A stretch of DNA of 64,000 nt, taken from assembly GCF_032925565.1 (NCBI RefSeq), contig NZ_CP136708.1:2046001-2110000 (forward strand), in the 5' to 3' direction. Origin of the DNA: Alteromonas sp. CI.11.F.A3. GTDB lineage: Bacteria > Pseudomonadota > Gammaproteobacteria > Enterobacterales > Alteromonadaceae. This document shows positions 1-64,000 of the stretch, in pieces. A program made the translations under genes and the position numbers. Every line of letters begins with the position of its first letter. Position 1 is the first letter of the stretch. Under the pieces are notes generated by a model. It was not told the origin of the DNA. It searched no databases and saw only the letters and a list, made by a program, of their open reading frames with translations.

Positions 1-78
1 CTTAGTTTCTTCTTATTCCCGTTTTTAAAGGGCTGTAGAGGATTAACAAGTAAAGGAATGATAATTTAATAAAAATCG

Positions 79-107
79 TTGCCACCGGTAGCATTTAAAT
101 ATAGGAT
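79..107 (+). promoter_or_regulatory. Distal promoter of the TonB receptor with LacI-type operator
   Basis: The 14-mer TGCCACCGGTAGCA at 80-93 is a near-perfect palindrome, one base off the perfect copies at 9529-9542 and 15195-15208. It overlaps a -35-like TTGCCA (79-84), which is followed 17 bases later by TAGGAT (102-107). The same arrangement occurs at 15194-15222. I infer repression by the LacI protein encoded at 9586-10602. A transcript from here would carry a leader of about 340 bases before the receptor start, or the site could serve a gene outside the window. Confidence 0.7.
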
Positions 108-298
108 GTAAATCAAATGTAAAGCGTGTTGTTTTTTATACATGGTTTATGTTTTCCCGAGAAGCTAATGTATTTAAGAATTACATACTGTATTGCCCTA
201 CAGGCCTTAAATTTTGTCGGGTTATGAATACTGGAAGTTTAAAACTAAAAGTTAATTGGTGTGAAGTTATCAGGAATGATTAAAGGCATTTAAGATAA

Positions 299-327
299 TT
301 GATAAGTCGTCTGTGCTACCGTATATT
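299..327 (+). promoter_or_regulatory. Possible proximal promoter of the TonB receptor
   Basis: TTGATA (299-304), a 17-base spacer and TATATT (322-327) make a good sigma-70-like promoter about 130 bases before the receptor start. An operator-like left half-site (TGCTACCG, 314-321) lies in its spacer, and a right half-site (CGGTGGCA, 355-362) lies just downstream. I see nothing else gene-like in positions 1-454. Confidence 0.4.
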
Positions 328-454
328 TACTCAGTTTGTAAATGAAATGTTTCACGGTGGCAAAAGGCTGACGGTCTGTATTTTTAAAAAAGCCACACAA
401 CATGACGTTGTAATTCCTGCACCTCAATAAAATATAAAAACCGGAGAAACAACC

Positions 455-3151
455 ATGGTACTTAGAAGAAAACAGCTTGCTGTGCTTGTTGCATTAGCGT
501 TGTCAGGTGCGCACGTGAATGCTCAACAAGTCGCTAACGAAAGCGCCGAACCACAGGACGAAAACCTAGAGATTATTGAAGTTTCAGGGTTTCGCGGCTC
601 GCTGAACAAGTCGCTTATGGAAAAGCGTACTTCAGTTAATAATAAAGAATCTATTGTTGCTGAAGACATAGGTAAGTTTCCCGATTTAAATATTGCTGAG
701 TCAATTCAGCGCGTGCCAGGGGTTGCTATTTCGAGAGAGGGTGGAGAAGGAAGACAAATAACGCTACGTGGGCTTAGTCCCTCATTCACCCGAACCACTT
801 TAAACGGGATGGAAGTTCCCGCAAGTACAGATGGCACAGATTCAGGCGGTGGTGTTAACGGCGGTCGTGGGTTCGACTTTAACGTATTTGCGTCGGAGTT
901 GTTTAACCGAGTAGACATTCAGAAATCACCTACAGCCTCAATGGAAGAAGGAGGTATTGCAGGTACAGTCGATTTATATTCTGCCAAGCCTTTCGATTAC
1001 GAGGGGTTTAAGCTAGTTACTTCGGTGCAGGGTGGTTATAACAATGTGACAGAAGAAACTGATCCTCGTGCCGCATTTATGATTTCAAATCGTTTTGCTG
1101 ACGATAAAGTGGGTGTGCTTTTCTCCGCAGCGATGTCTGAACGTACGGTTCGACAAGAAGGCTTCGGTACTGTTCGTTGGACTAACCCCGTCCAAGATGG
1201 TGGTGGGTTGTATGCAGATACATCTGACACGGTCGTTTCCGGTACACCTGATGTTGGAAGTTGCATAGACGATGGCGTTGAGGTAGACCCCCTAAATTGC
1301 CTGTGGACACCACGATTACCTCGGCCAGATTACTTTGGCAATGACCAAGAGAGGGTAGGGTTTACTGGTTCCATTCAGTGGGCACCAAGTAACGATTTAA
1401 CATTTACGCTTGACGGTTTAGTCTCATCACTAGAAAACACGCGGACGATGTATAACTTTTTCCACATGTTCAGAAGTACGTTCGATGAAATTACGCCTAC
1501 CGCAATTACGGTGCATCCGAATGGCAAGCAAGTACTTGCAGGCTCTTATGAGGGCATAAAGTCAAGAATTGAAAGTCGATTACAAGAATCCACGACGGAT
1601 TTTAGCCAGTTTGTTTTGTCCGGTGAATGGTTTGCTTCAGAGAACGTAAAAGTGGAAGCGATGTTTGGTACCGCTGAGTCTGACGCACGTTCAGAGCAGT
1701 ACCGTTACAACATGACGCTGTTAGAAAGTACAACATATGGCTTTGATTTTACCAACAATGAGAATGCACCAGTGCTTACTTATGGTTACGACGCTAACGA
1801 TGCTAGCAATTATAACCTCAGTGATGGACGCTTGCGAGCTACCGATGTTGAACGTGAAAATGACACGTTCAAAGTAGATGTTTCTTATTTTGGCGATGAA
1901 GTAACCATTAAAACAGGCTTTGCGTATAACGATAGAGTGGTTACGTACGCTGAAGAACAAATTAATGGGTTCCCTGATCAAGATTCAGCGGTAGGCTACG
2001 CTGAAATGATGCCGGTGGATGATTTTGGAAGTGGTTTTGACGGCCCTCTTGAGCCTTTCCTTGTTGCTGATTTTGATGCCATAAATGCCAACTTGTTGGA
2101 TGTGGTTTGGACACCTCGTTCGGCCCAAAGTTGGCAGGTAGGTGAAGAAACCAGTGCCTTGTATTTTGAAATGGATACAAGTTATGAGATTTCGGATATG
2201 TTGCTACGTGCCAATTACGGTGTGCGATATGTGAATACGACCACAACGTCTGAAGGGTTTGTTCAGGGAGAAGCGGTTCAAATTGAGAATGACTATAGTA
2301 ATTTTCTTCCTGCTGTAAATTTAGCGCTTGAAGCCACTGATGATGTAGTAGTTCGACTTGCGGTCACTCAATCGATGACCCGTCCTAGCCTAAATTCATT
2401 GAACCCTGGTAATCCAAGCTTCGATTACATAAATGGTTCTGTTTCTGTCGGTAACCCTTTCCTAGACCCTTTCACATCAAACAACGTGGATTTCGGTGTT
2501 GAGTGGTATTTCGATGATGAAGCATTATTAGCCGCGACGGTTTTCTATAAAGATATTGATAACTGGATCGTGCGTTCATCAGAAGAACGATTTGTTGACC
2601 CTGCTTACTTTGACTTTATCGATAATGATGCCCAGTACGACCCGCAAATTGCGTTAGATCCTCGTGAAGTAGCATATGAGCACAGTAGTCCTAATAATGC
2701 AGACGAGCGCAGTATTAGTGGTTATGAACTTATTTATCAGCAGCCACTTACCTTCCTGCCAGGTGTTTTTGAAAATATGGGGGTGGTGTCTAACTATACT
2801 CGTGTTAACGCCGATGACATCGAAGGAATGAGTAAGACGTCATACAACTTCACGCTTTATTATGAAACAGATGTTTACGGCGCTCGTATATCGGTCAATA
2901 AACGAGACGATTACTTAACAGATTTCACAGGAAGTAATGGAAATGTCGCTCATGGCACGACAGGGCCAACTCAGGTGGATTTCTCATCGTTTTATAACTT
3001 CAATGAGGCACTTACTTTTACGTTAGAAGTCATTAACCTTACCGATGAATATGAGAGATTGTTTACGACAGGTGATGGTTCACTAAACCTTGTTCGTGAA
3101 TATAACCATACCGGAAGACAGATTTTCTTAGGGGCACGTTACTCCCTTTAG
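455..3151 (+). CDS. TonB-dependent outer-membrane receptor, carbohydrate type
   Basis: This is an 898-residue outer-membrane beta-barrel receptor that would import a glycan fragment with energy from TonB-ExbBD. It has a signal peptide ending near VNA|QQ (residue 23). A plug domain follows, with the TonB-box-like region IIEVSGFRGSL (40-50) and the hallmark stretch DIGKFPDLNIAESIQRVPGV (71-90). The barrel closes with the C-terminal beta-signal FLGARYSL. The layout matches the TonB-Xanthomonas/Caulobacter subfamily (TIGR01782 type), often found in polysaccharide loci. The start has the ribosome site GGAGA eight bases upstream. Next to an acetylesterase and uronate catabolism genes, the likely cargo is an oligogalacturonide or rhamnogalacturonan fragment. 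The cargo is inference. No SusD-like partner is present, as expected outside Bacteroidota. Confidence 0.93.
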   Translation: MVLRRKQLAVLVALALSGAHVNAQQVANESAEPQDENLEIIEVSGFRGSLNKSLMEKRTSVNNKESIVAEDIGKFPDLNIAESIQRVPGVAISREGGEGRQITLRGLSPSFTRTTLNGMEVPASTDGTDSGGGVNGGRGFDFNVFASELFNRVDIQKSPTASMEEGGIAGTVDLYSAKPFDYEGFKLVTSVQGGYNNVTEETDPRAAFMISNRFADDKVGVLFSAAMSERTVRQEGFGTVRWTNPVQDGGGLYADTSDTVVSGTPDVGSCIDDGVEVDPLNCLWTPRLPRPDYFGNDQERVGFTGSIQWAPSNDLTFTLDGLVSSLENTRTMYNFFHMFRSTFDEITPTAITVHPNGKQVLAGSYEGIKSRIESRLQESTTDFSQFVLSGEWFASENVKVEAMFGTAESDARSEQYRYNMTLLESTTYGFDFTNNENAPVLTYGYDANDASNYNLSDGRLRATDVERENDTFKVDVSYFGDEVTIKTGFAYNDRVVTYAEEQINGFPDQDSAVGYAEMMPVDDFGSGFDGPLEPFLVADFDAINANLLDVVWTPRSAQSWQVGEETSALYFEMDTSYEISDMLLRANYGVRYVNTTTTSEGFVQGEAVQIENDYSNFLPAVNLALEATDDVVVRLAVTQSMTRPSLNSLNPGNPSFDYINGSVSVGNPFLDPFTSNNVDFGVEWYFDDEALLAATVFYKDIDNWIVRSSEERFVDPAYFDFIDNDAQYDPQIALDPREVAYEHSSPNNADERSISGYELIYQQPLTFLPGVFENMGVVSNYTRVNADDIEGMSKTSYNFTLYYETDVYGARISVNKRDDYLTDFTGSNGNVAHGTTGPTQVDFSSFYNFNEALTFTLEVINLTDEYERLFTTGDGSLNLVREYNHTGRQIFLGARYSL

Positions 3152-3186
3152 CCTAGTGTGTGTGCCGCAACTTGCGGTTGTGTCCT

Positions 3187-3215
3187 GGCCATCATTTATT
3201 GATGGCCTTTTTTTT
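3187..3215 (+). terminator. Rho-independent terminator after the TonB receptor
   Basis: An 8-bp stem, GGCCATCA (3187-3194) with TGATGGCC (3200-3207), has a 5-base loop and is followed by eight T residues (3208-3215). It separates the receptor from the esterase that follows. Confidence 0.9.
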
Positions 3216-3250
3216 AATAATGGCAACACGAATAAAACAATGGAAAAATA

Positions 3251-4012
3251 ATGAGACAGAAACGAGCGATTGCGCTTTCACTATTAATTGGAATGGCCAG
3301 TGCAAAGGCTGAAACACAGCTACCATCAATTAGTCTTCATCTGGTGGGCGACTCTACCATGTCCAACAAACCTAACTTAGCTTATCCAGAGCGAGGTTGG
3401 GGGCAAATTTTACCTGAATTTGGATTGCCTCAGCTTAGCATTAAGAATCACGCAGCCAATGGCCGTAGCACCAAACGTTTTGTCGATGAGGGCAGATGGA
3501 GTAGTGTGCTTTCATCACTATCTGCAAATGATTATGTGCTTATTCAATTCGGGCACAATGATCAGAAAAGCGAAGATCCTACCCGTTATGCCAGCGCCGA
3601 TATAGATTATGCTAATTACCTAAACCAGTTTATAAATGACGTTCAAGATAAAGGTGCCCACGTCATTATTGCCAGTTCTATTTGCCGGCGTCATTACACG
3701 GATACTGGCACGCTGAAAAGAACATTAACTGACTATGCAGCGGCTGCACGGCGTGTTGCGCGTGAAAAATCGGTTTTATTTGTGCCCATGAATCATCAAA
3801 CCTGCCATTTCTTAGCAAAAATAGGCGAGGCTGAAAGCCAACAATACTTTATTCAGGTTCCACCCGATTTATACGGGCGATACCCAGAGGGTAAGGTCGA
3901 TAACACACATTTGAATGTAATGGGCGCAGCTAAAGTCGCCCAGTTTTTTGTAAGGGAATTAAAAACGTTAGACCACCCCCTTAGCGACTACTTTTACCGA
4001 GATACCTTATAA
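3251..4012 (+). CDS. Rhamnogalacturonan acetylesterase-like SGNH hydrolase (CE12 type)
   Basis: This 253-residue exported esterase has a signal peptide (residues 1 to about 20) and all four SGNH blocks: GDST with Ser35, AANGRS with Asn70, GHND with His102/Asn103, and DNTH with Asp217/His220. The order and spacing fit the CE12 family, which removes acetyl groups from rhamnogalacturonan or pectin. Deacetylation would open pectin to lyases. No lyase gene is in the window. It lies between the TonB receptor and the convergent uronate operon, which supports a pectin role. The ribosome site is weak. The exact substrate (rhamnogalacturonan, homogalacturonan or xylan acetyl groups) cannot be fixed from sequence. 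Confidence 0.85.
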   Translation: MRQKRAIALSLLIGMASAKAETQLPSISLHLVGDSTMSNKPNLAYPERGWGQILPEFGLPQLSIKNHAANGRSTKRFVDEGRWSSVLSSLSANDYVLIQFGHNDQKSEDPTRYASADIDYANYLNQFINDVQDKGAHVIIASSICRRHYTDTGTLKRTLTDYAAAARRVAREKSVLFVPMNHQTCHFLAKIGEAESQQYFIQVPPDLYGRYPEGKVDNTHLNVMGAAKVAQFFVRELKTLDHPLSDYFYRDTL

Positions 4013-4013
4013 A

Positions 4014-4029
4014 GCGCTCAATTGAGCGC
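4014..4029. repeat. Perfect 16-bp palindrome between convergent genes
   Basis: GCGCTCAATTGAGCGC begins two bases after the esterase stop codon. It could fold into a short hairpin, but no T-run follows on either strand, so its role as a terminator is doubtful. It lies in the 73-base gap between the convergent esterase and kdgK. Confidence 0.35.
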
Positions 4030-4085
4030 AGCGTTGGAGGTAATCAGCATCTTTATTGAGAGGAAGGCGCAGTATTAGTTAAAGG

Positions 4086-5006
4086 CTATGACTTTAGCGG
4101 CGGTATGTGACTTGAAAATATACCTGAAGGAATAATCGCGCCAGGGTAGGTAATCACTGTCGCGGCGACTTTTGCCCCAAAACTTGCACTTTCGACAGCA
4201 GGTTTGCCTGATAAACGAGCAGCCATGAAGCCGGCATTAAAAGCATCTCCTGCTGCGGTCGTATCTACTACTGCGCTGACGTGTTCGACGGGCACAATAC
4301 ATTGCTCTTTTTGTGCAAGAATGTGAACGCCAATCGCACCGTTTTTCATTACCACTTCGGTAATATTTTTATCCTCGAGGTAGGCGAATATATCATCAGC
4401 ACATGTGTGACGGAAAAGCATCAAATGATCATCTGCGCCCGGAAATGCTAAATCTGCTTCTTGGTAAGCTCGGGTAGTCCAATGTTGAGCGGTGTCTTCA
4501 TCTTCCCACAGGCGAGGGCGATAGTTCGGATCAAAGGCGATTTTACAGCCTTTTCTTTTTAGTTTTTTAATTAAACTAAATAGATTTTCACGCTGTGCAT
4601 TGTCTAAAATTGCGATTGAAATCCCACTAAAGTAAAACCAGTCGGCACTGATATTATCATCAGGCATGAGGTTTATGGTTTGCGTGGCGGCAGACTGAGC
4701 GCGCCAATACGCGAAGGTTCGTTCACCCTGATTATCATTACGAATCATATACAAACCCAAGTTGCGCTCGGTAGAGCGAAACACAAGGTCGGTGTTAATC
4801 TCGTGCTCCCCCATTTTTAGTAGCAATTCATCACTTAAAAAATCGGCCCCAATGGCGGTTAAGTAACTTATCGATGATACGGGTAAGCAACGCTTGAAAT
4901 ACACTGCAGTGTTATAAGTATCTCCGGCGAAACTTTTAGCCATTGTATCGCCGTGTTGGGTGCGAAGTTCAACCATACACTCGCCAAAAATAATCAGCCT
5001 TTTCAT
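4086..5006 (-). CDS. kdgK: 2-keto-3-deoxygluconate kinase
   Basis: This is a 306-residue PfkB-family sugar kinase that phosphorylates 2-keto-3-deoxygluconate (KDG) to KDPG, the substrate of the Eda aldolase encoded at 37590-38237. The C-terminal PfkB signature DTTAAGDAFNAGF (about residues 248-260) carries the catalytic base Asp254. The N-terminal FGECMVEL and AGDTYNTAVY segments are typical of KdgK. It is the last gene of the uxaA-uxaC-uxuB-kdgK run on this strand. A GAGG ribosome site precedes the start. Both the galacturonate branch (UxaABC type) and the unsaturated-uronate branch (KduI/KduD) end in KDG, so this kinase is the shared exit of the locus. Confidence 0.93.
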   Translation of the reverse strand: MKRLIIFGECMVELRTQHGDTMAKSFAGDTYNTAVYFKRCLPVSSISYLTAIGADFLSDELLLKMGEHEINTDLVFRSTERNLGLYMIRNDNQGERTFAYWRAQSAATQTINLMPDDNISADWFYFSGISIAILDNAQRENLFSLIKKLKRKGCKIAFDPNYRPRLWEDEDTAQHWTTRAYQEADLAFPGADDHLMLFRHTCADDIFAYLEDKNITEVVMKNGAIGVHILAQKEQCIVPVEHVSAVVDTTAAGDAFNAGFMAARLSGKPAVESASFGAKVAATVITYPGAIIPSGIFSSHIPPLKS

Positions 5007-5040
5007 ACTAATGCCTCACAAATACTAGCAGTAAAATGTC

Positions 5041-6519
5041 TCACAATAGCTCTCCCAAAAGTAGTTGTAATGTTTCATCAACGCCGCGTGAAGACCATGC
5101 GCTTAATGATTTTACTTGCGCTAATACATGGCCGCGAAATACCGAATTTGTACTAAGTTCAGCAAAGATTACGGTTTCATTAAGTAAAGCATTAGTGACT
5201 GCAATGGGCTCAAAGGCATTTTGAGAGGCCAAGTTGATTAGTGTGGATGCTTTCGGATCGGTAATGGCGTCACCCGATCTAGCTTTGTGAGTAACAAACA
5301 AGCACCATGCTGCGATAGGAACGCACAGCAAATTAATCTCTCGTTTGGCGTGTAGATTGTCACGAATGGTGTCTAGTATTCGAAAAGGCAGTTTTTGTGA
5401 GCCATCCCACGCAATTTGAGAAAGCATGTGTCGAATATGCTTATTATGATATCGAGCGACAATATCGTCAGCATACTGATTAAGGGTTTGAATGCTATCG
5501 GTTTTAATCGACGGTATAATTTCTCTTTCCAAAAGTTCGCTAATTAGGGCCTGTATTGCAGGAGTAGAAATAGCGTCATAGACAGTCTCCTTGCCAAAAA
5601 GCAGGCCAACATAAGCCAGTGTAGAATGGGTACCATTCAGTATCCGTAATTTTGCTTTCTCAAAGAAGGTAACGTCCTTGGTAAAGGTAACGCCTACTTT
5701 TTCCCACGGTGGTCGAGGTCCTGAAAAATGGTCTTCTATGACCCATTGAGTGAAGGTCTCACGCTGAATGGGCCAGTCATCTTTAAGTCCTAGGTTGGCA
5801 CTCACGTTAGATTTCACTTCATCGTCAGTTGCAGGGGTAATGCTATCTACCATAGTGCAAGGAAAAGCGATGTTGTCTTGAATCCAGTGAGCCAATTCTG
5901 GTGAAAGGTAATAAGCAAAATCAATGACCGCTTTTGCGAGCTTCTTGCCATTATCGGTTACGTTATCACAGCTTATGATGGTAACGTCGGCATCGCCAGA
6001 ATGTTCTCGCGCTTTTAAAGCTTGGGTGATAAGGCCTACAGCACTAATGGGAAAGTCTGGGTTTGCAAGATCGTGTTGAATATCAGGGTTCTCTACATCG
6101 AGGCTTCCGGTGTTATTTAAGCAGTACCCTTTTTCGGTCACGGTTAAAGATATTATCTTAGTCGCAGGGGAGCATAATGCAGCGGTAATGACACCTCTAT
6201 CTTCACTTAGCGTAGAGAGAGTCTTAATCGCACCTATCACACGTAAAGATGGCGTATTATCGACAACCGCAAGGGAATAAAGATTGTCTTGGGGGGCCAG
6301 TGCTTTTTTCAATGTATTGCTTCGCATCGACACGCCGTGAATGCGCCAATTCCCACCGTAGGCCAATGCTAAATCAGTATAATAAGCTTGATGTGCACGG
6401 TGAAAAGCGCCGGGACCAATATGTACAATACCACATTGTGATTTATGCACGTCGTAATCAGGAACGGCAACGTCACGGCTTAGTTGATCGAGTGTTTTTA
6501 TACTAAGTTGCTTTTCCAT
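5041..6519 (-). CDS. uxuB: UxuB-type fructuronate/tagaturonate reductase (mannitol dehydrogenase family)
   Basis: This 492-residue NAD-dependent long-chain polyol dehydrogenase reduces a ketouronate to an aldonate. The Rossmann start GIVHIGPGAFHRAHQA, the LTVTEKGYC segment, ISCDNVTDNG, FPCTMVD and the active-site LRILNGTHS all match UxuB (mannonate oxidoreductase). They do not match UxaB, whose N-terminal motif is of the GEGNFLRA kind. The start is three bases after the uxaC stop codon, so the two are probably translationally coupled. The odd point is the neighbour: the dehydratase of this operon is UxaA (altronate), which would need tagaturonate reduction. Either this enzyme has taken the UxaB role, or mannonate dehydratase (UxuA) is encoded elsewhere. 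Family assignment is firm, substrate is not. Confidence 0.88.
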   Translation of the reverse strand: MEKQLSIKTLDQLSRDVAVPDYDVHKSQCGIVHIGPGAFHRAHQAYYTDLALAYGGNWRIHGVSMRSNTLKKALAPQDNLYSLAVVDNTPSLRVIGAIKTLSTLSEDRGVITAALCSPATKIISLTVTEKGYCLNNTGSLDVENPDIQHDLANPDFPISAVGLITQALKAREHSGDADVTIISCDNVTDNGKKLAKAVIDFAYYLSPELAHWIQDNIAFPCTMVDSITPATDDEVKSNVSANLGLKDDWPIQRETFTQWVIEDHFSGPRPPWEKVGVTFTKDVTFFEKAKLRILNGTHSTLAYVGLLFGKETVYDAISTPAIQALISELLEREIIPSIKTDSIQTLNQYADDIVARYHNKHIRHMLSQIAWDGSQKLPFRILDTIRDNLHAKREINLLCVPIAAWCLFVTHKARSGDAITDPKASTLINLASQNAFEPIAVTNALLNETVIFAELSTNSVFRGHVLAQVKSLSAWSSRGVDETLQLLLGELL

Positions 6520-6521
6520 GC

Positions 6522-7937
6522 TTATCCCAACTTATACGCTTGTTTCGCAAAATCGTATGTGACCTTTTTAGCAATACTAGCGGCTTCGGTTTCGCTGATG
6601 CGATGCTGAACAACTAGTTCTGCTAAGAATCGACAATCTATCCGCCGGGCAACGTCATGGCGAGCAGGAATAGACAAGAAAGCGCGAGTATCATCGTTGA
6701 AACCGACGGTGTTAAAGAAACCTGCTGTTTCGGTTACTTGGTGGCGAAAACGTAACATACCTTCTGGGCTGTCGTGAAACCACCAAGCAGGCCCTAGTTT
6801 TAAACACGGATAATGGCCAGCCAACGGCGCTAATTCACGACTATAGGTGGTTTCGTCTAAGGTAAATAAAATAATATTTAAACTAGGCTCATTTCCATAC
6901 TTTGAAAGCAAAGGGCGAAGCGCACGAACGAAATCCGTCTGCATAGGTATATCGTGACCTTTATCACGGCCAAACTGGTTAAACAGTGTAGTATTGTGAT
7001 TTCTAAACGAGCCCGGATGAATTTGCATAACCATGCCATCTTCAACGCTCATGCCTGCTAATTCCGTTAGCATTTGAGCCCTAAATAGCTCCTGTTCTTC
7101 GGCATTACTTTGCCCGGTGCGAACCTTATCAAACAGAGCAATACACTCGTTAGTACTTAAATCAGCGGTATTAGCAGTAGGGTGGCCATGGTCGGTGGCA
7201 GTTGCGCCGTGGGCTCTGAATACAGTGCGTCGGGCTCGAATAGCGTTTAAGTAACCTTGCCAAGTCTGAGTGTCTTCGTTGGTCAATGCACCTAATTTTT
7301 CTATATTGGCAACAATATCTTCCCGCGAAGCATCAACCACATCGTCAGGTCTAAATGTGGTGATAACGCGTTTATCCCACCCAGTACCTTTTAATGCACC
7401 GTGGTGAGGAAGCTCATCAAGCGCCCCTTCAGTGGTAGCGATGAGTTCTATATTGAATCTGTCCATCAAAGCCCGTGGTTTGAAACTGGCGTCCTGAAGT
7501 TTGGTGGTAATATGCTCGTAGTATTCGATGGCATTATTGCTGCACAACATGTCGGTAAGACCAAACACGTCATGAAAGACGGTATCTAGCCACATTCTTG
7601 ATGGAGTAGCGGCAAACAAATAATAATTGTCTGCAAGGATTTGCCAAATTTTGCGCGGGTCAGACTCAGTCGCCCCGCCATCCCACCGAGGAACGCCTAA
7701 TGATTCTAGTGAGATACCTTGGCTATACAGCATCCTGAAAACATAATGATCGGGGGTGATGAATAGCTCAGTGGCGTTAGTAAAATTTTTATTTTGTGCA
7801 AACCACCGCGGATCGGTGTGCCCATGAGGACTGATAATCGGTAAATCTCGTATTTCTTGATAAAGCGTACGGGCTACTTTTTTAGTGGCCGAGTCAGATG
7901 GGAATAGTCTGTCTTCATGTAATAAAATTGATTCCAT
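6522..7937 (-). CDS. uxaC: Uronate isomerase
   Basis: This 471-residue amidohydrolase-superfamily enzyme converts galacturonate to tagaturonate and glucuronate to fructuronate, the entry step for saturated uronates. The metal-binding HGHTDPRWF motif appears near residue 38, and length and motifs (IQIHPG-like MQIHPGSFRNHN, TFRPDD, KLGPAWWFHD) match UxaC along the whole chain. It lies 12 bases after uxaA and 2 bases before the uxuB-type gene in one operon. The AAGAGA ribosome site lies eight bases before the ATG. Confidence 0.95.
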   Translation of the reverse strand: MESILLHEDRLFPSDSATKKVARTLYQEIRDLPIISPHGHTDPRWFAQNKNFTNATELFITPDHYVFRMLYSQGISLESLGVPRWDGGATESDPRKIWQILADNYYLFAATPSRMWLDTVFHDVFGLTDMLCSNNAIEYYEHITTKLQDASFKPRALMDRFNIELIATTEGALDELPHHGALKGTGWDKRVITTFRPDDVVDASREDIVANIEKLGALTNEDTQTWQGYLNAIRARRTVFRAHGATATDHGHPTANTADLSTNECIALFDKVRTGQSNAEEQELFRAQMLTELAGMSVEDGMVMQIHPGSFRNHNTTLFNQFGRDKGHDIPMQTDFVRALRPLLSKYGNEPSLNIILFTLDETTYSRELAPLAGHYPCLKLGPAWWFHDSPEGMLRFRHQVTETAGFFNTVGFNDDTRAFLSIPARHDVARRIDCRFLAELVVQHRISETEAASIAKKVTYDFAKQAYKLG

Positions 7938-7949
7938 AACAATCTCTTC

Positions 7950-9434
7950 TTAAAGCGTGACGCCACGTTTCCAAATAGCAATTTCATGGCTGCCATTTTT
8001 CTCGTTGCAGGTTAATTGACCCGATGCTACTGCAAGGCATTGTTGGAGCAGCGCGTTGGCACACTTATCGATAGACATGCCTTCCAACACTTGACCGGCG
8101 TTAAAATCTATCCAATGTGGCTTCTTATTAGCGATATCTGAATTTGACGATATCTTTATTGTGGGTACAGGGAAGCCGAGGGGAGTACCTCGACCTGTGG
8201 TGAATAAAACAATATGTGCGCCAGACGCGGCCAATGCAGTTGCACTAACTGCATCGTTACCTGGCGCCTGAAGCAAATTTAAACCGTTAACCGTTCTCGG
8301 TTGACCGTAGTTGAGTACAGACTGCACCGTCGATTGCCCTCCCTTTTGAACCGCGCCCAATGATTTCTCTTCTAACGTGGTAAGACCCCCAGCTTTATTG
8401 CCTGGTGATGGGTTTTCGTAAATGGGTTGATTGTGGGCAATGAAATACTGTTTAAACTGGTTAATTAAGGTTTCTATATCGTCAAAAACAGACTTGTTTT
8501 TGGCGCGGTTCATCAGGAGTTGCTCGGCGCCAAACATTTCTGGTGTCTCAGTAAGAATAACCGAGCCACCTAATTGACACGTCAAATCAGTGACTCGACC
8601 CACCGTCGGGTTTGCGGTAATACCGCTAAACGCATCGCTACCGCCACACTTCATGCCTAGCACTAACTCGTTGGCACCAATAGGCTCCCGTTTATCCTCA
8701 TTAAGTGTTTTCAATAAGGAGTAAACAGCATTTACGCCAGCTTCAACTTCGTCTTCAACTTCCTGCGCATTGTAAAAACGCAGCCTCGAGTCGGGCTTAT
8801 CAATTTCAGGTAACATCGATTTAAGCTGATTGTTCTCACACCCCAGCCCAATAACTAAAACGGCGCCAGCATTTGGATGCGAAGCTAGCGAGGCGAGTAT
8901 CGTTCTTGTGTCATCTAAATCGTCGCCCAATTGAGAGCACCCAAAAGGGTGGGTGAATGCTCTAAAGCCATCACACTCGCCAAAGTATCGACGCTCACAT
9001 TCTTGCGCAATGCGTTCTGCAGTTCGATTAACACAACCTACCGTGTTGATGATCCAAACTTCGTTGCGGATCCCTACTTTACCGTTCTCACGGCGATACC
9101 CCATAAAAGTGGGGATATGGGCAGGTTTAGCTAATGCTGCGCGTGTCGGTGTGTATTCGTATACTTCACTGCCATTAAGTTTGGTCTTTAAATTGTGGCT
9201 ATGTACGTGCTCTCCCAATTTAACACTTTGCGTGGCGGCGCCAATTTCAAAGCCATACTTAATAACTGGGGTGTTAACCGAAATATTGCGAAGTGCCACC
9301 TTATGACCAGCAGGTATCTGTTCAGTAATAAAAATTTTGTGACTTTCAATAAAGGTACGTGCGGCTATGTCCTGTGTTGCCACTGCAACATTATCACTGG
9401 CATGAACTTTCACTAACAAGGTTTGTAAACTCAT
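7950..9434 (-). CDS. uxaA: Altronate dehydratase
   Basis: This 494-residue enzyme dehydrates altronate to 2-keto-3-deoxygluconate. It is a full-length fusion of the N-terminal SAF domain (about residues 1-95) and the UxaA/GarD catalytic part. The catalytic part includes MGYRRENGKVGIRN, THPFGCSQLGDD, IGLGCENNQ and GMKCGGSDAFSGI, whose cysteines and acidic residues bind the catalytic metal. It is the first gene of its operon, behind a strong promoter whose spacer holds the palindromic operator (9529-9542). A GAGGGT ribosome site is present. The substrate prediction is good because uxaC is in the same operon. Confidence 0.93.
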   Translation of the reverse strand: MSLQTLLVKVHASDNVAVATQDIAARTFIESHKIFITEQIPAGHKVALRNISVNTPVIKYGFEIGAATQSVKLGEHVHSHNLKTKLNGSEVYEYTPTRAALAKPAHIPTFMGYRRENGKVGIRNEVWIINTVGCVNRTAERIAQECERRYFGECDGFRAFTHPFGCSQLGDDLDDTRTILASLASHPNAGAVLVIGLGCENNQLKSMLPEIDKPDSRLRFYNAQEVEDEVEAGVNAVYSLLKTLNEDKREPIGANELVLGMKCGGSDAFSGITANPTVGRVTDLTCQLGGSVILTETPEMFGAEQLLMNRAKNKSVFDDIETLINQFKQYFIAHNQPIYENPSPGNKAGGLTTLEEKSLGAVQKGGQSTVQSVLNYGQPRTVNGLNLLQAPGNDAVSATALAASGAHIVLFTTGRGTPLGFPVPTIKISSNSDIANKKPHWIDFNAGQVLEGMSIDKCANALLQQCLAVASGQLTCNEKNGSHEIAIWKRGVTL

Positions 9435-9520
9435 CGCGTACCCTCAGAATTTGCGTTACTAGCACCAAAAGCTTGGGCTAACGGACGTACTAAACAGATT
9501 GGTTGTTTTTAACACTTTGT

Positions 9521-9549
9521 AATATACGTGCCACCGGTGGCATAGTAAA
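9521..9549 (-). promoter_or_regulatory. uxaA operon promoter with palindromic operator in the spacer
   Basis: Read on the minus strand, TTTACT (9549-9544), a 17-base spacer and TATATT (9526-9521) form a promoter. The spacer contains the perfect palindrome TGCCACCGGTGGCA (9529-9542). A repressor bound there would block polymerase directly. The predicted transcript starts about 80 bases before the uxaA start codon. The regulator is inferred to be the adjacent LacI-family protein. Confidence 0.8.
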
Positions 9550-9585
9550 GGGAAACTAATCATTTTTAGTCGAAGCGGCTAAAAA

Positions 9586-10602
9586 TTAGACTCTTTTTAT
9601 AGAATCACGAATAATAAGGTGGGGTTTAACTAAGTAGGTCTCTGTTTCACTCACTTCAGTGCCTTCGATTTGAGCGATTATTTTCCGAGCCGCTAGTGCG
9701 GCCATATCGCCGACAGGCCTTTGAACTGTAGTTAATGCAGGAATTACACGTGCTGCCAGCAAGTTGTCATCAAAGCCTGCTACCGACAATTCATCAGGAA
9801 CAGTAATGCCCATTTCATGTGCAACCTTGAGTACACCAGCGGCCATCTCATCATTGTTAGCAAAAATAGCTTTTACTCGAGGCGATTGAATGAGCAAGGT
9901 TCTGGCGCACTCAATACCACTTTCGTAACTGTTTTTACCTTCGATAATGCGGTCGATGGGAACTTCAACTTGTAAGTCATTCAACGTTTCCAAAAAGCCT
10001 TCAAGTCGCTCCTTAGATGAGTAATAGCGTTGTGGCCCGCTAATAATGCCGATGTCCCTGTGTCCTAAAGACACCATATAGCGGGCTAAGTCACGAAGAG
10101 CTGCCCGATCATCAGAGACAACAATGTTGCTGTGGTCATCTAAGTCCACAGAGGCCATTCGAACGTAATTAATCTGCTTTTCTCTGAGTGTTTCAGCTAA
10201 CTCTTTCGCTTCAGATACCGGTGGCAATATAATGACACCATCTATTCGAGAACGACTGACGAATTGGATACAGTTACTAATAAAGTCGTCGGTATTGTAG
10301 TTGCAAGGGTGAACAACCAGCTCATAACCTTTTTCAGAGCAGACACTTAGTACGCCACGCTGAACCTGATCGATATACAGTGCATCGGGGTTATCGTAAA
10401 TAAGCCCGATAAGAAATGACCTACTGGCAGCAAGCCCTCGGGCTTGCTTATCAGGTGAAAAGCCGGTTTCCTTTATTACTGCATCAATTCGCTCTCGCGT
10501 TGTTTTGCCCACATTAGATGCGCCATTAATGACCCGAGATACCGTTCGTTTCGATACGCCAGCAAGGCGGGCTACATCATTAATTGTGGGGCGTTTGTTC
10601 AT
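9586..10602 (-). CDS. LacI-family repressor of the uronate locus
   Basis: This 338-residue regulator has an N-terminal LacI helix-turn-helix (TINDVARLAGVSKRTVSRVING, residues 5-26) and a periplasmic-binding-protein-like effector domain (FANNDEMAAGVL, SVAGFDDN, LTTVQRPV). It lies directly upstream of uxaA on the same strand, with the operator TGCCACCGGTGGCA in between. The same palindrome recurs in front of kduD/DUF4861 and, with one change, the TonB receptor. The central CG flanked by inverted arms is typical of LacI-family operators. A repressor released by KDG or a related uronate intermediate is the likely mode. The effector is inference. Its own start has only a weak ribosome site. Confidence 0.9.
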   Translation of the reverse strand: MNKRPTINDVARLAGVSKRTVSRVINGASNVGKTTRERIDAVIKETGFSPDKQARGLAASRSFLIGLIYDNPDALYIDQVQRGVLSVCSEKGYELVVHPCNYNTDDFISNCIQFVSRSRIDGVIILPPVSEAKELAETLREKQINYVRMASVDLDDHSNIVVSDDRAALRDLARYMVSLGHRDIGIISGPQRYYSSKERLEGFLETLNDLQVEVPIDRIIEGKNSYESGIECARTLLIQSPRVKAIFANNDEMAAGVLKVAHEMGITVPDELSVAGFDDNLLAARVIPALTTVQRPVGDMAALAARKIIAQIEGTEVSETETYLVKPHLIIRDSIKRV

Positions 10603-10708
10603 TATCGGTAAGTTTCCGCAGGTTGAGTATTGAATTTACTGAACATTATTGAATGAATAGTACCATAAAATAAAGTCATTCCATTTGACACCAGTTCGTT
10701 GTCATATT

Positions 10709-12004
10709 TTAAAAGCCTAGCGCCCTGGGTAGGGCTTCACTAAACCAGGGAACGTAGGTAACTAACATCAATACAACAAACATGGCAAAGTAGAGAGGGA
10801 GCAACGGCTTGATAATATTTTCTAATTTTGTTTTTGCAATCGCACAGGTAATAAAAAGCACCGCACCTACTGGAGGAGAACACAACCCAATAGACAAGTT
10901 TAAAACCAGCATTATACCGAACTGTAGTTCAGACATACCCAATTGAATGGCAACAGGTAAAAATATGGGCGTAAAGATAAGTACGGCCGGCGTCATATCC
11001 AAAAAGGCACCCACGACAATAAGCAACAAATTGATTAATAGTAAAATTAGAATGGGGTTGTCGCTAATTGCCAGCAATGCATTGCTTAAGGTTTGCGGAA
11101 TATTTTCATACGACAGTAACCAACTCATTGCGGTAGATGCTGCAATTAATAGCATAACAATCGCTGTGGTTTCTGCGGATTTCAACAATATACTAGGAAG
11201 TGCTTTAACTTCAACTTCGCGATAAAACACCACTGCAAGTAACAGAGCATAAACCACGGCAATCGCGCCTGCCTCGGTGGCAGTAAAGATACCGCCCACA
11301 ATTCCGCCGATGACTAATACAATGAGAAATAATGAGGGCAGGGCAGCCCCTACTTTCTGTAACACTATTGATAAGGGGAGTCGGGCAGACAGTGGATAGC
11401 CTTTGGCTTTGGCATAGCAAAAACACACAATCATTAATGCTAGCCCCACCATAATTCCTGGTACATAACCTGCCATAAATAAAGCGGCAATTGACACACC
11501 GCCACTGGCGATGGCGTAAACAATGAGGATATTGCTAGGAGGGATTAGCATCCCTGTAGTTGACGCGGCGGCGGTTACTGCAGCGCTGAAATTTGGTTCG
11601 TAGCCTGCCTTTTTCATTTCAGGTAGCATAAAGCTGCCAATAGCGGATGTGGCAGCAACCGCAGAGCCTGATATAGCGCCAAATAGCATACAAGACACTA
11701 CATTGACCAGTGCCAAGCCTCCTGGTAAGGCACCAATAAGCGCCATAGCACATTCGATTAATCGCTTTGCAATGCCACCTCGACCCATAATCAGGCCTGA
11801 AAGTACGAAGAAAGGGATAGCCAAAAGGGCGAAACTATTTAATCCTCCAGCCATTCGCTGTGCAATAGTAATGGTTGCAGGGGCTAAATCCATACTCATT
11901 AACATCGCGATTAGAGTGGCTAATCCTATACTGATAGAGATGGGGACATTGAGAAGTAAGAGTAAAAAGAACCCGACAAGAAGTACTAAGCCTGTTAATT
12001 CCAT
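10709..12004 (-). CDS. TRAP transporter large membrane subunit (DctM family)
   Basis: This 431-residue, strongly hydrophobic protein, with about 12 predicted membrane segments, carries the DctM-family signatures GAISGSAVAATSAIGSFMLP and IPPSNILIVYAIASGG. It would couple sodium influx to import of the substrate captured by the DctP subunit (12491-13495). Its ATG lies within the end of dctQ (10-base overlap), so the two membrane subunits are probably translationally coupled. The context of kduI and kduD in the same operon points to a uronate or a small unsaturated product as cargo. Confidence 0.93.
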   Translation of the reverse strand: MELTGLVLLVGFFLLLLLNVPISISIGLATLIAMLMSMDLAPATITIAQRMAGGLNSFALLAIPFFVLSGLIMGRGGIAKRLIECAMALIGALPGGLALVNVVSCMLFGAISGSAVAATSAIGSFMLPEMKKAGYEPNFSAAVTAAASTTGMLIPPSNILIVYAIASGGVSIAALFMAGYVPGIMVGLALMIVCFCYAKAKGYPLSARLPLSIVLQKVGAALPSLFLIVLVIGGIVGGIFTATEAGAIAVVYALLLAVVFYREVEVKALPSILLKSAETTAIVMLLIAASTAMSWLLSYENIPQTLSNALLAISDNPILILLLINLLLIVVGAFLDMTPAVLIFTPIFLPVAIQLGMSELQFGIMLVLNLSIGLCSPPVGAVLFITCAIAKTKLENIIKPLLPLYFAMFVVLMLVTYVPWFSEALPRALGF

Positions 12005-12486
12005 TCGTTAAGCTCCTTTTCAGGTGAATGCCAAAGCGTAAAAATGTTCACTATGCTGTAAATAACGATAAGTCCGCCTGAAAGGGGAAGTACTAAATAA
12101 ATTAATCCCATCTTTATGCCTAACGCCGCAGAAATTTGATCGAGTTCTAGTGTTAACATCACTAATTCAGTTCCACCGTAACCCATAACCATCGCACAGA
12201 AGATGATGACGCATACTTCGACTAAGGTTAATAGAACGCGCTTTACCACAGGGGATTGACGCTCTACGAGTAAATTAAAACCAAGATGAGCATGTTGGCG
12301 ATACGCGTAAGCTGCGCCTAGTATGCCTATCCATATGAGAAAAAATCGTGAGAGTTCTTCTGTCACAGACGCGGGATCTTGTAAAATGTATCGCGATATT
12401 ACCTGCCAAATTACGGTGAATAATATACTTGTCATGGCAATAATTAAGGTTCCAGCCAGTAACTTGTCTAGCGTTTTAATAATCAT
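11995..12486 (-). CDS. TRAP transporter small membrane subunit (DctQ family)
   Basis: This protein of about 163 residues has four predicted membrane helices and the DctQ-family segments VIWQVISRYIL, DPASVTEELSRFFLIWIGIL and AYRQHAHLGFN. It bridges the DctP binding protein and the DctM channel. I place the start at the ATG (12486). A TTG directly before it (12489) is the alternative. The stop codon of dctP lies four bases upstream of the ATG, and the 3' end overlaps dctM. Confidence 0.9.
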   Translation of the reverse strand: MIIKTLDKLLAGTLIIAMTSILFTVIWQVISRYILQDPASVTEELSRFFLIWIGILGAAYAYRQHAHLGFNLLVERQSPVVKRVLLTLVEVCVIIFCAMVMGYGGTELVMLTLELDQISAALGIKMGLIYLVLPLSGGLIVIYSIVNIFTLWHSPEKELNEWN

Positions 12487-12490
12487 CAAC

Positions 12491-13495
12491 TTACATCGCT
12501 TTTATTTGCGTAATGAGCTCACCAATATGGGTGCCGGCGAAACTATCGTGAAAGGGTTTGACCGCGTCTACGAATGGCTTTTTATCTGGACGAATAACGG
12601 TCACCCCTTCTGCTTCAACTTGTGCCAGTGACTCTGAAGTTGAGGTTGTCCAAAGCTGGCGCTGAAACTGAACTGAATCTTGCATTGCTTTGGTTAGCCA
12701 TTCTTGTTGTTGTGTGCTTAAGCCTTCCCAAACGGGAAGTGAACAAAGCATAACGTCGGGAACACTGGTATGTTCGTCTAAGCTGTAGTATCCAGCTATT
12801 TCGTAATGCCTAGAAAGGTGATAACTCGGCGGGTTGTTTTCTGCACCATCTACTACGCCTTGCTGGAGTGCAGTATAAAGCTCTCCCCAAGAAACAGGCG
12901 TTGCAGCGCCGCCCAGAGCTCTTACTGTTGCAACAGCGGTAGGGCTATTGAGTACCCTAATTTTCATTCCTTTTAAATCGCTAGGTGTGCGGATAGGGCG
13001 ATCGTTGGTATAAAAGCTTCGACTGCCCGCATCGTAATAACCCAACCCTTTCAAACGAAAATCTTCAACGCCACTTAACAGGTCGTTACCCAGTTCACTG
13101 TTTAGCACTCGCCAAAAATGTTCATTGTTTTTGAAAATATAGGGAATACTGAAGATTTTCATGTCAGGTGAAAAGCCTTCAAGGGGGCTCGCCGAAACCT
13201 TGGTCATCGCCAAAGATCCAATTTGTAATAGCTCTATCATTTCCCTTTCGGTACCTAATTGGCTACCGGGATAAATGATGACTGTCATCTTACCATCTGA
13301 ATAGTATTCAAGGCGTTCACCCAAAAACTCCATGGCTTTATGCACTGAGTGCTGGGTGTCTAGGGTATGACCTAAACGCAGTACGGTGATTTCGCCGCTA
13401 TTTTCATGCTGAGAGCACGCAAAGAGCGTAAAAACGCTAATTATTAAGATCATAAACTTGCTAAAACACTGCATAATACTATCCATGCCATTCAT
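12491..13495 (-). CDS. TRAP transporter substrate-binding protein (DctP family)
   Basis: This 334-residue exported binding protein has a signal segment ending in LFAC, a lipobox, so it is probably lipid-anchored. That is less common for DctP proteins, which are usually free in the periplasm. DctP-family motifs include LRLGHTLDTQHSVHKAM, IYPGSQLGTEREMIE, the carboxylate-binding region KGMKIRVLNSPTAV, and GEIYTALQQG-like GELYTALQQGVVDGAENNP. Its ATG overlaps the kduI stop codon by one base (TAATG). Two later ATGs (13486, 13474) are alternative starts. Operon partners suggest binding of a uronate-derived sugar acid. Confidence 0.92.
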   Translation of the reverse strand: MNGMDSIMQCFSKFMILIISVFTLFACSQHENSGEITVLRLGHTLDTQHSVHKAMEFLGERLEYYSDGKMTVIIYPGSQLGTEREMIELLQIGSLAMTKVSASPLEGFSPDMKIFSIPYIFKNNEHFWRVLNSELGNDLLSGVEDFRLKGLGYYDAGSRSFYTNDRPIRTPSDLKGMKIRVLNSPTAVATVRALGGAATPVSWGELYTALQQGVVDGAENNPPSYHLSRHYEIAGYYSLDEHTSVPDVMLCSLPVWEGLSTQQQEWLTKAMQDSVQFQRQLWTTSTSESLAQVEAEGVTVIRPDKKPFVDAVKPFHDSFAGTHIGELITQIKAM

Positions 13496-14343
13496 TAACG
13501 TAAGGCTGAAGGTGGGAACTTGTCCATGTCATCGTAGTCGAGGTTTTCACCCGCCATACCCCATATGAACGCATAGCTTCCTGTACCTACGCCACAGTGA
13601 ATGGACCAGGGTGGGGAAATAATGGCTTCTTCATTTGCCACGAACAAATGACGTGTTTCATTGGGTTCACCCATAAAGTGGCACACACGATTTTCTTCAT
13701 TCATATCAAAATAGAAATATACCTCGTTCCTTCTATCGTGCTGATGCGCCGGCATTGTATTCCAAACACTGCCATTGTGAAGGCGTGTTAGCCCCATTTG
13801 TAATTGGCATGTGTCTACAACGGTATTAATGAGTAATTGCTTAATATCTCGCTCATTAGAGGTTTCTTGGCTGCCTAAATGCAGCACGTTGGCATCGTCC
13901 TTACCTACTTTTTTACAGGGGTAGGCATGGTGAGCAGGCGCTGAATTCATGTAATATTTAGCGGGGTTATGCGCATCGTCAGACGCGAAAGAAATCTGCT
14001 CATTTCCCTTACCAATGTACAAGGCTTCTTCGGGAGCAAGGTGGTACTCAGTACCATTAACAGTGACTGTGCCTGCACCACCAATGTTGATGATGCCAAC
14101 TTCACGGCGTGCAGTGAAGTAAGGCATTTTTAACTGATCTTCAATAGTATCAAGGGTTAGTACATTGGTGGTTGGTACTGCGCTTCCCAACATGAATCGT
14201 TCATAATGGGTGTAAATCCAAACCACTTCGCCCTTCGACATGAGAGAGGAGGTTAGAAAAGCATCTCGTAGTTCTTCGGTGTTATAAGCGTTAGCTTCTT
14301 TTTTGCCAATGGCATAACGAACATCAATATCTGGATTCATCAT
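13495..14343 (-). CDS. kduI: 5-keto-4-deoxyuronate isomerase
   Basis: This 282-residue cupin-like isomerase converts 4-deoxy-L-threo-5-hexosulose uronate (DKI), released from unsaturated galacturonides, to 2,5-diketo-3-deoxygluconate (DKII). The zinc ligands of the family are all present: His200 and His202 in PAHQHDRRNE, Glu207, and His249 in WSIHCGVG. It is followed directly by the TRAP genes and preceded by kduD (12-base gap). Its presence shows the organism handles lyase-generated unsaturated uronates. Confidence 0.95.
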   Translation of the reverse strand: MMNPDIDVRYAIGKKEANAYNTEELRDAFLTSSLMSKGEVVWIYTHYERFMLGSAVPTTNVLTLDTIEDQLKMPYFTARREVGIINIGGAGTVTVNGTEYHLAPEEALYIGKGNEQISFASDDAHNPAKYYMNSAPAHHAYPCKKVGKDDANVLHLGSQETSNERDIKQLLINTVVDTCQLQMGLTRLHNGSVWNTMPAHQHDRRNEVYFYFDMNEENRVCHFMGEPNETRHLFVANEEAIISPPWSIHCGVGTGSYAFIWGMAGENLDYDDMDKFPPSALR

Positions 14344-14355
14344 CTTGTCCTTAAT

Positions 14356-15114
14356 TTATCTTGCGAGAAAACCGCCATCCACCGCGAGGGTGTGGCCGCT
14401 TACGTAATTGCTTGCTGAACTTGCTAGAAAAACAGTTGCCCCAGATAGATCGTCAACTTCACCCCATCTCCCAGCGGGAATTCGAGAAAGAATTTCTGCG
14501 CTGCGTTTAGCGTCATCTTGTAGGGCTTGGGTGTTATCGGTTTTGATATAGCCCGGCGCAATAGCATTAACTTGAATGTTCGAAGCTCCCCATTCATTGG
14601 CGAGCGCTTTGGTTAAGCCCGCGATAGCGTGCTTGCTCGCCGTATAGGCCGGAACCGTTACACCACCACTAAAGCTCAGCATGGAAGCAATATTAATAAT
14701 TTTGCCGCCACCATGAGAAATCATATGTTTTCCAATGGCTTGACTTAGTAAAAATGCAGCGTCAAGGTTCACTTTCATCACTTGTTGCCAAGCATCTAAA
14801 GGAAACTCTGTAGCAGGAGCTCGAAATATAGTGCCGCCATTATTGACCAATATATCGACTCGTTTGCCATGTTTGATGGCTGATTTCGCTAAATTCCCTA
14901 CTGCGTCTAGGTCGCTTAAATCAGCACTGATCGCCTGTGCACTACCACCTATAGCTTCTATTTTGTGAAGCGTGTTTTCACATCCACCTTCTTGTGAACT
15001 CGAGCATATAACGTGAGCGCCAGCACCGGCTAAGGATAAGGCCAGTGCCTGACCAATTCCCCGGCTTGCTCCGGTAACGAGGGCGGTTTTCCCTTCTAAA
15101 TTAAAGTTCACCAT
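14356..15114 (-). CDS. kduD: 2-deoxy-D-gluconate 3-dehydrogenase / DKII reductase
   Basis: This short-chain dehydrogenase of about 252 residues reduces 2,5-diketo-3-deoxygluconate to 2-keto-3-deoxygluconate. It has the nucleotide-binding TGASRGIGQA, the NNGGTIFRAPA segment, the catalytic Ser in INIASMLSFSGG and the YTASKHA motif, plus the C-terminal GHTLAVDGGFLAR. I chose the ATG at 15114 because the GAGAGG ribosome site is eight bases from it and only two bases from the earlier ATG at 15120. It is the first gene of kduD-kduI-dctPQM and sits behind an operator-controlled divergent promoter. Confidence 0.92.
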   Translation of the reverse strand: MVNFNLEGKTALVTGASRGIGQALALSLAGAGAHVICSSSQEGGCENTLHKIEAIGGSAQAISADLSDLDAVGNLAKSAIKHGKRVDILVNNGGTIFRAPATEFPLDAWQQVMKVNLDAAFLLSQAIGKHMISHGGGKIINIASMLSFSGGVTVPAYTASKHAIAGLTKALANEWGASNIQVNAIAPGYIKTDNTQALQDDAKRSAEILSRIPAGRWGEVDDLSGATVFLASSASNYVSGHTLAVDGGFLAR

Positions 15115-15193
15115 ATTCATTTCCTCTCATTTTCAGAAAACGTGTTTTCACTCTAACTAAATTTACACATTAAGTTAACAATTTATAAAATAA

Positions 15194-15222
15194 TTGCCAC
15201 CGGTGGCATTTGTCAATATATT
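15194..15222 (+). promoter_or_regulatory. Divergent kduD / DUF4861 promoter region with shared operator
   Basis: The perfect palindrome TGCCACCGGTGGCA (15195-15208) overlaps the -35 of a plus-strand promoter (TTGCCA 15194-15199, 17-base spacer, TATATT 15217-15222). On the minus strand, TTGACA (15216-15211) with an 18-base spacer and TATTTT puts the same palindrome in the spacer of the kduD promoter. One bound repressor would silence both directions. Confidence 0.78.
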
Positions 15223-15267
15223 GTTTGATAAATAATGCATTGTTAATCAGTGATTGGAGATGAAAAT

Positions 15268-16461
15268 ATGAGATTTATTATAGGTTTAGTGCTAATTTTG
15301 CCAATAATATTAACGGCGTGTTCTGAAGGCGAAAATAATAATATACCCAGTGTGATGGTTAAAAACCCAACAGAAGGTGGGTTTGTCACTCAAGAGGTTT
15401 CAATACCATTGGAACAAAAATATCGTGGTTGGTTATTAAAAGAGGTTGCATCGGAATGGCGAGAGAACCCAAATGGTGAGGCCACTTTGTACGCTTACAT
15501 CGAGATGAAACCCGGTGCAGAAAAAAAACTCTCTTTAGTTCAAACCAAAGAGTCGGTAACCGACACCGCCCACGCTGAGCTATCAGTACGCTCAGGGGGG
15601 CAATGGGAAGGCGCGGCTTATACTGCAGGTGGTTTTTCATTTCAGCCTGTAGAATCTTTTACAGCACCTTCACAGCTTACTGACCACTCTTACTTTTTAA
15701 AGTATGAAGGACCCGGTTGGGAAAATGACAAGATAGGCTATCGACTGTACCTAGACTGGCGAAATGCTATCGATGTTTTTGCTAAAACGTCGGATGAAGT
15801 GATATTGCCACAAGTAGGCAACGATGGTTATGACGCTTATCATAAACTTGCTGATTGGGGCGGTGATGCGTTGAAAGTAGGGAAGTCACTTGGGCTGGGC
15901 GCACTAGGAAGACAAGTCGAAGAAGGGGTTCTGCACTTTCAATATGTTGACGATACCCGATGGGCATTAACTGAGAATACCCATTTAACTGCAGCCTTCA
16001 ATGTTAGCTACAGTAATTGGCGTACACGGGAAGACTCAAATGACGGGGTTGATGTGGAAACCCGCTATAAGATTAATACCGGAGATGCATCAACACGTAT
16101 AACGGTTAAAACGTCATCTCCTACATCGAATATAGTTACAGGGTTAGTAGCACATGACGGAATGACGAAAATCGCATTTGAAGAAGGCAAATGGGGCGTT
16201 ATTGCTACATGGGGGGAGCAGAGTGTGTTAAGTGACAGTGACTTACTTGGCCTAGCTGTGTTTTATCAACTAGATGAGGTTAGTGGTGTAGCTAAAGGTG
16301 AGTTCGATCATTTGATTACTTTTAAACCCGTTACCTCGTTCGAGTATGAAATTATGGCGTACTGGCCTGCAAGAGATAGAGCAGAAAACCCAAAGGCTAG
16401 CTTCGAAACCTTATTGCTTCAAAAGGTTCGGGCGTTAAACCACGGTATACAAGTAATGTAA
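15268..16461 (+). CDS. DUF4861-family lipoprotein
   Basis: This 397-residue lipoprotein has the signal peptide MRFIIGLVLILPIILTAC and a lipobox cysteine at residue 18. The body matches DUF4861 as I recall it: YFLKYEGPGWENDKIGYRLYLD (partial), DWRNAIDVFAKT, YHKLADWGGDALKVGKSLGLG, and a C-terminal YWPARDRAENP. DUF4861 proteins are common in loci for pectin, alginate or ulvan use, but I know of no settled function. It shares its operator with kduD, so it should be induced with unsaturated-uronate catabolism. I start at ATG 15268, which has a GGAGA site eight bases upstream. A GTG at 15250 is in frame but has no site. Confidence 0.8.
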   Translation: MRFIIGLVLILPIILTACSEGENNNIPSVMVKNPTEGGFVTQEVSIPLEQKYRGWLLKEVASEWRENPNGEATLYAYIEMKPGAEKKLSLVQTKESVTDTAHAELSVRSGGQWEGAAYTAGGFSFQPVESFTAPSQLTDHSYFLKYEGPGWENDKIGYRLYLDWRNAIDVFAKTSDEVILPQVGNDGYDAYHKLADWGGDALKVGKSLGLGALGRQVEEGVLHFQYVDDTRWALTENTHLTAAFNVSYSNWRTREDSNDGVDVETRYKINTGDASTRITVKTSSPTSNIVTGLVAHDGMTKIAFEEGKWGVIATWGEQSVLSDSDLLGLAVFYQLDEVSGVAKGEFDHLITFKPVTSFEYEIMAYWPARDRAENPKASFETLLLQKVRALNHGIQVM

Positions 16462-16466
16462 ATTGC

Positions 16467-16495
16467 AATTGCTGGCGGTTTAAACAATCGCCAGC
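16467..16495 (+). terminator. Hairpin after the DUF4861 gene
   Basis: GCTGGCG (16471-16477) pairs with CGCCAGC (16489-16495), extended by flanking AATT, just after the stop codon. No T-run follows, so efficiency is uncertain. A second stem (TAATGCC 16546-16552 with GGCATTA 16564-16570) followed by TTAGTTTT may act as a backup between the two convergent genes. Confidence 0.45.
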
Positions 16496-16580
16496 AAATT
16501 GAACGTTATGCGGTGTTTGCTGTAAAAGGGTATTCTCATACCGAGTAATGCCTATTTTGAGATGGCATTATTAGTTTTGC

Positions 16581-17168
16581 CTACAACGCAGGCAAAATTT
16601 CAAATTGAATAGGTTTATAGCGAAAGTTATTCGATTCGCCCGCAGAGCATGCGGTAAGGCCTACAATCATATCCATTTTTGCTTCAAAAATAGTGTAGTC
16701 ACCAGCTTTACTTGTAGGCGGTAACACGGCAATTTTTCCTTCGGGGCTCACATCCACGTTCATAAAGGTATTGAATGTTGTGCCAATGTGATGTGCAGGA
16801 ATATCGAACTCAGCAAAAGCGGCCACTAGGTTGCCATGGCATCCAGGTACGGGAGTTTCACTAGGGTAGAAGTGTTTGAAGGTATCCACACTGCAAGGGG
16901 TTAAAAGAAAATCGTGTTCTTCCACCGTATCTTCAATTATATCAAACATCACCTGACTCTCATTGGAATAGAGCTTACAGCCAGCTGCAAAATGGGTACT
17001 TTCATTATAATCTAGCGAACGGCCTGACGACATGAACTCATTTTTATCGTGGGCATTAAAAGCATATAAATCGGCAACTTGTTCCCCTTCAGGATCAATA
17101 ACTTTAAGTCTTTCACCTTTTTTAATGGTGAATGCTGTGCCGCTTCTTGGTTGAATGGTTTGTCGCAT
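16581..17168 (-). CDS. DUF1989 / urea-carboxylase-associated family protein
   Basis: This 195-residue protein matches the DUF1989 family, whose best-known members accompany guanidine/urea carboxylases. Typical segments are VIDPEGEQVADLYAFNAHD, the LLTPCS region (Cys92), the Cys110-His111 pair in VPGCHGNLVAAF, TFNTFMNVDVSPEGKI and LTACSAGESN (Cys174). The Cys/His set suggests a bound metal. I start at ATG 17168, where GAGG lies five bases upstream. An earlier in-frame ATG at 17240 would overlap the upstream gene. It is the last gene of a three-gene operon with a glycosyltransferase-like gene and a YqcI/YcgG gene, not with a carboxylase. The reaction is unknown. Confidence 0.82.
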   Translation of the reverse strand: MRQTIQPRSGTAFTIKKGERLKVIDPEGEQVADLYAFNAHDKNEFMSSGRSLDYNESTHFAAGCKLYSNESQVMFDIIEDTVEEHDFLLTPCSVDTFKHFYPSETPVPGCHGNLVAAFAEFDIPAHHIGTTFNTFMNVDVSPEGKIAVLPPTSKAGDYTIFEAKMDMIVGLTACSAGESNNFRYKPIQFEILPAL

Positions 17169-17206
17169 TGCTGCCTCGTTATTTTCTTTATTTGAATTTG
17201 TGTAAA

Positions 17207-17878
17207 TTAGTTTTGACTTGCGTGGAAAGGACATTGCCAACGCTTGGGTTGCTGCTTTCCGCTGTATTGATAAGCTTCTGACTGCTCACCGTGATTTTGC
17301 AATAAGGTATTTTTTGACCCACAGAAGGCTTCGTCTTGCTGACGAATGTGGTCTCTTAAATCTTCAAACTTGCCTTGCTCACGAAGTAATTCGAATTGTT
17401 CGTGAAGATTAAACACCAGTGCGGGGCGTTCGAAGCGTCTGCTTTTTCGCTTCGCACCTGGGTGGAGTCCAATGATAAAAAACGCTTTACCACCCAAGCT
17501 AAAACTAAAGTTAGGGCTATGCGGATTTTCGTCTACTTGGTTATCCCAGTCATGCATACAGGTGTCGATATCATGAAGTTGCTGAAGCTTGCGCCACAGT
17601 AATTTATCAAAAACAACCTCGCTCAAAATTTCCGGTTGTTCAAAAGTTAGTACCAGCGAGGAATACATGTCTTTTTCTAGCTCAAAACGATGAATGAAGT
17701 CGTAGATGTCCGTCAAGATGTCGGTGTCATTCATGTCGCATCGAAAATTATCGTACTGTTTTACCGTGATTTTACCTTTGTTCAAAGCAGTTTTAGCCCC
17801 CACGCAGGGGTACTCAGCTTGATCAATAAATGCAGCAACCTTGTGTTCTAAATCAGGTTTTAAAATAGACATACTCAC
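17207..17878 (-). CDS. YqcI/YcgG-family protein (GntA-like putative heme N-oxygenase)
   Basis: This 223-residue protein has the family pattern throughout: YPCVGAKTA near the N-terminus (Cys25), FSLGGKAFFIIGLHPGAKRKSRRF with His139-Pro140, ALVFNLHEQFELLR with His159, and a C-terminal YSGKQQPKRWQCPF. YqcI/YcgG proteins include GntA of guanitoxin biosynthesis, described as a heme-dependent N-hydroxylase. As I recall, the arginine N-hydroxylase DcsA of D-cycloserine biosynthesis is related. The function here is therefore inferred as N-oxygenation of an amine or guanidino group, not shown. It sits 25 bases after the glycosyltransferase-like gene and 38 bases before the DUF1989 gene, so the three probably form one transcript. 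Confidence 0.82.
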   Translation of the reverse strand: MSMSILKPDLEHKVAAFIDQAEYPCVGAKTALNKGKITVKQYDNFRCDMNDTDILTDIYDFIHRFELEKDMYSSLVLTFEQPEILSEVVFDKLLWRKLQQLHDIDTCMHDWDNQVDENPHSPNFSFSLGGKAFFIIGLHPGAKRKSRRFERPALVFNLHEQFELLREQGKFEDLRDHIRQQDEAFCGSKNTLLQNHGEQSEAYQYSGKQQPKRWQCPFHASQN

Positions 17879-17903
17879 TCCTTGATTAGTCTTCCCACGA
17901 GTT

Positions 17904-18806
17904 TTAAGCAGATTGCTTAATCATCGCTGTATCGTGTTCTTGCGATGAATTATCGTTTTCAAAGGCCGGTTTTTCGCGCTTAGGCAATTGCAGAACATGA
18001 ATGCCAGCGGTTTCAAAATCTTCATTAATGTAACCGGCTTCTGCATATGCATTTAGCACATCGATACAAGGGTTAACGCCCCATTTCGCGTGATAACGCT
18101 CGGCGTTTCTGACAAAATCTAGAAGGTGATTAATAGGGCAACGGTAATTAGGTCGCTCTGGAGCAAAGGTCTGCAATTCGATTTGATTTAAAGAAAAACC
18201 CAGTGAACGACAATTGGTAAAAAAGTCTTCGTCGTTTAGTCCGAAGCCGTCGTAACCTTCATCGAAACCGCCGGTTTTCTTAAAATCTGTCTTGCTAATA
18301 AAAAACACTGTAGAACAAATGCTATCGTCACTAAACTTTCCATGATCATCTTCCTGTTGTCTTGACGGAATTTCGTTATTGTCTTCGTCTGGTAATTCTT
18401 GGCTTTTAATGTGGCATAAAGTGTCGTGGGGAAAAGTCCATTGTGACTCTGGAACGAATGTCACTTTGGTAAATACCACTGAGCCTGGACACCACGCGTT
18501 CATCCCCTTGGCGATGAAATTTTTATCCACGATGGCATCAACATTTATGTAAGCTAAAAGATTACTCTTGGCTTCTTGTAAGCCTCGGTTGCGTGCTCTA
18601 GCAATGGGTAACGCGCCGCTAGCCACAAACTTATGCACGATGTTAAATTTCTCACTCTTCGCTAGTGAAAGCGTTGAAGGAGAACACATCCAAACAATGA
18701 CAAGTTCATCGGGTAGTGGGTTACACGACTCAAGCTGTTCTATGAGTCTGCAGAGTTTTTCTGTACGACTTTTTACTATCGTGACAACACTGACGGGTGA
18801 ATGCAT
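17904..18806 (-). CDS. Family-2 glycosyltransferase-like protein with altered DxD
   Basis: This 300-residue GT-A-fold protein has an N-terminal VSVVTIVKSRTEKLCRLIEQL, ARARNRGLQEAKSNLLAYIN, and the C-terminal Glyco_transf_7C-like GGFDEGYDGFGLNDEDFF (179-196). Where a DxD motif is expected the sequence reads N88-V89-D90, so the first metal-binding acid is missing. There is no signal peptide or membrane anchor, so it should be cytosolic. It begins the operon with a strong AGGAGG ribosome site. No other cell-wall or glycan gene is nearby. It may transfer a sugar to a small molecule, or it may be a GT fold used for another reaction alongside the N-oxygenase-like gene. Confidence 0.78.
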   Translation of the reverse strand: MHSPVSVVTIVKSRTEKLCRLIEQLESCNPLPDELVIVWMCSPSTLSLAKSEKFNIVHKFVASGALPIARARNRGLQEAKSNLLAYINVDAIVDKNFIAKGMNAWCPGSVVFTKVTFVPESQWTFPHDTLCHIKSQELPDEDNNEIPSRQQEDDHGKFSDDSICSTVFFISKTDFKKTGGFDEGYDGFGLNDEDFFTNCRSLGFSLNQIELQTFAPERPNYRCPINHLLDFVRNAERYHAKWGVNPCIDVLNAYAEAGYINEDFETAGIHVLQLPKREKPAFENDNSSQEHDTAMIKQSA

Positions 18807-18922
18807 GTAAACCTCCTAATTTCCCTTTGGTGAGTGATTGATAACTGAACTTCTGTCATCGCTATCAAACGTCGCACTAACTGTCTTATCTGTAATGCTT
18901 ACTTGCAGGTTAACTAGCAATA

Positions 18923-18940
18923 ATTAGACCTTAGTCTAAT
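18923..18940. promoter_or_regulatory. Inverted repeat, possible operator of the GT/YqcI/DUF1989 operon
   Basis: ATTAGAC-CTTA-GTCTAAT is an 18-bp sequence with perfect 7-bp arms, 117 bases upstream of the glycosyltransferase-like start. Its size and spacing resemble operators of dimeric regulators such as TetR-type proteins. No such regulator is encoded in the window. The remainder of 18807-19094 shows nothing gene-like. Confidence 0.45.
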
Positions 18941-19094
18941 ATGTTGAAAAGTTTGGAGATTATTTCTTTTGGCGGAAGGCGGTAGCGCTTAGGCTTGCAA
19001 AGAATTCACTCAGTGTGAATCTATTTCATAGTTTTAAAATAGGGCCAATACCCCATTTTAGAAAAGGTTTTCTGTTTACTGGGAGGACTCCTAC

Positions 19095-19487
19095 TCACTG
19101 GTGAAGAGTGTTAGTCGCATTAACATCACTGGCTTTAGCAGTAACTGGTTGCGGCGTACTTACCTGATTTATTTTAGCTTCTATCCCTATTTCATCTGGT
19201 AAGGTTTGTGAATATTCGATGGGTTCATTTCGAACACATAAGGTCTTTAAATTGAAAACTTGGCAGCTGCCTTTATAACGCTGGGTATCGGCTACAAGGT
19301 AATGACATGCTTCGCCCTTCGTTTTTGTTTTGCAGGCTTCAAATGCTTCGTTGTGAATATGACCGCTGTGAGCCAAAACTGTCGTCGAGCATGTCATCGC
19401 TAGTACCGTTACCAATGAAAGTAGAGGTAAACGTTCGGGTGACTTTTCAAATAATATCTTGAGTGATTTGGCACATATAGACATCAT
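19095..19487 (-). CDS. Small exported four-cysteine protein
   Basis: This 130-residue protein has an N-terminal hydrophobic export segment (about residues 21-39) and a compact core with Cys52, Cys61, Cys75 and Cys84 in EACKTKTKGEAC...GSC...LC. Residues 47-90 align without gaps to residues 32-75 of the protein encoded at 22882-23118, on the other side of the two-component system. Function is unknown. Two disulfides are plausible in the periplasm. It is translationally coupled to the upstream YHYH gene by an ATGA overlap. The C-terminal tail of about 40 residues is low in structure. Confidence 0.75.
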   Translation of the reverse strand: MMSICAKSLKILFEKSPERLPLLSLVTVLAMTCSTTVLAHSGHIHNEAFEACKTKTKGEACHYLVADTQRYKGSCQVFNLKTLCVRNEPIEYSQTLPDEIGIEAKINQVSTPQPVTAKASDVNATNTLHQ

Positions 19488-20506
19488 TCATTTACCTCTA
19501 TACTGCCTTGAGCACCTTGGTAGCAGCCGATAAACATATTTTCTGCCGCACTTGCTGCATGATAGTGATAACCTCTTGTATCGTCCTCATGGCCTCTACA
19601 TTCATCAAGATCGTAGTCTTCCTCTCCATTGGCATTCAACATGCCGTAGATACCGTAGCCATCAAGTGCATAGCCCATTAGGTTGGCATGCTCATCAATA
19701 CTGGTTACTACTTCGCTACACCCTAATGACGCGTGATAATGATAGCCTTCAGCGGGGTTCACGTGGCCACCACAATCGTCGAATGCTGCAATGGTATTTG
19801 CCGCCAGTATTTGGGACACAGGAGCAGGGCCTGCTATCACTACGCCATTGAGTGAAACGCCCAAGTCAGCACCAATAGAGTCAGGGTTTGATAAAGGCAC
19901 TGGGGTAACTGGAATAAGAATAGTTTGTTGCATACCGCCGTCGTAATAACTAATTGAACACTGAACGCAGTGATTTTGATATTCTGCTGCTACATTTGGG
20001 CGGGCTGCAGCTTCACACGCCACTTGTGTATCGGTCACAAAAATATCGCCAGTATCTTCATCGTATAATTCCCAGTCATCGCCATAAAGGGTTTTAACGT
20101 CAACAAAGAATTGCCCTTCCAGCTGATATACGTCGCCACTTCCGTCAAACCATATACCGCCTTTGGTGGCATCGTCTGCAATATTAGAAGGGCAAAAGGG
20201 GCCAATTTCCGTATTGGCAGGGGCTCCATTGATAATGACTTTGTAGCATTCGGTAGTGGTACCATCCGTAAGCGTACAAGCTGTGGTAGTAATAGTTTCG
20301 GCCAGGCCGGCGGCTAGGAAATAGTCTGGGTTGGGGCCAATAACGACATTGTCGGCGTCGCTATCACCATCGCTATCGCCATCTGAATCTGAGCCAGTGG
20401 AAGTATCGCTTGCTGTTGTTGAAGTGTTATTGGAATTGTCGCTATCAGAGCAGGCGGATGTGCCTAGCAACGTAAGTACAAGCAGTGCGTAAAATGACGT
20501 CTTCAT
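19484..20506 (-). CDS. YHYH-domain lipoprotein
   Basis: This 340-residue lipoprotein has a lipobox LGTSAC (Cys19) and then an acidic Ser/Asp/Gly linker (about residues 20-55). The exported domain carries two YHYH motifs, at 255-258 (GYHYHASLGC) and 313-316 (GYHYHAAS). The histidine-rich motif pair names the YHYH domain family, which suggests metal binding, but I know of no proven function. Several cysteines (77, 87, 105, 164, 180, 183, 245, 263, 303, 328) may form disulfides. It lies 135 bases downstream of the response-regulator gene on the same strand and may be part of the regulon of that system. Confidence 0.85.
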   Translation of the reverse strand: MKTSFYALLVLTLLGTSACSDSDNSNNTSTTASDTSTGSDSDGDSDGDSDADNVVIGPNPDYFLAAGLAETITTTACTLTDGTTTECYKVIINGAPANTEIGPFCPSNIADDATKGGIWFDGSGDVYQLEGQFFVDVKTLYGDDWELYDEDTGDIFVTDTQVACEAAARPNVAAEYQNHCVQCSISYYDGGMQQTILIPVTPVPLSNPDSIGADLGVSLNGVVIAGPAPVSQILAANTIAAFDDCGGHVNPAEGYHYHASLGCSEVVTSIDEHANLMGYALDGYGIYGMLNANGEEDYDLDECRGHEDDTRGYHYHAASAAENMFIGCYQGAQGSIEVNE

Positions 20507-20641
20507 AAAATGCCCCAGAACTGTCTTTTAGGTTTGAATATTTATTGGAATACCAAATCAAAGACTATCGCTAAAAAGTGCAGTTTAAGTGCAGGTTCAA
20601 AGAGGCTTTAATGAAGATGTATAGCAGGCTACTGTACTTTT

Positions 20642-21331
20642 TTACTGTACTTTGTAGCCTATGCCGTATACCGCATGAATAGGACTGATGTGTTCTGCCG
20701 TAGCTAACTTGTGACGTAGGTTTTTCATATGGCTGTCGATAGTGCGGTTACTGACCACTCTGCCATCTTCGTAGCCAAGTTCCATAAGTTGGTCTCGCGA
20801 GTAAACGACACCGGGTTTCGTCATCATCGTTTTCAACAACCGAAATTCTACCGGCGTAAGCTCAATAATGTTGCCATCCACAGCGCATTCAAAGCGAGAC
20901 ATATCCAACTCGATGTGGCGAAAAGTGAGTTTTTCTGATGAAGACTCCGTTTTGGTTTGTTGGGTACTACGCCGCAATACAGCTTGTATTCGTGCTACCA
21001 CTTCACGCGCTGAAAAAGGTTTACATACATAGTCATCGGCACCCGCTTCAAGACCAATAAGTCGGTCTATTTCATCGACTCGGGCGGTCAACATGATAAT
21101 GGGCACCATGGAAAAACGACGTAACGATTTGCAAATGGTGAGTCCGTCCACACCGGGCAACATCCTATCAAGAATAATGGCCGCGGGAGCTTCTTTTTTT
21201 ACCGTATCAACCACATGGGTGCCTTCGTTCAGTACGGTAGATGTGAACCCTTCTAAGGCTAGAAACTCAACTAAAATTTGCGCAATTTTATCTTCATCTT
21301 CAACAATGAGTACATGTTTGTGCGATGTCAT
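20642..21331 (-). CDS. OmpR-family response regulator (BaeR-like)
   Basis: This 229-residue regulator has a receiver domain, with acidic pocket EDED at 11-14, phospho-acceptor Asp55 in IILDRMLPGVDG, and the conserved Lys in DDYVCKPFS. A winged-helix DNA-binding domain follows (LTPVEFRLLKTMMTKPGVVYSRDQL, RTIDSHMKNLRHKL in parts, YGIGYKVQ). It shares one base with the stop of the kinase gene upstream (TAATG), so both proteins are made from one message. BaeR-like is a similarity call and orthology to E. coli BaeR is not claimed. Confidence 0.93.
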   Translation of the reverse strand: MTSHKHVLIVEDEDKIAQILVEFLALEGFTSTVLNEGTHVVDTVKKEAPAAIILDRMLPGVDGLTICKSLRRFSMVPIIMLTARVDEIDRLIGLEAGADDYVCKPFSAREVVARIQAVLRRSTQQTKTESSSEKLTFRHIELDMSRFECAVDGNIIELTPVEFRLLKTMMTKPGVVYSRDQLMELGYEDGRVVSNRTIDSHMKNLRHKLATAEHISPIHAVYGIGYKVQ

Positions 21332-22740
21332 TAGTTATTATCCGTAGTGAAATGTTTGGGCAGCTCTGCTGTAATTTTAACGCCGCCGAGTGACGAAACT
21401 GACGCGCTAATTTTGCCACCATGGGCCTCTATAATTTGTTTACTAATGGATAGACCAAGGCCGGCACCTTGCGTTCGACGCCTACGTGAGGCATCTTCTC
21501 TAAATAAAGGTTCAAATAATGCCGCTGCATTTTCTTTCGCAATGCTGGGCGCTGAGTCTTGTACAATAATAACAATAAATGAAGGTTGTTCTGAAACCAA
21601 TAACTCTACAGTACCGGGCGCATCGGTGTACTCACATGCGTTAACTAACAAGTTAAGCATAAGTTGCTTCAAGCGCTGGTGATCGGCATTAATAGTGATG
21701 TTGGGCGGGCAGGAAAACGTGAAGGTAAGCCCTTTTGTATCAAAAATATGCGCAAGGCTTTCGCTTTGTTGCGCTATTACTTGGCTCACATCCACTGACG
21801 AGAAATGATAAGAAAGCCCGCCAATATCTGACAGTGATAATTGATATAAATCTTCAACCAATAAAGACAAGCGCGAGACCTCTTGGTCAAACGAAGCCAG
21901 TTGTTTTTGATCAAGTGGTCGAATTCCTGCTTTTATCAGTTCAATTTCGCCAGACAGTATGGTGAGGGGCGTACGAAGTTCATGAGAAATATCAGCTAGC
22001 CATTGGCTTTTAGTATTTTTATGCGCTTCAAGGGTATTTCCCAATGTGTTGATGTGGCGCATTAGCTCGCCAAACTCATCAGGACGGTTTTCTGGCAAGT
22101 TGGTTTTATATTGATGTGCGGTAAGGCCTTTAACGCTTTGTAATATAGCCTTAAAAGGGCTTAGCATGCGGGGCGCAACGCCTAATGCCAGTACAAGCGA
22201 GGCGATAAGTGATACTAGCCCTATAAAAATAATGGCGTGCAGCTGTTGTGCAGAAAAAGCACGAGCCACATCTGAGTCAGGTGTTTGGGGTGGGTAACTG
22301 GTAAGCCAACCTATGAGCTCTCCGTTAACTTCAAGTTGTAAACTGACTTCATTTCGTTCGTTTTCGTCAGCATAGGAATCTTGCCCCGATATGATTTCCC
22401 CAGAGGCATTAGTCAGTAATGTAGGTGGGCCGGCAGATATATCGTCAATCTGATGCCTAGGGGGAGGGAATCCACCGGGTCGAGGGCGCATGCCGGGGCG
22501 GCGATGAGGCATGCCAGTAGGTGCAACACGCTCTATTTCGATATTTTCCCAACTATTATTATTGCTGCGGTACTCTGCAATAAGCACGCGACGTAAACTC
22601 ATCAGGCGCTCTCGTTCCTGATTTTGAATAAATTCATTAAAGCCTTGCTCGAAGCTCCATCGTGCAAGTGCTAGTGAAAGCGACAAAGACACACAGGTAA
22701 AGCCAACAAGAATAACAAGTAATTTATGGGATAGTTTCAT
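21331..22740 (-). CDS. Sensor histidine kinase with Pro/Arg-rich periplasmic loop (BaeS-like)
   Basis: This 469-residue inner-membrane kinase has TM1 at about 7-27, a periplasmic sensor region at about 28-167, and TM2 at about 168-189. HAMP follows (190-243), then HisKA with His253 in DISHELRTPLT, and HATPase with LLVNACEYTD (N-box) and GAGLGLSISKQIIEAHGG (G-box). The sensor loop has an unusual stretch rich in proline, arginine and glycine with two histidines (about residues 73-96), beginning APTGMPHRRPGMRP. The gene is divergent from a small secreted protein (22882-23118) and cotranscribed with its regulator. The signal is unknown. A cationic flexible loop could sense a metal or an anionic ligand. 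Confidence 0.92.
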   Translation of the reverse strand: MKLSHKLLVILVGFTCVSLSLSLALARWSFEQGFNEFIQNQERERLMSLRRVLIAEYRSNNNSWENIEIERVAPTGMPHRRPGMRPRPGGFPPPRHQIDDISAGPPTLLTNASGEIISGQDSYADENERNEVSLQLEVNGELIGWLTSYPPQTPDSDVARAFSAQQLHAIIFIGLVSLIASLVLALGVAPRMLSPFKAILQSVKGLTAHQYKTNLPENRPDEFGELMRHINTLGNTLEAHKNTKSQWLADISHELRTPLTILSGEIELIKAGIRPLDQKQLASFDQEVSRLSLLVEDLYQLSLSDIGGLSYHFSSVDVSQVIAQQSESLAHIFDTKGLTFTFSCPPNITINADHQRLKQLMLNLLVNACEYTDAPGTVELLVSEQPSFIVIIVQDSAPSIAKENAAALFEPLFREDASRRRRTQGAGLGLSISKQIIEAHGGKISASVSSLGGVKITAELPKHFTTDNN

Positions 22741-22881
22741 TGTGCTGAGTATATCTATGCTTGTACGTTGCTAACAATTGTTTCTGCTTTTATTCCGTTA
22801 CTTCTACATGTTCTCTGCACTGAATCTGCACATTTAACGCGTATGCTGAATGTGAGTTAGTTAATCTTCTTAGGAAAAGTC

Positions 22882-23118
22882 ATGAAATTGTTAAAGCTTG
22901 TATTCGTTGCCACGCTTCTCACAGGAAGTTTAAGCGCATTTGCGCAACAGGGTCGTCCGAATGGTCCGCCACCTGAAGCTATTGAAGCATGTGAAGATAA
23001 ATCTGAGGGTGATACAGTCTCTTTTGAAACCCGTCGCGGTGACAGCGTGGAAGGTACTTGCGAATTGGTTGAGGAACAACTGGTAGCGGTTCCTGAAAAC
23101 CATCGTCAACAACGTTAA
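22882..23118 (+). CDS. Small exported protein, two-cysteine relative of the 19095 protein
   Basis: This 78-residue protein has a signal peptide (cleavage near AFA|QQ, residues 20-22), then a Gly/Pro-rich start and the core EAIEACEDKSEGD with Cys37 and Cys60. It aligns gaplessly to the four-cysteine protein at 19095-19487. The positions of that protein's other two cysteines are Val46 and Ala69 here, so one disulfide at most can form. The TTAGGAAAAG ribosome site supports the ATG. It is divergent from the histidine kinase, as targets of BaeSR-like systems often are. Function unknown. Confidence 0.8.
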   Translation: MKLLKLVFVATLLTGSLSAFAQQGRPNGPPPEAIEACEDKSEGDTVSFETRRGDSVEGTCELVEEQLVAVPENHRQQR

Positions 23119-23332
23119 TTTCCCCAGTATATTATTTCTTTACCCATCTAAAAACGTAAGCTGGCAGTGTAAATATGCACCGTCAGTTTTTGCTTTGTTA
23201 TTACAGAACGCTCTAACAAAAAAATACCGAATATGTCATACTAGTCAATCATTAAGCTAAGCATTAATAGCGCGCCCTTTTGTTAGGTTTTTCACAGCGC
23301 ATTAGCTTAAAATATCTTATTGGAGGCCTAGT

Positions 23333-23923
23333 ATGCAATACAGTGACGAGCGCCTTAACGAGCTAGTAAACGCCAGAAATTCAGAGGTTCCAGACGTATT
23401 TAGCATTCAGTGTGATGGCATTGAACTTTATGTTCACGTTAGCCCTTACGTATGGATCCGCCCTTGGGAAGGACGTGACCACACGGCTTTTTCAGTGGGA
23501 CTAGCGCCAGGATGCCCAAATGCCTGTAGGTTGTTCGGTAAAATTGATGTGCCTTATTTGCATATTTCGCTAGAGGCCCTCAAGCAGGCCGCGGTTAAGC
23601 GTGTATCTGAAGCGGGAATATCGTTTTTAACCAAACGAGGAGCAGGGGTGAAAAGCTTTGCTATTCACCCTAGAGGCGGTTTGACATCAGTAGACGAAAG
23701 CCGTGCTTACCACGACGCTTACGTAAATGGATACCGCTATGTAGTGCATGTTTATCAGTTACGAAGTGGCGGGCTTGGAAAGCGCTTTGCTGAATGGTTT
23801 TTTTTCGGAGAGCCAGAGCCGTCTGTGATCTTAACAAAATTACGTCGTCAGCAAGATAATCTTGCAGACTCAATGCATTTTGAAATATGTCAATTGTCGA
23901 CGGAACTTCCTAAGTCAGCGTAA
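23333..23923 (+). CDS. Unrecognised soluble protein
   Basis: This 196-residue protein has no signal peptide or clear membrane segment. I recognise no family. Visible features are an aromatic-rich segment (YVHVSPYVWIRPWEGRDH), a CPNAC pair of cysteines at about residues 61-65, and a basic central stretch. TTGGAGG lies nine bases upstream of the ATG, so translation is well supported. It is followed after 58 bases by another orphan gene on the same strand. Confidence 0.7.
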   Translation: MQYSDERLNELVNARNSEVPDVFSIQCDGIELYVHVSPYVWIRPWEGRDHTAFSVGLAPGCPNACRLFGKIDVPYLHISLEALKQAAVKRVSEAGISFLTKRGAGVKSFAIHPRGGLTSVDESRAYHDAYVNGYRYVVHVYQLRSGGLGKRFAEWFFFGEPEPSVILTKLRRQQDNLADSMHFEICQLSTELPKSA

Positions 23924-23981
23924 ATCTTAATTAGTATAATAAACTATGGTTCACTTGTGAGCGTATTCAAATCTTTATAAA

Positions 23982-24590
23982 GTGAGTAAAAGTCAAGTGG
24001 AGAGAGTTGTGAACTCTGAATCGGTAGTTGAACTTCGCAACTATGAAAAAAGCCAGTTAAAACAAGTTAGTGTTATTTCTGGTATTTCACCCAATGCCAT
24101 GCGAAGGGTATTTGGTGGATGGATATTATTTGCTGCATTAGTAGGAATAATTGTTTCTGTTGCACCGGATTTAGACAGTCAGTTTATTGGTTTAACCTTG
24201 TTTGTTTTAGTGGCCTTCACCGTTGTAATGTTTTGGCAGAGCCGAATATCTGAAGGGTGGCCAGCCATTATTTGCGATGACGATTACATAGGTGTGGTAC
24301 GAGATCCTGTTCTGCGTGAATATGTGTGCGTCAAAAAAAGTATTATCACCGATGCTCAACCTTCACTGATTAAACCGAATAAGAAAGCGGTTGAAATGAG
24401 TTTAGACACCAGCGCACTTAGCGAAACCGACACCGCCATTTTGAAACAAGCGGTGTGGCCTCGAGAAGACAAACTTATTGGTCTTGCACACTTTAAACGT
24501 CGTGAAGAAGCATGCGAAAGCGTAATGTGGTGTGTTAATCACAATACGAAAGCGGTTAGGTCAGTTCCAGCACATCGTGTGCCTACCTAG
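23982..24590 (+). CDS. Unrecognised protein with two membrane segments
   Basis: This protein of up to 202 residues has two hydrophobic helices (about residues 47-65 and 68-86) between a short N-terminal tail and a soluble C-terminal domain of about 115 residues. I do not recognise the family. The start is uncertain: GTG at 23982 opens the frame, but GTG at 24009 lies right after a purine-rich GGAGAGAG. The rest of the frame is uninterrupted and ends at a strong terminator. It may be cotranscribed with the gene at 23333. Confidence 0.65.
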   Translation: MSKSQVERVVNSESVVELRNYEKSQLKQVSVISGISPNAMRRVFGGWILFAALVGIIVSVAPDLDSQFIGLTLFVLVAFTVVMFWQSRISEGWPAIICDDDYIGVVRDPVLREYVCVKKSIITDAQPSLIKPNKKAVEMSLDTSALSETDTAILKQAVWPREDKLIGLAHFKRREEACESVMWCVNHNTKAVRSVPAHRVPT

Positions 24591-24610
24591 TCGTAAGCCT
24601 TTTCAATATT

Positions 24611-24634
24611 AAGCCGCTTTATAGCGGCTTTTTA
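24611..24634. terminator. Terminator between convergent genes
   Basis: AAGCCGCT (24611-24618), a TTAT loop and AGCGGCTT (24623-24630) are followed by T residues on the plus strand, 20 bases after the stop of the membrane-protein gene. It may also serve the convergent EEP gene. Confidence 0.88.
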
Positions 24635-24644
24635 CTTTCTGTAT

Positions 24645-25631
24645 TTAGGCTTTTGGCTTTAGTTTCAACCGCGTTAACAGCGGGTAATGATCTGAGCCAA
24701 TATCAGGTAGTTTCCTAATGTCTTCAAGCATAAAGTGACTTGAATGAAACACATGATCCAATGGCCATTTAACTAATGGGTAGTGGGCATGAAACGTATT
24801 GAAAAATGCACGACCAATTCTTGGGTCCAGCATACCGCTTATTTTCTTAAATTTTCGGGTAGTAGGTGACCATGCCACATCGTTTAAGTCACCCGCCACA
24901 ATAATAGGCCCGTCTTTTTTAGCTATTTCATGGCCTACCATAGTAAGTTCCACATCTCTGGGCTTAGCCGTTTTGTTTTCTGTGGGGCTAGGAGGCTTCG
25001 GATGTAAAAAGTAAAGTGTCACATCTTGTCCATCCATATCGATAGTAACAAGCATGGAAGGCACATCATCTTCTACTAAATAGTTGAGCTTGGCAGTTTT
25101 CAGTGGGTATTTACTGTATAAGTGCATGCCATACAGATTCTCTAACGGGCAATGCTGCTGGTGAGGATGAGTTTCGTTTAACGCCGATAGGGCTATTTCC
25201 CAGCGCTTGTTAGATTCGAGAGTAACGACGAAGTCTGGATTGGTGTCACGCACATGCTTCAATAGCTTGTCGTAATCTTCATTGGGCATAAAAACATTGC
25301 TAGATAAAATACTAATACTCTCTCCAGCATCTTGAGAAGATGCTTTAACCACTTCCTTTTTATAAAAGAAGGTATAAGGCAAGATCCAAATAGCTTGGTA
25401 AATCGCGCAGGCAATTAATCCAATATAAAGCAATGCGATGATAAGCGTGTTAAATGCAGAAAGTTCCGACGGATACATAACCCCTCGGGTAATCAAGACT
25501 ATCACCATTAAACCTAGCAGCTGTAGCCGTGGAAATTCCCATACCCTAACCAGCCAATGCTTCGACGGGAGTGAAGGCGCTAAAGTGGCAGCGATAAGAA
25601 ATATCGCCATGGTGTTCAGTAAAATATTCAT
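24645..25631 (-). CDS. Membrane-anchored endonuclease/exonuclease/phosphatase-family protein
   Basis: This 328-residue protein has three predicted N-terminal membrane helices (about residues 1-90) followed by an EEP catalytic domain. Catalytic motifs are visible: ISILSSNVFMPNEDYDKLL, VVTLESNKRWE (metal-ligand Glu), VAGDLNDVAWSPTTR (Asp/Asn pair) and the C-terminal GSDHYPLLTRL (Asp-His). This arrangement is common in proteobacterial 'EEP family' membrane proteins. Whether the substrate is a phospholipid, nucleic acid or inositol phosphate is not evident. It is a lone gene convergent with 23982-24590. Confidence 0.88.
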   Translation of the reverse strand: MNILLNTMAIFLIAATLAPSLPSKHWLVRVWEFPRLQLLGLMVIVLITRGVMYPSELSAFNTLIIALLYIGLIACAIYQAIWILPYTFFYKKEVVKASSQDAGESISILSSNVFMPNEDYDKLLKHVRDTNPDFVVTLESNKRWEIALSALNETHPHQQHCPLENLYGMHLYSKYPLKTAKLNYLVEDDVPSMLVTIDMDGQDVTLYFLHPKPPSPTENKTAKPRDVELTMVGHEIAKKDGPIIVAGDLNDVAWSPTTRKFKKISGMLDPRIGRAFFNTFHAHYPLVKWPLDHVFHSSHFMLEDIRKLPDIGSDHYPLLTRLKLKPKA

Positions 25632-25925
25632 TGTCGTTCCTGACTAAGTTGTTTTTTGCATTATTAGCTTGCTTGCAAACGCTTTAAAAAAGGCAAACTC
25701 GGCTATTGTTGGATTAATAATAAGTATATTGGTTAATGAATATTCAATTTTCGTTCCGGTTAGGCAAATTGTAGGTAAAAAATGCTCATAGGCCGAAAAG
25801 TTTGCAGAGATGTTAACAAGTGATAACTAGGATGAAAGTAGGGTAACTTGTTATAAATCAGTTGTTTGCTATGTTGGCTCGAGTTTCGCATTGGTTATTG
25901 GGAGTTTCAACAAAGGAGAACTGTT

Positions 25926-26537
25926 ATGAAACGCACATTACTTTCTATACTTGTAGCGACCTCGATGACAACCGCAGCTTTTGCTGGTGACATGGAGACA
26001 GATAACAAATGGGAAAAAGGCGCTAAGGATGCGTGGATAGACGGCAAAGCCGAAGCAACATTACTATTCAACGGCAACCTTGATTCATTCGATATCAATA
26101 CAGATGTAAACAACGGCAATGTTGTTCTAACAGGTAAAGTAGATCATTCAGTTGATAAGAAATTAGCGGAAGAGCTAGTTTCAAATATTGACGGTGTTAT
26201 GTCAGTAGACAACCAACTTTCTGTTATTGAAGAGAAAGATATGGAAAAAATGGCAAGCGACATGTCAGATGACGCTGAATCAGAATATGATGAGCAGACG
26301 GGCACGCTTACTGATGCCAAAATTGCTACCGTAATTAAAACTCGTCTATTAATGGATAGCGACATCTCTGGCTTCGATATTGATGTAGATGTTGAAGCAG
26401 GTAACGTTACACTAACAGGTAACGTAGACTCAGATGCCGAGCGCCAGCTTGCTGTTGAAATAGCCAAAAACGCTTCAGATGTGAAAAACGTTGAAGACAA
26501 TTTGCAGGTTATTACTGAAACAGCAATGAAAAACTAA
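25926..26537 (+). CDS. Periplasmic protein with two BON domains
   Basis: This 203-residue exported protein has a signal peptide (MKRTLLSIL... to about AFA|GD) and two BON domains. The domains contain INTDVNNGNVVLTGKVD and IDVDVEAGNVTLTGNVDS, both preceded by a LLF/RLLMD helix. They are separated by an acidic linker. This is the OsmY-like layout. Such proteins associate with the envelope or phospholipids and often respond to osmotic or stationary-phase stress. An AAAGGAGAA ribosome site five bases before ATG 25926 fixes the start. The longer frame from 25866 lacks one. Confidence 0.9.
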   Translation: MKRTLLSILVATSMTTAAFAGDMETDNKWEKGAKDAWIDGKAEATLLFNGNLDSFDINTDVNNGNVVLTGKVDHSVDKKLAEELVSNIDGVMSVDNQLSVIEEKDMEKMASDMSDDAESEYDEQTGTLTDAKIATVIKTRLLMDSDISGFDIDVDVEAGNVTLTGNVDSDAERQLAVEIAKNASDVKNVEDNLQVITETAMKN

Positions 26538-26554
26538 GCAGTTATTAGTGAAAT

Positions 26555-26580
26555 AAAAGGGGCCAATGGGCCCCTTTTTT
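26555..26580 (+). terminator. Terminator after the BON-domain gene
   Basis: GGGGCC (26559-26564), AATG loop and GGCCCC (26569-26574), extended by AAAA/TTTT and ending in a T-run at 26575-26580. Confidence 0.93.
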
Positions 26581-26699
26581 ATGTCTGGATAACGGTAGAT
26601 TTCTATAATAACACCCTGTATTAAGTCAAGAAGTGTTGTTAGCCACTTTTTTCTATATCCCGTTTTTTCGCAGCAATATGTAGTATTTTCCCATCCACT

Positions 26700-26727
26700 T
26701 TACAACTTTTGTCTTACAACCTTTGTC
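26700..26727. repeat. Tandem 14-bp repeat upstream of 26908 gene
   Basis: TTACAACTTTTGTC (26700-26713) is followed at once by TTACAACCTTTGTC (26714-26727), a tandem repeat with one mismatch. The core TTACAAC appears again, as an inverted pair, at 26813-26839. The 370-base stretch 26538-26907 holds these repeats and the terminator at 26555-26580. I see no gene in it. Confidence 0.6.
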
Positions 26728-26812
26728 GGATTTTCTTCCTATCCATTGCTGCGTATACTCTTCGCGGTAATGAGGTAGCGTTAAGAAATTTGGAACACAA
26801 TGTGCAATACAA

Positions 26813-26839
26813 GTTGTAATTAAGTTTTTAAGTTACAAC
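26813..26839. promoter_or_regulatory. Inverted TTACAAC pair, possible operator
   Basis: GTTGTAA (26813-26819) and TTACAAC (26833-26839) form 7-bp inverted arms with a 13-base A/T-rich spacer, about 70 bases before the gene at 26908. Together with the tandem copies at 26700-26727 this makes four TTACAAC elements in one upstream region. Confidence 0.4.
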
Positions 26840-26907
26840 GTGCAGTAGTCATTTAGAACCAATGCGTTCTTACATGGATAATCGCAAGTTAGTATAAAAG
26901 GAAGTGA

Positions 26908-27270
26908 ATGATGAAAGTATTAAATTGGTTAGTTTCAGGTGTGTTGATTTCAATGCTTATTGTACTTGCAGGCGTGTTAACAAATAACATGGCTTATGTA
27001 GGTAAAGCGAACGCTGATGATTCAAACAAAGCCCATCACGCCTCTATCGTAAAAATAGAGCGCATACTTGCTCAGACCGAGTTCGATGTATCTCAAAAGC
27101 GTGATTTATTACGTAAAACACGTATCGAGTTTTACCTTGCAGAAGCAAAGCAGGCAGACCTGCGTAATTGGACGTTCAAGCGTGATGATTTGATTGACCG
27201 CGCAAAGAATATTTTAGTTCACCACCAGACACAGTTTACTGCAACGACAACTGAGTTTGCGAGCATTTAA
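26908..27270 (+). CDS. Small membrane-anchored or exported protein, unrecognised
   Basis: This 120-residue protein has one N-terminal hydrophobic helix (about residues 8-28) that is either an anchor or a signal peptide (possible site near KANA|DD). A charged helical region rich in Lys, Arg, Glu and Gln follows. No family is recognised. An AAGGAAG ribosome site precedes two adjacent ATGs (26908 and 26911). The upstream region carries repeated TTACAAC elements, which suggests dedicated regulation. Confidence 0.7.
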   Translation: MMKVLNWLVSGVLISMLIVLAGVLTNNMAYVGKANADDSNKAHHASIVKIERILAQTEFDVSQKRDLLRKTRIEFYLAEAKQADLRNWTFKRDDLIDRAKNILVHHQTQFTATTTEFASI

Positions 27271-27313
27271 GCTCGCCAACTCTGTATCAGGTAATTTAGC
27301 AACTGTCAGTGGT

Positions 27314-28426
27314 TTAAAGGCCACGTTGGGTTTCTAGATAGGTAGCAAAGCTACCAAGCCAATGACTCCCCATATAATGCATATCGTTTATAACAGAATC
27401 TACTCCCGCTACCTTATGTGCACGTGCTGCACTATTTATTGCTGCTACACGCTTATCGCCTGAAGGCAGTGCTGAAGCGATACCTTCAAGCATCCATGCA
27501 CGACTTAAATTTAAGCCATCTAAGTGCGCAAGTTTACCATCACTTTTATCCACTACCGTCGCTAGGGTTATCCAAGCAGCATCTCCATCAGTTGGAATGC
27601 TGGGTAAAAAAGAAGATAGCCACGTTGCATAATTCTCACTTGAATACACTCGTCGCATCAAATCGGCTTCGGCAATACAGGGGGATAAGAAATCTTGGCC
27701 TGATGGTTCATAAGCCAGTGGGCAATTCACATCAGTTGCGTATAACCTGGTGATGGTTTTAGTGAGCAAGTTTTCAAATGCAACATCACCAGCCGTGCGG
27801 CTCCAGTCCAACATAAGGCCGAATGCAAACGCGGTTTGACTATGTTCGCCCACGCGAATCGGAAACGACAGTTTAGGAAGCCAATCTGTTACATTAGCCA
27901 CGATTTTTTGCTCGAGTGGGAGTAGGGTGGTTAGCCATTTTTTTGCCTCAGGTGAATTCCATTCACGTAGTTCACTGGTTAATTGTAAAAACCAAGCAAG
28001 CCCATAAGGACGTTCGAAGCTTGTGCCTGTACCCTCACGGTTAAAGTAAGCGACTTCACCAGCGATATTCTCTTCGGTAAAACTGATGTCGAGGTGTTTT
28101 ATAATGTCTTGGTAGTGAGGCGTTTCTGGATATTGGCTTGCAATTCGGGTTAATAACCAATGCCCATGTACAGATGAGTGCCAATCAAAGCAGCCGTAAA
28201 ACGCAGGATATAGCTGTTTAGGCGGCTTAACGTGTTCTGCCCCCGTCATCATGTGTTTAATGATGTTTGGGTACTCTTTATGAACACAGGCTAATGCGAG
28301 TTGGGCAAAGCGGTTTGCAACCGTTAAGTCACTCGATGATGCATTAGAGTCGGCGTTGTTCGCCATTAGTGATGGAGAGACTAGGGTGAGCACCAGTATA
28401 AGCTTACGAAGCAGGGTCAATTTCAT
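27314..28426 (-). CDS. Exported DUF2891-family protein
   Basis: This 370-residue protein has a signal peptide (MKLTLLRKLILVLTLVSPSLMA) and matches DUF2891 as I recall it: YPAFYGCFDWHSSVHGHWLL, the FNREGTGTSFERPYGLAWFLQL region (partly quoted), RVGEHSQTAFAFGLMLDWSR, FLSPCIAEADLMRRV and DGLNLSRAWML. The repeated aromatic/acidic pattern resembles alpha/alpha-barrel sugar enzymes, but no activity is established to my knowledge. I begin at ATG 28426 because the signal peptide starts there. The frame itself opens at 28501. It follows a nucleosidase-like gene by about 100 bases on the same strand. Confidence 0.82.
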   Translation of the reverse strand: MKLTLLRKLILVLTLVSPSLMANNADSNASSSDLTVANRFAQLALACVHKEYPNIIKHMMTGAEHVKPPKQLYPAFYGCFDWHSSVHGHWLLTRIASQYPETPHYQDIIKHLDISFTEENIAGEVAYFNREGTGTSFERPYGLAWFLQLTSELREWNSPEAKKWLTTLLPLEQKIVANVTDWLPKLSFPIRVGEHSQTAFAFGLMLDWSRTAGDVAFENLLTKTITRLYATDVNCPLAYEPSGQDFLSPCIAEADLMRRVYSSENYATWLSSFLPSIPTDGDAAWITLATVVDKSDGKLAHLDGLNLSRAWMLEGIASALPSGDKRVAAINSAARAHKVAGVDSVINDMHYMGSHWLGSFATYLETQRGL

Positions 28427-28525
28427 AAAATAAATGCCAATGGGTTTTAAGAATGAAAGTGCCAAGTTATTTCCTGTAAGGGTAAAATAACTTGGCGGCA
28501 AGAATGGGACTATTTGCCTAGGCGC

Positions 28526-29410
28526 TTATAAAGGCTTAGGCAACGATGCGATATAGGCTTCAACAACTGTTTTTACGAAGACTTGGCAAGCTTCTGCTGT
28601 ATCAGGGTTATATTCACCGTGATTGGTAATGTTGTTAGATAAGATACGAATACCAAGAAACGGTACGCCATAAGCATGGGCAATTTGCGCTGCCGACGCA
28701 GACTCCATTTCCTCTACGCTGGTACCTAGATTCTTGTGAAGCCATGCAATGCGATCAATTTCGTTGTTCCAAAAATTACCGCTGCCAATGGTGCCTTTCA
28801 CAACGTTTCCAGTTTTGTGCTCCTTACTTAACGACATGGCGAGTTCAAGTAAGGTTTCGTCACCCGCATAAAAGCGAATTTTTTCAGCATCTGTTGCACT
28901 GTCACCTTCGCCGGCACTGCCTTCTGACGCCATTAAATCCATAGGGATCCAATTCAGAGGGCGAGAGCCTTCACCCGCTTCTAGTTTGGGGGTCTTGAAG
29001 TTACTCGCATTAACGCTTTTTTCGCCCAATACGATATCGCCGACATTAAGTTTAGGATCGTGCCCGCCTGACGTACCTTGGTTAATGATGATTCTTGGCT
29101 GGTAACGGCTTATACCTATGGCCGTTGCCGCAGCTGTATTTTCTAAACCTTTCCCTGTTTTTGCCACCACGATAGGGTGGCCATTTAATGTTCCTAAATA
29201 GAAGGTAGCGTTACCTGAGTGCTCAACACGTACGTCGGTTAATAGTGACGCGAAGTATTCTGCTTCAATTGGCATTGGCCCTTGAATCATGATTGGCGCT
29301 AATGGGGTTTCAGAAGAGGTTACTGTTACGCTTTTCATGGAAGATTCAGCCATGGTGTTAGCGCTAAGTAGCGCAAAAAGCGCGGAAAAAAGTGGTGCCA
29401 TTATTTTCAT
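28526..29410 (-). CDS. Exported nucleoside phosphorylase / MTA-SAH nucleosidase-like protein
   Basis: This 294-residue protein has a signal peptide (MKIMAPLFSALFALLSANTMA|ES) and a phosphorylase-superfamily (PNP_UDP) domain: GPMPIEAEYFASLL, VVAKTGKGLENTAAATAI, INQGTSGGHDPKLNVGDIV, VEEMESASAAQIAHAYGVPF (20 residues) and ILSNNITNHGEYNPDTAEA. The MESA-like Met-Glu pair and the late Asn/Asp region resemble MTA/SAH nucleosidases (MtnN). Most members are cytosolic. An exported form would act on nucleosides in the periplasm or outside the cell. I start at ATG 29410, where the signal peptide begins. Confidence 0.83.
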   Translation of the reverse strand: MKIMAPLFSALFALLSANTMAESSMKSVTVTSSETPLAPIMIQGPMPIEAEYFASLLTDVRVEHSGNATFYLGTLNGHPIVVAKTGKGLENTAAATAIGISRYQPRIIINQGTSGGHDPKLNVGDIVLGEKSVNASNFKTPKLEAGEGSRPLNWIPMDLMASEGSAGEGDSATDAEKIRFYAGDETLLELAMSLSKEHKTGNVVKGTIGSGNFWNNEIDRIAWLHKNLGTSVEEMESASAAQIAHAYGVPFLGIRILSNNITNHGEYNPDTAEACQVFVKTVVEAYIASLPKPL

Positions 29411-29540
29411 TATTATTCCGTTTAAGTAAGAGTGGTCAGTAAAACTGCAAGTAAAAGACGCCATCCATTTCTACCAGTTCAGTATGTAAATTACAATGTG
29501 AATAGGCGGTAGGTGCAGGTGAAATAGCATGATGAATACG

Positions 29541-29570
29541 CATAAAAAAAGGCAGCCACTGGCTGCCTTT
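29541..29570 (-). terminator. Terminator of pyk
   Basis: AAAGGCAGCC (29548-29557) and GGCTGCCTTT (29561-29570) form a 10-bp stem with an ACT loop. On the minus strand it is followed by a T-run (A residues at 29544-29550 on the plus strand), about 25 bases after the pyk stop. Confidence 0.9.
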
Positions 29571-29595
29571 AAAACGTTTTAAGTGCGAATAACGC

Positions 29596-31032
29596 TTATT
29601 CTACTTCGACAATCTTAAGGGTATTAGTTGCCCCAATTTTTTCCATTTCATCACCGTAAGTCAAAATGATGTTGTCGCCACTTTGCACTAAACCTTTGGC
29701 TTTAAGTGCCGCCACTACATCATACTTTAACTGACCAGGTTCGCTTTTCGATGAATCGAAATAAACAGGCTTAACACCACGGAACAACGCCATAGTATTT
29801 AGTGTGCCTTCATGACGAGACATCGCAATGATAGGTAACGAGGTAGTAATACGCGACATCAATTTAGGCGTGTTGCCGCTTTCAGTTAATCCTACAATCG
29901 CTTTTACGCTAGGTAGGTGGTTAGCTGCATATACTGCTGACAACGCAATTGATTCGCTGGTAGATGAGAAAAGCTCATCCATGCGGTGCTTTGAAATTTT
30001 AACGCTAGGATGCGTCTCTGCACCTTCACATACACGGGCCATCGCTTGAACAGTTTCAATTGGGAAGCTACCTGCCGCTGTTTCAGCAGAAAGCATAACC
30101 GCATCTGTGCCATCGAGAACTGCGTTAGCGACGTCCATAACCTCTGCGCGTGTAGGCATAGGGCTATCAATCATCGACTCCATCATTTGCGTCGCGGTAA
30201 TAACGATTTTGTTTAGCTGGCGTGAACGGGCAATCAGCTTTTTCTGAACACCCACTAGCTCGGCATCACCAATTTCAACACCTAGGTCACCACGCGCCAC
30301 CATTACCGCGTCTGAAGCACTGATAATGTCAGTAATAGCTTCATCAGTGGCTACGGTTTCAGCACGCTCTACTTTGGCACAAATTTTCGCATAACAGCCT
30401 GCTTCTTCAGCCAGCTTTCTTGCGTAATTAAGATCTTCACCACTACGAGGGAATGAAACCGCAAGGTAATCAACGCCAATCTCAGCCGCTGTGATAATGT
30501 CTTTCTTATCTTTTTCAGTCAGGGCTTCAGCAGATAAACCACCGCCTTGACGATTAATGCCTTTGTTGTTTGATAATTTACCGCCGACAGTCACTTCTGT
30601 TAGCACTTTACGGCCTTCTACGCCGGTGACTTTAAGTTGAATACGCCCGTCATCAAGTAACAAAATATCGCCAGCACTGACGTCATCAGGTAGCGCTTTG
30701 TAGTCGATACCAACTTGCTTAGCATCACCAGCATCGCGGTCTAGTTCAGCATCAAGCGTGAAACTATCGCCGATAGACAATTTAACCGGGCCTTCAGCAA
30801 AACGTGCAACCCGAATTTTCGGGCCTTGTAAATCGCCTAAAATGGCAACGTACTTACCTAAATTTTTAGCCGCTTCTCTTACGCGTTTTGCACGCTCGAT
30901 ATGATCTTCTGCTTGTCCGTGTGAAAAGTTCATGCGAACCGTGTTTGCACCGGCGGCAATTAGTTCTTGGATTTTTTCGAGTGAATCAGTGGCAGGGCCA
31001 AGCGTTGCAAGAATTTTCGTTCTTCTGGTCAT
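29596..31032 (-). CDS. pyk: Pyruvate kinase
   Basis: This 478-residue pyruvate kinase transfers phosphate from phosphoenolpyruvate to ADP. Motifs include the N-terminal [36 protein letters not shown], the metal-binding region [32 protein letters not shown] (20 residues), and [12 protein letters not shown]. The length and sequence fit the E. coli PykA-type enzyme. A HexR-type box lies about 95-108 bases upstream, as in Shewanella-type regulons. It is a single-gene unit with its own terminator. Confidence 0.97.
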
Positions 31033-31125
31033 TAGGAGTCCGTCGCAATTTTTAAGTGATGTAGCACAAATAGATATATGGCTAGCCTGTGTAATTTGTA
31101 CAAAGGTTAACCTGTAATCGCTTTA

Positions 31126-31140
31126 CGTAATTTTATTACA
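31126..31140. promoter_or_regulatory. HexR-type operator upstream of pyk
   Basis: CGTAATTTTATTACA matches the HexR palindrome TGTAATTTTATTACA in 14 of 15 positions. It lies 94 bases upstream of the pyk start codon. HexR (31458-32309) is encoded next door. HexR control of pyk is established in Shewanella and related bacteria. Confidence 0.8.
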
Positions 31141-31457
31141 GAATAGTAGATGAATCTGACATAAATGTGAATGAAAGATGAAGAATTGGGAACTGAGCCG
31201 ACCAGTTACGTCATTCATCTCAATAAAGAGTGTTAATGCCATTCACTGCCTTTTCTGTATTTTAAATAATCAATAGTTAAGCTTGTTTCCACTTAACTAG
31301 GGTAGCAGGTATGGAGAGAAAATGTGGTTAATTACCGAATAGGGTAGGAAGCTAGTCGCTTAGCGACGTTCTTAAAATGTAACGAATCCGAGTTAGTCTC
31401 CTCAGAATGCAGCAGAACATAAAGATAGACTGACTCGAATGTAATAAAGAGAAATGT
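31141..31457. other. Intergenic region between pyk promoter and hexR end
   Basis: This stretch of about 317 bases has no convincing gene. Near its end CGAGTTAGTCT (31389-31399) can pair with AGACTGACTCG (31427-31437) with one wobble. The 27-base loop and lack of a T-run make it a weak terminator candidate for hexR. Confidence 0.4.
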
Positions 31458-32309
31458 TTATTCGTTGCGCTTTTCGTAGCGCGAACCGCGCAGGGTGTCT
31501 TTCACCCGCTTTAAATTCTCTCTGAATTTGTTACCGCGGCGTAATGTGAACCCTGTAGCGAGCACGTCAATAAGCGTAAGCTGCGCAATACGTGATGCCA
31601 TTGGCATATACATATCGGTATCTTCCGGTACCTCAAGAGATAATACGTACGTACATTCATGCGACAATGGACTGTCGGCTGAAGTTATACCCACTACCGT
31701 TGCATCGTTCATGCGAGCAATTTGTGCAATCTCTACCAAGCTTTTGGTGCGACCCGTATGTGAAATAAGCACCACAACATCGCCAGTCGAACAATTCATG
31801 CAACTCATACGCTGCATCAAAATGTCTTCAAAGTAGACAACAGGCACATTGAAACGGAAAAATTTGTTTAATGCATCGTGTGCCACAGAGGCGGATGCGC
31901 CAAGCCCAAAAAACGAAATCTTCTGTGCTTGAGTTAACAAATCTACAACGCGATTAACCACTTGCACGTCTACAGACTGACGCGCAACTTCCAGAGAAGC
32001 CATGGTCGATTCGAAGATTTTGTTGGTATAATCTGCTGGCCCATCATTTTCATCAACATGACGGTTTACGTAGGGCGTTCCATTTGCGAGACTTTGTGCT
32101 AAATGAAGTTTAAAGTCTGGAAAGCCTTTAGTATCTAAACGTCGACAAAAGCGATTAACTGTCGGCTCACTAACATCCGACATTTTAGCCAAGGTTGCTA
32201 TACTCGAGTGAATAGCTGTTTGCGGATTCGCAAGGATCACATCAGCCACTTTTCGTTCTGATTTGCTGAATGACGCTTTATTTTGTGTAATTTTTTCTAA
32301 AATATTCAT
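31458..32309 (-). CDS. hexR: HexR, RpiR-family regulator of central carbohydrate genes
   Basis: This 283-residue regulator has an N-terminal RpiR-type helix-turn-helix (LEKITQNKASFSKSERKVAD, SSIATLAKMSDVSEPTVNRF) and a C-terminal SIS sugar-phosphate-binding domain (ISFFGLGASASVAHDALNKF, VVLISHTGRTKSLVEIA). HexR senses KDPG and represses Entner-Doudoroff and related genes. It is divergent from zwf with a perfect HexR box in between. I start at ATG 32309, where the conserved MNILEKI begins. The frame extends upstream to 32417 but that part looks non-coding. Confidence 0.95.
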   Translation of the reverse strand: MNILEKITQNKASFSKSERKVADVILANPQTAIHSSIATLAKMSDVSEPTVNRFCRRLDTKGFPDFKLHLAQSLANGTPYVNRHVDENDGPADYTNKIFESTMASLEVARQSVDVQVVNRVVDLLTQAQKISFFGLGASASVAHDALNKFFRFNVPVVYFEDILMQRMSCMNCSTGDVVVLISHTGRTKSLVEIAQIARMNDATVVGITSADSPLSHECTYVLSLEVPEDTDMYMPMASRIAQLTLIDVLATGFTLRRGNKFRENLKRVKDTLRGSRYEKRNE

Positions 32310-32495
32310 ACAAAAATGGCAATTAGTAAGGGAAAATTGATGTAGGTTACCCGACTCATAGTACCCAATGTGACGGAAGTGACAAGAAAAATGTAATTTT
32401 TTGACATTTTTTATCACTTGCGGGGAACAAAAGGGGGCTGGATAGGGTACTAACCCGTTAATATACAGAAATGAGATTCAATAGTTTCCAAAAGT

Positions 32496-32510
32496 TGTAA
32501 TTTTACTACA
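32496..32510. promoter_or_regulatory. HexR operator upstream of zwf
   Basis: TGTAATTTTACTACA matches the known HexR consensus (TGTARTWWWAYTACA form) completely. It lies 96 bases before zwf and about 190 bases before hexR, so it could serve both the zwf-eda operon and autoregulation. Confidence 0.88.
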
Positions 32511-32606
32511 TTTGGTGTTAACTATATGCTAATAACACGTGGATGGCGTTAGAAGGTACGTCTACCTCACGTTAGTTTCACACATACATTTAAAAGGTCG
32601 ACGAAA

Positions 32607-34103
32607 ATGGTATTGGAAAATTCCTACGAACCCTGTGATTTCGTGCTATTTGGCACATTGGGTGATCTTTCACGACGCAAATTACTGCCGTCTTTATATC
32701 AGCTTGAAAAAGCAGAGCTCATTCATCCAGATACAACCATTGTTGGCGTAGCCCGACATGAAATGGAATTAGAAGACTATATAGCCGAAGTCCATACAAA
32801 CTTAGTAAAGTTTGGCGATAAAGAGCTTTGTGAAGAAACTTGGGAGCGTATGAAAGCCCGTCTTCATTATGCATGCGTCGATATGAAAGATATCGGTAGC
32901 TACTGCGTTTTAGAAGATCATGTTGACCCAGCGCGCACCATGGTGTGTTATTTAGCAACACCGCCTTCTATCTATGGTGACATTTGTCGTGGTCTTCACG
33001 GCTGCAAAATTATCGATTCAAGTGTACGTGTTGTACTTGAAAAGCCGATTGGTCACGATCTTGAATCGTCAAAAGTGATTAACGAGCAGGTTGCTGAGTA
33101 CTTCGACGAGAAACAAATTTACCGTATCGATCATTACCTAGGTAAAGAAACCGTACTTAACCTTGTTGCACTTCGTTTTGCTAACTCTATTTTCGCCACC
33201 AACTGGGACCATAACTGTATTGACCATGTTCAAATTTCAGTAGCGGAATCAGTCGGTATTGAAGGGCGTTGGGGTTATTTTGACGACGCGGGTCAAATGC
33301 GCGACATGGTGCAAAACCACTTACTTCAAATTTTAAGCTTAGTGGCCATGGAGCCACCAACGACACTAGATGCAGACAGCATTCGTGATGAAAAGCTTAA
33401 AGTACTTAAAGCACTGCGCCCGATTAATTCATCGAACATTAGCGATAGCACGGTTCGTGGTCAGTACACCGCAGGTTTTGTGAAAGGTGAAGAAGTTCCA
33501 GGCTACTTGGAAGAAGAGGGTGCTAACACCCAAAGTAGAACGGAAACCTTCATTGCAATTAAAGCAGAGATTGATAACTGGCGCTGGGCGGGTGTTCCGT
33601 TCTACCTTCGTACGGGTAAACGTATGCCGTCGAAAGTCAGTGAAGTGGTTATCTACTTCAAGCGTCAGCCACATAACTTGTTTGGCGATAGCTTTAAGAA
33701 CTTGCCGCCAAACAAATTGGTAATTCGACTTCAGCCTGATGAAGGCGTTGAAATTACTGTTATGAACAAAGTCCCGGGCTTAACCAGCTCTGGCTCAATG
33801 GATTTACAAAAATCTAAGTTGAACTTGAGCTTCTCTGAAGCCTTTGCCGACGATCGTATTCCTGATGCCTACGAAAAGCTGCTTCTTGAAGTCATGCTAG
33901 GCAACCAGGCGCTGTTCGTTCGCCGTGATGAAATTGAACAAGCCTGGACATGGGTTGATTCAATTCTTGAAGCATGGAAATCGTCTAATGAACCACCAGA
34001 GCCTTATCAGGCTGGCACGTGGGGACCAGTAGATTCAATTGGCCTTTTGGCACGAGCGAATCGCAGTTGGTACGAAAGCAAAACGGTAAGGAAGAAGAAA
34101 TAA
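32607..34103 (+). CDS. zwf: Glucose-6-phosphate 1-dehydrogenase
   Basis: This 498-residue enzyme oxidises glucose 6-phosphate to 6-phosphogluconolactone. It has the N-terminal nucleotide-binding LFGTLGDLSRRKLLPSLYQL (20 residues), the catalytic signature RIDHYLGKETVLNL and substrate-binding VLEKPIGHDL. It is the first gene of zwf-pgl-edd-glk-eda, behind a perfect HexR box. Gap to pgl is one base, so the two are tightly coupled. Confidence 0.97.
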   Translation: MVLENSYEPCDFVLFGTLGDLSRRKLLPSLYQLEKAELIHPDTTIVGVARHEMELEDYIAEVHTNLVKFGDKELCEETWERMKARLHYACVDMKDIGSYCVLEDHVDPARTMVCYLATPPSIYGDICRGLHGCKIIDSSVRVVLEKPIGHDLESSKVINEQVAEYFDEKQIYRIDHYLGKETVLNLVALRFANSIFATNWDHNCIDHVQISVAESVGIEGRWGYFDDAGQMRDMVQNHLLQILSLVAMEPPTTLDADSIRDEKLKVLKALRPINSSNISDSTVRGQYTAGFVKGEEVPGYLEEEGANTQSRTETFIAIKAEIDNWRWAGVPFYLRTGKRMPSKVSEVVIYFKRQPHNLFGDSFKNLPPNKLVIRLQPDEGVEITVMNKVPGLTSSGSMDLQKSKLNLSFSEAFADDRIPDAYEKLLLEVMLGNQALFVRRDEIEQAWTWVDSILEAWKSSNEPPEPYQAGTWGPVDSIGLLARANRSWYESKTVRKKK

Positions 34104-34104
34104 T

Positions 34105-34797
34105 ATGGCTTTAACAACCCTTTCATTTGATACACCCGATGCGCTTACCTCAGCATTTGCTGAAGACTTGGTTAGCATTCTTAAAACTGGTATTAAAACC
34201 CGCGGGCGTGCTTCGCTTGTGGTAAGTGGCGGCAGAACGCCTCTTGCACTTTTTAAGCAGTTGAGCGAAACCGACATAGAGTGGGACAAGGTAGATATTA
34301 CCCTTGCTGATGAACGTTGGGTGGAAGAAGGTCATGAAGCCAGTAACACCAGCTTAGTTAAAGCGAATCTTATTCAAAATAAAGCCAGTGCAGCGCATTT
34401 CGTTGAATTAAAAAGCGATGTTGCTGATGCTAGTGAAGGCGTAAATGCTGCTGAAAAAGCGATTGCAAGTATGTCCCAGCCTTTTGATGCGCTTATTTTA
34501 GGCATGGGTGAAGACGGTCATACCGCATCGCTATTCCCCTGTTCTGAACAAGTCAATGATGGCTTGAGCATGAACAGTGGTCGCACATGTATTGCTGTAC
34601 AACCTACAACTGCACCCCATCAACGTATATCACTTACGTTGCCGGCGTTGCTAAACAGTCGACATATTTTTCTGCATTTAACCGGTGAAAAGAAAAAGCA
34701 GGTACTGCTTGATGCACTGGATAATGCTACCGAAGCGCAAAAGCCCATCACGGCCGTGGTAAACAGAGCCCCGGTAACCTTGATGTGGGCGCCATAG
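34105..34797 (+). CDS. pgl: 6-phosphogluconolactonase
   Basis: This 230-residue lactonase hydrolyses 6-phosphogluconolactone to 6-phosphogluconate. It is of the DevB/Pgl type, with VVSGGRTPLALFKQL, TLADERWVEEGHEASNT and ILGMGEDGHTASLFP. The order zwf-pgl-edd matches the pathway order. The edd start follows after six bases. Confidence 0.95.
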   Translation: MALTTLSFDTPDALTSAFAEDLVSILKTGIKTRGRASLVVSGGRTPLALFKQLSETDIEWDKVDITLADERWVEEGHEASNTSLVKANLIQNKASAAHFVELKSDVADASEGVNAAEKAIASMSQPFDALILGMGEDGHTASLFPCSEQVNDGLSMNSGRTCIAVQPTTAPHQRISLTLPALLNSRHIFLHLTGEKKKQVLLDALDNATEAQKPITAVVNRAPVTLMWAP

Positions 34798-34803
34798 GAG
34801 ACA

Positions 34804-36636
34804 ATGATGGATTCAAGAATTGCAGAAGTTACGCAGCGTATAATAGAGCGTAGCAAAGACAGCCGTAAGGCATACTTAGAAAAAATTGAACACGCACGCC
34901 GCCAAGGTCCTCACCGCGGAGTGTTGTCGTGCGGAAACCTAGCGCACGGTTTTGCAGCGTGTGGAACAGAAGATAAATCTGATTTGCGCTCGATGACAAA
35001 AGCAAACGTAGCGATTGTATCTGCTTACAACGACATGCTTTCTGCACACCAGCCTTACGAAACGTATCCTGCGATTATTCGCGATGCAGTTAAAAGTGTA
35101 GGCAGTGTGGCTCAGTTTGCTGGCGGTGTTCCCGCTATGTGTGACGGTGTTACTCAGGGTCAAACCGGTATGGATTTGAGCTTGATGAGCCGTGACAACA
35201 TTGCCCAAGGTGCTGCTATTGCGCTTTCGCACAACATGTTCGACTCAACCCTTATGCTAGGTATTTGCGATAAAATCGTACCTGGATTATTAATGGGTGC
35301 GTTAAGCTTTGGTCACTTACCAACGGTATTTGTACCAGCCGGTCCTATGCCTTCAGGCTTACCGAATAAAGAAAAAGCCCGTGTTCGTCAGGAATACGCA
35401 GAAGGTAAAGTAGGCCGTGATGCGCTACTTGAAGCTGAATCTCAGTCTTATCACTCTGCGGGTACATGTACTTTCTACGGTACTGCAAACTCTAACCAGT
35501 TAGTGGTTGAGATGATGGGCCTTCATTTACCTGGATCTTCGTTTGTAAACCCAGGTACAGAGCTTCGTGATGCCCTAACGAAAGCGGCTTCAATTCAAGC
35601 GACACGTATTACTGATTTAGGCGATACATACCGCCCAATCGGTAACATTGTTGACGCCAAAGCTATTGTAAATGGCCTAGTAGGCTTGCTAGCAACAGGT
35701 GGTTCAACAAACCACACTATGCACTTAATTGCCGTTGCTCGTTCAGCTGGTTTCATCATTAACTGGGATGATTTCTCAGATATTTCTAATGCTGTGCCAT
35801 TGATTACTCGTATATACCCTAACGGCTCTGCCGACATTAACCATTTTGTTGCCGCTGGTGGTATGTCATTGCTTATCAAGCAATTGCTAGATGCTGGGTT
35901 GTTGCATAATGACGTTAATACCATTTGTGGTGAAGGACTAGACTTCTACACCAAAGAGCCAATGTTGAAAGACGGTGAACTTGAATGGCGTGACGGTCCT
36001 ACTGAGTCGTTAGACAAAGAAGTCCTTGCTACGGTAGAAGCACCGTTTAAACCAGATGGCGGATTAAGTGTACTAGAGGGTAACCTTGGTCGCGGTGTAA
36101 TTAAAACATCAGCGCTTCGCACCCCACATTGCACCATTAAAGCGCCAGCGGTTGTGTTTGAAGATCAGTTCGACTTAGACGCTGCATTTAAAGCGGGTGA
36201 CCTAGACAAAGACTGCATTGTTGTCGTTCGTTTCCAAGGGCCTTCTGCTATTGGTATGCCAGAACTGCATCGCTTAACACCGCCTCTTGGCGTGTTGCAA
36301 GACAAAGGCTTCAATGTGGCCTTGGTTACTGACGGTCGTATGTCTGGTGCCTCAGGGAAAGTACCAGCAGCAATCCATGTTACCCCAGAAGCCTATAAAG
36401 GCGGCTTGCTTGCAAAAGTTGAAGCGGGTGATTTGATTGAGCTAAATACAGAAACAGGTGCATTAACCTTGCACGTTGATGAAGCTACCCTTGAAGCCCG
36501 TGAAGCGAAACCTGCTGATATTGGTCACCACCATATTGGAATGGGCCGTGAAATGTTTGGCGGCATGCGTGCCATACTTACTGGCGCTGAAGAAGGTGCA
36601 TGCTCGTTGTTCTACAACCAGGAGCAGGCGCTATGA
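34804..36636 (+). CDS. edd: 6-phosphogluconate dehydratase
   Basis: This 610-residue IlvD/Edd-family dehydratase converts 6-phosphogluconate to KDPG, the defining Entner-Doudoroff step. Iron-sulfur ligand cysteines lie in [15 protein letters not shown] and [10 protein letters not shown]. Further signatures are [24 protein letters not shown] and [18 protein letters not shown] ribosome site precedes two adjacent ATGs (34804, 34807). Its last four bases overlap glk. Confidence 0.97.
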
Positions 36637-37586
36637 GCCAGAAGTTTGTGGCCGATGTAGGGGGCACTAACATTCGCGTTGCTCGGGTTACCGAAACAGG
36701 CGTTACCGATATAAAGAAATACATGTGTAATGATTTTGCCAGTATCGACTTGGCAATTTCACAGTATTTTAGTGATATGCCTGAATACCAATTCACCGAA
36801 GGGTGTATTGGTATTGCTTGCCCAGTATTGGGCGACCAAGTCGTGATGACTAACCATAGCTGGGCGTTTTCGCAAAACGCGCTACGCTCGCAGTTGAAGT
36901 TAGACTCATTGTTTGTGATTAACGACTTTACCGCGGTGGCACATTCATTACCGGTTCTGAAAGACTCTCAAGTTGTTCAAATTGGTGATGGCACGGCGAA
37001 AGCCGGTGGTAATATTGCAGTATTTGGTCCAGGTACTGGCTTGGGTGTAGAGCATATCACGATGACCTCTACTGGGTGGCAAACCCTAGACGGCGAGGGC
37101 GGTCATGTTGACTTCTCTCCTGTTGATGAAACCGACGTTGTGGTATGGCGTCACCTGCAAAAAAGTTTCGGCCGTGCTTCTGCTGAGGAAGTGATGTCTG
37201 GCAGGGGATTACATAATATCTATACCGCACTAGCACAAGATGCAGGTAAAGAAGCTACATTCGCTGAACCTGCTCAAATTACAGAAGCCGCATTAGCGGG
37301 TACCTGTGATATTGCTGCTGCCACGTTAACGCAGTTCTGCAGAATTATGGGCAGCTTTGCCGGTAATTTGGCGTTAAATATGGCCACGACAGGTGGCATT
37401 TTCATCGGCGGTGGTATAGCAAACCGTTTCCCTGAATTCATTCAAAATAGTGACTTTAGAGCCCGTTTCGAAGCAAAAGGGCAGATGAAGCACTATGTGA
37501 AAGATATTCCTACTTATTTGATAGCAGAGCCTGATCACGGCTTATTAGGTGCAGCTGCTTATCTTCAACAACATACTGCGAGCTGA
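36633..37586 (+). CDS. glk: Glucokinase
   Basis: This 317-residue ATP-dependent glucokinase supplies glucose 6-phosphate to Zwf. It shows the N-terminal phosphate-binding [15 protein letters not shown], the GIACPVLGD segment, [23 protein letters not shown], the catalytic region [10 protein letters not shown], and the [13 protein letters not shown] end. The ATG overlaps the edd stop codon (ATGA), so I start at 36633 and not at the earlier in-frame start at 36600, which lies inside edd. Confidence 0.95.
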
Positions 37587-37589
37587 TTT

Positions 37590-38237
37590 ATGACAAGTAA
37601 ATGGAAATATTCGCCAGCTGATATCTTTGCTGCTGGCCCTGTTGTACCTGTATTGGTTATCAACGATGTGGAAAAGGCAGTTCCGCTAGCAAAAGCGCTT
37701 ATGGCCGGCGGTATTAAAGTATTGGAAGTAACCCTTCGTACACCAGCTGCTATTGACGTAATCAAACGTATTGCTGATGAAGTGCCTGATTCTCTTATTG
37801 GTGCTGGGACAGTAACAAACGCACAGCAGCTTAAAGCGGTAATTGAAGCGGGTGCCAAATTTGCAATTAGCCCTGGTATGACAGCTGATTTGTTAAAAGC
37901 GGGTATGGAAGCAGAAATTCCACTTATCCCAGGTATTTCTTCAACGTCTGAACTGATGAAAGGGAAAGACGCGGGTTACACCCATATGAAATTCTTCCCA
38001 GCTGAAGCATCTGGTGGTGTGAAAGCGATTAAAGCTATCAGTGGTCCATTCCCTGAATTTACATTCTGTCCAACTGGCGGCATTGGCCCAGGTAACTACA
38101 ATGATTACCTAGCCCTTAAGAATGTTGTTTGTGTTGGTGGTTCTTGGTTAGCGCCAGACGATGCGATTGAGTCAGGTGATTGGGATCGTATTACGCAACT
38201 TGCTAAAGAAGCGGTTGCGGGTGCCAACATCAGCTAA
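37590..38237 (+). CDS. eda: KDPG aldolase
   Basis: This 215-residue class I aldolase cleaves KDPG to pyruvate and glyceraldehyde 3-phosphate. It contains [19 protein letters not shown] (19 residues), [14 protein letters not shown] with the catalytic Glu/Arg, [21 protein letters not shown], and the Schiff-base lysine in [14 protein letters not shown]. It closes the zwf-pgl-edd-glk-eda operon. It also receives the KDPG produced by KdgK from uronates (4086-5006), linking both halves of the window. Confidence 0.97.
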
Positions 38238-38250
38238 TTAAAAACATTAA

Positions 38251-38304
38251 AAAAAGCCCCGGTAATGGTGACTGATATGACGTCATTTATTATCGGGGCT
38301 TTTT
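38251..38304 (+). terminator. Terminator of the zwf-eda operon
   Basis: AGCCCCGGTAAT (38255-38266) pairs with ATTATCGGGGCT (38289-38300) with one G-T wobble, flanked by A5 and T5 tracts. An inner TGAC/GTCA stem may extend it. Confidence 0.9.
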
Positions 38305-38334
38305 ATTTAAGCCGTTAAACGGCTCGCTAGCGCA

Positions 38335-39183
38335 TTACACAGGCGTTATCGTTTGCACCATGGCATGAGACTCACTTGGCTGTAGTGTCTTGCCTTGGGT
38401 GATAGACGACTCTACACACACCATATGTTTATAACCAAACGGATCCATATCAGAAATTGACGCAGCGCCTTGCCATGGGTTCCATACCACCAACGAGTCA
38501 TGACCTTTTGAGCCAACATCGGTAAAAGGGGTATCGTTTACCACAATAGACGCCTTTTCTACCGCGCTCATATGAATACGGTCGGTTTCACCGGTAAAAG
38601 TATAATTTTCAGGTGTGGGTTTTATCGCCCAGTCATCCAGTTTATCTTTATAGTCACCGGTTATACCGTCAAGGCGAACCGCTTGAATATGATCAACATG
38701 AAAGTAACTGTGTAACGCGCAGTTGTAAGTAAAAGGCACTACGCCTGTGTTTTCTGTAATTAACGATACGGTGAGGGCGTCACCTACAGTAATTGATAGG
38801 GTAACTGCACAGTCATGTTCAAAGCCTTCCGCTCGCGTGAAGGAAGGGGTAAGTGTAATATGCGTGCCAGTTTCATCTTCGCTTGATGATGTTAATTGCC
38901 ACACTTGTGTACGCAAAAAACCATGGGCAGGCAGCTCACCTTTCGCTTTGCCATGATCGTCACTAAACCATGGCCAACACACAGGTATTCCACCGCGTAT
39001 AGGGCGTTCACCGTTAAGGTAGGCATGGGGGCTGACCCATAAGCGTTCTTGCCCATCTTTTTTTGGAATAAAAGATAAAACATGTCCGCCAAATAAACTG
39101 ATTTTTGCTGACCCGAGGTGGTTATCTACCTCTAAAAACGTCAATCCGTTTGATTCGCTTACTTGCAATGATTCTGTTGACAT
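38335..39183 (-). CDS. yeaD: D-hexose-6-phosphate mutarotase (YeaD family)
   Basis: This 282-residue aldose-1-epimerase-like protein interconverts anomers of hexose 6-phosphates. Segments typical of YeaD include LFGGHVLSFIPK, RPIRGGIPVCWPWFSD, PAHGFLRTQVWQL and LHSYFHVDHI with catalytic His. It lies downstream of gapA on the same strand, as in E. coli (gapA-yeaD). A terminator separates them here. ATG 39183 has a GGAGGA ribosome site. The longer frame to 39201 does not. Confidence 0.9.
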   Translation of the reverse strand: MSTESLQVSESNGLTFLEVDNHLGSAKISLFGGHVLSFIPKKDGQERLWVSPHAYLNGERPIRGGIPVCWPWFSDDHGKAKGELPAHGFLRTQVWQLTSSSEDETGTHITLTPSFTRAEGFEHDCAVTLSITVGDALTVSLITENTGVVPFTYNCALHSYFHVDHIQAVRLDGITGDYKDKLDDWAIKPTPENYTFTGETDRIHMSAVEKASIVVNDTPFTDVGSKGHDSLVVWNPWQGAASISDMDPFGYKHMVCVESSITQGKTLQPSESHAMVQTITPV

Positions 39184-39282
39184 AAATCCTCCATGAAGCA
39201 ACGTGTTGATTGTACCGTTGTCGAGATTTCCACAAGGTCTCGCATTCCCATTTAATAATGGCTTATTGTGCTATGAAAACAA

Positions 39283-39311
39283 AAAAGGTGCGAATAGTAT
39301 TCGCACCTTTT
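39283..39311 (-). terminator. Terminator of gapA
   Basis: GGTGCGAAT (39287-39295) and ATTCGCACC (39299-39307) form a 9-bp stem with an AGT loop, flanked by A6 (39281-39286) and T7, so it can act on both strands. It lies between gapA and the mutarotase gene. Confidence 0.88.
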
Positions 39312-39375
39312 TTTCAGTCTATTAACAATGTCTTCAATAACTGAGCAACCGAGTTGCCGTTATTGATAAACTTGA

Positions 39376-40383
<1,008 letters not shown>

Positions 40384-40459
40384 TTATTTTTGAATATGAA
40401 AATAAATTACGTAAAGTATGGATCAAAATGCCATAATTGGCAAAACAAAAACGCTAAAC

Positions 40460-40474
40460 TGTTGGAAAATTACG
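40460..40474. promoter_or_regulatory. Weak HexR-like box upstream of gapA
   Basis: TGTTGGAAAATTACG keeps the outer TGT and the ATTAC right arm of the HexR palindrome but has mismatches in the left arm and at the last base. gapA genes are HexR targets in some gammaproteobacteria, which makes it worth listing, but the match is imperfect. Confidence 0.3.
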
Positions 40475-40611
40475 AACAACAGCTTATGCAATCGTATTCA
40501 GTTTTCATAGCGCGACTGTTTCTAGAATAATGTTAATATTTTGTACGTATAAGCAAATTTGCTTAGTGCAAATCAAGCGTGCCTCTCACAGGAATACAGG
40601 AACAAGTTACG

Positions 40612-42807
40612 ATGACACAAGATCTTCTGCAACAACTGGTTGAAATGCGTGGAATAGAGACTCAATACGTCGACGCATGGGGCAAACCAGCAACCATCGC
40701 AGAGTCAAGTAAGGCAAAATTACTTAACGTGCTGGGTTATGACACCGCCAGTGAAGAAAAGATTCAGTCGCAAATTATAGACGACATTAGCTCAGTATGG
40801 TTATCTCCTTTGAACCCTGTTCAAGTGGTTCGTAGCGATGAAGCTATTGTTATCGTTGTGCGCCTACCTATAGAGCTTGTAAACGATGAGCATGTGATTA
40901 CAGTTCACTGTGAAAACGGAAAAATTGAAAAACATACGTTTATACCGGTAGACCAAGAAATGACGACCATGGCGCACATCGACGAGGTGGAGTTCCATGA
41001 GTATGTAGTGTCGTTGCCACTTAACTTACCGCTTGGTTATCACACCATAGCGTTAAGTGCGGACGATGATCAGTTTGCAGAGTCTCGCATTATTGTTGCA
41101 CCAAAAGCCTGCTATACCCCAGAGCCTATTGCGGCTGGCAAAAAGATTTGGGGATTGAGCGTGCAGCTTTATTGTGTGCGTAGTGAGAAAAACTGGGGAA
41201 TAGGGGATTTCACCGACCTCGCAACGCTAATTGAAAAAGCAGCTGGCGTAGGGGCAGATTTCATCGGGCTTAATCCTATTCATGCACTTTATCCTGCCAA
41301 TCCAGACGCGTGTTCTCCCTATGGTCCTAGTTCTCGCCGCTGGCTAAACTACTTGTACATTGATGCTTCTGCTATTGAAGGTTTTGATGACGAAAGTGTT
41401 CAGGCCGTTGTGAATGCTGAAGCGTTCCAAAACACGCTGACCCATGCCCGTGAAACAGAACACGTAGACTATGAGGCTGTCGCGCATATTAAATTGGCAG
41501 CGCTTAAAGCGGTGTTTGATGTTTACGATGCTCGCCATCTTCGTAAAAATACCAAGCAAAATAAAGCATTCAAAGTGTTTGTTGCCGAAGGCGGTGAAAG
41601 CTTAGATATGCTAGCGGTATACGATGCGCTTCAATCTCACCTTAAAGCGAAAGGGAAAGACTGTTGGGGATGGCCTGTATTCCCTGAAGAATACAAAGAT
41701 TACCATAACCCCGCCGTCGCGAAATTTAAAAAAGCCAATGCTAGCGAAGTTAAATTCTACCTATTCTTGCAATGGATAGCGGCGCAACAGCTAGAAGCGG
41801 CAAGCAGCAAAGCCACTGACTGTGGTATGACAATTGGTTTATATCGAGATCTTGCTGTAGGAGTAAGTGAAGGTAGCGCTGAAATTTGGGGCAACAAAGA
41901 TTTATACTGCACTGATGCAAGCGTAGGAGCTCCGCCTGATATCTTAGGGCCGTTGGGGCAAAACTGGGGTCTTCCTCCAATGGATCCCCGCAAGCTTTAT
42001 GAACAAGCTTACCAACCTATCATCGACTTATTTTCAGCCAATATGGCGTCGTCAGGCTCGCTTCGTATTGACCACGTAATGGCTCTGCTACGTTTGTGGT
42101 GGGTAGTGAAAGGTGATGATGCGAAAGAGGGCGGTTATGTGTATTACCCGGTTGATGATTTGTTGGGTATCTTAGCCCTTGAAAGTCATCGTAACCAAAG
42201 CTTAGTTATCGGCGAAGATTTAGGCACCGTGCCTGAAGAAATTCGCAGTAAGTTGGCAGACAATGGTGTGTACTCATACCGAGTTTTCTTCTTTGAGCAA
42301 GCAGACGACGGTGGTTTCTTCTCGCCAAGCCATTACCCTGTGCAGTCTATGTCTACGCTCACCACGCACGACATGCCTACACTTATTGGCTACTGGCACT
42401 GTTTAGATTTGGCGCTAGGTAAAGACATTGGCCTTTACCCTACAGAGGAAATTCTGCAAACCCTTTATACCGACCGTCACGCGAATAAACAGTCTATATT
42501 AGACTCGCTACATGGCCATCACTCGGTAGCAGATAATGTGGGTAGAGATGTTAACGCTACTGGCATGACAGCGGAACTTAGTAAAGGTATGCAAGTACAT
42601 ATGGCTGGCGGCTCAAGTGCTTTATTAAGCTTACAGTTAGAAGATTGGTTACAAATGGACAAGCCTGTGAATATTCCAGGTACATTTAATGAGTACCCTA
42701 ACTGGCGTAGAAAGCTGACCAGGAATGTTGAGGCTATTTTCGATACTCATGATATAACAGAGTTAGCAGCTCAATTAACGCAAGCGCGTAAGCAAGCTAG
42801 CGCTTAA
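40612..42807 (+). CDS. malQ: 4-alpha-glucanotransferase (amylomaltase)
   Basis: This 731-residue GH77 enzyme transfers maltosyl units between alpha-1,4-glucans. It has the proteobacterial N-terminal helix region (ETQYVDAWGKPATIAESSKA, 20 residues), WGLSVQLYCVRSEKNWGIGD, NPIHALYPANPDACSPY, the nucleophile region SLRIDHVMALLRLWW, the acid IGEDLGTVPEEI, and TTHDMPTLIGYW. I start at ATG 40612 and not at GTG 40579, since the conserved N-terminus begins there. It leads malQ-glgB-glgX-gnd, although a terminator follows it. Confidence 0.95.
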   Translation: MTQDLLQQLVEMRGIETQYVDAWGKPATIAESSKAKLLNVLGYDTASEEKIQSQIIDDISSVWLSPLNPVQVVRSDEAIVIVVRLPIELVNDEHVITVHCENGKIEKHTFIPVDQEMTTMAHIDEVEFHEYVVSLPLNLPLGYHTIALSADDDQFAESRIIVAPKACYTPEPIAAGKKIWGLSVQLYCVRSEKNWGIGDFTDLATLIEKAAGVGADFIGLNPIHALYPANPDACSPYGPSSRRWLNYLYIDASAIEGFDDESVQAVVNAEAFQNTLTHARETEHVDYEAVAHIKLAALKAVFDVYDARHLRKNTKQNKAFKVFVAEGGESLDMLAVYDALQSHLKAKGKDCWGWPVFPEEYKDYHNPAVAKFKKANASEVKFYLFLQWIAAQQLEAASSKATDCGMTIGLYRDLAVGVSEGSAEIWGNKDLYCTDASVGAPPDILGPLGQNWGLPPMDPRKLYEQAYQPIIDLFSANMASSGSLRIDHVMALLRLWWVVKGDDAKEGGYVYYPVDDLLGILALESHRNQSLVIGEDLGTVPEEIRSKLADNGVYSYRVFFFEQADDGGFFSPSHYPVQSMSTLTTHDMPTLIGYWHCLDLALGKDIGLYPTEEILQTLYTDRHANKQSILDSLHGHHSVADNVGRDVNATGMTAELSKGMQVHMAGGSSALLSLQLEDWLQMDKPVNIPGTFNEYPNWRRKLTRNVEAIFDTHDITELAAQLTQARKQASA

Positions 42808-42880
42808 GTTATAATTTCCATTTTTAAAATGAATATGTTGGCGTGCAATTACGTGCGCCTTTGCCTAATATTAGGGCAGT

Positions 42881-42906
42881 AAACCCGCGTTTTGTTGCGG
42901 GTTTTT
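42881..42906 (+). terminator. Terminator between malQ and glgB
   Basis: AAACCCGC (42881-42888), 8-base loop, GCGGGTTT (42897-42904) and following T residues. It ends only 15 bases before the glgB start, so some read-through is likely. Confidence 0.85.
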
Positions 42907-42920
42907 AATAGGAGTAGCAG

Positions 42921-45122
42921 ATGCAGGTAACGCGGATAAAACAGATAGCGCAGCAATTAGAACATGCAACATGTTCTCAGCCGTTTTCCGTTCTTGGACC
43001 AATTGAAACAGGAAGTAAAACTAAGATTCGAGTATGGCGTCCAGACGCTTCATCCGTCGAAATAAGTTGGCCAGATACCGCATTGCCAAAAATTACTCTG
43101 AAACCTATCACTGAAGGTGGTTTATTTGAGGGCGAACTCACGAAGGCCCAAAGCGCGCAGGTTTACTCGGTGACTATCACCACTAAAGCGGATAGCTATA
43201 GCTATTGCGACCCTTATCAATTCGCTGACAATGCTTATCATGCTGTACATTACATCGACAGCAAACCAGAGAATTTGTATCACCAAGCCGGTGCTCAGCT
43301 CATTACCGTTACGCCTGATGAAGGCGAAGCACTCGCTGCCACCCGTTTTTGCGTTTACGCACCAAACGCCTCGTCAGTTTCACTAATTGGTGACTTCAAC
43401 CAATGGGACGGGCGCTTACACCCTATGGAAAAAACCTCACTGGGGTATTGGGTATTAGTGGTTCCAAACTTAGGCGAAGGCGAACGTTATAAGTACCAGA
43501 TAAAAGATGCCCACGGGCATGAGTTACCACATAAAACCGACCCATTAGGGTTTAGCGCTGAGCAATATCCTTCTCATGCATCGAAAATTTTCAACCACGA
43601 CAAATATCAGTGGAACGATGACGCATGGCTAGCATCACGTAAGCAAAATAAATACACGAATCCTATGAGTATTTATGAAGTGCACCTTGGCTCGTGGAAA
43701 CGCCCTGGGATTGAAAGTGGTCAGCGTTATTTAACCTACGAAGAGTTGGCTAACGACCTTATTCCTTATGCAAAAGAGATGGGCTATACCCATCTTGAAC
43801 TATTGCCGGTTTCAGAATTTCCGTTTGATGGTTCGTGGGGATATCAGCCAGTAGGCATGTTTGCCCCAACCAGTCGTTTCGGCAACCCAGATGCATTTAA
43901 GCACTTTGTCGATAAATGCCACCAAGCTGATTTAGGGGTAATTATTGATTGGGTGCCTGCACATTTCCCAGAAGACGGTCATGGCCTTGCACGGTTCGAT
44001 GGCAGCCATGTTTATGAGTATGAAGATCCAAGACGAGGCTGGCATCCTGATTGGAATTCGTGCATCTATGATTTTGGTAAACAAACCGTTCGCCAGTTTC
44101 TCGTCGCCAATGCATTATTCTGGTTAGACAAGTTCCATGTAGATGGATTAAGAGTAGACGCTGTTGCCTCTATGCTTTATCTCGACTACTCCCGCAATGA
44201 AGGCGAGTGGATACCGAATGTCGACGGTGGAAACGAGAATTACGAAGCTATCAGCCTGCTGCGTTGGATGAATGAAGAAGTGTATAAGCACTACCCTGAT
44301 GCAATGACTATCGCCGAAGAGTCGACTTCTTTTCCGGGAGTGTCACGACCGGTGTTTGAAGGCGGATTAGGTTTTGGCTTTAAATGGAATATGGGGTGGA
44401 TGCACGATTCTTTAACCTATATTGCTAAAGATCCTGCCTACCGTAATTATCACCATGGCGAAATTACTTTCAGCATGGTTTACGCGTTTGACGAAAACTT
44501 TGTACTGCCAATATCTCACGATGAAGTGGTACACGGTAAAGGTAGCCTGTTACACAAAATGCCTGGAGATGAATGGCAGCAAGCCGCCAACTTACGCTGT
44601 TATGCTGGCTTTATGTTTGGTCACCCAGGTAAGAAACTAAGCTTCATGGGTAATGAATTTGCACAAAGCAAAGAATGGAACCATGACACCAGCTTAGATT
44701 GGCACCTTCTTGAACATAAAAAGCACAAGGGTATTCAAAGCTTGTATAAAGCCTTGAATCAGTTTTATACCCACACCCCTGCCATGTACGAACAAGATCA
44801 CAGTCATAATGGTTTTGCATGGATTGACCATGAAAATGCAGACCAAAGTGTGGTGTCTTTTGTGCGCACGTCTTTAGATGGTAAGCAAAAAGTATATGTA
44901 ATTTGTAACTTTACGCCTATTCCTAGAGAACATTACCGCGTAGGTGTAGATGGGGCAGGTGAGTTGGCGCTTGCACTAAATACAGATAGTCAGGTATTTT
45001 GGGGTAGCGATTATCCTGTGGACGGCCATGTAACGCCTACTCCGATAGCATGGAATAACCGAGACCACTCAGTTAGTATTAATTTACCCCCATTATCTAC
45101 CGTATTTTACATTACGAAATAG
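42921..45122 (+). CDS. glgB: 1,4-alpha-glucan branching enzyme
   Basis: This 733-residue GH13 enzyme adds alpha-1,6 branches to glycogen. It has two N-terminal CBM48-like modules (about residues 25-115 and 125-230, the second with VSLIGDFNQWDGRLHPM) and the barrel with YEVHLGSWKRPG. Next come HVDGLRVDAVASMLYLDYSR (20 residues, nucleophile Asp), IAEESTSFPGVSRP (acid Glu) and PISHDEVVHGKGSL. The length equals that of enterobacterial GlgB. It is followed by glgX after eight bases. No glgA or glgC is in the window. Confidence 0.97.
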   Translation: MQVTRIKQIAQQLEHATCSQPFSVLGPIETGSKTKIRVWRPDASSVEISWPDTALPKITLKPITEGGLFEGELTKAQSAQVYSVTITTKADSYSYCDPYQFADNAYHAVHYIDSKPENLYHQAGAQLITVTPDEGEALAATRFCVYAPNASSVSLIGDFNQWDGRLHPMEKTSLGYWVLVVPNLGEGERYKYQIKDAHGHELPHKTDPLGFSAEQYPSHASKIFNHDKYQWNDDAWLASRKQNKYTNPMSIYEVHLGSWKRPGIESGQRYLTYEELANDLIPYAKEMGYTHLELLPVSEFPFDGSWGYQPVGMFAPTSRFGNPDAFKHFVDKCHQADLGVIIDWVPAHFPEDGHGLARFDGSHVYEYEDPRRGWHPDWNSCIYDFGKQTVRQFLVANALFWLDKFHVDGLRVDAVASMLYLDYSRNEGEWIPNVDGGNENYEAISLLRWMNEEVYKHYPDAMTIAEESTSFPGVSRPVFEGGLGFGFKWNMGWMHDSLTYIAKDPAYRNYHHGEITFSMVYAFDENFVLPISHDEVVHGKGSLLHKMPGDEWQQAANLRCYAGFMFGHPGKKLSFMGNEFAQSKEWNHDTSLDWHLLEHKKHKGIQSLYKALNQFYTHTPAMYEQDHSHNGFAWIDHENADQSVVSFVRTSLDGKQKVYVICNFTPIPREHYRVGVDGAGELALALNTDSQVFWGSDYPVDGHVTPTPIAWNNRDHSVSINLPPLSTVFYITK

Positions 45123-45130
45123 GAATTACG

Positions 45131-47218
45131 TTGGACGCGAAACAGAACGTCACAGAGACAAGCCATGTTTTATTGGGTGAAGCGTTTCCACTAGGTGCTA
45201 CGCCGTATGATGATGGGTGCAATTTCGCAGTTTATGCGCCAGATGCGAAAGCGGTGGCGTTATGTCTCTTTCACAACGATACCGAAGAGCCTATGGAAGA
45301 AATATTACTGCCTGAAAAAAGCGGCGATATTTGGCATGGCTTCTTTCCCAATGTAAAAGCAGGCCATTTATATGGTTACCGTGTAGAGCGTGGGGAAGGG
45401 CAACTTCACGGCGTGCCTACCGATAAACTACTTATCGACCCTTATGCGAAAAAACTCAGTAGACCCATTCATTGGGATGCAAGGCAATATAAATTCGACT
45501 CGCAATTTATGGTGCCAAAGTGTGTGGTGGTGGCTGACGCCGATTACCCTGAAAGTGCTATTCGCAAGGTAGATATTCCAAAACACAAACGTATTGTTTA
45601 TGAAGCGCATGTAAAAGGGTTAACAAAGTTACACCCCGATGTGCCAAAAGAACACAGAGGCAAATACCTTGGGGCAAGCCATCCTGCGGTTATTGCCCAC
45701 TTAAAAGCACTGGGCATAACCACGGTTCAGTTCATGCCAATGTGTTCGTTTATGCCAGAGCCTTACATTACGGAAAAAGGGTTAACGAACTACTGGGGCT
45801 ACAACCCCGTTAACTTTTTCGCACCTGAACCTCGCTATGCCAGCAAAGATGCATTGGCCGAAATTAAGCATATGGTTGATGAATACCATAAAGCGGGGCT
45901 TGAGGTGATTGTAGATGTAGTTTACAACCACACGGCAGAGGGCGGTAAAGGCGGCCCTATTTTGTCGTATAAAGGTTTCTGCCCCTACCAAGCGTATTTG
46001 TTAGAGCAAACTAAGCGGGGAGAGTTGGTTTATTCGAATCACTCTGGCTGCGGTAATACAGTACACACTTCTCATCCTTACATGATGACCCTCATTTTAG
46101 ACGCCATGCGTTTCTGGGCAACCACTATCGGGGTAGATGGCTTTCGTTTTGACTTGGCGGTTACCCTAGGGCGCGAGCCTCAAGCCTACAACAAATATGC
46201 GGGGCTAATTCGTGCCATCGGACAAGACCCGGTTTTAAAGCAAACTGTATTACTGGCTGAGCCTTGGGACATTGGGCTTGGTGGTTATCAGGTGGGTAAC
46301 TTCCCCACGCCTTGGCTAGAAGTCAACGATAAGTACCGAGACACGGCGCGGGCGTTTTGGCGCGGTGATGAAGGTCTAGCAGCCGATTTTGCTACGCGCT
46401 TTATGGGGTCTCGCGACTTATTTCATAAAGGCTACCGTCATATTTCCACATCGGTAAATAACATTACCTATCACGATGGTTTTACGCTGCATGATTTAGT
46501 GAGTTATGCCGATAGGCATAATTTGGCTAACTTGGAAGAAAATCGAGATGGCCACGGGCATAACTTATCGGCTAACTATGGCGCTGAAGGTGAAACCCAA
46601 GATAAAAACATATTAGCGCTACGTGAGCGGCAAAAGCGGAATTTATTCGCCACACTTATTTTCTCGCAAGGCACGCCGCATATTTTAGGTGGCGACGAGC
46701 TAAGTCGTACGCAAAACGGTAACAACAACGCCTATTGCCAGGATAATCCAATTAGTTGGACGCAATGGGAAATGAACAAGCGTCAACAAGATTTCCTTAG
46801 TTTTTGTCAGTATGTTATTCGCCTAAAACAAGGCTCTACCTTGTTAAGCGAGATAAAACTAGAGGATGACCCTTACTCGTTATCCAAAAATGTCAGCCAA
46901 ATTAATTGGTTCAAACCTGATGGCACCGATAAAGCGTCTGAAGATTGGAACGCAGCACACAACAAAGCTTTTGGTGTCGAAATCAGAGGGTGCGCGGTGG
47001 GTGAGCAAACCCCAGAACATTGGTTTATGTGTGTAAACGCCAGTGACAACGACGTGAGATTTAATTTGCCAAGTTTGTCACCGAAAGGAGGGTGGTCGTT
47101 GCATTTAGATACTCGTTACGCCTCACTTAGCGAGCAACCTAAAATCTGTATTCAAAAGGTCTTTTTACAAGCGGGTAGGTCTCTTACCTTGTTTAGTTTT
47201 AACGAATTTACCTCGTAA
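45131..47218 (+). CDS. glgX: Glycogen debranching enzyme
   Basis: This 695-residue GH13 isoamylase-type enzyme removes short alpha-1,6 branches left by phosphorylase. Motifs are GEAFPLGATPYDDGCNFAVY (20 residues), YEAHVKGLTKLHPDVP, VIVDVVYNHTAEGG, VDGFRFDLAVTLGREP, LLAEPWDIGLGGY and VNNITYHDGFTLHDLVSY. The start codon is TTG (45131), with AGGA six bases upstream and glgB ending eight bases before. A rare start codon in a tight operon suggests tuned translation. Confidence 0.95.
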   Translation: MDAKQNVTETSHVLLGEAFPLGATPYDDGCNFAVYAPDAKAVALCLFHNDTEEPMEEILLPEKSGDIWHGFFPNVKAGHLYGYRVERGEGQLHGVPTDKLLIDPYAKKLSRPIHWDARQYKFDSQFMVPKCVVVADADYPESAIRKVDIPKHKRIVYEAHVKGLTKLHPDVPKEHRGKYLGASHPAVIAHLKALGITTVQFMPMCSFMPEPYITEKGLTNYWGYNPVNFFAPEPRYASKDALAEIKHMVDEYHKAGLEVIVDVVYNHTAEGGKGGPILSYKGFCPYQAYLLEQTKRGELVYSNHSGCGNTVHTSHPYMMTLILDAMRFWATTIGVDGFRFDLAVTLGREPQAYNKYAGLIRAIGQDPVLKQTVLLAEPWDIGLGGYQVGNFPTPWLEVNDKYRDTARAFWRGDEGLAADFATRFMGSRDLFHKGYRHISTSVNNITYHDGFTLHDLVSYADRHNLANLEENRDGHGHNLSANYGAEGETQDKNILALRERQKRNLFATLIFSQGTPHILGGDELSRTQNGNNNAYCQDNPISWTQWEMNKRQQDFLSFCQYVIRLKQGSTLLSEIKLEDDPYSLSKNVSQINWFKPDGTDKASEDWNAAHNKAFGVEIRGCAVGEQTPEHWFMCVNASDNDVRFNLPSLSPKGGWSLHLDTRYASLSEQPKICIQKVFLQAGRSLTLFSFNEFTS

Positions 47219-47241
47219 GCTTTACCTCTGACGAAAAAAAT

Positions 47242-47280
47242 AGCATACCGAACGGATATCGGCACGGTATGCTGTTCTTT
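47242..47280 (+). terminator. Terminator of the glgB-glgX unit
   Basis: AGCATACCG (47242-47250) pairs with CGGTATGCT (47265-47273) around a 14-base loop and is followed by GTTCTTT. Confidence 0.75.
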
Positions 47281-47330
47281 ATTGGTACAGGTGGTATTAT
47301 GCTCTCCCATCTGAATGTGAGGGTTTTTCT

Positions 47331-48884
47331 ATGCAAAATGAAGGTGGAAGTAAGCACGCCACAACAGCGTGTGATATTGGTTTTATCGGTTTAGGCGTAA
47401 TGGGTAATAACCTTACAATGAACTTGGTAGACCATGGTTATCGAGTAGCATGTTTCGATTTAGATCAGCACAAGGTTGATGCGATTCTTGCAAAAGACGC
47501 CAGTGAGCGAGATGCCAACGCTGAACCTCGCGTAGAAGGTTGTAGCTCTTACACCGAATTACTTAGCAAACTAAAAGCCCCTCATCTTATTATTCTTTCT
47601 GTTCCAGCTGGCGACCCTGTCGACCACGTGTGCAATCATCTTATTGATGCGGGTATTCATGCCGACGATATCGTGGTTGATACTGGCAATAGCTTGTGGA
47701 CAGACTCCGTTGCTCGCGAAGAGCAATACAAAGGCAAGTTTATCTTCTTTTCTACTGCTGTTTCTGGTGGTGAAGTAGGGGCACGCTTTGGGCCATCATT
47801 AATGCCATCAGGTAACCCTTATGCGTGGACTCGCATTGAACCTGTACTTAAAGCGATTGCCGCTAAGGTAGACCCAGAAACGGGTAAACCTCTCGAGAGT
47901 TTCGTGCCAGGTAAACCTATATTAGAAGGCGAACCTTGTGCTACCTATATTGGCCCAGTTGGCGCAGGCCATTATGTGAAAATGGTGCATAACGGTATTG
48001 AATACGCCGATATGCAGCTAATTTGTGAAACCTATCATGTTATGCGCGAAGCATTGCAAATGTCGCCTTCTGACATTGCAGCCGTATTTAGACGCTGGAA
48101 TGAAGGTAAGCTAAATAGCTACCTGATGGAAATTAGCGCTGAAGTGCTAGACCAACTCGACCCTGATACCCAGCAGCCTCTTGTTGACGTAATTCTTGAT
48201 AGAGCAGGGCAAAAAGGCACTGGCCTTTGGACTGCGGTAAGTGCATTGCAAGTGGGTAGCCCAGCCCAAACCATTACGTCTGCCGTTTTTGCGCGCAGCA
48301 TTTCTAGTTTGAAAGATGAGCGTGTGGCAGCAAGTAAGGTACTTAGTGGCCCTGAACCTGTTGTTCATTCTGATGAGCAAAAAGAAGACATCATTAATAA
48401 ACTAGAGCAAGCGTTATACTGCTCTAAAATTTGTGCTTATGCGCAAGGCTTCCAGCTAATGGCTATTGCTGCCAAAGAACACGGTTGGCAGTTAGAGTTT
48501 GGTGAAATTGCCAAGATTTGGCGTGCAGGCTGTATTATCCGCGCGGTGTTCTTGCAGTCTATCTCTAAGGCATACGAAAACAACGAAGAGTTGTCGAACT
48601 TGCTGATGGACCCTTTCTTTGCCAATCAAATTTCTGAGTTCCAATCTGATTGGCGTCAGTCAATTGCGCAAGCCACTATTGCTGGTGTGCCGTGCCCCGC
48701 TATGATGTCATCGTTAAGCTATTATGATTCATACCGCACTGCAGTATTACCGGCTAACTTGCTACAAGGTCAACGAGACTTTTTCGGTGCCCATACATAC
48801 CAACGTGTAGATAAGCCTGCGGGTAAAAAGTATCACTTAGAATGGAGTGATCCCCAACGTCCGCAAACTTCTATAAAGCGCTAA
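47331..48884 (+). CDS. gnd: 6-phosphogluconate dehydrogenase, decarboxylating
   Basis: This 517-residue enzyme oxidatively decarboxylates 6-phosphogluconate to ribulose 5-phosphate. It has the N-terminal Rossmann IGFIGLGVMGNNLTMNLVDH (20 residues), VSGGEVGARFGPSLMPSGN, the active-site HYVKMVHNGIEYADMQLICE (20 residues) and DRAGQKGTGLWTAVSALQVG (20 residues). It is about 45 residues longer than E. coli Gnd, with extra segments near residues 60-75 and around 175-200. It competes with Edd for the same substrate, so flux splits between the pentose phosphate and Entner-Doudoroff routes. Confidence 0.95.
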   Translation: MQNEGGSKHATTACDIGFIGLGVMGNNLTMNLVDHGYRVACFDLDQHKVDAILAKDASERDANAEPRVEGCSSYTELLSKLKAPHLIILSVPAGDPVDHVCNHLIDAGIHADDIVVDTGNSLWTDSVAREEQYKGKFIFFSTAVSGGEVGARFGPSLMPSGNPYAWTRIEPVLKAIAAKVDPETGKPLESFVPGKPILEGEPCATYIGPVGAGHYVKMVHNGIEYADMQLICETYHVMREALQMSPSDIAAVFRRWNEGKLNSYLMEISAEVLDQLDPDTQQPLVDVILDRAGQKGTGLWTAVSALQVGSPAQTITSAVFARSISSLKDERVAASKVLSGPEPVVHSDEQKEDIINKLEQALYCSKICAYAQGFQLMAIAAKEHGWQLEFGEIAKIWRAGCIIRAVFLQSISKAYENNEELSNLLMDPFFANQISEFQSDWRQSIAQATIAGVPCPAMMSSLSYYDSYRTAVLPANLLQGQRDFFGAHTYQRVDKPAGKKYHLEWSDPQRPQTSIKR

Positions 48885-48905
48885 CACGGTCCCTGTACCA
48901 AATTG

Positions 48906-48940
48906 AAAGGTGTGCCAGGTTCTATTGGCGCACCTTTTTT
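48906..48940 (+). terminator. Terminator of gnd
   Basis: AAAGGTGTGCCA (48906-48917) pairs with TGGCGCACCTTT (48926-48937) with one wobble and an 8-base loop, followed by T residues. Confidence 0.88.
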
Positions 48941-48970
48941 CTTTTTGAGGGTTAAATTTTAGGAGAAACT

Positions 48971-49369
48971 ATGTCTGAGCAAAAATGGCAAGAAACGCTG
49001 TCTGAAGAAGAATACCGAGTGTGCCGCAATGCCGGGACAGAGCGACCTTTTACTGGGGCATTGTTAGATGAAGCCCGGGAAGGAACCTATGTTTGTAAGT
49101 GCTGTGGTGCTGATTTGTTTTCATCACAAACCAAGTTTGATGCTGGTTGTGGTTGGCCCTCTTTCTTTCAACAACTTGAAAACGATAACGTTGGCTATCG
49201 AGACGATAATACCCATGGTATGCATCGCGTAGAGATTTTCTGTAAACAATGTGATTCCCATTTAGGGCATGTGTTTCCAGACGGGCCAGAGCCAAGCGGG
49301 CAGCGCTATTGTGTAAATTCAATTTCACTGACGTTTAAAGGCAATGGTGATGTTGTGGTAAAAGGCTAG
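48971..49369 (+). CDS. msrB: Peptide methionine-R-sulfoxide reductase
   Basis: This 132-residue MsrB has the two CXXC zinc pairs (CKCCGAD and CKQCDSH), the substrate-binding FDAGCGWPSF, HLGHVFPDGP and the catalytic RYCVNSISL, whose cysteine attacks the sulfoxide. It lacks a signal peptide, so it repairs cytosolic proteins. An AGGAG ribosome site precedes the ATG. Confidence 0.96.
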   Translation: MSEQKWQETLSEEEYRVCRNAGTERPFTGALLDEAREGTYVCKCCGADLFSSQTKFDAGCGWPSFFQQLENDNVGYRDDNTHGMHRVEIFCKQCDSHLGHVFPDGPEPSGQRYCVNSISLTFKGNGDVVVKG

Positions 49370-49470
49370 GCATAAGCGCCGTAGCTAATACATTGAGTAA
49401 GTGATTTTCACAAGGTAAACAGTCGAACAAAAAATATACAGTTATGATTGCCTTGATGTTAGAAATAAAA

Positions 49471-49500
49471 AAATCCGCCTTTATTTGGCGGATTTTTTCT
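49471..49500. terminator. Bidirectional terminator between msrB and the DUF2989 gene
   Basis: AAATCCGCC (49471-49479), 7-base loop, GGCGGATTT (49487-49495), with A-rich and T-rich flanks on the two sides. Confidence 0.9.
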
Positions 49501-49548
49501 TTTTTTAACACTTATTTTATGCGAAAAAAATGTAATTCATTTTCATTA

Positions 49549-50442
49549 TCACAGCCTATTTAGCTTAAGTGCACTTGCATCGAACTGGCTATTATCAAGA
49601 GCAGAGACTATTTCACTCACTACGCTGTCTAAAATATCAATCGGTAAATTAAACTTTTGACCGATTGATTCCCGTCTAGCTGAGGGGATTTTTTCGTCAA
49701 AGTATTCACTTACGCCTAGCCATACATAAGCCATTCTGTAGTTTTCTTTATCCATGCCTAACGACACCAATGAGAGGTAAACCGCACTGTCTATATCATC
49801 TGCATCCTTGTATAGGCTTAGCGCTTTATACAAGGTATCGATAGTGCGCTCAGGATCGGTTTTAATTTGCGCCGAGGCCAAAGAGATGAGCAATTCAGGA
49901 TCTTTAACTTTGTTACTCGCGGCATAGCGCTCAAACCGGTGAAATGCCTCTTTATCATTGTGACGAGACCAATGGTAGTAAGAAAGGTAAGGGTCGAGGG
50001 AACGTTTCGTTTCACGGGCTAATCGAGTAAGTTCGCGTTGAGCAGTCATTACTCCCTTAAGGCGGGTGGCTTCTTTGCCTTTACGTTTCACGTGTTCAAT
50101 ATGCTGAACTTCTTCCACACACACTAAGTAATCTTCAAATGCTAATAATAATGGGTATTTGAATGCTTCTGAGGTGTCTGCTTGGTGATTGTATCTCAAC
50201 CTTATAATATCAGCACGTTCATGACGACAACGTGCATCTAGGCTCAAATCTAAACACATCTCACTGTGGGTTTCGCAAATTTCACTAATAGTCGGTTCGA
50301 ACCAATCGCTACATCCAGACAACATGACGATCATCGATAGCGTGGCAATAACATTTTTATAACCTGTTGGAAAATTACTAAATAAAGTGCCTAGAACTGG
50401 CGAATTTTGTGATTTCATGAAATTTATCAACAATTTGGTCAT
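49549..50442 (-). CDS. DUF2989-family lipoprotein
   Basis: This protein of about 297 residues has an N-terminal hydrophobic stretch ending in the lipobox MLSGC, then a cysteine-containing start (ISEICETHSEMCLDLSLDAR, 20 residues) and a helical body. It matches DUF2989 as I recall it from Vibrio, Shewanella and Alteromonas. The later part looks TPR-like (ISLASAQIKTDPERTIDTLY, 20 residues). Function unknown. The start is unclear: ATG 50442 (used here) has AAGG right before it, GTG 50475 opens the frame, and ATG 50418 is also possible. Confidence 0.78.
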   Translation of the reverse strand: MTKLLINFMKSQNSPVLGTLFSNFPTGYKNVIATLSMIVMLSGCSDWFEPTISEICETHSEMCLDLSLDARCRHERADIIRLRYNHQADTSEAFKYPLLLAFEDYLVCVEEVQHIEHVKRKGKEATRLKGVMTAQRELTRLARETKRSLDPYLSYYHWSRHNDKEAFHRFERYAASNKVKDPELLISLASAQIKTDPERTIDTLYKALSLYKDADDIDSAVYLSLVSLGMDKENYRMAYVWLGVSEYFDEKIPSARRESIGQKFNLPIDILDSVVSEIVSALDNSQFDASALKLNRL

Positions 50443-50565
50443 CCTTGTTTGTTTCTTTAAGATACTGCTCGTCACCGTCAGACGAAATCTTCACCTAGTG
50501 TACCCTAAAATATTAAAAAACTGACGTGTCACATACCGTTAATTTACGTCGATAAAGGCAAAAAC

Positions 50566-52011
50566 ATGAACCAACAGTTTGAGCAGGAATTACAAAGCAG
50601 CTGGCAAGAGCGTCAGGAATACGCGGAAATGATGTTGCCCCTTATCGGTAAGCTATACCGAAATAGCGCAGTAGAAATTTCAGTTTATGGCCGCTCTTTA
50701 TTAAATGCCAGTGCGACTGATGTGATAAAAGCGCATCGCAAAGTACGCTTGCACGAGGGAGTAAAATTGCGACTTCGGGAGAGTTTCCCAATTTTACTCG
50801 CGCTAAGCGAAATGCAGATTGCCCCTGCTCAAATTGATATTGGTAAATTGGCCTTCGACTTTAATTACGGTTCGGCGGTAGACAACGACGACTTAAATGC
50901 ATTTTTAAGTGAGAAGTTAGGCGACGTTATTGATAAAGAGGACGATCAGAAGCCTCAAGACGTTGTACTTTATGGCTTTGGTCGTATAGGTCGTTTATTA
51001 GCGCGTTTGCTAATAGAACGCCAAGGTAAAAACAACAAACTACGTCTACGTGCCATTGTGGTGCGTGGCGGGCGCGATGGCGATTTAGAAAAACGTGCTA
51101 GCTTGCTTCGCCGCGACTCAGTGCACGGGCCATTTAATGGCAGTATCTCTATTGATCATGAACGTAATGCATTAAAAGCAAATGGCTCATTTATTCAAGT
51201 GATTTACGCAAACAGTCCAGACGAGGTTGATTACACACAATACGGTATCGACAACGCGATTATTGTTGATAATACCGGTATTTGGCGTGACCGCGATGGT
51301 TTAGGTTTACACCTTAAAGCGAAAGGTGCGTCTAAAACCGTACTAACGGCACCAGGTAAAGGCGATATTAAAAACATCGTTCATGGGGTTAACCATGAAG
51401 AGATTACGCCAGACGATACCATTCTTTCAGCAGCAAGTTGTACTACCAATGCGATTACGCCTGTGCTTAAAGCGTTGGATGAAGAATACGGCATTGAAGA
51501 CGGTCATGTTGAAACCGTGCATTCATACACCAATGATCAAAACCTCATTGATAACTATCACAAGGGTGACAGACGTGGTCGCAGTGCGCCGCTTAATATG
51601 GTTATTACCGAAACGGGTGCAGCGAAAGCGGTATCGAAAGCTTACCCTAAGCTTGCTGGCAAGCTAACCGGTAACGCTATTCGGGTGCCTACGCCGAATG
51701 TATCATTGGCTATTTTGAACCTTAACTTAACGAAAGGCACAGATAGAGTAGCAGTGAATGAATTTCTGCGTGATGCCGCACTCTTTTCTACCTTGCAACA
51801 CCAAATTGATTACACGGCCAGTAAAGAGATTGTGTCTACCGACTTAGTGGGCTCTCGAGCAGCGTCAGTGGTCGATTCCCAGGCGACGATTGTAGCCGAT
51901 AAACGCCTTACGCTTTATGTTTGGTACGACAATGAGTTTGGTTATAGCTGTCAGGTAATGCGTGTTATCCGTGATATGGCAGGACAAAGCTTCCCAACAT
52001 TGCCGCTTTAA
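50566..52011 (+). CDS. Long-form glyceraldehyde-3-phosphate dehydrogenase
   Basis: This 481-residue enzyme has a GAPDH domain from about residue 132 ([18 protein letters not shown]) and the active-site SAASCTTNAITPVLK with Cys292. It also has VETVHSYTNDQNLIDNYHKG (20 residues), VPTPNVSLAILNL and WYDNEFGYSCQVMRV. About 130 residues precede the GAPDH domain, mostly helical and without signal peptide. Long GAPDH paralogues of this kind occur in Vibrio and other gammaproteobacteria. The coenzyme and direction are not evident, and a gluconeogenic or NADP-linked role is possible. It is a single-gene unit. Confidence 0.9.
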   Translation: MNQQFEQELQSSWQERQEYAEMMLPLIGKLYRNSAVEISVYGRSLLNASATDVIKAHRKVRLHEGVKLRLRESFPILLALSEMQIAPAQIDIGKLAFDFNYGSAVDNDDLNAFLSEKLGDVIDKEDDQKPQDVVLYGFGRIGRLLARLLIERQGKNNKLRLRAIVVRGGRDGDLEKRASLLRRDSVHGPFNGSISIDHERNALKANGSFIQVIYANSPDEVDYTQYGIDNAIIVDNTGIWRDRDGLGLHLKAKGASKTVLTAPGKGDIKNIVHGVNHEEITPDDTILSAASCTTNAITPVLKALDEEYGIEDGHVETVHSYTNDQNLIDNYHKGDRRGRSAPLNMVITETGAAKAVSKAYPKLAGKLTGNAIRVPTPNVSLAILNLNLTKGTDRVAVNEFLRDAALFSTLQHQIDYTASKEIVSTDLVGSRAASVVDSQATIVADKRLTLYVWYDNEFGYSCQVMRVIRDMAGQSFPTLPL

Positions 52012-52025
52012 TATTCAATTTGAAT

Positions 52026-52056
52026 AAAAAACCGACCACCTAGGGTCGGTTTTTTA
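52026..52056 (+). terminator. Terminator after the long GAPDH gene
   Basis: ACCGACC (52031-52037) and GGTCGGT (52044-52050) with flanking A5 and T6. Confidence 0.9.
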
Positions 52057-52169
52057 TTTGTGTAAACAAAACCGTGCCTTCAAGTGGCATAAATAGCGCA
52101 TTGGCACATGGTATTTGTGTTGCTGACTATGCTAAATTACCGCTCAAATAAAGAGGGAAACGACAGTTT

Positions 52170-53300
52170 ATGCATATTTCTAGTCTATTCGACAGCGGTA
52201 ATATTGAGGTGCTAAGCGCACAATCACCTGAAGACATTCGTCTTGCTATACCTAAAGATAATCAATCTGAATTTGCTCAATGGTTTCACTTTCGCTTAGT
52301 TGGCGAGTCGTTTGTTACCCATACAATGACTATTACTGACTTGGCAAAGTCAGCTTATCCAGATGGTTGGAAAGGCTACAATGTGCTTGCGTCATACGAT
52401 CGCCAAACCTGGTTTCGTATTCCCAGCGAGTTTGACGGCGATAACCTCACATTCTCACTTACCCTCGAACAGCCTAGCGTTTATTTTGCTTACTTCATCC
52501 CTTATAGCTACGAAAGGCATCTTGACCTAGTGCACGATGCGCAGATGTCATTGCTATGTGAACATCGCTTTCTAGGTTTAACCCTAGATGGTCGCGATAT
52601 GTCTATGCTAGTGATTGGTGAAGAGACACCGAATAAGAAAAAAGTGTGGGTTACCGCCAGACAGCATCCAGGTGAAACCATGGCCGAGTGGTGTGCAGAA
52701 GGGCTCATTTACCGTTTGCTTGATGAGCAAGACGGACTGGCGCGACAATTGCTGGATAACGCTGTGTTCTACGTCGTCCCTAACATGAATCCTGATGGTA
52801 GCGCACGCGGTCATTTACGTACCAACGCGGTAGGCACCAATTTAAACCGTGAGTGGGCAACGCCTAGTGCAGATAAAAGCCCCGAAGTGCTTTATGTGAT
52901 GGACGCCATGGAAAAAATTGGCGTAGATATGTTTGTCGATTTGCACGGTGATGAAGCATTGCCGTACAATTTTGTGGCAGGCTGTGAAGGTAACCCAAGT
53001 TACTCTGACGAAATCAAAGCGTTAGAGGACACCTTTAAAGATGCATTGTTAAATGCAACGCCAGAGTTCCAAGACGAATTTGGATACGACAAGGACGCGC
53101 CAGGTGAGGGGAACCTAACCGTGGCAGCCAATGCAGTAGGTGAGAAGTTTAACTGCATGTCTTACACCGTTGAAATGCCGTTTAAGGACAACGCAGATGT
53201 ACCAGATGAAATTTATGGCTGGTCTGTTCAGCGCAGCAGACAGCTTGGCGAGGATTTACTTATTGCCGTAAATGCCGTAGTAAAGAAGTTAAATGGTTAA
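52170..53300 (+). CDS. M14-family zinc carboxypeptidase (cytosolic CCP-like)
   Basis: This 376-residue protein has an N-terminal beta domain of the cytosolic carboxypeptidase (Nna1-like) group, then the M14 catalytic domain. Zinc ligands are His166 and Glu169 in RQHPGETMAEW and His259 in VDLHGDEALPYN. Substrate-binding Asn226-Arg227 lies in GTNLNREW, and the catalytic Glu335 in YTVEMPFK. There is no signal peptide, so it acts in the cytosol. Relatives in eukaryotes remove glutamates from protein tails. The bacterial substrate is unknown to me. Confidence 0.92.
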   Translation: MHISSLFDSGNIEVLSAQSPEDIRLAIPKDNQSEFAQWFHFRLVGESFVTHTMTITDLAKSAYPDGWKGYNVLASYDRQTWFRIPSEFDGDNLTFSLTLEQPSVYFAYFIPYSYERHLDLVHDAQMSLLCEHRFLGLTLDGRDMSMLVIGEETPNKKKVWVTARQHPGETMAEWCAEGLIYRLLDEQDGLARQLLDNAVFYVVPNMNPDGSARGHLRTNAVGTNLNREWATPSADKSPEVLYVMDAMEKIGVDMFVDLHGDEALPYNFVAGCEGNPSYSDEIKALEDTFKDALLNATPEFQDEFGYDKDAPGEGNLTVAANAVGEKFNCMSYTVEMPFKDNADVPDEIYGWSVQRSRQLGEDLLIAVNAVVKKLNG

Positions 53301-53322
53301 TACGTTAAATTAGCATCACAAA

Positions 53323-53346
53323 AAAGCCCCTTTTCAACGGGGCTTT
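53323..53346 (+). terminator. Terminator after the M14 gene
   Basis: AAAGCCCC (53323-53330), 8-base loop, GGGGCTTT (53339-53346). Stem of eight with a short T end. Confidence 0.85.
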
Positions 53347-53401
53347 ATTAATAAATACAATAATAGAAATCATAACAACAAGATAATAAAGGGGTGATAC
53401 C

Positions 53402-55060
53402 TTGGAAGGGTTATATAGTTTTCTCGTCATACTGGATGGTTTTTTAGGCGGCGCAGGGTGGTTTCCTTACGTATTGCTAGGTGTAGGTTTGTTCTTCACT
53501 ATCTACCTTAAATTTCCTCAAATTCGTTTTTTCAAACACGCATGGCAAGTGGTAACTGGGAAGTTCGACAAAGAGAGCGATCCAGGTGATACCACCCATT
53601 TCCGCGCACTGACTACCGCGTTATCAGGTACGGTTGGTACCGGTAATATCAGTGGTGTGGCGTTCGCCATATTCTTAGGTGGTCCCGCCGCTTTGTTCTG
53701 GATGTGGGTAACTGCCTTTTTAGGTATGACTACGAAATTCGTTGAGGTAACCCTTTCTCACAAATACCGTGTGAAAACCGAAGATGGCACCATGGCGGGT
53801 GGTCCCATGTACTACATGGACAGACGCTTAAACATGAAATGGTTAGCGGTGGCGTTTGCTATTGCCACTGTAGTGAGTTCATTCGGAACAGGTAACTTGC
53901 CGCAGAGTAACGGTATTGCGCAAAGTATCGAAGCCACGTTTGGTTTTGAGCCTTGGGCAGTAGGTAGCGTGTTAGGTATTTTACTTGCGCTAGTTATCCT
54001 TGGTGGTATTCAACGTATTGCTGCCTTTACTGCGCGAGTCGTGCCGGTAATGGCGGTTATTTACCTTATTGGTGCGTTAGCGGTAATTTTTGCCAACATC
54101 GAAAATATTATTCCGTCATTCACGTCAGTAATCAAAGATGCGTTCACAGGGTCAGCAGCTGCAGGGGGCTTTTTAGGGGCGTCACTTGCGTATGCATTTA
54201 ACCGTGGTGTAAACCGTGGTTTGTTCTCGAACGAAGCGGGTCAAGGTTCTGCGCCAATTGCTCATGCTGCGGCGAAAACCAAAGAGCCAGCGTCTGAAGG
54301 TATGGTGTCGCTACTTGAACCTTTCATCGATACTATCATTATCTGTACGGTGACTGGTTTGGTTATCTTGTCTTCTGGTGTATGGAAGGAGAAGCATGAA
54401 AACGTATTCGACCGTTCAGACATGTTCTTCGTTCAAGGCCAATATGATGACAGCGATCAGGCCGATGTCGATAAACTTTACGGTTACCTGAATGATGTAG
54501 AAGGTAACGAGATAAAAGCGTACACAGGTAGCATCACGGTAGTAAATGGCACTGCGGTTAGCGATGGCTTTACCTTGTTAAATTCACGCTCAGTTGCTGA
54601 AGATGTTAAATACAACATTGGTAGCGAAGACTTGTTTACCGGTACGCTTAAAATCGAAGAGGGTAAACCCGTACGAGACAACCTAGAAGTAAGCGGTAAA
54701 TCATTGGTGCACTCTGCTGCACTAACGACCATTGCCTTTACACGCGGATATTTCGGTAACTTCGGCCAATACATAGTGTCTATTGGGCTTATGCTGTTTG
54801 CGTTCTCAACCGCGATTGCGTGGTCGTATTACGGTGACAGGGCGATGACTTACTTGCTCGGCCCCCGCTCGGTAATGCCATATCGTGTTATTTACGTAGC
54901 TGGCTTTGTATGGGCTGCCTTTTCCGATACCACATTGGTATGGGCACTGTCGGCAGTGGCCATTGTAGTAATGACTTTACCTAACCTATTTGGTATTGTG
55001 CTGCTCAGTAAAGAAATGAAAGAAACCGTTAATGATTACTGGTCTAGACACAAAAAATAA
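53402..55060 (+). CDS. Sodium:alanine/glycine symporter (AGCS family) with a soluble insert
   Basis: This 552-residue membrane protein of the AGCS family has the signatures [20 protein letters not shown] (20 residues), [47 protein letters not shown] (20 residues) and [20 protein letters not shown] (20 residues). Between two late membrane segments (about residues 325-440) it carries a hydrophilic insert of roughly 100 residues (from [14 protein letters not shown] to [10 protein letters not shown]), which probably forms an extracytoplasmic domain. The start codon is TTG (53402) with AAAGGGG upstream. The likely cargo is alanine or glycine with sodium. Confidence 0.92.
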
Positions 55061-55073
55061 TCGTTAGTGTGAA

Positions 55074-55125
55074 TGTGGTGTGCAAGCCAACGTGGTAGCC
55101 TTTTAAGTTTGGCTTTCACACCACA
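55074..55125. repeat. Long imperfect hairpin after the symporter gene
   Basis: TGTGGTGTG-C-AAGCCAA (55074-55090) pairs with TTGGCTT-T-CACACCACA (55109-55125) with a single internal mismatch, making a stem of 16 paired bases and an 18-base loop. No T-run follows. It may be a terminator variant or a 3'-end stabiliser. Confidence 0.55.
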
Positions 55126-55258
55126 ATTTCAATTAAATTATATTAATGCTCATCTGCCTTTGAATAGGCTTTGCAATACGCATTTCAATACGTAAAATAC
55201 TCACCTCTAAAACCAATGCTACCTGGTTATTTCCGCATCATTCCTACAGGAGCAAACT

Positions 55259-55588
55259 ATGGCACTCGTTGACTGCCCATCGTGCAATAAAAAAACGTCT
55301 GACAAAGCAAAAATATGCCCGCATTGTGATTTCAAAATAGGCGATGCTTCCTCAGAAGATATTGAACGTAAGAAAAATCTACAAAAATTCAAAAAGTTAC
55401 AGAGCATTCAAAATCAATCGCTTATTGCCATGATTATATTTGTGGCGGGATTCGGTTTTATGTATTGGGGCGGAACAAGACCCGGCGACTTGCAACATAA
55501 TCTCGCTATTGTAGCCAGTATTGCAGGCTTCGTGTGGTATCTTGTCAACCGCGTAAGAATTGTACTTATTAAACGATTCCGTTCATGA
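55259..55588 (+). CDS. Small membrane protein with N-terminal zinc ribbon
   Basis: This 109-residue protein begins with a zinc-ribbon (CPSCNKKTSDKAKICPHC, Cys pairs at about 6/9 and 21/24). A charged linker follows, then two hydrophobic helices (about 58-76 and 83-101). A GGAG ribosome site lies upstream, and its stop overlaps the ATG of the yeaC gene (ATGA). It leads the run into yeaC and the DUF349 gene. Function unknown. Confidence 0.8.
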   Translation: MALVDCPSCNKKTSDKAKICPHCDFKIGDASSEDIERKKNLQKFKKLQSIQNQSLIAMIIFVAGFGFMYWGGTRPGDLQHNLAIVASIAGFVWYLVNRVRIVLIKRFRS

Positions 55589-55878
55589 ATATAGAAGTAT
55601 TACTAAATAGTATGACGCCAGAGGTGTACGAACGCCTGCGTCAATCGGTGGAAACCGGTAAATGGCTTGATGGAACACCGTTAAGTGAAGATCAGAAAGC
55701 CAGCTGTATGCAAGCAGTTATGCTGTATCAAGCAAAAATTGAGAAATCGTCGGAACATATGACGGTAAATGAAAGCGGCGAAATAGTGCATAAAAGTAAA
55801 TCAGATTTTAAACGTGCACTTTCCAAGCAAGAAGATGATAACAACACTATAGCGCGGTTTAAACAGGATGATATTTAG
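55585..55878 (+). CDS. yeaC: YeaC family protein (DUF1315)
   Basis: This 97-residue soluble protein matches YeaC/DUF1315: LLNSMTPEVYERLRQSVETG (20 residues), KWLDGTPLSEDQKASCMQAV (20 residues) and MLYQAKIE. Function is unknown in all species as far as I know. The last 11 bases overlap the start of the DUF349 gene, so both are probably translationally coupled. Confidence 0.9.
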   Translation: MNIEVLLNSMTPEVYERLRQSVETGKWLDGTPLSEDQKASCMQAVMLYQAKIEKSSEHMTVNESGEIVHKSKSDFKRALSKQEDDNNTIARFKQDDI

Positions 55879-58864
55879 TCGGTTCTTTGCTCCTTCTCAC
55901 ACCAGTCAGAATCCCGAAAAAAGATTGGAAGCCATTCAAAACCTGTCGCCGGAAAAGCCTACAGACAAAACAATTTTACATGAATTGGCATTTAACGATG
56001 CCAATGCTGATGTCAGCCTTGCAGCCCTAAGCAAATTAAATACTTTTGTATTGTGGCTTAAAATGTCACAAAGCGCGCAACATGCGAAAGTGAAAAAAAT
56101 TGCTGAACGCACCGTTGAAGCCGCATTGATGGGGCAGGGTGATGTCAATATAAACGCGAATGAAAAAGCTTCATTCTTGCGCGAAAGTGCCAATGGTGAA
56201 TTAATTCAGACCGTGTTGGTTAATGACGCAAAGTTGTTGGCAGACAAAAGCTTAGTAATGACATTGCTTCACAAAGTCGATAAACCTGCTTTTACTCAAA
56301 CCATTTTTCTTCAACATGCAGATAACGCACTGCAACAGGCTATTTTAGCCACAATTGAAGATAGTAGTGTGCTACAAAAGCTGGAAAAGAAATGCCGAGA
56401 TAATGCTATTTACGGCGCTATCGTTGCAAAACTTCAGCTATTAAAAGCCCAAGCTGAAAAGCCTATTGAGTTAATGCGACGTGTTACTTTATGTTTGTCT
56501 AAGTACCAAGCGTTGGTAGATAAATCAGACGTTGAAGATATTGATAAGCGCCAAGCTGAATTGTTAGCTGAATATAACGACTTAATGTTAGATGCATCGA
56601 TATTAAGTACAGAAGAAAAGACCGCAGTAGACGCTAAGTTCGCCCGTATTAGCGAAAAAGTAACACGTCACTTATCGCGTATTCGACCTGAATGGGAAGC
56701 GCAAAAAACGGCAAAAGAAAAAGCTGATATAGAAGCCCTTTGCAAGCAGCACTTATCGCATGCCACCACGCAAGTTAATTGGCTTTATGGTGAGCGTTTA
56801 TGCGAGGCTACCCTTGCTGATGTAGCGGTGGTAAATGAATCGGTACGCGCGTTAGAAGTAAGCGCAGAACACATGGCTTCATTAGGTGGCAGCAAAAAAC
56901 TGCTAGACGAAGTTCGTGCTGGCATAGCGGCATTAAACAACAGTTTAGAAGCCTTTTCGATGCAGCAGCAGTACGGTCAAAAACTTCTAATTTGTTTGTC
57001 TCAAGTAGAATCTCTTGCAGAAGAGTCCCTTGCAGAAGAGTCTAAGCAGCAGGCGGCAGGTACGCCTACTGAACCAGCAACAAGTGCCCAAGACGCTAAA
57101 GAAAAAGGCGAAACAGAACAAACGACTGACGTGTTAGAAGCTGCAAGCACTGATGCAACTGAAAGTGCTTCTGTTGAAGGCGAAGCTGTTCAAGCCAAAG
57201 TCGGTCAAGCCAAAGCCGCTCAAGACAGCAACGTTAGCCAGAAAGCGCCAGAATCGATTGAGGCTGAATTTAAAGCGTTAAGTGAAAAGTATCACGATTT
57301 ACGCAATGAACTCATTGCAGTACCAAGCGCCCTTAATAAGCGCTGGCATGCAGCTTCCCGTGTTTTCAATCAGAAAAAACAAGCTAAAAAAGCAGAGGTA
57401 GACCACGCGCTTCGCCAGTGTAGAAAACAAATCAGTGTGGTTGATAACTTGATTGCCCAAGGTAAATACCGCGCGGCTATTACCAAGTTTGAAAAGCTAT
57501 CTGCAAGCTTCGAATCTGTGCCTGAGAATGTGAAAAAACAATTGGCTAAGCGTTTTGAGAAAACCGCTGAAGATATTGCTCACCTTGAAGGCTGGCAAGA
57601 TTATATCGCGGCGCCTAGAAAACCTGCACTGGTAGAAGAAGCGCAGGCGTTAGCGGCAACCCCTGTTGAAGATATTAAACAGCGCGGTGAAGCTATTCGT
57701 TATTTACGACAGCAGTGGCTTTCGTTAGGCGCTGGCAGCGACGATGACACACTACAACGTGCTTTCGATGCGGCATTAGAACTTGCATTTCAACCGTGTC
57801 GCGAACATTACGCAGCATTAGATGCCGAGCGTGAGAAAGCGCTTAAAGCTCGTCAGGCATTAATTGAGCAAGTTGCTGCCATCGATTTGTCACAAGACGA
57901 AACGTTGTTGGCTAAAGTGTTCGATAGAACCGTTAAACAATGGCATGAATGTGGCCAAGTTGAAAAGCGTGATTACGAGTCGTTAAAGCAACGTTGGAAT
58001 AAAACCATTAGCCCGCTGCAAACGAAAGTGAACCAGTGGCATGGGATGAATAAAAAAGCGAAGCAGGAACTCGTTGCTAAAGCATCAGCGCTGTCAGCAC
58101 AAGAGGATATTGCTAGTGCCACTGAAACAGCGCAGCAGTTGCAACACGATTGGAAAGCCATAGGCCATGCCGGTAAGCGTGATGAAAGCCGATTGTGGCG
58201 TGAGTTCCGCCTAGCAAATGATGCATTGTTTGGACGCTTAAAAGAGCAGCGTAAGGCACAGTCATCTGCATTTAATGAAACCTTTAATACCCTTTTTACT
58301 CAATTAAATGCTATTGACTCGGAATCTGATGAATCGGCGATTGCTACTTCAATTCAGGATATTGAAACACGTGCGAAAGATTTGCCTGGTGCAATGCGTG
58401 CAAAACTCGATAAGAAAATAACCGGTATTCAAAAGCAGCAGCAAACACGCGCTCAGCAGCGCCACGTTCGTAAAGTACAACAGCGGGCTCAATCGGTTAT
58501 TTCAGTGTTAAGTGAAAGTTTGCGGGCAGGCGACTTTACTAGTATCAGTGATGATGACGCTGACCTGCTAGGAAAGCGTTGGAAGTCTGCGCTGTCTAAA
58601 CCTACACCTGTGCAACAAAGTCGTCATTGGCTAACCGTTGCGTTGGAAGCCGCTACTGATATACCCAGCCCCCAGAGCGATAGCAGTATGCGAACCAATG
58701 TACAGCTAACCATGATGACGGCGAAACTTGAGAAAGGCGAGAGCCTATCTCCTGCGCAGTTGTTGGAAGATTGGATTGCGCATGGGAAAGTTGATGACCA
58801 AGAAACGCATTTACTTGAACGAGTAGTGAATGTATTGGATAACAATCCAGAGGTGGTTGCTTAA
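55868..58864 (+). CDS. Large DUF349-domain coiled-coil protein
   Basis: This 998-residue, highly charged helical protein has several DUF349-like repeats in its second half, recognisable by W-rich elements such as RYLRQQWLSLGAGSDDDTL, VKQWHECGQVEKRDYESLKQ (20 residues) and HDWKAIGHAGKRDESRLWRE (20 residues). A low-complexity Ala/Glu/Thr/Gln linker (about residues 375-460) splits it, with a tandem SLAEE repeat. There is no signal peptide or membrane segment. Family members are found near nucleic-acid or ribosome-associated functions, but no activity is established to my knowledge. The start overlaps yeaC. Confidence 0.85.
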   Translation: MIFSRFFAPSHTSQNPEKRLEAIQNLSPEKPTDKTILHELAFNDANADVSLAALSKLNTFVLWLKMSQSAQHAKVKKIAERTVEAALMGQGDVNINANEKASFLRESANGELIQTVLVNDAKLLADKSLVMTLLHKVDKPAFTQTIFLQHADNALQQAILATIEDSSVLQKLEKKCRDNAIYGAIVAKLQLLKAQAEKPIELMRRVTLCLSKYQALVDKSDVEDIDKRQAELLAEYNDLMLDASILSTEEKTAVDAKFARISEKVTRHLSRIRPEWEAQKTAKEKADIEALCKQHLSHATTQVNWLYGERLCEATLADVAVVNESVRALEVSAEHMASLGGSKKLLDEVRAGIAALNNSLEAFSMQQQYGQKLLICLSQVESLAEESLAEESKQQAAGTPTEPATSAQDAKEKGETEQTTDVLEAASTDATESASVEGEAVQAKVGQAKAAQDSNVSQKAPESIEAEFKALSEKYHDLRNELIAVPSALNKRWHAASRVFNQKKQAKKAEVDHALRQCRKQISVVDNLIAQGKYRAAITKFEKLSASFESVPENVKKQLAKRFEKTAEDIAHLEGWQDYIAAPRKPALVEEAQALAATPVEDIKQRGEAIRYLRQQWLSLGAGSDDDTLQRAFDAALELAFQPCREHYAALDAEREKALKARQALIEQVAAIDLSQDETLLAKVFDRTVKQWHECGQVEKRDYESLKQRWNKTISPLQTKVNQWHGMNKKAKQELVAKASALSAQEDIASATETAQQLQHDWKAIGHAGKRDESRLWREFRLANDALFGRLKEQRKAQSSAFNETFNTLFTQLNAIDSESDESAIATSIQDIETRAKDLPGAMRAKLDKKITGIQKQQQTRAQQRHVRKVQQRAQSVISVLSESLRAGDFTSISDDDADLLGKRWKSALSKPTPVQQSRHWLTVALEAATDIPSPQSDSSMRTNVQLTMMTAKLEKGESLSPAQLLEDWIAHGKVDDQETHLLERVVNVLDNNPEVVA

Positions 58865-58865
58865 A

Positions 58866-59081
58866 ATGAAAAGCCAAGTTGAATTTGGTTTTGCCAGTGA
58901 GATGACGGCATATCGTTTTATCAACACGGTTAAACATATGGATGTTGATTCACTTGTCGTGAAGTTTGGACGCAGTGATCGTCACGTGTTGGTATCTTAC
59001 CGTTACGCGGTAGCTGAGTTTGATAGAACGTTATCAGAGTTAGACGATTTAGCGCGAGAGCTTGGCGGGGAAGAAGTATAA
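58866..59081 (+). CDS. Small protein after the DUF349 gene, unrecognised
   Basis: This 71-residue protein begins one base after the stop of the DUF349 gene. It has an alternating pattern (QVEFGFASEMTAYRFINTV, VVKFGRSDRHVLVSYRYA) that suggests an alpha/beta fold. No family is recognised. The tight spacing implies cotranslation with its neighbour. An earlier in-frame start at 58830 lies within that gene and is less likely. Confidence 0.72.
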   Translation: MKSQVEFGFASEMTAYRFINTVKHMDVDSLVVKFGRSDRHVLVSYRYAVAEFDRTLSELDDLARELGGEEV

Positions 59082-59082
59082 A

Positions 59083-59117
59083 AAAAAAGCTGATGGACAA
59101 AGTCCATCAGCTTTTTT
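59083..59117. terminator. Bidirectional terminator after the DUF349 operon
   Basis: AAGCTGATGGAC (59087-59098) and GTCCATCAGCTT (59102-59113) with an AAA loop, A6 before and T6 after. It serves both the operon and the convergent lipoprotein gene. Confidence 0.93.
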
Positions 59118-59133
59118 CATGATAAAGCGTGAA

Positions 59134-59328
59134 TTAACAATCTTTATCTTCGGCGTTTGCGCCTTCTTTAACATCTTCACAAGCATCTTCTACTGCGTTG
59201 CCTGCATCTGTTACAATTTCGTCTAGCTCTTCGCCTGCATCTTCTGCGTTGTTATCGCCGCATGCGGCAAGTGTTAGTGCGAATGTACCAGCTGCTAAAA
59301 GTTTTAATAATGATTTCTGTGAGATCAT
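59134..59328 (-). CDS. Small acidic lipoprotein
   Basis: This 64-residue lipoprotein has a signal peptide and lipobox TLAAC (Cys23), followed by an acidic tail with two further cysteines (DACEDVKEG and the C-terminal DKDC). It resembles entericidin-like small lipoproteins in size and composition, but I do not claim that family. An AGGAGA ribosome site precedes the ATG. Confidence 0.75.
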   Translation of the reverse strand: MISQKSLLKLLAAGTFALTLAACGDNNAEDAGEELDEIVTDAGNAVEDACEDVKEGANAEDKDC

Positions 59329-59391
59329 GTCCGTTCTCCTGTTTCCTAAAAGTATCTTAAAGATTTAAAAATATCTAAAAGCGTAATAAAT

Positions 59392-59568
59392 TTATGCTCG
59401 TGGTGACCGACCGCGTAAGGCATTCGCGACTAGTGAAATGACTAGTAAGGCGATGAACACAAAAAATAAAAATTGTGCGATACCTGTTGCTGCACCTGCG
59501 ATGCCGCCAAAACCAAAAACTGCTGCAATAATGGCGATAATGAAAAAAGTAATTGCCCAACCTAACAT
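59392..59568 (-). CDS. DUF1328 (YtjA-like) small membrane protein
   Basis: This 58-residue, two-helix membrane protein is almost entirely hydrophobic and matches DUF1328: [20 protein letters not shown] (20 residues), [19 protein letters not shown] and a basic C-terminus ([10 protein letters not shown]). E. coli YtjA is the best-known member, with no established role. I start at ATG 59568, where a GAGG site precedes the conserved MLGW. The upstream in-frame ATG at 59601 is not supported. Confidence 0.88.
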
Positions 59569-59824
59569 AGCTAAATCCTCTTTTTGCTCCGTTACTGACA
59601 TAGATACTAATGCGAACTCCGTGCCTAAATGTTAAGCTTATGATTTAATACGTTTTATTTTTTATTTGTGCTACTTTAGGCTAGTAATTTCTTTGTGGGA
59701 TAAACAAGGTTTACAGAGCATTTGCACTTTTTACATAGCTAAAGCAGGTAGGAAGCAAAGAAGCATTCACGATTTGCAGATGCTACTATCACTTTTTAAC
59801 TCTCGTTATACTAAAGGGCGCGAA

Positions 59825-60484
59825 ATGGCAAAAACTCACTCCGCATTTATAGGTTTAATGCAACGGGCAAGAAATGTGAAACGATGGCCTTTAATGGCAC
59901 AGTTTCAAGAGGAGATGTTGTCTACACACATCTACGAAGCCTCTATGGTAGCGCATATGCTAGGCGCAATAGCCGCGGATGTGTTTAACGAAGATGTCGA
60001 CCCTGACCGAGTTGCTGCTATGGCTATATTTCATGAAGGTAGCGAAATTGCGGGTATGAGTGATATTCCAAGCCCTGTGAAATATCACGACCCTGAAACT
60101 ACTGCTGCTATTAAGAAGCTCGAGCGCAGGTTTGAGGCTATGCTGATACAAACCTTGCCTGAGCCGCTACAGAAGCGTTACCAGCCTTTAATAGAACAAG
60201 ATAAAGATGACATTCACGTGCGTCTTGCTAAGGCGGCTGATGTTTTATGTGCGTATCTTAAGTGTGATTATGAGTTGTCGAAATCCAACTCAGAATTTTC
60301 AAATGCTATGTATGAAATGGAAGTGCAATTGCAACAGTACCGAGAACGATTTCAGTCAGTAGAATATTTTTGTAAAGTTTTCTTAGAAGATGCCAATGCG
60401 ACGTTAGATGAACAAACAAAAGATCTGGATTGGGTCGAACGTGCTAATACATTACATTTAGACTCCGAAAAAAGTAATAAATAG
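59825..60484 (+). CDS. yfbR: YfbR-like 5'-deoxynucleotidase with HE in place of HD
   Basis: This 219-residue HD-superfamily protein aligns to E. coli YfbR, which dephosphorylates 5'-deoxynucleotides. Shared elements are the RWPLM start (Arg20, Trp21), His35 in STHIYEASMVAHML, the PVKYHDPE loop with Asp80, and Asp139 in KAADVLCAYLKC. The central HD dyad is His70-Glu71 here (FHEGSE), where E. coli has His-Asp. I start at ATG 59825 because the conserved N-terminus begins there. The frame opens earlier at 59666. Enzyme activity is likely but the metal site is altered. Confidence 0.85.
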   Translation: MAKTHSAFIGLMQRARNVKRWPLMAQFQEEMLSTHIYEASMVAHMLGAIAADVFNEDVDPDRVAAMAIFHEGSEIAGMSDIPSPVKYHDPETTAAIKKLERRFEAMLIQTLPEPLQKRYQPLIEQDKDDIHVRLAKAADVLCAYLKCDYELSKSNSEFSNAMYEMEVQLQQYRERFQSVEYFCKVFLEDANATLDEQTKDLDWVERANTLHLDSEKSNK

Positions 60485-60506
60485 TATTGCATGTTGAAAA
60501 TAGAAA

Positions 60507-60530
60507 GACCGCCAAATGGCGGTCGTTTAA
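60507..60530. terminator. Hairpin between yfbR and convergent lipoprotein gene
   Basis: GACCGCCA (60507-60514) and TGGCGGTC (60517-60524) form an 8-bp stem with a tiny AA loop followed by GTTT. The weak T-run leaves its strength uncertain. Confidence 0.55.
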
Positions 60531-60557
60531 CTACACAATATTTGTCAGCTGAAACGC

Positions 60558-61109
60558 TTATTTAGCGTTGTCAGCCTGATTTGCCAAAATTTCCTGAACA
60601 GACATCGCGTTTTTCCCTAAGCTAGCTTTGGTATTGTTCATTCTTACCAAGATAGAAAAGTAAACATCATTAATTTGAGTCTGCGTAACGGTATTTTGTC
60701 CCTGGCCTGGTGCAGGTTGTGCCACTTCTGTACATCCTGACATGGTACATTGCTGGTTAGTTGCAAACGGTTGGGGTTTATCCGTGCTGTGAGTTACCGC
60801 TCTGGCCATAACAGGTTTTTTATCAACATCGGTTTTAACAATTGCCAACCATTCGTAGTTTTGTTTGTTTGCGAGTTCAGCTGCTCGGCGCAATGCGAAT
60901 TGCTGAATGACATCGGCAGGGGTTCGGTCAGTAGCTTTAAATAAAACTCGGTATTCATTGTCGGTTAGCTGAACGCTTGAGTAACCGTAACCTTCTTTAG
61001 TCACCGCAGATTTGTACGGCGTAGGGGAAGCTATAGGTGTAGTAGTGCACGCGGTAAAAAACACACTGCATGCTAGAGCCGCTATTTTCATTTTTATTGG
61101 AAGGCGCAT
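60558..61109 (-). CDS. Lipoprotein of the CC0125/CC1285-like group
   Basis: This 183-residue lipoprotein has a lipobox ending in FTAC (Cys20) and a domain with the pattern EGYGYSSVQLTDNEYRVLFK (20 residues) and RRAAELANKQNYEWLAIVKT (20 residues). This matches the CC0125/CC1285 lipoprotein family as I recall it. Function unknown. An AGGAATTATC site supports ATG 61109. An internal ATG at 61091 would also give a workable signal peptide. Confidence 0.72.
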   Translation of the reverse strand: MRLPIKMKIAALACSVFFTACTTTPIASPTPYKSAVTKEGYGYSSVQLTDNEYRVLFKATDRTPADVIQQFALRRAAELANKQNYEWLAIVKTDVDKKPVMARAVTHSTDKPQPFATNQQCTMSGCTEVAQPAPGQGQNTVTQTQINDVYFSILVRMNNTKASLGKNAMSVQEILANQADNAK

Positions 61110-61139
61110 GATAATTCCTAGTATTAAATTTGGTTACTA

Positions 61140-61397
61140 TTATCTTAGAAATGAGAGCGCGGTGGTGCGCACAAAAGTCATAATAGCTTGATTTCTTTTG
61201 CTCTTGGGGGCATCAGTATTAATGCCCTTGTAAGCTCCAGCAGCAATAATACCTAATAATACTTCAGGTTTGCCCATAAGCAGCCGACAATCTCGTTTCG
61301 CTTCTTCAAGTGATGCTTCTGCGTGATGTTTTTGTGCTAAGTAGTTATGCTGGCACTGTCTAATGTCTTCCAAGTTCTTCTTCAGAAAAATATTCAT
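61140..61397 (-). CDS. Small YqjK-position protein
   Basis: This 85-residue protein has a charged helical N-terminal half (LEDIRQCQHNYLAQKHHAEA, 20 residues) and a short hydrophobic segment (LLGIIAAGAYKG). It follows the YqjE-like gene on the same strand, the position of yqjK in the E. coli yqjD-yqjE-yqjK set. Sequence similarity is not clear enough to name it. Confidence 0.6.
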   Translation of the reverse strand: MNIFLKKNLEDIRQCQHNYLAQKHHAEASLEEAKRDCRLLMGKPEVLLGIIAAGAYKGINTDAPKSKRNQAIMTFVRTTALSFLR

Positions 61398-61452
61398 GAT
61401 AAGTGCTCCATAGTTGTACGCTGTCGAACGGCAATCCCGTAGTTAAGTGTCG

Positions 61453-61956
61453 CTACTTCATTAAAGATTGCATTAACGTTGCGAGCCGTTTTAGGTTGAT
61501 AAAGCGAAACGCACTTTGTGCATACATAAATGCGATGACGCTTAATACACTATTTACGAGTAACAATATAATCATAATAAGAAGTGCCGGCATGCCAGCA
61601 TGATGCATAGCCAATCCTATACATGAATTGAGTAAAATCCAGCAAAAGCCACCTAATGCAAATGCAGTAAGTGCACCAAATATGGTAACAAAAATAGATT
61701 TAGTAATGAGTTGAAGTTCGGCGTTAACCAAGTCAACTAATGCAAAACCTTGATATTTTTTCTGGGTGAAAAGTGCCTTTAGTGAACTAAATGCTTCTTC
61801 AAACGAAATGTCTGGGGGAGTGGCGGTAGACGAAGTGCCGGATATGTCTGACTGGTCAGTGCGAAATGTCGCCTGACTTCTCGGAGAAGTCAGGCGAAAC
61901 GGATTTTCGCTGCTCAGCGTGTATGTGGCATTACGAAAATCTGGTAAAGGCTGCAT
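61453..61956 (-). CDS. YqjE/phage-holin-like (DUF1469) membrane protein
   Basis: This 167-residue protein has a variable soluble N-terminal part and then two membrane helices (about residues 83-107 and 115-140) in the order typical of the YqjE/holin superfamily III group (DUF1469): FALVDLVNAELQLITKSIFV (20 residues) before the first helix. It begins three bases after the YqjD-like gene ends. The family accompanies YqjD at the inner membrane in stationary phase. Confidence 0.78.
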   Translation of the reverse strand: MQPLPDFRNATYTLSSENPFRLTSPRSQATFRTDQSDISGTSSTATPPDISFEEAFSSLKALFTQKKYQGFALVDLVNAELQLITKSIFVTIFGALTAFALGGFCWILLNSCIGLAMHHAGMPALLIMIILLLVNSVLSVIAFMYAQSAFRFINLKRLATLMQSLMK

Positions 61957-61959
61957 GCT

Positions 61960-62277
61960 TTATTTCTTGCGAAACAATGAAGTAACTAACATACCTGCTG
62001 CGAATGCCATACCAGCAGTTGCTAATGGGTTTTCGATAGCATACTTACGTACACCAGAAGATTGCCATTTTTGCTCAGCTAAACGTTTTCGTTCAGACAT
62101 ATTGTCGGCAGAGCGACTTGCAGTATTTCGAATATTGTCCTCAGCTACGGCTGCACTATCGGCCAGTTTATCAACTGACGAATGAAGTGTTTCTTTTAAC
62201 TGATCCGTGACTGGGTGACTAGGCTCGGTTACGCTATTCGCTTTCGCTGTTTTTGGCGTAGTAGTTTGTGTTGCCAT
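61960..62277 (-). CDS. ElaB/YqjD/DUF883-family protein
   Basis: This 105-residue protein has a helical soluble part followed by a glycine-rich C-terminal membrane segment (ENPLATAGMAFAAGMLVTSL, 20 residues) and basic end FRKK, as in YqjD and ElaB. In E. coli YqjD is a ribosome-binding membrane protein induced in stationary phase. AAGGAGAG lies just before ATG 62277. The frame runs up to 62307 but that start has no site. It opens the YqjD-YqjE-YqjK-like run. Confidence 0.85.
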   Translation of the reverse strand: MATQTTTPKTAKANSVTEPSHPVTDQLKETLHSSVDKLADSAAVAEDNIRNTASRSADNMSERKRLAEQKWQSSGVRKYAIENPLATAGMAFAAGMLVTSLFRKK

Positions 62278-62531
62278 AGTACTCTCCTTAAGTTTGCTAG
62301 ATTGCACATAAGAAGTTGCAACGGTTGTACCAATATTGCAATTTGTTTAGGCTGCTGTTTTTAAAGGTTTTTATTCTTTCCTTAGCGTTGAAGTTAATTC
62401 TAAAGTTAAATTCAACGTAAGAGTTTCAAGGTAGGCCGTGTAATTATTTCGTAATTATTTCATGGTGAACAAACTGGGTGGCGTAAAAAGTTAGCAATTT
62501 ATGGTAACTAACTTAGCCTGGTGGCGTCTTG

Positions 62532-64000
62532 TTAAGACACCACACTAATTAAATCTTCTTTACTAACAGGCTTTAGAAGTGACTGACTCACGCCTAAATG
62601 CTTCATAGTATCTTTATCCGGCTCGTTGCCACTCACAATAACCAGTTTCGCTTTAGGTTGAATTTGATTCAACTCGGCGGCTAGGTCATATCCATGGTAA
62701 TCAGGAAGCGTTAAATCCATCAATACATGGTCAAATACCACTTCGTTCATACGCTCGATAGCATCCGCGCCCGTATTTGCCGTAATGACATCATGGCCTT
62801 GATGAACTAAAAATAATTGCAATAACTCTGCAGCATCCTCATCATCTTCTATTACTAATACTTTCTTTGAAGTCGGTTGAGGTTGAGTGCATTGGGTGAC
62901 TGTTTTAACGGTTTCTATTTTTGACACGGCTGGTCCTTGAGAGCGCACCAAATATTGGTCGAGCACTTCAGTAAGCGCTGCTCGTTCAATAGGTTTACCA
63001 ATAACATTATTAAATCCGTCATCCATTAAAGACTGTTTTAATCCTTTACGGCTAGCGGCTGTGACGGCCACAACAGGTACGTTGCTCTTGTGTCGCCTAA
63101 TTGCATGAAGCGCTTCAATGCCATTCATTACAGGCATATGGATGTCCATTAACACTAAATGAAAGGGGTCGTTATCTTCTTCGGCTTGTAGTACTGCCTC
63201 TAACGCTTTAACCCCGTTTTCAGCATAAGCTACAGTAGCGTGACATTGACTGACTAAATGCCCTGTTAAGCGACGAATTTCACGAATATCATCAACAATT
63301 AGTACTTTGCCGGTAACTTGTAAATCCAAATTGTTCGATTCTGTTTTGCTAGGTGGCTTAAGCGTAAGATGTGTACGACTTTGCTCACTAATATCACCAG
63401 GGTCGATGGAAAATGAAAATCGACTGCCTTTGCCAAACACGGAATCAACACTAATGCTACCACCTAGCTTAGTGACAAGCTCACGGCTTATCGCTAAACC
63501 TAATCCAGCTCCGCCATGGTTCGCGCGCATAATATCTTCGATTTGTTCGAAAGGTTGAAAAATTTTATCTAGCTTATCTGGTGGCATGCCAATACCAGTA
63601 TCTTCAACAATAAAGTGTAATCGCTCATTCGTTTTGCCAGGCGCGGGTGGACGAATCTCTACTGTAACCGTAATTTTTCCGGTATCGGTAAATTTTACGG
63701 CATTGCTGACTAAATTGATTAACACCTGGCGCAAACGGGTAGGGTCAGTTTTAACCACTTCTGGAATCTTGGTTTCTGCAATAACGTCGAAAATAAGATC
63801 TTTATCTTTGGCGGCCAATCGCATCAATGAGTGAATATCAGTGAGGAAAGGGCTTAAATGTACCTCTTTGATATTCAGCTCAAGTTTGTCTGCCATAATG
63901 CGAGACATATCCAACAAATCATTTAACAAGCTTAGTAAATGTTTTCCGTTGGAATGAATAATAGAAAGCTCTTGCGCGAGAGGATCATTACCTTTGTCGT
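62532..64000 (-). CDS. Hybrid sensor histidine kinase, partial (runs off the window)
   Basis: The coding frame stays open to the right edge, so the N-terminal part is outside. The visible part starts in HisKA (SIIHSNGKHLLSLLNDLLDM, 20 residues). Next is HATPase_c with LINLVSNAVKFTDTG, the DTGIGMP and GAGLGLAISRELVTKLGG boxes, and two receiver domains. The first receiver has KVLIVDDIREI and phospho-Asp in LVLMDIHMPVMNG. The second has KVLVIEDDEDAAELL and the site in DHVLMDLTLPDYHG. This is a kinase-REC-REC hybrid of the two-receiver kind. The sensor domain and phosphotransfer partner are not visible. Confidence 0.92.
   Translation of the reverse strand, partial: DKGNDPLAQELSIIHSNGKHLLSLLNDLLDMSRIMADKLELNIKEVHLSPFLTDIHSLMRLAAKDKDLIFDVIAETKIPEVVKTDPTRLRQVLINLVSNAVKFTDTGKITVTVEIRPPAPGKTNERLHFIVEDTGIGMPPDKLDKIFQPFEQIEDIMRANHGGAGLGLAISRELVTKLGGSISVDSVFGKGSRFSFSIDPGDISEQSRTHLTLKPPSKTESNNLDLQVTGKVLIVDDIREIRRLTGHLVSQCHATVAYAENGVKALEAVLQAEEDNDPFHLVLMDIHMPVMNGIEALHAIRRHKSNVPVVAVTAASRKGLKQSLMDDGFNNVIGKPIERAALTEVLDQYLVRSQGPAVSKIETVKTVTQCTQPQPTSKKVLVIEDDEDAAELLQLFLVHQGHDVITANTGADAIERMNEVVFDHVLMDLTLPDYHGYDLAAELNQIQPKAKLVIVSGNEPDKDTMKHLGVSQSLLKPVSKEDLISVVS

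Follow-up and report, generated by a model that had tools for sequence, protein, structure and literature searches.

The window, that is the whole stretch of 64,000 nucleotides analysed here (Alteromonas sp. CI.11.F.A3, contig NZ_CP136708.1, positions 2,046,001 to 2,110,000), carries three ORFs on its minus strand between positions 16581 and 18806. ORF calling confirmed that they are co-directional. The upstream gene (17904..18806) codes for a GT2-like glycosyltransferase of 300 amino acids, whose Pfam matches were of the weaker GT2 type (PF10111, E 5.1e-09; PF02709, 7.1e-08; PF00535, 1.7e-06). The middle gene, located at 17207..17878 if translation starts at a GTG codon or at 17207..17872 if it starts at an ATG, encodes a YqcI/YcgG protein matching the full-length PF08892 domain (residues 16-219, E 1.2e-54). 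The third gene (16581..17168, ATG start, 195 amino acids) encodes a DUF1989 protein (PF09347, E 7.1e-50). The gap between the glycosyltransferase and YqcI genes is 25 bases (31 bases from the ATG start), and 38 bases separate the YqcI stop codon from the ATG of the DUF1989 gene, which confirmed the tight spacing described in a sequence-only reading of this DNA. The single strong ribosome site proposed in the same reading was not quite correct: Shine-Dalgarno-like sequences (AGGAGG, AAGGAG and GAGG) were found, one before each gene. Profile searches detected a single PF08892 gene and a single PF09347 gene in the genome. In the close relative Alteromonas sp. MMG017 YqcI is 100% identical to that of the window. 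The neighbours between 10.7 and 24.6 kb of the window code for a TRAP transporter, KduI/KduD-like proteins (recognized by eye), DUF4861 and YHYH proteins and two-component proteins; no gnt cluster genes were found among them.

The YqcI protein (residue numbers count from the GTG codon at 17878) was compared with AglA of the argolaphos pathway (PDB 9ub3/9ubb), a heme N-hydroxylase of the YqcI/YcgG family. The fold search recovered the sandwich fold of AglA, and Cys25 of YqcI, which is invariant, aligned with the AglA heme ligand Cys44, the axial heme cysteine. Family, fold and heme ligand support the prediction, made already in the sequence-only reading, that YqcI is a heme N-oxygenase of the GntA/AglA type. 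Two AglA residues differ, Arg179 being replaced by His159 and Gln177 by Asn157; neither position is conserved, therefore the substrate of YqcI may not be arginine. The AglA heme-propionate residues Lys196 and Arg200 fall outside the aligned stretch. Likeness to GntA of guanitoxin biosynthesis was indicated by the score against the NCBI equivalog model NF041366 (251.5 bits, cut-off 145), but this name and model appear too broad here. Nitric oxide synthase oxygenase entries in the fold search were at noise level; in several of them the chain ranges would place Cys25 within about one residue of the heme cysteine of these enzymes, judging by range starts only.

In the DUF1989 protein the fold search and the alignment identified the family fold and a three-cysteine metal site (Cys92, Cys110 and Cys174), features shared with the carboxyguanidine deiminase CgdAB and with trimethylamine N-oxide (TMAO) demethylase. 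The three zinc cysteines were kept in all 88 partner DUF1989 sequences aligned. In a quick tree 87 partner proteins were all located on one side of a branch with a support of 97, whereas carboxyguanidine-deiminase-like pairs and TMAO-demethylase domains occupied the other side; by this phylogeny the partner of YqcI is a dedicated DUF1989 clade. Unlike CgdAB and TMAO demethylase, it is encoded by a single gene for a stand-alone subunit and has no Gcv_T domain. Scores against the CgdAB models TIGR03424 and TIGR03425 (102.6 and 72.5 bits) were below the cut-offs (284.7 and 205.95), and the two side-by-side DUF1989 genes characteristic of CgdAB were not found in the window genome.

To see how far the two genes travel together, proteins were searched in 98 genomes, of which 58-59, the window's genome included, belong to the window's genus. 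YqcI was present in 30 genomes (31 genes), every one in this genus. When the 30 loci other than that of the window were fetched, 29 had a same-strand DUF1989 gene downstream of YqcI, which makes 30 of 31 with the window. The sole exception (L059) has YqcI near a contig end, and the same genome contains a complete second pair (L057). Named genomes were then scanned with the pattern [LI]VFN[LAS]HxQF and the best 80 of at least 548 confirmed loci were kept, a set conditioned on the motif because the pattern selected it. Among these 80, a same-strand DUF1989 gene lay within 1.5 kb of YqcI in 67, downstream in 56 and upstream in 11, the latter all Methylobacteriaceae; in L119 an MgtC gene is inserted between YqcI and the downstream DUF1989. 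The 13 loci without DUF1989 comprised the L059 copy, one contig end and 11 Methylobacteriaceae loci, for which absence refers to the fetched stretch. In five of these 11 the strain has a pair elsewhere among the matches listed.

Similar results were obtained with family models. In 200 Pseudomonadota genomes, including that of the window, PF08892 was detected in eight (nine genes) and DUF1989 in 49; eight of the nine PF08892 genes, representing all eight genomes, had DUF1989 directly downstream by coordinates. Among 289 Alphaproteobacteria (four pair genomes are common to the two samples) PF08892 was found in 12 genomes: eight of the pair type, three of another type and one weak match. All eight pair-type genomes had DUF1989, one of them with a broken YqcI frame. 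The other type (five genes in three genomes) scored 58-64 bits with the pair profile, and none of the five genes was accompanied by DUF1989 within the fetched stretches. Two loci with YqcI domains (L212 and L213, in G532 and G439) have them within open frames of 6502 and 8199 amino acids, which suggests fusion to a giant synthetase. Three of the 274 Gammaproteobacteria matched; two of them, one being the window's genome, had the pair, and the third match was below the cut-off. Of 21 matching plasmid records eight regions were fetched; four (Deinococcus, Chryseobacterium, Skermanella and Comamonas) contained the pair and four (two Streptomyces, Rahnella and Pantoea) did not. The pair-like motif FNSHxQF was present in YqcI of the two Streptomyces plasmids and the Rahnella plasmid without an adjoining DUF1989, so a DUF1989 partner cannot be predicted from the motif by itself. 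Control rows showed both families in B. subtilis, where ycgG and ycgI are, as we assume, neighbouring genes. In a quick YqcI tree, in which only 146 residues of AglA were included and its branch is very long, the pair did not form one clade, and the Methylobacteriaceae loci without DUF1989 nested among pair loci. No third conserved gene was seen in the gene maps (ORF calling was crude in G+C-rich loci), among the 40 neighbour proteins run through Pfam or in the annotated plasmid regions. YqcI and DUF1989 are a two-gene unit kept together across very different bacteria.

The sequence-only reading had included all three genes of the window in one compact pathway and had suggested mapping the conservation of the trio. 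The coupling of YqcI to DUF1989 stood up in this mapping, but the glycosyltransferase did not hold its place: outside Alteromonas the trio was rarely together, and at the non-Alteromonadaceae pair loci examined no relative of the window's glycosyltransferase was found beside the pair. A three-gene pathway, in which the glycosyltransferase would glycosylate the N-oxygenated product, is favoured by the tight co-directional spacing in the window and by the 30 other Alteromonas-group loci, 17 of which have a glycosyltransferase (at least 39% identity) immediately before the pair. A five-gene block of glycosyltransferase type (c19-c18-c18-c17-c2) near the pair in L048, L051, L053, L058 and L061, preceding it in three of them and following it in the other two, points the same way. 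In the remaining 13 of the 30 loci, however, the pair has no adjoining glycosyltransferase. Moreover, some match to the glycosyltransferase was detected in 53 of 59 genus genomes, and eight (G001, G007, G008, G019, G036, G037, G039 and G043) have a close one (48-63%) but no YqcI. In G025 the glycosyltransferase and the pair are on separate contigs.

The glycosyltransferase loci of these eight genomes and of G025 were mapped. In six of the nine the flanks were as in a pair-bearing counterpart and only the two pair genes were missing. At these empty sites the glycosyltransferase is followed by genes e4-e5 (L182, L184, L185 and L186), by the genes that come after the pair in the window (L183) or by gene e10 (L187). 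L188 and L190 have other downstream genes in common, and those of L189 are different. At the DNA level the match at both edges of the gap was good in L182, L184, L185 and L186 and partial in the more divergent L183 and L187. L182 has retained approximately the last 30 codons of DUF1989, therefore a deletion there removed both genes; the pair can be lost as a unit, in at least this one case. The evidence from L184 is weaker, a short stretch that resembles the first part of YqcI. With glycosyltransferases lacking the pair, pairs lacking the glycosyltransferase and empty sites, the glycosyltransferase was rejected as a pathway partner and judged to be a bystander outside the module, and we regard the three-gene pathway as very improbable. 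The two-component genes, the YHYH gene and a small-protein gene upstream of the glycosyltransferase in the window (19095-22740, minus strand) recur with it, even where the pair is absent (L182).

Upstream regions were searched for the consensus GAAC-N16,17-C/GGTT of the general stress sigma factor EcfG, as published (PMC4814048). Of 56 alphaproteobacterial loci, 41 had the consensus in the 300 bases preceding the YqcI match. In the controls it occurred in 61 of 1597 regions upstream of the remaining long ORFs of these loci, in 121 of 5600 windows placed at random and, on the opposite strand, in 4 of 56. The positive loci belonged to Methylobacteriaceae (31/36), Methylopilaceae (2/2), Rhizobiaceae (2/2), Sphingomonadales (1/5), Parvibaculum (1/1), unplaced MAGs (2/3), Skermanella (1/1) and family f53 (1/3); Caulobacteraceae, Parvularcula and f62, with one locus each, had none. 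Since the loci are related, with at least two cases of duplication (the quick YqcI tree shows L134 and L170, and likewise L091 and L177, to be identical), the 41 are not independent events. Nor was the test blind: a motif with an extra leading G had been tried first on the same 56 loci, and occurred in 33 of them when the 400 bases preceding the pair's first gene were searched (87 of 3360 windows) and in 44 of 56 before YqcI. Among Methylobacteriaceae the two boxes are constant, but their spacing and how far they lie from the gene differ. Of four pair genomes fetched later three, all of one further family, have the EcfG motif, which is missing from the fourth, the broken copy. Outside Alphaproteobacteria, the group from which EcfG has been described, the leading-G motif was no more frequent than in the controls, with one hit in 30 Alteromonas loci and one in 40 other loci, which is what such a sigma factor would lead one to expect. 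Upstream regions of the Hymenobacter loci, or of the Alteromonas loci, showed no convincing motif in common when inspected by eye. The promoter sequences strongly suggest that EcfG switches on the pair in many Alphaproteobacteria. A stress role in Alteromonas would be carried over from these relatives by orthology only.

We give roughly even chances to the pair being a two-enzyme pathway deployed under stress, in which a common guanidino metabolite is N-hydroxylated and the product is then hydrolysed. YqcI would bind heme through Cys25, receive electrons from a ferredoxin or reductase encoded elsewhere, and, as predicted from family, fold and residues, hydroxylate a guanidino nitrogen, most likely that of free arginine or another small guanidine. 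By analogy with carboxyguanidine deiminase, the putative metal-dependent hydrolase DUF1989 would then use its three-cysteine site to break a C-N bond in the N-hydroxyguanidine. Because the neighbours of the pair vary by lineage, the substrate should be generally available. Arginine, which is our guess, is the leading candidate since ChmN acts on free arginine, according to the accessible part of PMC10849742. A YqcI-family hydroxylase followed by a hydrolase is also found in the D-cycloserine pathway (DcsA and the hydroxyarginase DcsB), in that case within an antibiotic cluster. DcsB is arginase-like. We know of no enzyme activity for any member of the pair.

A relation to graminine biosynthesis, raised in the sequence-only reading, did not survive the comparison of partners. 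A pathway to a graminine-like diazeniumdiolate or another metal ligand would fit the membership of YqcI in the superfamily of GrbD/ChmN, which the available portions of the literature place commonly in graminine clusters. There too a YqcI-family heme oxygenase has a dedicated partner, and TonB receptors lie near the pair in L046 and L052. That partner (GrbE/ChmM), however, is described in the same portions as SznF-like (ChmM, 469 amino acids), whereas here it is DUF1989, and the YqcI genes of the other type, two of them in very long frames, have no DUF1989. PF14518, which we take to be the family of the SznF-type domain, matched a single protein of the window genome, a frame of 227 aa at a distance of 0.2 Mb. 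Membership in a graminine pathway was rejected, and we give this alternative hardly any weight. Another alternative, in which the pair bypasses the carboxylase route and degrades or detoxifies free or substituted guanidine for use as a nitrogen source, would agree with the inclusion of carboxyguanidine deiminase in DUF1989 (as stated in the accessible text of its source) and with the TIGR02712 search for urea/guanidine carboxylase, which gave 14 partial matches and none over the cut-off in the window genome. We nevertheless consider it unlikely, since a stress promoter is not what nitrogen assimilation would need and no guanidine riboswitch was detected in window positions 14000-24000 or in seven other pair loci, where the sole match was a tmRNA; control by such a riboswitch was rejected. 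A similarly small chance is given to DUF1989 being no second enzyme and serving YqcI as a chaperone, a sensor or an inactive subunit. Inactive partners are known in this family, CgdAB being cited as a case in the part of the literature at hand, but in the DUF1989 gene pairs one subunit type has mostly lost at least one zinc cysteine, while the partners of YqcI have kept them without exception.

The two-step pathway of N-hydroxylation and hydrolysis could have a more specific, quite doubtful form, a two-enzyme system, induced by stress, that would be the counterpart of bacterial nitric oxide synthase in several phyla. The thiolate-heme enzyme would make N-hydroxyarginine, and DUF1989 would convert it to citrulline and hydroxylamine or a nitroxyl/NO equivalent (or to ornithine and hydroxyurea), the small nitrogen oxide acting as a signal or growth brake.

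According to the accessible parts of their sources, characterized YqcI/YcgG enzymes come from antibiotic, toxin and metallophore clusters, and the tabulated genes of the argolaphos cluster (AlpA-AlpP) include no DUF1989 gene, unlike the pair. In the samples studied here YqcI usually formed a stand-alone pair with its dedicated DUF1989; such pairs occurred in Pseudomonadota, in Bacteroidota and on a plasmid of Deinococcus. The stress promoter and the stand-alone pair point to an unrecognized piece of stress or primary metabolism, and suggest that the gene name GntA is spreading too widely. The pair looks like a two-step pathway made from known families and apparently undescribed as a unit: no account of it or of its stress promoter was found in a literature search that lacked most subscription journals (background from the accessible parts of PMC12866846, PMC12560246, PMC11271267, PMC8319176, PMC11085572, PMC2922099, PMC11410670 and PMC8976061).

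Some neighbours of individual loci, seen without a control set, were stress-like: Pfam identified a catalase in L058 and L096 and clustering did so in L046 and L059, LigD was noted in L119 and L146, and a YetF/DUF421 cluster covered seven Alteromonas-group loci, one of them checked by Pfam. The NCBI name 'guanitoxin biosynthesis GntA' was encountered on plasmid genes of several phyla that have very unlike neighbours, with and without DUF1989. On the Pantoea vagans plasmid (L145) a divergent YqcI without DUF1989 adjoins genes for a LysE-family exporter, a TonB siderophore receptor and an ABC transporter. On the conjugative plasmid of Rahnella sikkimica (L147) YqcI is part of a run with SDR, 2Fe-2S, LysE, MOSC and tRNA-ligase-like genes, a setting that differs from that of the pair and is possibly biosynthetic.
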